IMG/VR virus record: IMGVR_UViG_3300009418_001801
Coordinates: 1 to 23,954 of that record
Length of the DNA: 23,954 bases
Direction: 5' to 3' (one strand)
From: a virus
Made by a program: the position numbers and the translations under genes. Below are positions 1 through 23,954 of the stretch, in pieces. Within the stretch, counting starts at the first letter, position 1. Each line of letters opens with the position of its first letter. Under the pieces are notes generated by a model. It searched no databases, was not told where the DNA came from, and worked only from the letters and a program-made list of their open reading frames with translations.

Positions 1-450
1 CTCTATAATATGGAAGGACACAACTCTGGTAGACAGATACGTTATCTTAATAGGAAACCAAAATATAGATTGATTCCTATAATAAGAAACAAAGAAAAGC
101 AGTACCCTACATACTCTAGGTGTTTACCAGATGAAGAGTTTAGTAGTGGAGGCTACATAGTAGAAAGTGTCTATGATGCTATGAGACTATGGCAAGCCAC
201 TAGTATTCCAAGCATAGCTATACTTGGAACTAACATGAGGACTGACTTGCTTATGAAGTTGGCTATTATATCTAAGCAGTATGACACCCAATGGTGTGTA
301 CTCTTTGACCCAGATGCACATGTTATAGCCAGATTAATAGGGACTAAGATGAGAACTTATGGATTAAAAACTATAGAAATACTACCAGAATTCAAGCCAT
401 ATGAGTATAGTGATGATGATTTGCTATCCTTAGTAGAGGAGGTATTCTAA
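1..450 (+). CDS. DNA primase, C-terminal TOPRIM part (5' end cut by window edge)
   Basis: This would make RNA primers for phage DNA replication. The reading frame is open to base 1, so the ATG at 10 is probably internal and the zinc-finger and most of the polymerase core lie outside the window. Numbering from that ATG, the GR..R.L...PKY stretch (residues 7-19) matches the DnaG-type lead-in to the TOPRIM fold. The TOPRIM signature follows: Glu52 in VESVYDA, then the IAILGTN strand (69-75), then the metal-binding D100-P-D102 in the CVLFDPDA segment. The protein ends about 45 residues after the DxD motif, so no helicase domain is fused at the C-terminus. It is followed directly by the 83-aa gene and then DNA polymerase, which supports a replication role. 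Confidence is high for TOPRIM and moderate for primase rather than another TOPRIM enzyme. Confidence 0.8.
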   Translation, partial: LYNMEGHNSGRQIRYLNRKPKYRLIPIIRNKEKQYPTYSRCLPDEEFSSGGYIVESVYDAMRLWQATSIPSIAILGTNMRTDLLMKLAIISKQYDTQWCVLFDPDAHVIARLIGTKMRTYGLKTIEILPEFKPYEYSDDDLLSLVEEVF

Positions 451-701
451 TGGGACACTTTAAAGACAAACAAATTATACTGGAGGAAGATATGACAAGC
501 TATATTAAAGATGTAAAGAATGATATCATGAATTTAATATGCAAAGGATGTGATAAATTTAAGGATGCAAATTACACCTTAGCAGTTGAATCACAAGTAG
601 AAGAAATACTACAAAGGAGGTTAGACCAACTATTTAAATTATTGTTAGAGGAGAAAGACAATGATAACAAAAACGTACACACAAAGAAAGAAGAAGTATA
701 A
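450..701 (+). CDS. Small hydrophilic protein of unknown function between primase and polymerase
   Basis: I do not recognise this 83-aa protein. It is charged and predicted mostly helical, with Lys/Glu-rich ends and a C-x2-C pair (CKGC, residues 31-34) that is too isolated to call a zinc site. Its ATG overlaps the primase stop (TAATG), with an AGAGGAGG-type site at about 435-442, so translational coupling is likely. A second in-frame ATG at 492 has its own GGAGG at 482-486, 5 nt upstream, and could give a 69-aa product; I cannot decide between the two. The last 41 nt overlap the polymerase gene in another frame. Its position suggests a replication accessory role, but that is inference only. 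Confidence 0.7.
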   Translation: MGHFKDKQIILEEDMTSYIKDVKNDIMNLICKGCDKFKDANYTLAVESQVEEILQRRLDQLFKLLLEEKDNDNKNVHTKKEEV

Positions 702-2835
702 ACCCCAAGCATTAGATGATACATGTTTAAGGTGTGGGTTATTTGAACATGCATCTTCCCCTAAATTATCCAGAGTTAAGATACAGGATGGAGCAACAGG
801 TAAAGTCCTAGTAGTATTAGGACATCCGTCTCAAGCTGAGGATATCAAAGGTAAGATAGGAGGAGATGTAACTGGAAGTACAGTAAAGAAATATACTAAG
901 CAGTATCTTAAAGACTGTGAAGTATGGATTACTAATCCAGTTAAATGTCATCCAAAAGATTATACTATTAAGACACATGAAGTAAGATGGTGTTCTTCCA
1001 ATCTACGAACAGACATAGAAGACTTGAAACCAGATAAGGTTATAGCTATGGGAGAACTAGCTAGGATGGGGTGTAAGGAGATTGACCAAGCATATGAATC
1101 TTGTGTCCATCCATTGCAACTTAAAGATAAATCATCTGACCGAACCATCATAGAAAGTTATAGCAGAGTAGGGGCTGAGCTAAGGAATGAACTGTACCCT
1201 ATCCCACTATCTACTGACCTAGAAGAAGTCTTACATCTGGCTAAGCTAGAAGGATTCTTAGGGCTAGACTTTGAGTGGAACATAGATACTGATGCAACTC
1301 ATACTGTAGGATTTAGTTCAAGCTCTAGTTGTATAGCACTAGAGATAGATGTAACTGTGCGTAAGAAACTACAAGAGTTAGTACAAGATAAAGACCTTAC
1401 TATAGTGGGACACAACATAGTTGTAGATGTAATAAGACTTATAAGATTATGTCCTGCTATCCCCATCAAGTGTAAGTTTATGGATACCTTAATACTTAAG
1501 AGACAGCTAGCCTCTCATCTACCTGTTGGTGGGCTGAAGTTCTTTGCACATAACTATCTACATCTTGTAGATTATGCTAAGGATATAACCATAGATGATT
1601 TTGCTAAGAGTACTCAGAAGTTAAGGGACTACTGTGCAGGGGATGCATATGCGGGTATAGAACTTATGAAAATGTTTATGCAAGATTACTCTCATTACTG
1701 GGACATCATGAAACCTGCTAGACAGATAGATATGGAGATGATACTACCAGTAGCTCATATGATTAATGATGGTATTAAGGTGGATAAGTCTAAGCTACAA
1801 TCCTATGCTAAAGATAACGAATTATTACTAGATGATATACAAGCTAAGATAAATGAAGAACATAACATTAACCCTTCCTCCCCCATGCAGGTACTAGATA
1901 CCTTTAAAGATTTAGGTATAGACATTGAGAGTACAGGGGAGACAATACTTAAAGGAGTAGACCATCAGTTTGCTAAGGATATCCTAATATTTAGGAAGCA
2001 CTCTAAGTTACACACCACATATACCAATAAGATACCAGAGTTAATAGATACTCAAGGTAGGCTAAGATGTAATCTACAACTTGCCTCTACTGTTACAGGT
2101 AGAATGACCTCAACTAAACCTAACATGCAGAACATGCCACCCTCTGTTAGACCATGTTTTAAATCTATCTTTGAAGAAGAAGGAACTATGCTAACTGTGG
2201 ATGCAAGTCAATCAGAGTTAAGATGTTTGGCTTACCTAAGTAAGAGTAAGTATCTAATTCAATCATACAAAGATGGAGTGGACATGCATACTCTTGTTGC
2301 TAACCTTGCCTCAGTAGATAGGAAGTCAGCAAAGATATTAAACTTTGCTTATGTATATGGGGCTACTGATTTTAGATTAGCTAGTGAGTTGGTTAAAGCA
2401 GGAGTAAAGAAGACTAAGGCTAAGAGTGTAGTTGCTAAGTATCTGCAAGTCATGTCTCAGCTAGGTATAGCTAAGTACCAAGACAAGCTATTGACTTCTG
2501 CTAAGAAGATGGGTTATACTTGTAGTGTGTATGGGAGGATAGGAGATAGACTCAACCCTACTCAGGTTGTGAACTTTCCAATTCAAAGTTTTAGTGCTGA
2601 TTTGAATAAGATTAGAATTATTCAGATGTATAAATTACTGAGAGAAAAAAATATGATGTCTAGGATATGGATGGAGTTTCATGATGCTATGGAATTAGAT
2701 GTGTATACTCCAGAGTTACCAGATGTACTTAAACTAATCAAGAGAATTGATACTAAGATTCCAGATGTACTTAACTATGGAATAGATTTAGATTTACCTC
2801 TTGATATAAAGAACACAGGAAGTAATTGGCAGTAA
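661..2835 (+). CDS. Family A DNA polymerase with N-terminal Fe-S uracil-DNA-glycosylase-like domain
   Basis: This is the replicative phage polymerase, 724 aa. Residues 20-170 resemble family 4/5 uracil-DNA glycosylases. The cysteines fall as C22-x2-C25-x70-C96-x14-C111, the spacing of their 4Fe-4S ligands, with GHPSQAED (54-61) at the first active-site loop and TNPVKCHP (91-98) at the second strand. The DEDDy 3'-5' exonuclease follows: D203/E205, N252/D256, Y324/D328. The polymerase domain has TGRMTS..PNMQNMP (479-493), motif A D514-A-S-Q-S-E519, motif B R554...K558...F562..Y566-G and motif C H674-D675-A676. There is no 5'-3' exonuclease domain. The position equivalent to E. coli F762 is Phe. 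Two oddities are the loss of Glu after the motif C Asp (HDA, not HDE) and the missing acidic/Gly residues of the glycosylase loop. The start is supported by AGAGGAG at 647-653. Family A assignment is certain; the UDG-like domain is very likely, its activity doubtful. Confidence 0.95.
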   Translation: MITKTYTQRKKKYKPQALDDTCLRCGLFEHASSPKLSRVKIQDGATGKVLVVLGHPSQAEDIKGKIGGDVTGSTVKKYTKQYLKDCEVWITNPVKCHPKDYTIKTHEVRWCSSNLRTDIEDLKPDKVIAMGELARMGCKEIDQAYESCVHPLQLKDKSSDRTIIESYSRVGAELRNELYPIPLSTDLEEVLHLAKLEGFLGLDFEWNIDTDATHTVGFSSSSSCIALEIDVTVRKKLQELVQDKDLTIVGHNIVVDVIRLIRLCPAIPIKCKFMDTLILKRQLASHLPVGGLKFFAHNYLHLVDYAKDITIDDFAKSTQKLRDYCAGDAYAGIELMKMFMQDYSHYWDIMKPARQIDMEMILPVAHMINDGIKVDKSKLQSYAKDNELLLDDIQAKINEEHNINPSSPMQVLDTFKDLGIDIESTGETILKGVDHQFAKDILIFRKHSKLHTTYTNKIPELIDTQGRLRCNLQLASTVTGRMTSTKPNMQNMPPSVRPCFKSIFEEEGTMLTVDASQSELRCLAYLSKSKYLIQSYKDGVDMHTLVANLASVDRKSAKILNFAYVYGATDFRLASELVKAGVKKTKAKSVVAKYLQVMSQLGIAKYQDKLLTSAKKMGYTCSVYGRIGDRLNPTQVVNFPIQSFSADLNKIRIIQMYKLLREKNMMSRIWMEFHDAMELDVYTPELPDVLKLIKRIDTKIPDVLNYGIDLDLPLDIKNTGSNWQ

Positions 2836-2859
2836 ATTAAAACAAGGAGGAACAATATC

Positions 2860-3174
2860 ATGGCATATCAGCAAAACAACAATTATGCTAAGCCATCCAG
2901 ACCTAACCTTGCACAAGGAGGACAACAACAACAGTCTTCTAAAGGTAAGCAAGAGTGGGTTACGTTGGGTGTCGGTTGGAATAGACCTAGTGGAAGTAAA
3001 CTAGCTATGAATACCATACTTAACATTGGAGGCTATGGACTTAAAGTCCGAGCATTCTGGACTGACAAGTCAAAGAGTAACAGCAAGAATCCAAGTGATG
3101 TTACTTTCACTATTCCTATGGAAGAAATTCCAGAAGAATTAGTAGACATGCTCAAACGCCCAGAAGAAGAATAA
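2860..3174 (+). CDS. Small Gln-rich protein with acidic tail, possible ssDNA-binding or replication accessory
   Basis: This 104-aa protein is not recognised by sequence. Residues 1-30 are disordered and Gln/Asn-rich (QQNNNY, GGQQQQSS). Residues 32-93 look beta-rich, with alternating hydrophobic residues around EWVTLGVGW and GLKVRAFW. The C-terminus ends in PEEE, an acidic tip like that of many single-stranded-DNA-binding proteins. A strong AAGGAGG precedes the ATG by about 9 nt, suggesting good expression. Its position between polymerase and nuclease suits a DNA-binding replication protein. The SSB idea is inference from composition and neighbours; there is no clear OB-fold signature. Confidence 0.75.
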   Translation: MAYQQNNNYAKPSRPNLAQGGQQQQSSKGKQEWVTLGVGWNRPSGSKLAMNTILNIGGYGLKVRAFWTDKSKSNSKNPSDVTFTIPMEEIPEELVDMLKRPEEE

Positions 3175-3221
3175 ACTGGAGACCTAAGCATGTCCTTAAA
3201 CTGCTTAATAAAGGAGACACT

Positions 3222-4049
3222 ATGCCTACATATAAAGACCCTATAAAGAATTCTATATATGACCCAGAGTCTTTTCTTGAAGGAATTGAAGAGTCATGTA
3301 GTGCTGAGATTACAGAGTACATGAATCAAAGAACAGAAGAGTGGAAGGCTAGAGGTAAGAACAAAGCTATACGTTCATCCTCACTAGGCACATGTATAAG
3401 ACAGAGTTACTATGGTTATTATTCTAAAAGGGAATCAATCCCTATAACAGATGAGGTAGCTAGAAGAAGAATGTACATGGGTTTTGTTAACGAAGAAACC
3501 CAAGCAAAGATACTAGGTAGAATGCCTGGACACCTACATGGTGTAGAATCTATTGAACAGAATCAATTCCCTGTTCACTTAAACATTACAGAAGATGTAA
3601 CCTATACTGCTACTACAGATTTTGTGCATGAGTATGAATACAAAGATAATAAATACTACATTCCTATGGAACTTAAGAGTACTGAGCTATGGAAGTGGAA
3701 AGAGTTTAAGTACCATCCATACCATCTAAAGCAGATACTCTTATGGATGTACTATGCTAAAGAAAAGTTACATCTTAACGTACCCTATGGGGTACTGATG
3801 TACACCAAGAGAAGTAGTATGGAAAATAAATACGTAGTCATCTCTTGTGATACACGATTTGAAAAGATGAGTAGAGAAGTACAGAAGTATGACTATTGGA
3901 AACCATGGTTGGATAACCATGTGAATACTATTACCAGTTCTATACTCCAAGAGACTGTACCTCCTAGACCTACAGATGTACCTCAGTATATATGTAGTGG
4001 ATGTACGTACTTAGATTTATGTAATAGGAATGCTAATCACAATGAGTAA
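3222..4049 (+). CDS. Cas4/RecB-like PD-(D/E)XK nuclease with four-cysteine Fe-S cluster
   Basis: Probably a DNA exonuclease for replication, recombination or host DNA breakdown. The 275-aa protein has the layout of Cas4 and the AddB-type nuclease domain. The first cysteine is C58 (SSLGTCIRQ); GFVNEE (87-92) sits where the family has its first acidic/His motif. Asp133 in TTDF, then E150-L-K152, form the metal-binding core, followed by the helix H168-x2-Q171...Y177. Three C-terminal cysteines, C258-x2-C261-x5-C267, complete the cluster. All catalytic positions are present, so it should be active. AAAGGAG lies 5 nt before the ATG. Its end overlaps the next gene's start, and the next gene is a second nuclease of the same superfamily. 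Cas4-like phage nucleases are known outside CRISPR loci, and no CRISPR is visible here. Confidence 0.88.
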   Translation: MPTYKDPIKNSIYDPESFLEGIEESCSAEITEYMNQRTEEWKARGKNKAIRSSSLGTCIRQSYYGYYSKRESIPITDEVARRRMYMGFVNEETQAKILGRMPGHLHGVESIEQNQFPVHLNITEDVTYTATTDFVHEYEYKDNKYYIPMELKSTELWKWKEFKYHPYHLKQILLWMYYAKEKLHLNVPYGVLMYTKRSSMENKYVVISCDTRFEKMSREVQKYDYWKPWLDNHVNTITSSILQETVPPRPTDVPQYICSGCTYLDLCNRNANHNE

Positions 4050-4431
4050 GCTAAGTAGAACTCCCAAGTTTAAAAGAATGTATAAGATAGGCTATAGGTT
4101 TGAGAAGAAAACCAGAACTGTCATGACTGCAATACTAAATAAGATAGAAGACTTATTATTCTACATCATAGAATCTAGGGGTAGCAAGGGTAAAGCTGAC
4201 ATTGTAGTGGGGTTATACCATCCCAAATCTGGGGACAGAATATGGGTGGGGATACAATGTAAGAAAGGGTATGTCTCTGTACCTCAACAAAAACGTGAGA
4301 TTACTGCGGCTATGAAAGAGCATGGTATGATTATGTTCTTTGCTACTCCGTCTCCTTCTAAGGATGATGAGTTACCTGTTAAGTTTTATCCAGATTTTAG
4401 GGGGTACATTAAATCATGGATGAATATGTAA
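4030..4431 (+). CDS. Holliday-junction-resolvase-like (Hjc-type) PD-(D/E)XK nuclease
   Basis: Probably resolves branched DNA before packaging. Numbering from the ATG at 4030, the 133-aa protein shows the Hjc order: GYRFEKK with Glu25, then R50-G-S..G..D57-I-V, then IQCK with Q76-x-K78. Hjc usually has E-x-K at the last motif; the Q-x-K form is also known in the superfamily (Mrr-like enzymes), so activity is plausible. Length fits a single resolvase domain. The ATG at 4042 (giving MSKLSR...) is an equally good start, since AGGA at 4026-4029 sits 12 nt before it and directly abuts the upstream ATG. The gene overlaps the Cas4-like gene and, at its end, the next gene, so these are expressed together. 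Confidence 0.8.
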   Translation: MLITMSKLSRTPKFKRMYKIGYRFEKKTRTVMTAILNKIEDLLFYIIESRGSKGKADIVVGLYHPKSGDRIWVGIQCKKGYVSVPQQKREITAAMKEHGMIMFFATPSPSKDDELPVKFYPDFRGYIKSWMNM

Positions 4432-4946
4432 ATCTAATAAAGAAACTTTCTTTACTCTCTGTACTAAGTACTTCTATAACTGAGAGTAATATAATATCTG
4501 GTAGTATATGGGCAGATACCAGAGTCAGTCTATGGTCTAGGATGATAGAATTAGTGCTGAAGAAATACGACTCTTTAAATCTTAAAAGATTTATTGGTAC
4601 TACTAATGAATCTTTATTTCTAGGTTGGGTGCATGAGCAACTTATAGATTACTCTGCTTCTGACATGTGGACTACTACTTCATACATTCAAAGTGCAGAG
4701 CCAAGTAAAGGATTACATTGGTATGAGATTAATCCTAATACATCAGAGACTGGATATCTATTCTATAACTTATCAAGAGATAGAATACAGTATATCCTAC
4801 AAAGATTAAATTTTAATATAGTGCATTTTCCATGTACCTTTTCTATATACATAGAAGAAAACATTAGGGACTTAGTGGAAGAAAGCTACAAGAGAGAAAT
4901 AAAAAATGAGCAACAAAAAAAGAGTAGTAATAACAGAGTTGGGTAA
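4416..4946 (+). CDS. Hypothetical protein, late part of the replication module
   Basis: I do not recognise this 176-aa protein. It has mixed helical and strand character with several Trp residues (W32, W40, W71, W84, W102) and a Lys/Gln/Asn-rich C-terminal tail (from about residue 160). No signal peptide, membrane segment, cysteine cluster or nucleotide-binding loop is visible. Its start overlaps the resolvase-like gene by 16 nt in another frame and its end overlaps the following gene by 41 nt, so it belongs to the same operon. A weak purine-rich AGGGGG stretch lies upstream of the ATG. Function unknown. Confidence 0.75.
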   Translation: MDEYVNLIKKLSLLSVLSTSITESNIISGSIWADTRVSLWSRMIELVLKKYDSLNLKRFIGTTNESLFLGWVHEQLIDYSASDMWTTTSYIQSAEPSKGLHWYEINPNTSETGYLFYNLSRDRIQYILQRLNFNIVHFPCTFSIYIEENIRDLVEESYKREIKNEQQKKSSNNRVG

Positions 4947-5397
4947 TATCTTTGGGCTACCCAGATACTTTGACATCCCAGATAGAGAGAAGGAAATTGC
5001 TAGTATGCAATTTATGTTATCATTCCAGAACACTACGTTTGTGGATAAGAATATTCCTGTATTGGCATCCCTTCTAAGTTTGGGTAAACTTAAACTACAT
5101 CTTGTAGATGGATGGGAGGAGCCAGTATTCTTTAAGGCTAGAGTTATGATGGCTCAGTTAGTTAGAGTAATATTACCAGAGTCTACAAGTGAGAAGTTAC
5201 TAAAGTCTACCATGTCTTACTACAGAGCTACTCATGATATAGACTTAGCAAATAAATTTATAGAGATTACAGACTCAGCAGAAGCTGAAGGTCAAGAAGT
5301 TATTAGTTTAAGAGACATAAGTTGGACTGAATATGTTGAAGCAGAATTTCCAGAAATGTTTACAAGCCAACCAGATGTTATGAAATCACAACACTAG
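4906..5397 (+). CDS. Hypothetical protein, last gene of the rightward module
   Basis: This unrecognised 163-aa protein looks soluble and mostly helical, with an acidic C-terminal third (DSAEAEGQE, residues 127-135; WTEYVEAEFPE, 140-150). I see no catalytic motif. It starts inside the end of the previous gene with only a weak AGAG-type site, suggesting coupled translation. It ends 20 nt before the stop codon of the first leftward gene, so it is the last gene before the convergent junction. The likely terminator for its transcript is the hairpin at 5445-5480, beyond its stop. Confidence 0.75.
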   Translation: MSNKKRVVITELGNIFGLPRYFDIPDREKEIASMQFMLSFQNTTFVDKNIPVLASLLSLGKLKLHLVDGWEEPVFFKARVMMAQLVRVILPESTSEKLLKSTMSYYRATHDIDLANKFIEITDSAEAEGQEVISLRDISWTEYVEAEFPEMFTSQPDVMKSQH

Positions 5398-5417
5398 AGG
5401 GACAGTATCAAATTCTC

Positions 5418-5690
5418 CTATTCTTTCTCCTTGTGCTGTTCCTTAGAGGCAAGTTTGTTAAAGACTTGCCTCTTCCTTTTATTTAATCTATATACAGTAC
5501 GTTCAAGCATATCCACTTTACTAGTAAGTTTTATTAGACTTTCATCCCTATCCTGCATCTCATTACTAAGGTTATCTATAGACCTTTTTAGTTTATCCAG
5601 ACTACCATTCAGTCTAAACAATACAAATAAAGCTACAACTATAGGAAACCCTAAGTCTCTTATTACTGATGCTACCAAAGAATAGTCCAC
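5418..5690 (-). CDS. YvrJ-like small membrane protein, holin candidate
   Basis: This 90-aa protein has one N-terminal membrane segment (about residues 13-27, LGFPIVVALFVLFRL). It is followed directly by a charged coiled coil (28-70) and a Lys-rich tail. The GFPIVV...L.R..G.L..L..SI sequence resembles the YvrJ family of small membrane proteins, often found in phage lysis regions. A holin or pore-assisting role is inference. It begins with GTG at 5690, overlapping the upstream TAG stop (TAGTG), with only a weak AGGGAA site, so it is probably translated by coupling. It is the last leftward gene, and its 3' end contains the terminator for the opposite strand. Confidence 0.72.
   Translation of the reverse strand: MDYSLVASVIRDLGFPIVVALFVLFRLNGSLDKLKRSIDNLSNEMQDRDESLIKLTSKVDMLERTVYRLNKRKRQVFNKLASKEQHKEKE
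5445..5480 (+). terminator. Rho-independent terminator of the rightward replication operon, inside the opposing gene
   Basis: A perfect 10-bp inverted repeat (AGAGGCAAGT at 5445-5454 and its complement at 5464-5473) encloses a 9-nt loop. On the + strand it is followed by TTCCTTTT, then more A/T, the form of an intrinsic terminator. On the - strand the downstream bases are not T-rich, so it should act only on rightward transcripts. It lies about 50 nt past the last rightward stop codon and within the final codons of the leftward 90-aa gene. Confidence 0.65.
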
Positions 5691-5929
5691 TATCTATTCC
5701 CTAAAGGGTTATTCAACCCAGACCTAAACTCATCAAGCTTAGCTTCAAGTACTTCTATCTTTTTATCCAAGATAGCCATGTCCTTCTGCATGTTCTCAAT
5801 AGTGTCGCTGCCGACAGCTGCAGAGACAGCATCAAGTCTAGTATTAAACTCTCCCCAAGCATAGAAACCACCACCTATGGCAGTTACTACGCCTAAAATC
5901 ATGGCATACTTTTGTAATATATCTATCAT
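5690..5929 (-). CDS. Small membrane-anchored coiled-coil protein, lysis region
   Basis: This 79-aa protein has a short membrane segment at about residues 9-24 (AMILGVVTAIGGGFYAW), then a helical, charged region with coiled-coil spacing (45-68). It is not a recognised family. Its shape (N-terminal membrane helix plus coiled coil) is like that of the next gene, and the pair could form a two-part holin or holin/antiholin set; that is inference. AAGGAGATAAT precedes the ATG. The gap from the upstream gene's stop is one base, and its own stop overlaps the next start. Confidence 0.7.
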   Translation of the reverse strand: MIDILQKYAMILGVVTAIGGGFYAWGEFNTRLDAVSAAVGSDTIENMQKDMAILDKKIEVLEAKLDEFRSGLNNPLGNR

Positions 5930-5930
5930 A

Positions 5931-7400
5931 TTATCTCCTTAAAATTTGTAATTCTTTTTCTAGTTGTATTCTTTTAATTGTAGCATCCTGTAACTCACGT
6001 TGATATTTAAGAACAGGGTCGTTACTTGATATACGAAGAAACTTGTTATTGTTTTCAGTATATATATCTAACCCTCCCAGTATTCTTAAGTCTGTGTAGT
6101 CGTTGCCTTCATACATTTTCCTGTCATCCGTGTACGTTTTGTAATAGGAAGAAAGGTCTACTTGCTTTGAGGTCATCACTTGTGCGGCTACTATACTAGT
6201 AGTAGCTAAACTTTTTTCTACACTCTCTATCTTAGCACTAACCTGTGCCTGTATATCCTGTACAGATATCTCTACTACTGGTGCCTCCTCTTCTACCTCA
6301 GCCTCTGCTACTCCGGGGGTATCTAAGGACGACTCCACTTCAGGTTCTTCAGTGGTTTCCTCCACCTTGGCAGTGGTAGCTTCTTCAGGTTCGTTTTCCA
6401 CGACCTGCTCGGTCTCCATAATTTCTGGTGCAACTTCTTCTGGTTCATTAGGTTCCTCCTCTACTGGTTCTTCTACTATCTCTGGTCCACCCCATACTTC
6501 AAGTATCTCTACCTCTTCAAACTCTTCTTCTAGTTCTTCAAATGTTTCTTCTATTATTGCTATAGCTTGGGTTTCTTCTAAGTAGACTTCTTCAAATACT
6601 TCTATTTCAACTGGTATTAATTCTGGTAAAGGTACTACTGTCTCAAATACAGGTTCTTCAAATAATTCTTCCCACTCTATAAACTCTTCTATTACTTCTT
6701 CTATCTCTTCTATAACTTCTGGTTGTATAACTACGTTATCATATGTCATAGTTAACTTAGCCCCAAGCAAGTTAGGTCCACCTAAGTTGGTACCATACGT
6801 AGCATGTCCCAGGTCTACTCCTTCCCATCCCCAGTAAAATTGGCTACTACCCGTGCCTGTGTATGTAACAGTATCAGAGTACTTGTATGCATTACTGTTA
6901 TACCCTGCATCATTGTTACGCACTTGGTTTACAGTAGACAAGACATTGCCATTAGCATCTAGGATACTAACAGTAGTAGTGTATGTATCTTGTCCCGGCT
7001 TAGCTTGACCACACTGCCAGTTGGACCCTTGATACTCACAGTTCTGTACTATGGTAGTAGAGTTAAGGGTAACCCCATTGTCTAGCTTATCTTGGTTAGT
7101 AGTGTCTTCTCCTGTAGTTATGTTAAGTAAGGAACCGGTAACATTAATGCCACCAGTCCCTGTTGTTTCTAGTTCTTGTCCCCAATCTCTTATACTACCT
7201 GTTGTATTGAATCCATTGGTAGTAATATTAGGGATAGATGTATCTACGTTCTGATAGTTACTAGCGTTATTGCTACCATTGGGTAGCAAGTTACCTGTGG
7301 TTATGTCTTCTGCAAAACATGCCCAACCTAACACTAAGAACCCTATGATAGCATACGTCCAGTTCATTAGGTGATATACCCATTCCCTAGGTAGCTTCAT
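5931..7400 (-). CDS. Exported protein with beta-rich domain, long polyglutamate region and helical tail
   Basis: I cannot name this 489-aa protein but its layout is clear. Residues 13-30 form a signal peptide or anchor (YAIIGFLVLGWACFA, likely cut before ED). Residues 31-226 are Thr/Asn/Gly-rich and look like beta-sandwich material, with a likely disulfide pair (C121, C130) and a WGWEGVD...GGPNLLGAKL motif (190-216). Residues 227-377 are extremely acidic, dominated by Glu with Val, Pro and Ile. The C-terminus (380-489) is helical, ending in a charged coiled coil. It overlaps the upstream exported protein by ATGA and has GGAG 7 nt before the start. An envelope role during lysis or at the cell surface is inferred from the signal peptide and the holin-like neighbours. 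Confidence 0.82.
   Translation of the reverse strand: MKLPREWVYHLMNWTYAIIGFLVLGWACFAEDITTGNLLPNGSNNASNYQNVDTSIPNITTNGFNTTGSIRDWGQELETTGTGGINVTGSLLNITTGEDTTNQDKLDNGVTLNSTTIVQNCEYQGSNWQCGQAKPGQDTYTTTVSILDANGNVLSTVNQVRNNDAGYNSNAYKYSDTVTYTGTGSSQFYWGWEGVDLGHATYGTNLGGPNLLGAKLTMTYDNVVIQPEVIEEIEEVIEEFIEWEELFEEPVFETVVPLPELIPVEIEVFEEVYLEETQAIAIIEETFEELEEEFEEVEILEVWGGPEIVEEPVEEEPNEPEEVAPEIMETEQVVENEPEEATTAKVEETTEEPEVESSLDTPGVAEAEVEEEAPVVEISVQDIQAQVSAKIESVEKSLATTSIVAAQVMTSKQVDLSSYYKTYTDDRKMYEGNDYTDLRILGGLDIYTENNNKFLRISSNDPVLKYQRELQDATIKRIQLEKELQILRR
6270..6722 (-). repeat. Low-complexity GAA/GAG tract coding the polyglutamate region
   Basis: About 450 bp code for the Glu-rich residues 227-377 of the exported 489-aa protein. 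The + strand reads as a long pyrimidine-rich tract with many TTC, CTT and TCT triplets. The repeats are imperfect, so the protein composition is conserved rather than a single DNA unit. Reading frames on the other strand here are Ser-rich shadows, not genes. Confidence 0.8.
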
Positions 7401-8044
7401 TTATCATCTCCATACAACTCGTAGTCTGTATCTACTCTTTTTTCTATACTAACTTTTTGAAGTCTTGCATCAATATTAGCTCTACGTTTTAAGTTCTTAA
7501 TGTATCTTGTATAATCTGGTCTTTCCACGTCATACTTTTTCCACTGTGCTGTGGCATCCTTTCCTATCTTTCCTTCAAACGGGCAAGGCGTACCTGCGTG
7601 TTCCATGGCAGAGAAGACTCGGTCATCTTGGCATAGCATTGCTATACTAGCTACTCTCATATTAAAATCATAGAGTAGTTTACTCAGTTTCATTCTCTCG
7701 CAGTTTCTATCTGTGAAATATGTACCTCCAGATACACCTATACCTGTTACTTGAACACCACCACTGACTCCAACGATACATAAGTCCTGAGAGTATGAGC
7801 TCATACTAGGAGCAGTTGCTGTTCCTACAGGGATTGTCTTTTGATTTGTACTATTTGTTGTAGCATTGGTAGTGTTATTAGTTGTGGTATTTGTTTGTCC
7901 ATCGTTATTATTAGTAGTAGTAGATGTGTAACCACCACTAATAGAAGTATTAGAGCCACTAGTATTTGTTTGGTTAGACGTAGAGTTATCCGTAGCATGC
8001 ACACTGCATGTCAACAGAAATAAAAATAATACTAAGTGTTTCAT
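7397..8044 (-). CDS. Exported protein with Asn/Thr/Ser-rich linker and cysteine-containing domain
   Basis: This 215-aa protein is not recognised by family. Residues 1-17 are a signal peptide (LVLFLFLL core, likely cut after VHA); an LLTC sequence (11-13 region) is a poor lipobox, so a lipoprotein is possible but less likely. Residues 18-70 are a low-complexity Asn/Thr/Ser linker. The C-terminal domain has four cysteines (C89, C115, C138, C154), which could form disulfides in the periplasm, and two GVSGG stretches (92-107). The tail is basic. AGGAGG precedes the ATG, and it overlaps the 489-aa gene by ATGA, so the two exported proteins are likely made together and may act together. A spanin-like role is a guess. 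Confidence 0.8.
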   Translation of the reverse strand: MKHLVLFLFLLTCSVHATDNSTSNQTNTSGSNTSISGGYTSTTTNNNDGQTNTTTNNTTNATTNSTNQKTIPVGTATAPSMSSYSQDLCIVGVSGGVQVTGIGVSGGTYFTDRNCERMKLSKLLYDFNMRVASIAMLCQDDRVFSAMEHAGTPCPFEGKIGKDATAQWKKYDVERPDYTRYIKNLKRRANIDARLQKVSIEKRVDTDYELYGDDK

Positions 8045-8052
8045 AGTTCCTC

Positions 8053-8238
8053 CTATTTACCCAATAATTTCTTAGCTTCAGTCATGAACTCAGTCCACTC
8101 TTCTTGAGTAACTTTGTCATCAGCCCACATCTCAGTAAAAACTTCTACAGTTTTCTTAAGCTGTGCATACTTACCTTTGAATAAATAACCTGCTATTGAC
8201 ATAGCACCAGTTAGTATCCATGGAATATATTCTGTCAT
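8053..8238 (-). CDS. Small membrane protein, holin-like
   Basis: This 61-aa protein has one hydrophobic segment at residues 6-20 (PWILTGAMSIAGYLF), followed by a charged, helical domain (21-61). Size and position directly after the largest ejection protein, at the head of the lysis and exported genes, suit a holin or accessory membrane protein. GGGAGG at about 8245-8250 overlaps the preceding stop region and sits 6 nt before the ATG. There is no family-specific motif, so the role is inference. Confidence 0.65.
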   Translation of the reverse strand: MTEYIPWILTGAMSIAGYLFKGKYAQLKKTVEVFTEMWADDKVTQEEWTEFMTEAKKLLGK

Positions 8239-8249
8239 ATCATACCTCC

Positions 8250-11200
8250 CTATTTAAATTTGTCTCTGTAAGCCTCAACATTTCTTTCTAGTTCTTTGTT
8301 AATATTTGTACCAGGGAAGTTTCTTCTATCTGCCTCAGTCTTATCTCTAGTATCTCTATATCTTTTCATTGTAGATTTCTTATCTAATCCAGCTGACTCT
8401 ATTATTTCATAAGCTTCTTCTAGGTCTCCAGCATCTAGTGCTCTGAATATACTGAACTCGGCTCTCTTCCTACTATAAGATGTGTGTTTAGACTGAGCAT
8501 CTAGTGAGTATTTCATAATTCTATTCCTAGATTCATTAGGAGTTTCAAACCCTAACATCTTAAGTAAGCCTCCACCTAGTGCACTCTGTCCCATCTCATC
8601 ATAGTTAAAGACTAAGCTACCTCCGTAACTACTCATAAGTTTTCCTGTTTGAGTTATGTTGTATCCTTGTCTTATATTCTGTGCAAATCGTGGAAGAAGA
8701 TAGTTCATACCTCTGTCTATATCTCCTTTAAAGAAAGATGTACTTGCTTTGTATAATCTAGTTGGATATATACCAAACAAGTTATCAGTATCTATCAGAC
8801 TAAAGATATTACCTGGTCCCATTCTACCTTCCATAGATACTCCTAGTCCCATAGGTATACCACCAGATAAGATATCCATAAATGGATTATCTTTCTCCAT
8901 CATCTGAGCCTTAGGCGAATACCCAAACACTGTTCTAGTTAGTAGGTCTAGTTCGTTTGAGCCTGGCATACTGAACACACCACCTAGTGCAATGAATGCT
9001 CCAGATATTTTAGCAAAGTCTTCATACTGTTCAGCTAAAGTTACTCCTCTACCCTTAGGTCTTTGTGCAAAAGATTTGTACACAAACATAGTTTCTTTTT
9101 GTACCCATGTTTTAAACTGTAGGATAGGAGCAAGTGCCGGGTTATTAAACTGGAATGGTACGTTACTCTTGTCATACGTAAAGTTAGTTTCTCTTACAAA
9201 TGCTTTAGCAAATTCATCTTTAACATTAGCATCAGTTAATGGTTTACCTAGTCTTCTAGACTGGTGGAATAAAGTTCTTTCTCCCGGTTGTAGTACATCA
9301 TCTATCAGAGCAATATCAGATTTCTCTAAGCTTAATCCTGCTCTGTCTACTTTCTTTATAATTCTTTTACTTAAATTTTCTGCCATGTCATGAGATGCAA
9401 TGTAAGATAAAACTCTAGCATATTTATCCATCCCGTTGAATGCTATCATAGACATGTCTTTAAGTTTCCTAGCCTGTTCTCTTAAATTAAGACCTGTAAT
9501 ACTTTTAGTTCTACCTAGTTTAAGAGAGTCTCTTAGTATGTCATCTACTCTACCATCCATCACATTTAAATGTAAATTTAAATCTCTGAGTCCTTGACCA
9601 TACTTAGCAAACGCTGCCGTCCCTTCTTTCATTGCAGGTCTAGCTTGTCTAACTGCTTTAATAAATGGTTTAAATCCTAGCCTAGGTATCACGTTCATAC
9701 CCAAAATACTAAGCTGTAATAGGGAAGTAGCAAAGTTAAATCCTAAAGAGGTAAATGAACCTACAGAAGTAATAGCTCCAGTTATTGCTCTAAGACTATC
9801 ACTACCTTGTTTGATACCTAGCTTAGTAAAAGCTTCTGCTACTACTGGAATTTTCTGAGCTATATTTATACCACTATTTACTATGTCATTTATTTGTTCT
9901 TCTAGTTTAAAAATTCTTCTGTCTAACAGGATGTCTCCATAGTCTTTAAAGTACTTAGCTCCGGCTGTATCTCCTCGTTCATTTAAGAACTTAATAGCAT
10001 TCTCTATATCTGTCCCCATCTCTCCCATCTCTGCATACTTGTATGACCCGTATGCATATCTATCCATAGAGTCTTCAAATTTAAATCCTTCTGTATATAT
10101 CTTTTTATTACGTACCTTAGTAGCATTAAACATTACATCTACTAGGTGTTGCTTACCTATAACTTTACCATCTGCTTTTGCAGCTCTTATCTGAGCTACT
10201 GTCATGTCTGCAGTTTCAAGTAAAGCATCTGTAAACTCAGCAGGTGCAAAGGCATCTAACGTAGGATGTGCAGGTGTTATCATTATCTTGTCCTGCTCTC
10301 CAAAAGAAGCCAAGTTCTTTTCTATGTAGGCTTGTGCAGCTTCTTTGTTAGCTACGTTAGCTACCAATTTATTCTTTACAAATACATCTATAGCTCCGTC
10401 TGCTACCATTGGAGTATATCCAGGTAGATAACTTATTAGTTTCTGTACTGGTACTCCATCTGCTACTCTTCTTAAATTAGTTTTAACAATTGTTTTGTTA
10501 TTATGTATACGTATTTTATTATAAGTTCTATAGTTAGCACTTAATAATTCTGCTACATCAGGAGTAGCTTTAGCTAATTTAAGTTTTACTAATTCTTCTA
10601 AGTTAGCTATATCTCCTGCTGTTAGGTCTTTACCTATCTTTTGTTTTTCTCTTAGCACCATATCTGTTATGTCATCTTGTAATCTAAAAGCAGGACTTTC
10701 TACCTGACCAATGTATTTAGTTCCATGTTTTTCTTTTAACCTTCTGGATACCATAGCAAAACTATCTGACTCAGCATTTATCTTAGCATAAGACCCGTCT
10801 ACATCTACAGATTTAGGATGTAACATAGCTTTAACTTTGTTAACCTGGTCAGAGATACTATGAGCTATCCTAAGAAAGACAGGATTGTTGTAACGTCTAG
10901 CCATTTCTAATGCAGAGTCTACTGGGTCTTTCAAGAAACCATCTGCTATTGTATTCCTTGTACCTGTAGCATCCGTAATTTTTGGACCACCTGTGCCATC
11001 AGTACCTTGGTTACCTCCAGGCGGCACACCTCCCCCATCAGATGGGTCTGCTAGTCCTTTAGTCTCTTGTTTTACTTTAACTGCACTGTCTTCTACTACA
11101 TCAACAGTTGGTTTACTCATCTGAGGGTTCTCTATAGTACTAAGTATTTTCTTTAACCTTAGTCCACTTAATGGTCCCTCTAATTGTATCAAGCTATGTA

Positions 11201-14200
11201 AGTATTTCTTAGCTCCTTTGTCTCCGTACGCACCTCTTATTGCATAGTATAGTTTAGTTTCAACAGCAAAGCCTTTGTTAAGACTAGCTGCTATTCTATT
11301 AAAATCATCTGGATTAGCCATAAGGTGTGCCATAAACTGACGTTCTAATTTGTTTTGTATTGCTTTGTCTCCAGCTGCTACTGCATCATTCCAACTTTGC
11401 TTAAATGGTACTATAGCAAAGTTTTCTATCCAGTCTGTCATGTCGGATTTAATACCTTGGTATAAAGTAGTTTCTATTAAGGGTAAGTTCTCTTTAATAA
11501 ATGCTTCATCTAAGTTATTAAAATTAATTTGATTAAGAGTAACACTGTCTTCACTGTTTAGTTTTTTCAGAATCTTTTGAAGATTCTCTGTTAACTCTGT
11601 GTCCATATCTTCGCCATACTGGTCTGTCTTGTAGTCTTTTTCTCCATACTTTTTACTTTTATCTTTCTTAAGCCTACCTTTTCTTAGTGAACCGGCTTCA
11701 TATGCATTCTTCTTAGCCTGGTTTCTTATTCCGGCAAAGAACTGTTCCTGTTTAATTGGTAGAGATATATTCTCTATCTTGGCTGCAGCCTCTCCCATGG
11801 TTAATAGCTCTTCCATATTAGAACGGCTTAGATTAAAGTGGTCTTCCACTTCTTTACTATTCTTCATAATACGTTCTAACACTTCAACTATCTCATCTGT
11901 TAGTTCTCTTTCTCTTGCAATCTCGTTTCCATTAACATCATCAAAACTTTTGTATGAGTTTTCCATAGCTTTCATCTTGTTCTTTAATCTTCTGTACATA
12001 CCTTTACCAGGTTTAATACCGTACATGTTAGCTAGTCCTGCCTCTTTAATAATTTCAGTTAACTCATTTAACTCAATAGTTTGTTGCTTTGTCATAGGAG
12101 CATCTTCTAAACTGTCCTTACTTATACCCCTTAGTCTTCGTTTTAACATAGTCTCTGATATGTAATTACCATCCAGACTACCATGTGTTTGACCAGATAG
12201 TTCATTATCTATAGTCTGCTTTATGGCGGTTACAAGTTGTTTACTTCTAGGTTTAGCCTTTAGTTTTTCTGCTGGAGGTAAAGCATCATACTCTTTAACA
12301 CTTACAGTATCATCCAGTACACTCTTTATTCCACTTTCAATAGATTCCAATTGTTCTACTTCATTAACCTCAATACGTTTTAAGTTCTCATTGTTCTTGG
12401 ATATAACTACATCATCACTTTCTTGCCCTATTAGTTTCTTAACTGTCTTAGTATTCAGTGGTCTTTCTTTGTGTACTCTAGCCATGTTAGTCTTATGTCC
12501 TTTGACATAAGCAGTCAGGTTATCCGCTCCTTTCTTAAATGGGATAACAGCAAATCTAGGTAGGTAAGGTACTCCTTCCCTCATTGCTTTAGGAATCTCC
12601 ATTACCATTAAGTTACTGTTTACCATAAATCCATCAGGACCTACCAATATACCCTTGCCTCCATAGTTAGCATTTATTTTATCTATAGCAAGTTCAAGAG
12701 ACATTGCATCATCTTCATCTAATAATCTTTGTATTCTTTCCAGATGCCCTCTCTTTGTTTTAGTTATTGTTTCTCCAATCTCTACTCCACCAGCTTTATA
12801 CAATCGTTCACTATAGCTCTGCCCATCAGTACCTTTTGCAAATTCATTAGCTTCAACTACTACATCCCCTGCTTCTTCTAGCTCTTTAGGATTAGATTGT
12901 ACTGCTTCTTTACGGGTAGTCTTACTTGTATACTCTAAATGTTTCCCAGCATCATCTTGTAAATTTTTCATGCTCTGTAACTTGCCTGCATACCAAGAAT
13001 CATATGGAGTTTTTGTTATTCTTTCCTTCTTCTTCTTGCCGGGTGCTGCTGCATATTTAGGTAGCCTTCTACTACCATTTATATAACCATCTATAACAGT
13101 CATAACTTGATACTCTCTGTTAATAGCCACGTTATTTAATTCTATAGCTGTGTCTACAATTTTCTTAGCATCTTCAGCTGGTACGTTTGCTTTAATACTT
13201 TTGTATAACAAAGAATCAACTTCTTTACCAGTTGGCATACGTTTAAATTTACCAAGGTTATGGTATCCATGTATCCTACCAGATTGTGTTAAGAATTTAT
13301 CAAAGTGATTGATATTATCAAATACTTGCCTAGCTCTGTTAAACCTAGTCATATAATTTACATACAGAGAATCTGTTAACTCATCAATAACATCTTCTTG
13401 TAGGTTAGCCTGTTGTATCTTAGCATCTATACCACCCGGTTGTTTGCCAGGTTTGACCTTAGCTACTATTGGGTCAGGTAAACCCCCCGGAGGTAGCTTC
13501 TTAATCTTAGATTTATCAACAGAAGCCCTAAGTTCTTCTAGTTCATCCCGTAGGTCTGCTTGTTTTTGTGGCTTTTTTCTTTTTATTATTTCTTTAATTG
13601 CATCTTTCTTGGTAAGCTTTGCATACTTTTTAGCATCACTTAGTTTGAATACATTCTCTTCACCAAACTGTCCAGATAATATATTCTCTTCAATTACTTT
13701 AGCTATACTTCTATCAGTTGTTTTACCAGTAAGACTGTTGGCTATATAGGTATCAAAGTTAACTGCTGATTTCCCGGATAACCCTACTTGAACAGAAATC
13801 ATTTTTGCAACATTACGGTTGGTTACCCCTTGAAAGTACTTAGTATCTTTAACTATGTCTATTCTACTGTCGGATACTCGTTTGTTTGGTTTAACTTTGT
13901 ATTTCTTAGGAGCTCTGACACTCTTAAGTTCTGCTTCTCTAGCTTTAATAGCTTTCTTTCTTTTGTTACTTATCTTGTAGGTAACAGGTTCATTAATCTT
14001 TCTTGGGTCTAACTCAGTAGGTAATTCTTCTCCAGCTTTACTAGCCTTAGCCAATGCTTGTTGTAATTTCTTAAGGTCGTTGTCACTGTATTTTAATACT
14101 TTCTTTTTTGTATCAATTGCTTTTGTTCGCTTAGCAGCGAACACTTGTCCACCATACTTCTGGTAGATAGGGTCATCAGCTCTTCCTCTTGCCAACTTAC

Positions 14201-15701
14201 CTAGCTCGTTACCGTCCAGAGCTAACATCTCTTTTAAATCTAAATCAGTTCTCTTTTGTATATTAGCAACCATCTTAGGAGTAATGCCTTTCTTATCAAA
14301 TGCATTAATATAACCTTGAGCTTCTCCTGCAGATACCCCAGTACCCTCTATGAATTCTTTGGCTCCTTTCTTACCCAGTTTTTTGTTTAACTTTTGTAAT
14401 CCTTTCTTGTCTGACTCAGCTATAACTATAGCAGCTTCTTCCGGAGCTTCTTTCTGTAATACTTTCTTACTAGGTTTCTCTGTTTTTACTTTAGTTTCTA
14501 TTTGTTCTTTTAAAGCGGTGTTATTATCTAGTACATCATTAATAGCTGCGTTTTCTATATCACTAATAGTTTCCCCAGCTTGTTTTTCTTTGAACAATAT
14601 ATCTAACTCGTCATTAGTTGCAAAGATTTGTTCTCCATCTTTAGACAGTATTACTCCATCATCTGTTTTAATAGGAGGTTGATACACCTCATCTCCACTA
14701 GACTTAATGTTAGAACGGTACATAGATTTCACGTTAGCTTCTTTTCTAAATGCAATCGCATCTAGTTCTGCCACTTTTTCTCTAAGCTTACCTATATCAT
14801 CTAGTACTTCTTCTCCTGCTTGTACAGGACTTTTGCCCTTAAAATAATCTATTTTATTATCAGCAAATTTACCTTGTATGTTAGCTACATTACTAGCTCT
14901 AGTGTGGTCACGTTGTACATTTACGTGGTCTATTTGTTGGTCAGCTTCTAGTCTTCCTCGTATAGTTCCTTCCACGTCATCTATTTCTGCTTTAAGTTTT
15001 TCCGTTGTTGTAGCTTCTCTTTCATCTAGTCTTGTTTTACGTTTCTTTAATGATTTGTGATTACGTACTACTCGTTGGATACCAGCAAAAGCACCTTCTC
15101 CTATTGCTGTGTAGAGTAAAGCGTCTTTTAATCCTTCAGCTCCTTCTAAGTGTTTATCTGTAGCTGCCCATAGTCCAGCTTCCATAGCTACCCTACTACC
15201 AAATTCAAATTGTTTACTTGCTATGGCTTGTTCAAGAGTAGAACCCAGTCTATAAGCACCTGGTACCTTGGCTGTGGCATTAGCCACGCCAGGAATTTCA
15301 CTAATAACTTCTCCTGCTCTTTTGGTTACGTTGCTTAGTCCTACTTGGAATCTAGGGGCAACAGCAAATGCTAACCTATTATAACTAGCTAAGGGAATAA
15401 AGGTTCCTAATAAATAGGATAGACCTTCTGTAGATAACATACTATCAGGAGATTGTCCTGCATGATGCAGAGTTAAACCATGAGTAAATGCACCAGCTAA
15501 ATCTGATTCAATCTCTACCTCAGGAGCTGTAGAAAACTTAGTAGCCTGACTGGCTAACAAGTGGTCCAGTGGGTCTACGTCAACTAGTGTGCTTACATAC
15601 TCTCTGGGATTTATGTCAAAGCTAGCCTCAACTTCTATCTGGTCTTCTTCAACATCTTCCGGTGTTACATATCCTGGTGTTGTAAATTTATCTTCTGCCA
15701 T
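8250..15701 (-). CDS. Giant internal virion (DNA ejection) protein, T7 gp16 position
   Basis: This 2483-aa protein is probably packed in the capsid and ejected with the DNA to build the channel across the cell envelope. Its place after the 425- and 764-aa proteins matches T7 gp16, though it is nearly twice as long. Residues 1-60 include SQATKFS (51-57), shared with the upstream protein. About 200-1540 is highly charged and Lys/Glu-rich, with Pro/Gly breaks near 735-750. A Gly-rich linker lies near 1545-1580. The last 900 residues include a hydrophobic stretch near 1975-2005 (VGSFTSLGFNFATSLLQLSI). A conserved-looking C-terminal region (about 2180-2350, with ETNFTYDKSN and PILQFKTW) resembles the end domains of large polyvalent phage proteins. 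I see no convincing lytic transglycosylase motif. GGGAG sits 8 nt before the ATG. Confidence 0.85.
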   Translation of the reverse strand: MAEDKFTTPGYVTPEDVEEDQIEVEASFDINPREYVSTLVDVDPLDHLLASQATKFSTAPEVEIESDLAGAFTHGLTLHHAGQSPDSMLSTEGLSYLLGTFIPLASYNRLAFAVAPRFQVGLSNVTKRAGEVISEIPGVANATAKVPGAYRLGSTLEQAIASKQFEFGSRVAMEAGLWAATDKHLEGAEGLKDALLYTAIGEGAFAGIQRVVRNHKSLKKRKTRLDEREATTTEKLKAEIDDVEGTIRGRLEADQQIDHVNVQRDHTRASNVANIQGKFADNKIDYFKGKSPVQAGEEVLDDIGKLREKVAELDAIAFRKEANVKSMYRSNIKSSGDEVYQPPIKTDDGVILSKDGEQIFATNDELDILFKEKQAGETISDIENAAINDVLDNNTALKEQIETKVKTEKPSKKVLQKEAPEEAAIVIAESDKKGLQKLNKKLGKKGAKEFIEGTGVSAGEAQGYINAFDKKGITPKMVANIQKRTDLDLKEMLALDGNELGKLARGRADDPIYQKYGGQVFAAKRTKAIDTKKKVLKYSDNDLKKLQQALAKASKAGEELPTELDPRKINEPVTYKISNKRKKAIKAREAELKSVRAPKKYKVKPNKRVSDSRIDIVKDTKYFQGVTNRNVAKMISVQVGLSGKSAVNFDTYIANSLTGKTTDRSIAKVIEENILSGQFGEENVFKLSDAKKYAKLTKKDAIKEIIKRKKPQKQADLRDELEELRASVDKSKIKKLPPGGLPDPIVAKVKPGKQPGGIDAKIQQANLQEDVIDELTDSLYVNYMTRFNRARQVFDNINHFDKFLTQSGRIHGYHNLGKFKRMPTGKEVDSLLYKSIKANVPAEDAKKIVDTAIELNNVAINREYQVMTVIDGYINGSRRLPKYAAAPGKKKKERITKTPYDSWYAGKLQSMKNLQDDAGKHLEYTSKTTRKEAVQSNPKELEEAGDVVVEANEFAKGTDGQSYSERLYKAGGVEIGETITKTKRGHLERIQRLLDEDDAMSLELAIDKINANYGGKGILVGPDGFMVNSNLMVMEIPKAMREGVPYLPRFAVIPFKKGADNLTAYVKGHKTNMARVHKERPLNTKTVKKLIGQESDDVVISKNNENLKRIEVNEVEQLESIESGIKSVLDDTVSVKEYDALPPAEKLKAKPRSKQLVTAIKQTIDNELSGQTHGSLDGNYISETMLKRRLRGISKDSLEDAPMTKQQTIELNELTEIIKEAGLANMYGIKPGKGMYRRLKNKMKAMENSYKSFDDVNGNEIARERELTDEIVEVLERIMKNSKEVEDHFNLSRSNMEELLTMGEAAAKIENISLPIKQEQFFAGIRNQAKKNAYEAGSLRKGRLKKDKSKKYGEKDYKTDQYGEDMDTELTENLQKILKKLNSEDSVTLNQINFNNLDEAFIKENLPLIETTLYQGIKSDMTDWIENFAIVPFKQSWNDAVAAGDKAIQNKLERQFMAHLMANPDDFNRIAASLNKGFAVETKLYYAIRGAYGDKGAKKYLHSLIQLEGPLSGLRLKKILSTIENPQMSKPTVDVVEDSAVKVKQETKGLADPSDGGGVPPGGNQGTDGTGGPKITDATGTRNTIADGFLKDPVDSALEMARRYNNPVFLRIAHSISDQVNKVKAMLHPKSVDVDGSYAKINAESDSFAMVSRRLKEKHGTKYIGQVESPAFRLQDDITDMVLREKQKIGKDLTAGDIANLEELVKLKLAKATPDVAELLSANYRTYNKIRIHNNKTIVKTNLRRVADGVPVQKLISYLPGYTPMVADGAIDVFVKNKLVANVANKEAAQAYIEKNLASFGEQDKIMITPAHPTLDAFAPAEFTDALLETADMTVAQIRAAKADGKVIGKQHLVDVMFNATKVRNKKIYTEGFKFEDSMDRYAYGSYKYAEMGEMGTDIENAIKFLNERGDTAGAKYFKDYGDILLDRRIFKLEEQINDIVNSGINIAQKIPVVAEAFTKLGIKQGSDSLRAITGAITSVGSFTSLGFNFATSLLQLSILGMNVIPRLGFKPFIKAVRQARPAMKEGTAAFAKYGQGLRDLNLHLNVMDGRVDDILRDSLKLGRTKSITGLNLREQARKLKDMSMIAFNGMDKYARVLSYIASHDMAENLSKRIIKKVDRAGLSLEKSDIALIDDVLQPGERTLFHQSRRLGKPLTDANVKDEFAKAFVRETNFTYDKSNVPFQFNNPALAPILQFKTWVQKETMFVYKSFAQRPKGRGVTLAEQYEDFAKISGAFIALGGVFSMPGSNELDLLTRTVFGYSPKAQMMEKDNPFMDILSGGIPMGLGVSMEGRMGPGNIFSLIDTDNLFGIYPTRLYKASTSFFKGDIDRGMNYLLPRFAQNIRQGYNITQTGKLMSSYGGSLVFNYDEMGQSALGGGLLKMLGFETPNESRNRIMKYSLDAQSKHTSYSRKRAEFSIFRALDAGDLEEAYEIIESAGLDKKSTMKRYRDTRDKTEADRRNFPGTNINKELERNVEAYRDKFK

Positions 15702-15713
15702 GTGGCGTGCTCC

Positions 15714-18008
15714 CTAGCTGCTAGGTATTCTAGTAGCTTTGTCTATGTTTAATGAGTAGCTAACAAGCTCTTCATCTGTACTATTATTAAATAAATCTTG
15801 CATAGATTTATATTCTTCTTCTCCTAATCCAAAGTTATTATCCTCTGTATAATCAGCTGCAAATTTCTTTCTTAGTATGCCGAAGTATTGTTCTTTGCTT
15901 AGGTTTAATCCATCTTGGTTAATTAAATTACTATAGTTACTATTAAGTTTTGTTGTAAAGTTAGCACGGTTAACTGCTATTTTATCTTGTGCTTCTATGT
16001 CAGCAGCAATTCCAAATCCCATTTTACCAATTGTTCTTCTGCCTCCGGTTACAAAACCTCCGGCTTCTTTACTATATTGAATACCACTTAAGTGATGTTG
16101 ATTCATAGGACCTACTGGTACAAATGACATACCACCACTCTTAATCTCTTTATTAACCTTAGCAATCTGGTTAGATGCTTCGCCTAATCCTAGTCTACTT
16201 TCAAGTGCATCTATCTCTTCACTAAGTCCACGGCTATTAACCTCTTGGTACCTAGCCATATCATTAAGAGCTTCACCAGCTTCCGCAGTTACTACATTGT
16301 TATCCATTAAATTTTGTATATAGTCAGCTTTGTCTGCATATCTATGCATGTCATTTATATCAGACATAACGCTGTCAAAAGTAAATCCACCATACTCAAT
16401 ACCAAACTCTCCTTTAATACTAGTTGAATCCCCTAAGAAATTCTTATTTTTATTTAAGTCATCTAACCTAGTATTTAAACCTATAGCTCCCGCATTGCCT
16501 GTACTTATATCATTTACACTTTTTAATTTTGTTTTTTTACTGTATAATTCGCTTGCTAATTCTTTGTCAGCTTTATACATGTTTAACATTTGATTCTTAT
16601 AACCTACACCAAACTCTTTAGTATAAGCTGTTGCTATTTGTTTCAATTGAGGAGCTACAGTCTGGTCATAGTAAGCTACCAAAGATGCTTTAAACTCTAA
16701 CTCTTCTTCTTTAGCATTTTCATATACTCCAGTTTCTTTATTTAAAGTTCCAAACTGCATTCTGCCAGGATTTTCTATAATTCCATTCTCTACTAAGAAT
16801 TCTACTTTCTTATTATAACTAGCTGATTTATCCCAACCTTCTATAGTAGTATCTGTATCTGCATGATTATCTATCATGTCATTAGCTACTGCATACTTCA
16901 TTAGAGTTCCGTATGTACCATTACCTCTACCAGCATCTACTCCACTAAGGGAACCTTCTTTACCAGTAGTAGCAGCTAGTTTTAAACCCTCAAACTTTGC
17001 ATACCCTGTACCAGTAAAAGCTAAACCACTATCCTCCATAGACTTGATTGCTCCAGCTTTAAACTTCTCAGTTGTTCTACCTAGTGCAGAAGTATCACTG
17101 AATCTAGTTGTAGAGTTTATAGGAGTAGTCATTCCTTTTAAGCTAAAACTCTTATTAGCTATATCAGAATAAGATACACCACTAGATGTACCTTTCTTTT
17201 CATACACTTCTTCATGTTTAACAGTTGCAGTCTTAGGTTTTCTCTTAGCCATCTCTTTTGCCAAAGAACTCTTCTGGGGATTAGACCTCATTAATTGTTG
17301 AAACTTATCTTGGTCTAAACTTCTAATCTGTATGTTGTTTAGAGTCTTTTGTAATGCTTTATTTGTTTGTTTACCATCTAGCCCTTCACTAAAAGCACGT
17401 ACATATTTTTCTATGGTATCAGTATCATCCCCGTATATTTCTGTTAAGTTATTTCTAACTTGCCTAAGTACCATTTGTTTCTTTTTCTCAGGGTCACTCA
17501 CAAATTCATCTGCATTAGAGTAACTAGTAACATTTACTTTTTTTGTACTTCCATCCGCTAATGTTATTTCCATTTCTCTGGTTACTTCATTAAGAGCTTG
17601 TCCTGAACTATCAATAATAGCTACTTGTCCAGCTCCCTTAAGCTCACCATGGCTCATCATTTGATGATTGCTGTGCTGTCCTATTAGTTCATTTTGTTCA
17701 GCAGATATGTTATTACCTGTAGCCGCTGTTCCCATATCAAAAACTTCACCAGTCTCTTTATCAGTAACCGTAAAGTTTCTTTCTTCCATCTGGTAGTCTC
17801 CACCTTTAGTTACAGCTTCTTTAGCAGCACCATGGTCCGTACCTCCGCCACCAATTCCAAGCCTGCTGAGGATACCCCCACCACCACTTGAAAATTTAGT
17901 AGCTTGAGACATATCAGGAGCTTCACCACCCGGTACTATCTGATTCTGATTTTGCATAGCTTGTTGGGCTACTCTTGCTGCTATACTGCTTCTTCCATAC
18001 TCTGCCAT
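15714..18008 (-). CDS. Internal virion protein, T7 gp15-like by position and length
   Basis: At 764 aa, this lies second in the three-gene ejection set and is close in length to T7 gp15 (about 750 aa). The N-terminus carries SQATKFS (34-40), identical to a heptapeptide in the giant protein downstream, then a Gly-rich segment (41-57). The remainder is hydrophilic, mixed helix and loop, with no signal peptide or membrane segment. A central region (about 350-470) has Gly/Asn-rich turns and helices that might be enzymatic, but I find no catalytic signature. GGGGAG, overlapping the end of the preceding gene, lies 8 nt before the ATG. Assignment rests on order and size rather than sequence similarity. 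Confidence 0.75.
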   Translation of the reverse strand: MAEYGRSSIAARVAQQAMQNQNQIVPGGEAPDMSQATKFSSGGGGILSRLGIGGGGTDHGAAKEAVTKGGDYQMEERNFTVTDKETGEVFDMGTAATGNNISAEQNELIGQHSNHQMMSHGELKGAGQVAIIDSSGQALNEVTREMEITLADGSTKKVNVTSYSNADEFVSDPEKKKQMVLRQVRNNLTEIYGDDTDTIEKYVRAFSEGLDGKQTNKALQKTLNNIQIRSLDQDKFQQLMRSNPQKSSLAKEMAKRKPKTATVKHEEVYEKKGTSSGVSYSDIANKSFSLKGMTTPINSTTRFSDTSALGRTTEKFKAGAIKSMEDSGLAFTGTGYAKFEGLKLAATTGKEGSLSGVDAGRGNGTYGTLMKYAVANDMIDNHADTDTTIEGWDKSASYNKKVEFLVENGIIENPGRMQFGTLNKETGVYENAKEEELEFKASLVAYYDQTVAPQLKQIATAYTKEFGVGYKNQMLNMYKADKELASELYSKKTKLKSVNDISTGNAGAIGLNTRLDDLNKNKNFLGDSTSIKGEFGIEYGGFTFDSVMSDINDMHRYADKADYIQNLMDNNVVTAEAGEALNDMARYQEVNSRGLSEEIDALESRLGLGEASNQIAKVNKEIKSGGMSFVPVGPMNQHHLSGIQYSKEAGGFVTGGRRTIGKMGFGIAADIEAQDKIAVNRANFTTKLNSNYSNLINQDGLNLSKEQYFGILRKKFAADYTEDNNFGLGEEEYKSMQDLFNNSTDEELVSYSLNIDKATRIPSS

Positions 18009-18011
18009 AAT

Positions 18012-19289
18012 TTAATCTCCCCATGGATTTACGTATTTACCTTCTGCATTAGTACTAGGTCCTGAAATACCAAAGTTACTACTCTTAGACCTTTGATTAG
18101 ATAGTGCAGGTCCTCCAGTTGCTAGGGATACCATAATCTCATAAAACATCCTCATTGAATTTATTTGTTCTGTATTTTCTCTGTCTATTTCTTGTGCAAT
18201 GATTCCAGAATAAACCTGGTTCTGTGCCAGGAACTGATTAGTTAACTCAGTATACATTCCTAACTTTGCATTAATTAAATTAACTTGAGCTTCCATGTCA
18301 ATAGCTTGACGCTGTGCGTCCATAGCTTGTTGAGCCTCGGCTGTACCTATTACTCTATCCAATGTTTGGAAAGCTAGTTGTTGCTGTTGTTGAGCTTGAG
18401 TTAGTGCGTTAGTGTAAAACCCTGCTACTTGTGCAGTAACATCTGCCATTACTTTTGTAGTGACATCTCCCGCTGCAGCTAACATAGCTCCACCTGATAC
18501 ACCACTGGCTGCGAACTTACCATAGGTAACATCCAGCTGGTCTTTCAGTACACTCTCAGCATTAGCTGTTAAAGCCGCAATATTCTGCTGTAAGGACTGT
18601 TCAATGTTTGCTGCTGTACCTCCAGTGAATATATCTTCTACAACTTTCTTCATAGGTTCTGGCATCTTGGTATATACGTCAGTTAAGTATGAGTCTATTT
18701 CTGGTAACTCAGGAAGTTGAGGTACTTGTCCATTGTTTACCGCCTGGTCTATTAATTGGGCTTGTTGTCTAGCCTGACCCATAGGGTCAGCTGCCATATC
18801 TCTACCTGCTCGTATAACACTTGCAGCGGATTCTGGTAGTAATCCTTTGTCTAGTCTTTCAAAGGTTCCTTTATATCTCATCTCTTCTATACTAGGTAAT
18901 AATGTTTTTGTAACATCATCTGTCTCCGCTTGAGTCAGTGGACTATAAGACCCCACCATACCCTTACCTTGTACATCAGTGTACGGACCAATCTGTCCTT
19001 TGAATCCTTCTGTCATACCGTGCCCTGCTAATGCCCCAAAGCCTTGTTGCCTAGCACTTGGTACAAAGTTACCCATTGCTCTGGATACTGAACTGCCTGG
19101 GTCTGTTGTCCCAGTTACAGGTGCAGGAGCTCCTGGTCCTCCAGCTTCTCTACTCTTATCACTTACATACCCACCAGTCATACTTGACCCTGGCAGTAAT
19201 GATTCAAGTAGAATATTACTTGCAAATCTTTGTGTTGATGATTGTCCGCTCTGCCCAACTGAGCTAGACTTTCCTTTACTAAAACTCAT
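18012..19289 (-). CDS. Internal virion protein, T7 gp14 position
   Basis: This 425-aa protein is Ala/Gln-rich. After a low-complexity N-terminus (Ser/Gly/Pro to about 80), residues about 225-360 are long helices with a polyglutamine run near 296-304 and coiled-coil character. AASGVSGGAML (about 257-268) resembles the small-residue helix seen in gp14-type ejection proteins. It immediately precedes the 764- and 2483-aa proteins and follows the GNAT-like gene, as in T7 gp13-14-15-16. The start overlaps the GNAT-like stop (ATGA) with GGAGG just upstream. A role as the outer part of the ejection channel is inference from order and composition. Confidence 0.72.
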   Translation of the reverse strand: MSFSKGKSSSVGQSGQSSTQRFASNILLESLLPGSSMTGGYVSDKSREAGGPGAPAPVTGTTDPGSSVSRAMGNFVPSARQQGFGALAGHGMTEGFKGQIGPYTDVQGKGMVGSYSPLTQAETDDVTKTLLPSIEEMRYKGTFERLDKGLLPESAASVIRAGRDMAADPMGQARQQAQLIDQAVNNGQVPQLPELPEIDSYLTDVYTKMPEPMKKVVEDIFTGGTAANIEQSLQQNIAALTANAESVLKDQLDVTYGKFAASGVSGGAMLAAAGDVTTKVMADVTAQVAGFYTNALTQAQQQQQLAFQTLDRVIGTAEAQQAMDAQRQAIDMEAQVNLINAKLGMYTELTNQFLAQNQVYSGIIAQEIDRENTEQINSMRMFYEIMVSLATGGPALSNQRSKSSNFGISGPSTNAEGKYVNPWGD

Positions 19290-19654
19290 TTTTCCTCCAA
19301 GATGTCTACTAAATTGTTTACATCTGTTTCATATATTTTTTGTTTTACTTTTAACTTTAAATTTCTTTCTAACCACTTTGCTACTCGTAAATCAGCAATG
19401 ATTTCTACAAAGTTAAAACCTTCTTCTTTTATCCAGTTCGCTAAATATCTACAGGATTCTCTTAGTTGATTCCTATATTCTTTTTTAATCCACATTATGT
19501 GAATAGAGAGTGTATCAAAGGAAGTTGTATATACAATAATTCCTATAGGTATACCGTTCACCCATATATTTTGGGTACTTGCATTACGTGCAAATTGGTC
19601 AAATTCAAACGGAGGTCCTACCTCTTTCTTATACTCTTCTATCCAGTCTGACAA
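19286..19654 (-). CDS. GNAT-fold protein, T7 gp13-like, probably without acetyltransferase activity
   Basis: This 122-aa protein follows the GNAT strand-helix order: NIWVNGIPIGIIVY (29-42), then LSIHIMWIKKEYRNQ (49-63), a helix to about 77, then VEIIADLRVAKWLERN (83-98). T7 gp13 (DUF2833), a virion assembly protein, has been linked to this fold and lies just before gp14, as here. The acetyl-CoA loop normally reads Q/R-x-x-G-x-G/A; here R61-N-Q-L-R-E-S lacks both glycines, so catalysis is doubtful. The start codon is TTG at 19654, chosen because AAGGAG (19662-19667) lies 7 nt upstream and no ATG is nearby. The first 16 nt overlap the Cys-rich gene. Confidence 0.7.
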   Translation of the reverse strand: MSDWIEEYKKEVGPPFEFDQFARNASTQNIWVNGIPIGIIVYTTSFDTLSIHIMWIKKEYRNQLRESCRYLANWIKEEGFNFVEIIADLRVAKWLERNLKLKVKQKIYETDVNNLVDILEEK

Positions 19655-19812
19655 TTACAGTCTCCTTCACACTTACATTTAACAAGTTCTTGTAACAAAG
19701 CTATTTGCCCTGCTAAGAAACTTACATTTGCTTTTAACTGTTCAAACTCTTTGAGTTTGATTTCTAGTGTTTCTTTGTTTTGTTCCTGACTTTTACATTC
19801 ACATTTACTCAT
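19639..19812 (-). CDS. Small Cys-rich protein, possible metal-binding (57 aa)
   Basis: This short gene has a Cys cluster at each end joined by one long helix. It reads MSKCECKSQE at the N-terminus and KCKCEGDCNC at residues 45-54, giving six cysteines (4, 6, 46, 48, 52, 54). The middle (10-44) is amphipathic and Leu/Glu/Lys-rich, a coiled-coil candidate. The ATG at 19812 overlaps the upstream TGA stop (ATGA), GGAG lies 8 nt upstream, and its TAG overlaps the GNAT-like gene. These features, and its filling of an otherwise empty 155-nt gap, support a real gene. The cysteines could bind zinc or form disulfides; function is unknown. Its place between the fibre and ejection genes suggests a role in virion assembly. 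Confidence 0.75.
   Translation of the reverse strand: MSKCECKSQEQNKETLEIKLKEFEQLKANVSFLAGQIALLQELVKCKCEGDCNCQTG
19662..19667 (-). promoter_or_regulatory. Ribosome binding site fixing the TTG start of the GNAT-like gene
   Basis: AAGGAG on the - strand sits 7 nt upstream of TTG at 19654. It lies inside the coding sequence of the Cys-rich gene. It is the only strong site near the start of that frame and decides the TTG assignment. Confidence 0.7.
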
Positions 19813-21107
19813 GCTCTTAACTCCACTGCGGTAGCCGTGCCAGATGTAGTAATTGTCTTAGCGTGTGTAACGGCTGAACCTGTTAAATATTTTTCTACTT
19901 GTGCTGTACACACATACACTGTGTCAGCTGGTGATGCTAACGAACCGTTAGCACTACCGTCTACTACAGACATGCTAGCTCCTGTATCAAATGGAGCAGC
20001 ATAGGTTGCTCCAGATATAGATATATTAGTATGTCTGATATATTGTGTACCTATAATAGTACCACTGATACTACCTCGTCTAATTCTTAATACCACATTA
20101 AACTGATGCATGTCCGGTTTGTAACTATTATTATTATCTGCTAAAAATGTTGGATTAAAAAATACAAGTACATCTCTTCCTACATTCTCTACCGTAATGG
20201 TAGCTATGGCTGTCTCACCTACTGTAGCACTAGTTTGGTCTGTAGCATTTAAAGTTAATGAAGTAGCACTCCATGTAGCTGATGAATGGGTACAAACTTG
20301 TCCTTCTACAATGTTGCCAGTAGTTATAATACTACCATTTACAGTTAAAGCAGAGTTGTTCCAAGTTATGTTACTTCCACTTGATGGACCAAATCTAAAC
20401 TGACCATCGTTAGCTATGTCTACTACATGTACACCACTAGAATTATATCCGTTAATACCATCTGTAGTTAGATTAACTCTAGCTCCACTAGCTGCTGTTT
20501 GAATAGTACCACCAGTCAATGTACCTGCGGTACATGAACCTAAGTCAGCATTTACAGATGACAGATTGCTTACGTTTATCTCAGCAGCAGTAACACTGTT
20601 AGCTGCCATTTGGTCTACTGTAATTGTATCTGCTGCAATCTGTGTAGCAGTTATTGTATTAGCTGTTACTATTCCACCGTCTATATATGTAGTAGCACCC
20701 GTTTGGAATTTTATGTTTCCACTAGCATCTACTACTCGTAATCCATAATCATTAGCTGTCCCCGATAATTTACCTAGGATAACTCTTGTTACTGGGGTAC
20801 CCTGACTATCAGTTATAGTTATTTGATTGTTGACTCCATCTAGTTTTATTTTGCTTTCAGCTCCTACAAATAAACTTTGAGTAAACTGTGTATTGTTTGT
20901 TATCTTGTCTGCATCCAATGATATAACTTGGTCAGAGCTAATTAAAAATCCTGCTTGTACTGCTGATATAAAATCTAATAATGCAATGTATTGAGACTTA
21001 AGAAAGGTAGGTAACTTTATAGTTACATAATCTATAGGCTGTCCTTCCACGTATGTAGGAGGATTAGGTAAGCTTACTTCATCAAATGAATAACCATTAA
21101 CTGCCAT
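19809..21107 (-). CDS. Tail fibre or host-recognition structural protein
   Basis: This 432-aa protein is beta-rich with few charged residues. Residues about 145-185 contain runs such as TANTITATQIAADTITVDQM. Repeated I-T/A-x2-I-A motifs of this kind are common in tail fibres and in the C-terminal region of J-like host specificity proteins. The N-terminal part (1-60) has PPTYVEGQP and a helix that may bind the tail. The C-terminal third is a beta domain (about 270-432) rich in Thr, Ser and Val, a likely receptor-binding or tip domain. In T7 the fibre gene follows gp16; here it lies before the gp13-like gene. The ATG overlaps the TAA of the hidden 84-aa gene (TAATG). Adhesion function is inferred; no enzymatic domain is visible. 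Confidence 0.7.
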   Translation of the reverse strand: MAVNGYSFDEVSLPNPPTYVEGQPIDYVTIKLPTFLKSQYIALLDFISAVQAGFLISSDQVISLDADKITNNTQFTQSLFVGAESKIKLDGVNNQITITDSQGTPVTRVILGKLSGTANDYGLRVVDASGNIKFQTGATTYIDGGIVTANTITATQIAADTITVDQMAANSVTAAEINVSNLSSVNADLGSCTAGTLTGGTIQTAASGARVNLTTDGINGYNSSGVHVVDIANDGQFRFGPSSGSNITWNNSALTVNGSIITTGNIVEGQVCTHSSATWSATSLTLNATDQTSATVGETAIATITVENVGRDVLVFFNPTFLADNNNSYKPDMHQFNVVLRIRRGSISGTIIGTQYIRHTNISISGATYAAPFDTGASMSVVDGSANGSLASPADTVYVCTAQVEKYLTGSAVTHAKTITTSGTATAVELRA

Positions 21108-21361
21108 TATTTCTTTTTCCTCTTATTAAACAAAGATTCTGAGTAATAATATTTACCTTTTTTTACAATCTTACGTAGAAGATTAGCTGATGCTTTAGTT
21201 TCTTTATGCATAGTTTTATGTTTTTGTCCTTTTAGTATACGCCCATCTGGTGCCACGGAAGGAAGATGCCCATCTTTACCTCTCTTTATTCCATGCTTTT
21301 TAGCATGAGCATAGTCATAACCAGAACCTTCAGGGTTAAACTTTCTTGTTTTCTTTGCTAT
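21107..21361 (-). CDS. Small basic protein with an apparent ATA start codon (84 aa)
   Basis: An uninterrupted frame fills the whole gap between its neighbours but has no ATG, GTG or TTG in its first part. Upstream, the frame is closed by a TAG only six codons before ATA at 21361. That ATA overlaps the previous stop as ATAG, exactly where an ATGA overlap would be, and AAGGAAGG (21370-21377) lies 8 nt upstream. The product begins (M)AKKTRKFNPEGSGYDYAHA, then HLPSVAPDGRILKGQKH (32-48), and ends KRKKK. The FNPEGSGYDY and ILKG.KH pattern matches, from memory, small structural-region proteins of other marine phages. Its stop overlaps the fibre gene start. Alternatives are a G-to-A sequencing error in an ATG, or a recent start-codon mutation. 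Function unknown. Confidence 0.72.
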   Translation of the reverse strand: MAKKTRKFNPEGSGYDYAHAKKHGIKRGKDGHLPSVAPDGRILKGQKHKTMHKETKASANLLRKIVKKGKYYYSESLFNKRKKK

Positions 21362-21783
21362 TTTACTTTCCTTCCTTTTCTACCCGTATAGGCTATTTCT
21401 TTTTGTGTATTTGCAAAAGAGTTTTTACCTTTTTTTAACTTTGGAGTTTTAAATTGTTTATTAACTTTTGCACCAAACTTTTTACGTGCCTTAGCATCCG
21501 CCTCTGCTTTCTTTTCTAACTTACTAGGTATTTTTTTCCCATCACGTAAAGCTTTTACTATAGTATCTTGTTCTTTCTTTGTCATACTTTTAGATAGTAG
21601 AGGGTGATGTTTTGTCTCTTTTTTATTACTACGAGATAATTCTGTAGACACCTTTTTTTTTCCTTTTTTATCTGTAGAACTCAAAGGACCATGAAATCCA
21701 TAGTCTTTGTTTTCTTTACTCTTATATCTCTTCTCTTTTATTGTTAACCTTTTATGTTTACGAGTTAATGCTTTTTTTATCAT
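21358..21783 (-). CDS. Lys-rich basic protein of the virion region
   Basis: This 141-aa protein is very basic, with Lys the commonest residue, and has no cysteine. It contains DYGFHGPL (27-34), a run of Lys around KKGKKKVSTELS, then MTKKEQDTIVKALRDGKKIP (67-86), which looks like a short helix-turn region. I recall similar small proteins next to tail genes in marine podoviruses but cannot assign a function. It might bind DNA or the acidic surface of other virion proteins; this is inference from charge. The ATG overlaps the upstream stop (ATGA) with AGGAG 4 nt before it, and the stop overlaps the ATA of the next gene. Confidence 0.75.
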   Translation of the reverse strand: MIKKALTRKHKRLTIKEKRYKSKENKDYGFHGPLSSTDKKGKKKVSTELSRSNKKETKHHPLLSKSMTKKEQDTIVKALRDGKKIPSKLEKKAEADAKARKKFGAKVNKQFKTPKLKKGKNSFANTQKEIAYTGRKGRKVK

Positions 21784-23225
21784 GAATCTCCTGCTGTCTC
21801 CATATCTAATATAAACTCTGATACACTTGTAAAGTTTGTAGCTTTAATTGTTGTGTACCTACCAAATTCATTAAAATCTGCTTTAGGTGCTTTACCGTCT
21901 ACGTCTGTAATAGTTTCATTTACATATGTAGGACTATCTGTACCCAGGTCTGCAGTTCCACAACTTATTGTAGTACTAGCAGGAGTTGCATCAGTTTGAA
22001 TCCTACTAATCTGTACATAGTCTTTTGCTCCCTCTGCTGTAGCTCCCAGTACTTGACCACCTATCATCCCATGAAAAGCTTTGGTAGATATAGTACTGGT
22101 TATAGCTGAACTTATATCAGTTCCTGATGTATCCCTTTGATGTACTCTACCACTTGCTACCCCATAATAAACTTCTGGTATAGCAACTGTTCTGTATCTA
22201 TAAAATCCTGAATAAGCTGATAGAGTAGATGAACTCCAGCAATTCTGCTGGTAGTTCCATATTAAAACTGCGTCAGGTATTTCTGAACTACCCGTAGGGT
22301 AGTGTATATTTACTTCTCTATTCTTAAGGTCTGTCCAAAGATATACATTATCTTTCCATGTATAATTTAAGTTATCAAATAACTCATTAACTACTGTCTT
22401 ATCCGCTAAAGGTTCTACTGCCGCTCCGTTGAATAGATAGATACCATCATTACTTACAAACACATGTCCATTAGGTATATCTGTTACAGCCTTAGGTCCT
22501 ATAATACCTATCTGTTGTCTAGCTTTAGGCACAAAGAATAAAGGACTACCTTGGTCTTGTAATGTTACAATACTGTCACTCTTATATATAGCTATAAAGT
22601 TATGTCCTAGTCTTCTAGCACTAACTATTGGGGCTCCTGAATAATCCAAGTCCAAATAATTAGTATTAGATATTCTGTCATAATCTGCTATGTCAGTCCA
22701 CGCTACTCTAAAAGGAACTGCTCCATCCGTTCCATCTGTTATATTAAAAAATAATAACCTAGAGTTGAAAGCTATTACTATCTTAGCCAAAGTCAAGTTC
22801 CTGCCACTACTACTTGTATCCCAGGATACTGCACTAAAGTTACCAGTACTGGATTTAGCTGGTGTATTTTTATTATCTACTCTATATATCTCATTGTTTA
22901 TTTCTGCAAAGAATACTTTGTCACTAGTTGCTCTAGTAACTCCTTCTGTTATTAAACTTGTATACGCACTACCATTCCAACTATATATCCTGGCTTCAGT
23001 AGCCATAAGTCTACGTACAGCTCCGTCAAATCTAATCTGGTCTGTTACTTCTATTACATCAGATGTTTCCGTTGTAGCTGCAAGTTGAGCATAGCCTTCA
23101 CGCTTAGTCCACTTACCACTTCTGTATACTACATCAGATGCCACAGATAATTGATTATCTGCTATTAAATGAGGAGGATTTACAGTATTTAATCCGCCTG
23201 ATAAATCTTTTATAAACCGTCTCAT
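21780..23225 (-). CDS. Tail tubular/nozzle protein, T7 gp12 or P22 gp10-like beta-propeller
   Basis: This 481-aa protein probably forms part of the short tail between the head connector and the tail tip. The N-terminus, RRFIKDLSGGLNTVNPP, followed by L..NQLS.ASDV....GKW.KREGY (24-45), is typical of podoviral tail proteins of this class. The body shows repeated strands with Trp/Tyr/Asp turns (for example YSWNGSAY, LIWNYQQNCW, GIYLFNGA), as in a beta-propeller. It precedes the gp13-16-like set, matching the T7 gp12 position, though T7 gp12 is longer (about 790 aa). GAGGGAAG lies upstream, and the start overlaps the 142-aa gene's stop (ATGA). Confidence 0.75.
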   Translation of the reverse strand: MRRFIKDLSGGLNTVNPPHLIADNQLSVASDVVYRSGKWTKREGYAQLAATTETSDVIEVTDQIRFDGAVRRLMATEARIYSWNGSAYTSLITEGVTRATSDKVFFAEINNEIYRVDNKNTPAKSSTGNFSAVSWDTSSSGRNLTLAKIVIAFNSRLLFFNITDGTDGAVPFRVAWTDIADYDRISNTNYLDLDYSGAPIVSARRLGHNFIAIYKSDSIVTLQDQGSPLFFVPKARQQIGIIGPKAVTDIPNGHVFVSNDGIYLFNGAAVEPLADKTVVNELFDNLNYTWKDNVYLWTDLKNREVNIHYPTGSSEIPDAVLIWNYQQNCWSSSTLSAYSGFYRYRTVAIPEVYYGVASGRVHQRDTSGTDISSAITSTISTKAFHGMIGGQVLGATAEGAKDYVQISRIQTDATPASTTISCGTADLGTDSPTYVNETITDVDGKAPKADFNEFGRYTTIKATNFTSVSEFILDMETAGDS

Positions 23226-23650
23226 AAACTTCCCTCACCACTTACTTCTGTAAAATCAGTACCCGATGCTGCAGTTACCGCACTGAAATCTGTACTAGAT
23301 GGTGCTACTACTACTGACCAATCTAAATGAACTACAAGTGCATTACCTACTGCATCTGTTTCTGCAAAGCCACTACTATTAACTTGTAATTTTAGTATAC
23401 TAGTTCCAAATGCAAACGGGTCAGATAAACCTGTATTACTAGCTTGTAATTTAGCTATCTGTGTACCAAATGCAAATGGGTCTGCTAACCCTGTGTTACT
23501 AGCCTGGAGTTTGCCTGTAGGTGTACCAAACGCAAAACCATCTACTATAGCACTTAAGGCTCCTACCGTCATAGGGTCTGGTATAACTAACGGTATATGT
23601 CCCGCTGCCATACTAAATGCATTACTTGTAAATCCACTTGCTAAAGCCAT
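23222..23650 (-). CDS. Repeat-containing virion protein of unknown function
   Basis: This 142-aa protein contains three tandem 20-residue repeats (37-56, 57-76, 77-96) built on DPFAFGT..xKLQASNTGL. A degenerate fourth (97-116) ends in VVHLDWSVVV, followed by two shorter TDF(S/T)xV units (120-136). The pattern of beta repeats with a Trp and then short Asp/Phe or Trp repeats resembles small structural proteins seen in marine phages. It is probably a beta-solenoid or a decoration or fibre subunit; this is inference. TAGGAG sits 4-5 nt before the ATG. It overlaps the nozzle-like gene (ATGA). Confidence 0.75.
   Translation of the reverse strand: MALASGFTSNAFSMAAGHIPLVIPDPMTVGALSAIVDGFAFGTPTGKLQASNTGLADPFAFGTQIAKLQASNTGLSDPFAFGTSILKLQVNSSGFAETDAVGNALVVHLDWSVVVAPSSTDFSAVTAASGTDFTEVSGEGSL
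23363..23542 (-). repeat. Three tandem 60-bp coding repeats
   Basis: Residues 37-96 of the 142-aa protein are three in-frame 60-bp units. The first two share KLQASNTGL exactly at the protein level and all share FAFGT. At DNA level they differ mainly at third positions, so they look like an older duplication kept for protein structure rather than a recent slippage event. Confidence 0.8.
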
Positions 23651-23657
23651 ACTACTC

Positions 23658-23954
23658 CTATGTTATGCTATACAATCTATATGTATAAGCTCTATTTGTT
23701 CCACCTGTTTTTTCTATTGTCCAAGTAAAATTTTCTGTACTTGTTATTGGTGGGAAATGATATAAAGGTTCATCTTGTGCACCCACAAAAGTATCTTTAA
23801 TCATTATTCTATCATCAGTACCCGCAATCCTGACTTTAATTTTAATTACTATAGTGTCACCACTAGCATTGTTAGTCATATCTAAATAACCTGTATATGC
23901 AGCATCACCTGTTTGAGCTGAACCTATAGTTTGTTCACTACCGTCTGTAGTAAC
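23658..23954 (-). CDS. Beta-rich virion protein, 5' end cut by the window edge
   Basis: The frame is open to base 23954, giving 98 residues. The ATG at 23879 is probably internal, because the upstream part (TTDGSEQTIG...GDAAYTGYLD) reads smoothly into MTNNASGDTIVIKIKVRI. The visible part is beta-rich with alternating polar and hydrophobic residues and ends in NRAYTYRLYSIT. It looks like a small jelly-roll or sandwich domain of a head or tail protein; I cannot name it. It lies 7 nt upstream of the 142-aa gene, in the same leftward operon. Confidence 0.65.
   Translation of the reverse strand, partial: VTTDGSEQTIGSAQTGDAAYTGYLDMTNNASGDTIVIKIKVRIAGTDDRIMIKDTFVGAQDEPLYHFPPITSTENFTWTIEKTGGTNRAYTYRLYSIT

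Follow-up and report, generated by a model that had tools for sequence, protein, structure and literature searches.

Uracil-DNA glycosylase (UDG) domains carried by phage polymerases have so far been taken for repair modules; for gp205 of phage PaBG, in which an N-terminal UDG domain has been described, accurate replication was suggested by the authors (PMC7412058). What, then, is the role of such a domain when its active site is altered? The question is raised by a 23,954-nt stretch of viral DNA (IMG/VR record IMGVR_UViG_3300009418_001801, hereafter the window), in which a family A DNA polymerase (PolA) begins with a UDG-like domain. The original prediction for this locus held that an Fe-S cluster is kept while the key active-site residues are gone, and that the domain could read template uracil or another modified base without cutting it, or could be purely structural.

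The polymerase gene (661-2835, plus strand; Table 1) opens with an ATG and its translation is a family A polymerase of 724 aa, in which Pfam recognises PF00476 (2.1e-54, residues 379-723) and PF01612 (2.4e-5, residues 226-340), and which is matched by the profile phrog_17 (6.8e-73) over residues 38-716. The motifs LDFEWN, VGHN, YCAGD, DASQSE and HDA are located at residues 202, 249, 324, 514 and 674, respectively. PolA is placed in a replication block together with a DnaB-like helicase, a DNA-binding protein, a primase and nucleases. Directly 3' of the polymerase, a Cas4/RecB-like PD-(D/E)XK nuclease (3222-4049) carries a C-terminal C-x2-C-x5-C (ICSGCTYLDLC) and an upstream Cys, and may be a second Fe-S protein of the replication block. 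The reverse-strand structural block of the window contains an ORF of 2483 aa (8250-15701, minus strand), which has a counterpart of 2680 aa (L132:1385-9427) and is probably a large internal virion protein. For host assignment, a search of genome contigs returned only matches at the level of PolA (26-28%).

Table 1. Features of the polymerase locus; positions are nucleotides of the window and residues are those of the polymerase.
Feature	Position	Strand	Basis or remark
Small ORF, 83 aa, upstream; overlaps the polymerase start	450..701	+	ORF list; counterpart ahead of the L001 polymerase
AGGAG, ribosome-binding-like	649..653	+	sequence; 7 nt ahead of the polymerase ATG
Family A DNA polymerase, 724 aa: UDG-like N-domain, DnaQ-like 3'-5' exonuclease and PolA	661..2835	+	profile matches, motifs
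UDG-like domain, residues 1-179 (core 22-179)	661..1197	+	AlphaFold2, VIA-align, Pfam UDG on the domain alone
Cys pair C22-x2-C25 (putative Fe-S ligands 1 and 2)	724..735	+	sequence; present in groups A and B, stretch deleted from group C
Altered motif A loop GHPSQAED, residues 54-61 (family 4: GE[AG]PGxxED)	820..843	+	sequence, alignment
TNPVKC, residues 91-96: N92 (= N80 of Tth UDGa, uracil-binding) and C96 (putative Fe-S ligand 3)	931..948	+	alignment
C111 (putative Fe-S ligand 4)	991..993	+	alignment
H150-P151, motif B (HP of HPS; = catalytic H155 of Tth UDGa)	1108..1113	+	alignment; after predicted strand 146-148
3'-5' exonuclease domain, approximate	1258..1695	+	PF01612; exo motifs at residues 202, 249, 324
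PolA polymerase domain	1795..2829	+	PF00476, residues 379-723

The four cysteines of the N-terminal domain, C22, C25, C96 and C111, have exactly the predicted spacing C-x2-C-x70-C-x14-C, which in other four-Cys UDG-PolA fusions spans x64-x79 and x11-x19 (mostly x66-x70 and x14-x15). They align with the 4Fe-4S ligands of family 4 UDGs, and by this alignment they would be expected to cluster in space and to hold an Fe-S cluster in the window domain. When the domain was scanned alone, the Pfam UDG family (PF03167) scored 24.9 bits, above its gathering score of 24.3 bits; the genome search gave 24.6 bits and the scan of the full protein 21.0 bits, below the cut-off. The NCBIfam models of type-4 UDGs match at 8e-11 and 4e-8, both far under their cut-offs, and TIGR00758, at 33.1 bits, does not reach its curated cut-off of 125.3 bits. 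The best sequence matches in the PDB are those to TM0511 (1l9g/1vk2, E 0.002), and a profile of the clade finds 4zbx at 9e-9. The AlphaFold2 model (residues 1-196, 41 homologues; pLDDT 92.2, pTM 0.86) retrieves with Foldseek 37 top PDB matches that are all UDGs, nearly all of them of family 4 or UdgX, and is superposed by VIA-align on 4zby with Z 17.1 and rmsd 2.7 over 154 aligned residues (model residues 22-179), on 1ui0 with Z 16.0 and on the phiLo PolA (9qhs) with Z 13.1; furthermore, its structural matches in BFVD are phage UDGs and phage DNA polymerases. The domain is thus predicted to have the alpha/beta/alpha fold of a family-4-type UDG, as the original prediction required, and a chance occurrence of the cysteines is ruled out by the fold, by the profile matches and by their conservation in groups A and B of the clade described below. 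Fold, cysteine set and the sequence LGHPS in place of motif A together bear out the prediction of a family-4-type Fe-S UDG domain with a broken motif A, fused to PolA.

Whether this domain can still excise bases depends on its pocket. In Tth UDGa, contributions to activity have been measured for E41, G42, E47, F54, N80, N89 and H155; E41Q loses ~900-fold, F54A 17-fold, N80A >40-fold and N89A ~7-fold, and the loss of H155 is the costliest (PMC5387724). In a mapping anchored on the invariant Pro (P56 = P43), the window copy has E41 changed to G54, G42 to H55, G44 to S57, F54 to G67 and N89 to Y101 (aligned position), with LGHPS at residues 53-57 where GE(A/G)PG is expected, and retains E47, D48, the uracil-binding N80 and the catalytic H155 as E60, D61, N92 and H150. 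H150-P151 is followed by LQLK in place of a complete HPS, and the motif is incompletely conserved in groups B and C; in the AlphaFold2 model it stands between strand 146-148 and helix 157-174, and since a strand precedes HP in UDGs as well, HP is taken as motif B and the alternative alignment, which put part of the next helix where the His belongs, is ruled out. By alignment, therefore, the window copy lacks motif A, the stacking Phe and the water-positioning Asn but still has the base-contact Asn and the His. Base excision has probably been lost, though H150, N92 and E60 could leave residual activity. The claim that the key residues are missing holds for the equivalents of E41, G42, G44, F54 and N89 and fails for E60, D61, N92 and H150.

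With the family 4 UDGs of known structure (Tth UDGa, 1ui0; S. tokodaii, 4zby; T. maritima TM0511, 1vk2) the window domain shares the fold over residues 22-179 (Z 16-17), the four-Cys spacing, the TNxVKC and HP motifs and the Pfam UDG match, but it differs from them in the replaced GEAPG, the lost equivalents of F54 and N89, a shortened hairpin ahead of the HP strand and the fusion to exo-PolA. UdgX, some PDB entries of which are named 'Phage SPO1 DNA polymerase-related protein', is also a structural neighbour (Z about 16); a suicide cross-linker of the UdgX kind is ruled out, as both GEQPG and the KRRIH R-loop are absent from window residues 1-200, and H107, in KTHE, is conserved in group A only.

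Relatives found by scans of IMG/VR belong with the window to a clade of polymerases of 686-725 aa, which is a separate branch of the PolA tree (SH-aLRT 100) and comprises three groups. The four cysteines are kept in group A (L011-L014; 62-70% identical), with G(T/H)P(S/T) in the loop, and in group B (L015-L021; 47%), with DTPSQLYD, and all four are lost in the syntenic group C (L001-L003; 45%). In group C the gene order is maintained (primase, small ORF, PolA, ~100 aa, Cas4-like nuclease, second PDDEXK), the polymerase starts downstream of the CxxC segment, with ~31 residues removed, and the third and fourth cysteines are replaced by Val/Thr and His. The retention of the cluster that had been proposed is thus consistent with the window phage and not with its syntenic relatives. 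PF03167 scores 33.0 bits on L015 of group B and has no match on L001 of group C, for which AlphaFold2 gives a model with pLDDT 72 (VIA-align Z 13.0 to UdgX, 131 aligned); we hold with moderate confidence that the Cys-less N-domain of group C still has the UDG fold.

The base pocket also varies, both within and between groups. The motif A loops of the relatives read GTPSQAED, GTPTRMSE, DTPSQLYD or DKPAKSYE; the positions equivalent to E41, G42, E47 and N80 of Tth UDGa are occupied by G/D, H/T/K, E/S/Y/H and N/C/S/H, respectively, so that E60 (replaced by S, Y or H) and N92 (by C, S or H) are unconserved, the latter being Cys or Ser already in relatives 62-70% identical. H150 is kept in group A, a His is found in groups B and C by alignment alone, and in a further group C copy the His is lost too (CGSWFDG). 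This copy lies on an 83.7-kb contig, G004, which carries two UDG-PolA genes, L014 of group A and L131 (G004:C1:63000-69000) of the Cys-less group C, each accompanied by a separate primase and nuclease; the contig may be a tandem, or may have arisen by the joining or co-assembly of two related phages.

The N-domain is nevertheless under purifying selection: in close pairs of the clade its dN/dS is 0.045-0.19, similar to the 0.03-0.14 of exo+pol, with several dS values saturated. In group C the values are 0.124 for the N-domain and 0.028 for exo+pol, a hint of relaxed selection after the loss of the cluster. Between groups the N-domain diverges faster, its identity in the L015-L001 pair being 30% against 64% for exo+pol. 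Across the clade the N-domain has a basic character (pI 7.5-9.5, net charge +1 to +8), and groups A and B have in addition a basic N-terminal tail, TYxxRKKKYK; intact UDG-PolA domains are basic too, however, so that the charge is unspecific.

A wider survey, by tblastn in annotated phages and a scan of IMG/VR, revealed that UDG-PolA fusions are common; among the IMG/VR ORFs taken forward, 41 are fusions, most of them with intact motifs and four cysteines, in a sample biased toward intact forms because the query was built from intact fusions. The suspicion that the fusion is not unique, founded on the SPO1 polymerase, was therefore correct, as SPO1 gp31 and many other phage UDG-PolA proteins were found. 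Motif A has decayed with the cysteines kept in PMBT14, Serbin, STP12, LysYB1, BSTP12 and EpZHS; both have decayed in SPO1, Exig132 and group C; the cysteines are lost with the motifs intact in MelJY34, L107, L114, L115 and L130. The internal ligands, C3 and C4, have been lost in four lineages (SPO1/Exig132, MelJY34 and its kin, L130 and group C of the window clade). On an unrooted PolA tree of 69 sequences, with the direction from intact to decayed assumed and Exig132 representing the SPO1 group (SPO1 gp31 being intron-split), the catalytic state changes at least 7 times and the Cys state at least 6 times, counts that are slightly high owing to two rows, KimJong and phiXF1, coded as 'partial' from late annotated starts. 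The starts of these two polymerases (L033:4061 and L037:4046) are apparently annotated too late, and neither is counted as a loss of cysteines, their upstream reading frames holding the CxxC. Judged from sequence, the active site has decayed and the cluster has been lost repeatedly and independently in other UDG-PolA lineages. In L032, L107, L114, L115 and L130 the cluster cysteines are absent and GEAPG, TN and HP are kept; these are possibly Fe-S-free family 4 glycosylases.

The arrangement of N-terminal UDG, 3'-5' exonuclease and PolA is common to the window, SPO1 gp31, PaBG gp205, the phiLo polymerase (9qhs), ctfzr933 and PMBT14/Serbin/STP12, and a decayed motif A to the window, PMBT14, Serbin, STP12, LysYB1 and SPO1; the window clade is set apart from the other fusions by the loop G(T/H)PSQAED and by a pattern of decay peculiar to it. 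UDG-like domains are also found at the C-terminus of DnaE in Pseudomonas phage hairong (L008:79-3462) and in the Rhizobium phages B1VFA and RHEph10 (L141:1597-4965 and L142:1552-4965); PF03167 matches at 1.7e-13, the equivalents of E, N and His are changed, and some or all of the cysteines are missing. These domains resemble that of the window in bearing decayed motifs and cysteines on a replicase, but the polymerase is of the C family and the terminus is the opposite one. The altered loop, originally singled out as the interesting part, is not peculiar to this phage, equivalent decay being found in several other UDG-PolA lineages and on DnaE. The UDG-PolA fusion itself was already known from PaBG gp205, phiLo 9qhs and SPO1; new are the pattern of decay and its spread, including the loss of cysteines between syntenic sisters, and a literature search from which subscription journals were largely excluded returned no paper on recurrent inactivation or on cluster loss between syntenic sisters.

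The constraint acts on the domain and not on the base pocket or the cluster, a pattern that is best explained if the domain serves the polymerase as a physical component. Starting from what was computed (fold, homology, residue changes, sequence constraint and repeated decay), we advance the hypothesis, to which we give an even chance, that the N-domain is an ex-glycosylase that now assists the polymerase without catalysis, most likely as a DNA grip or processivity module. An active Fe-S UDG of the family 4 type would have become fused to a phage replicative PolA, its glycosylase function would later have been lost, and the domain would have been retained as a built-in module that holds DNA without sequence specificity and keeps the polymerase on the template; the Fe-S cluster would be a structural staple of this module in the window, dispensed with by the sister phages. 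A DNA grip is the best guess because of the DNA-binding origin of the fold and the precedent of vaccinia virus D4, whose mode of action on the vaccinia polymerase would be reproduced here in cis. D4 is not a four-Cys Fe-S UDG. This UDG makes up one half of the processivity factor of the polymerase (PMC5682278; PMC10253040); its binding to undamaged DNA is almost as good as that to damaged DNA, and the dispensability of its catalysis is disputed (PMC10253040). The likeness that we propose lies in the UDG fold as a DNA-holding subunit of a polymerase; unlike the window domain, D4 is enzymatically active and forms a subunit of its own, which is bound via A20. More tentatively, on phage replicases of the A and C families UDGs may several times have become modules that hold DNA without catalysis; this would be a general phage route to built-in processivity or template grip, one that can do without the active site and even without the Fe-S cluster.

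Pocket decay, cluster loss, the low N-domain identity between L015 and L001 and the position of the gene within the replication block would also fit a role outside DNA chemistry, namely a purely structural or protein-interaction module that stabilises the exo/pol body or docks the helicase, the primase or an SSB-like protein and holds no DNA. We consider this unlikely, as the UDG fold originated as a DNA-binding surface and as polymerases of two unrelated families have acquired the domain, at opposite termini. The structural option of the original prediction fits the decay better than its other option, a sensor that binds template uracil or a modified base uncut and stalls or licenses the polymerase. 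To such a sensor we give a small chance: although the window copy still has N92, E60 and H150 at positions that belong to the uracil pocket in Tth UDGa, the pocket is unconserved in relatives as close as 62-70% (N92 being Cys or Ser) and in groups B and C, which speaks against a conserved reader of uracil or modified bases. The structure of the phiLo UDG-PolA, deposited as 9qhs with a 'modified template' (a literature search largely without subscription journals found no paper on it), might seem to favour a sensor, but GEAPG is intact in phiLo and the entry says nothing for the decayed form. Moreover, TS, Thy1 and dUTPase are absent from 12 clade records, possibly incomplete, which is weak evidence against a dU- or hmU-containing genome and led us to set this candidate aside.

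Excision coupled to synthesis, by a glycosylase still active with altered specificity or at a low rate, appears less probable still. In its favour, group A retains H150, and the motifs are fully intact in about 40 other UDG-PolA fusions; however, the equivalents of E41/G42/G44, F54 and N89 have all changed, the His of groups B and C is placed by alignment alone, the group C copy of G004 lacks it, and bare excision ahead of the polymerase would yield an abasic template.

The repeated decay, with continued selection, argues for another polymerase-related role in many phages, and the window clade offers a natural experiment, in which one syntenic polymerase has the cluster cysteines either kept (groups A and B) or lost (group C). 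If the domain is indeed a DNA grip, it would illustrate the passage of a repair enzyme to a replication part, a second case besides poxvirus D4. In many cultured phages with UDG-PolA, base-modification or thymidylate genes stand beside the polymerase (L005, L007, L028, L031, L033, L039, L041 and L042); they include dUMP hydroxymethylase or TS, dCMP deaminase and 7-deazaguanine genes.
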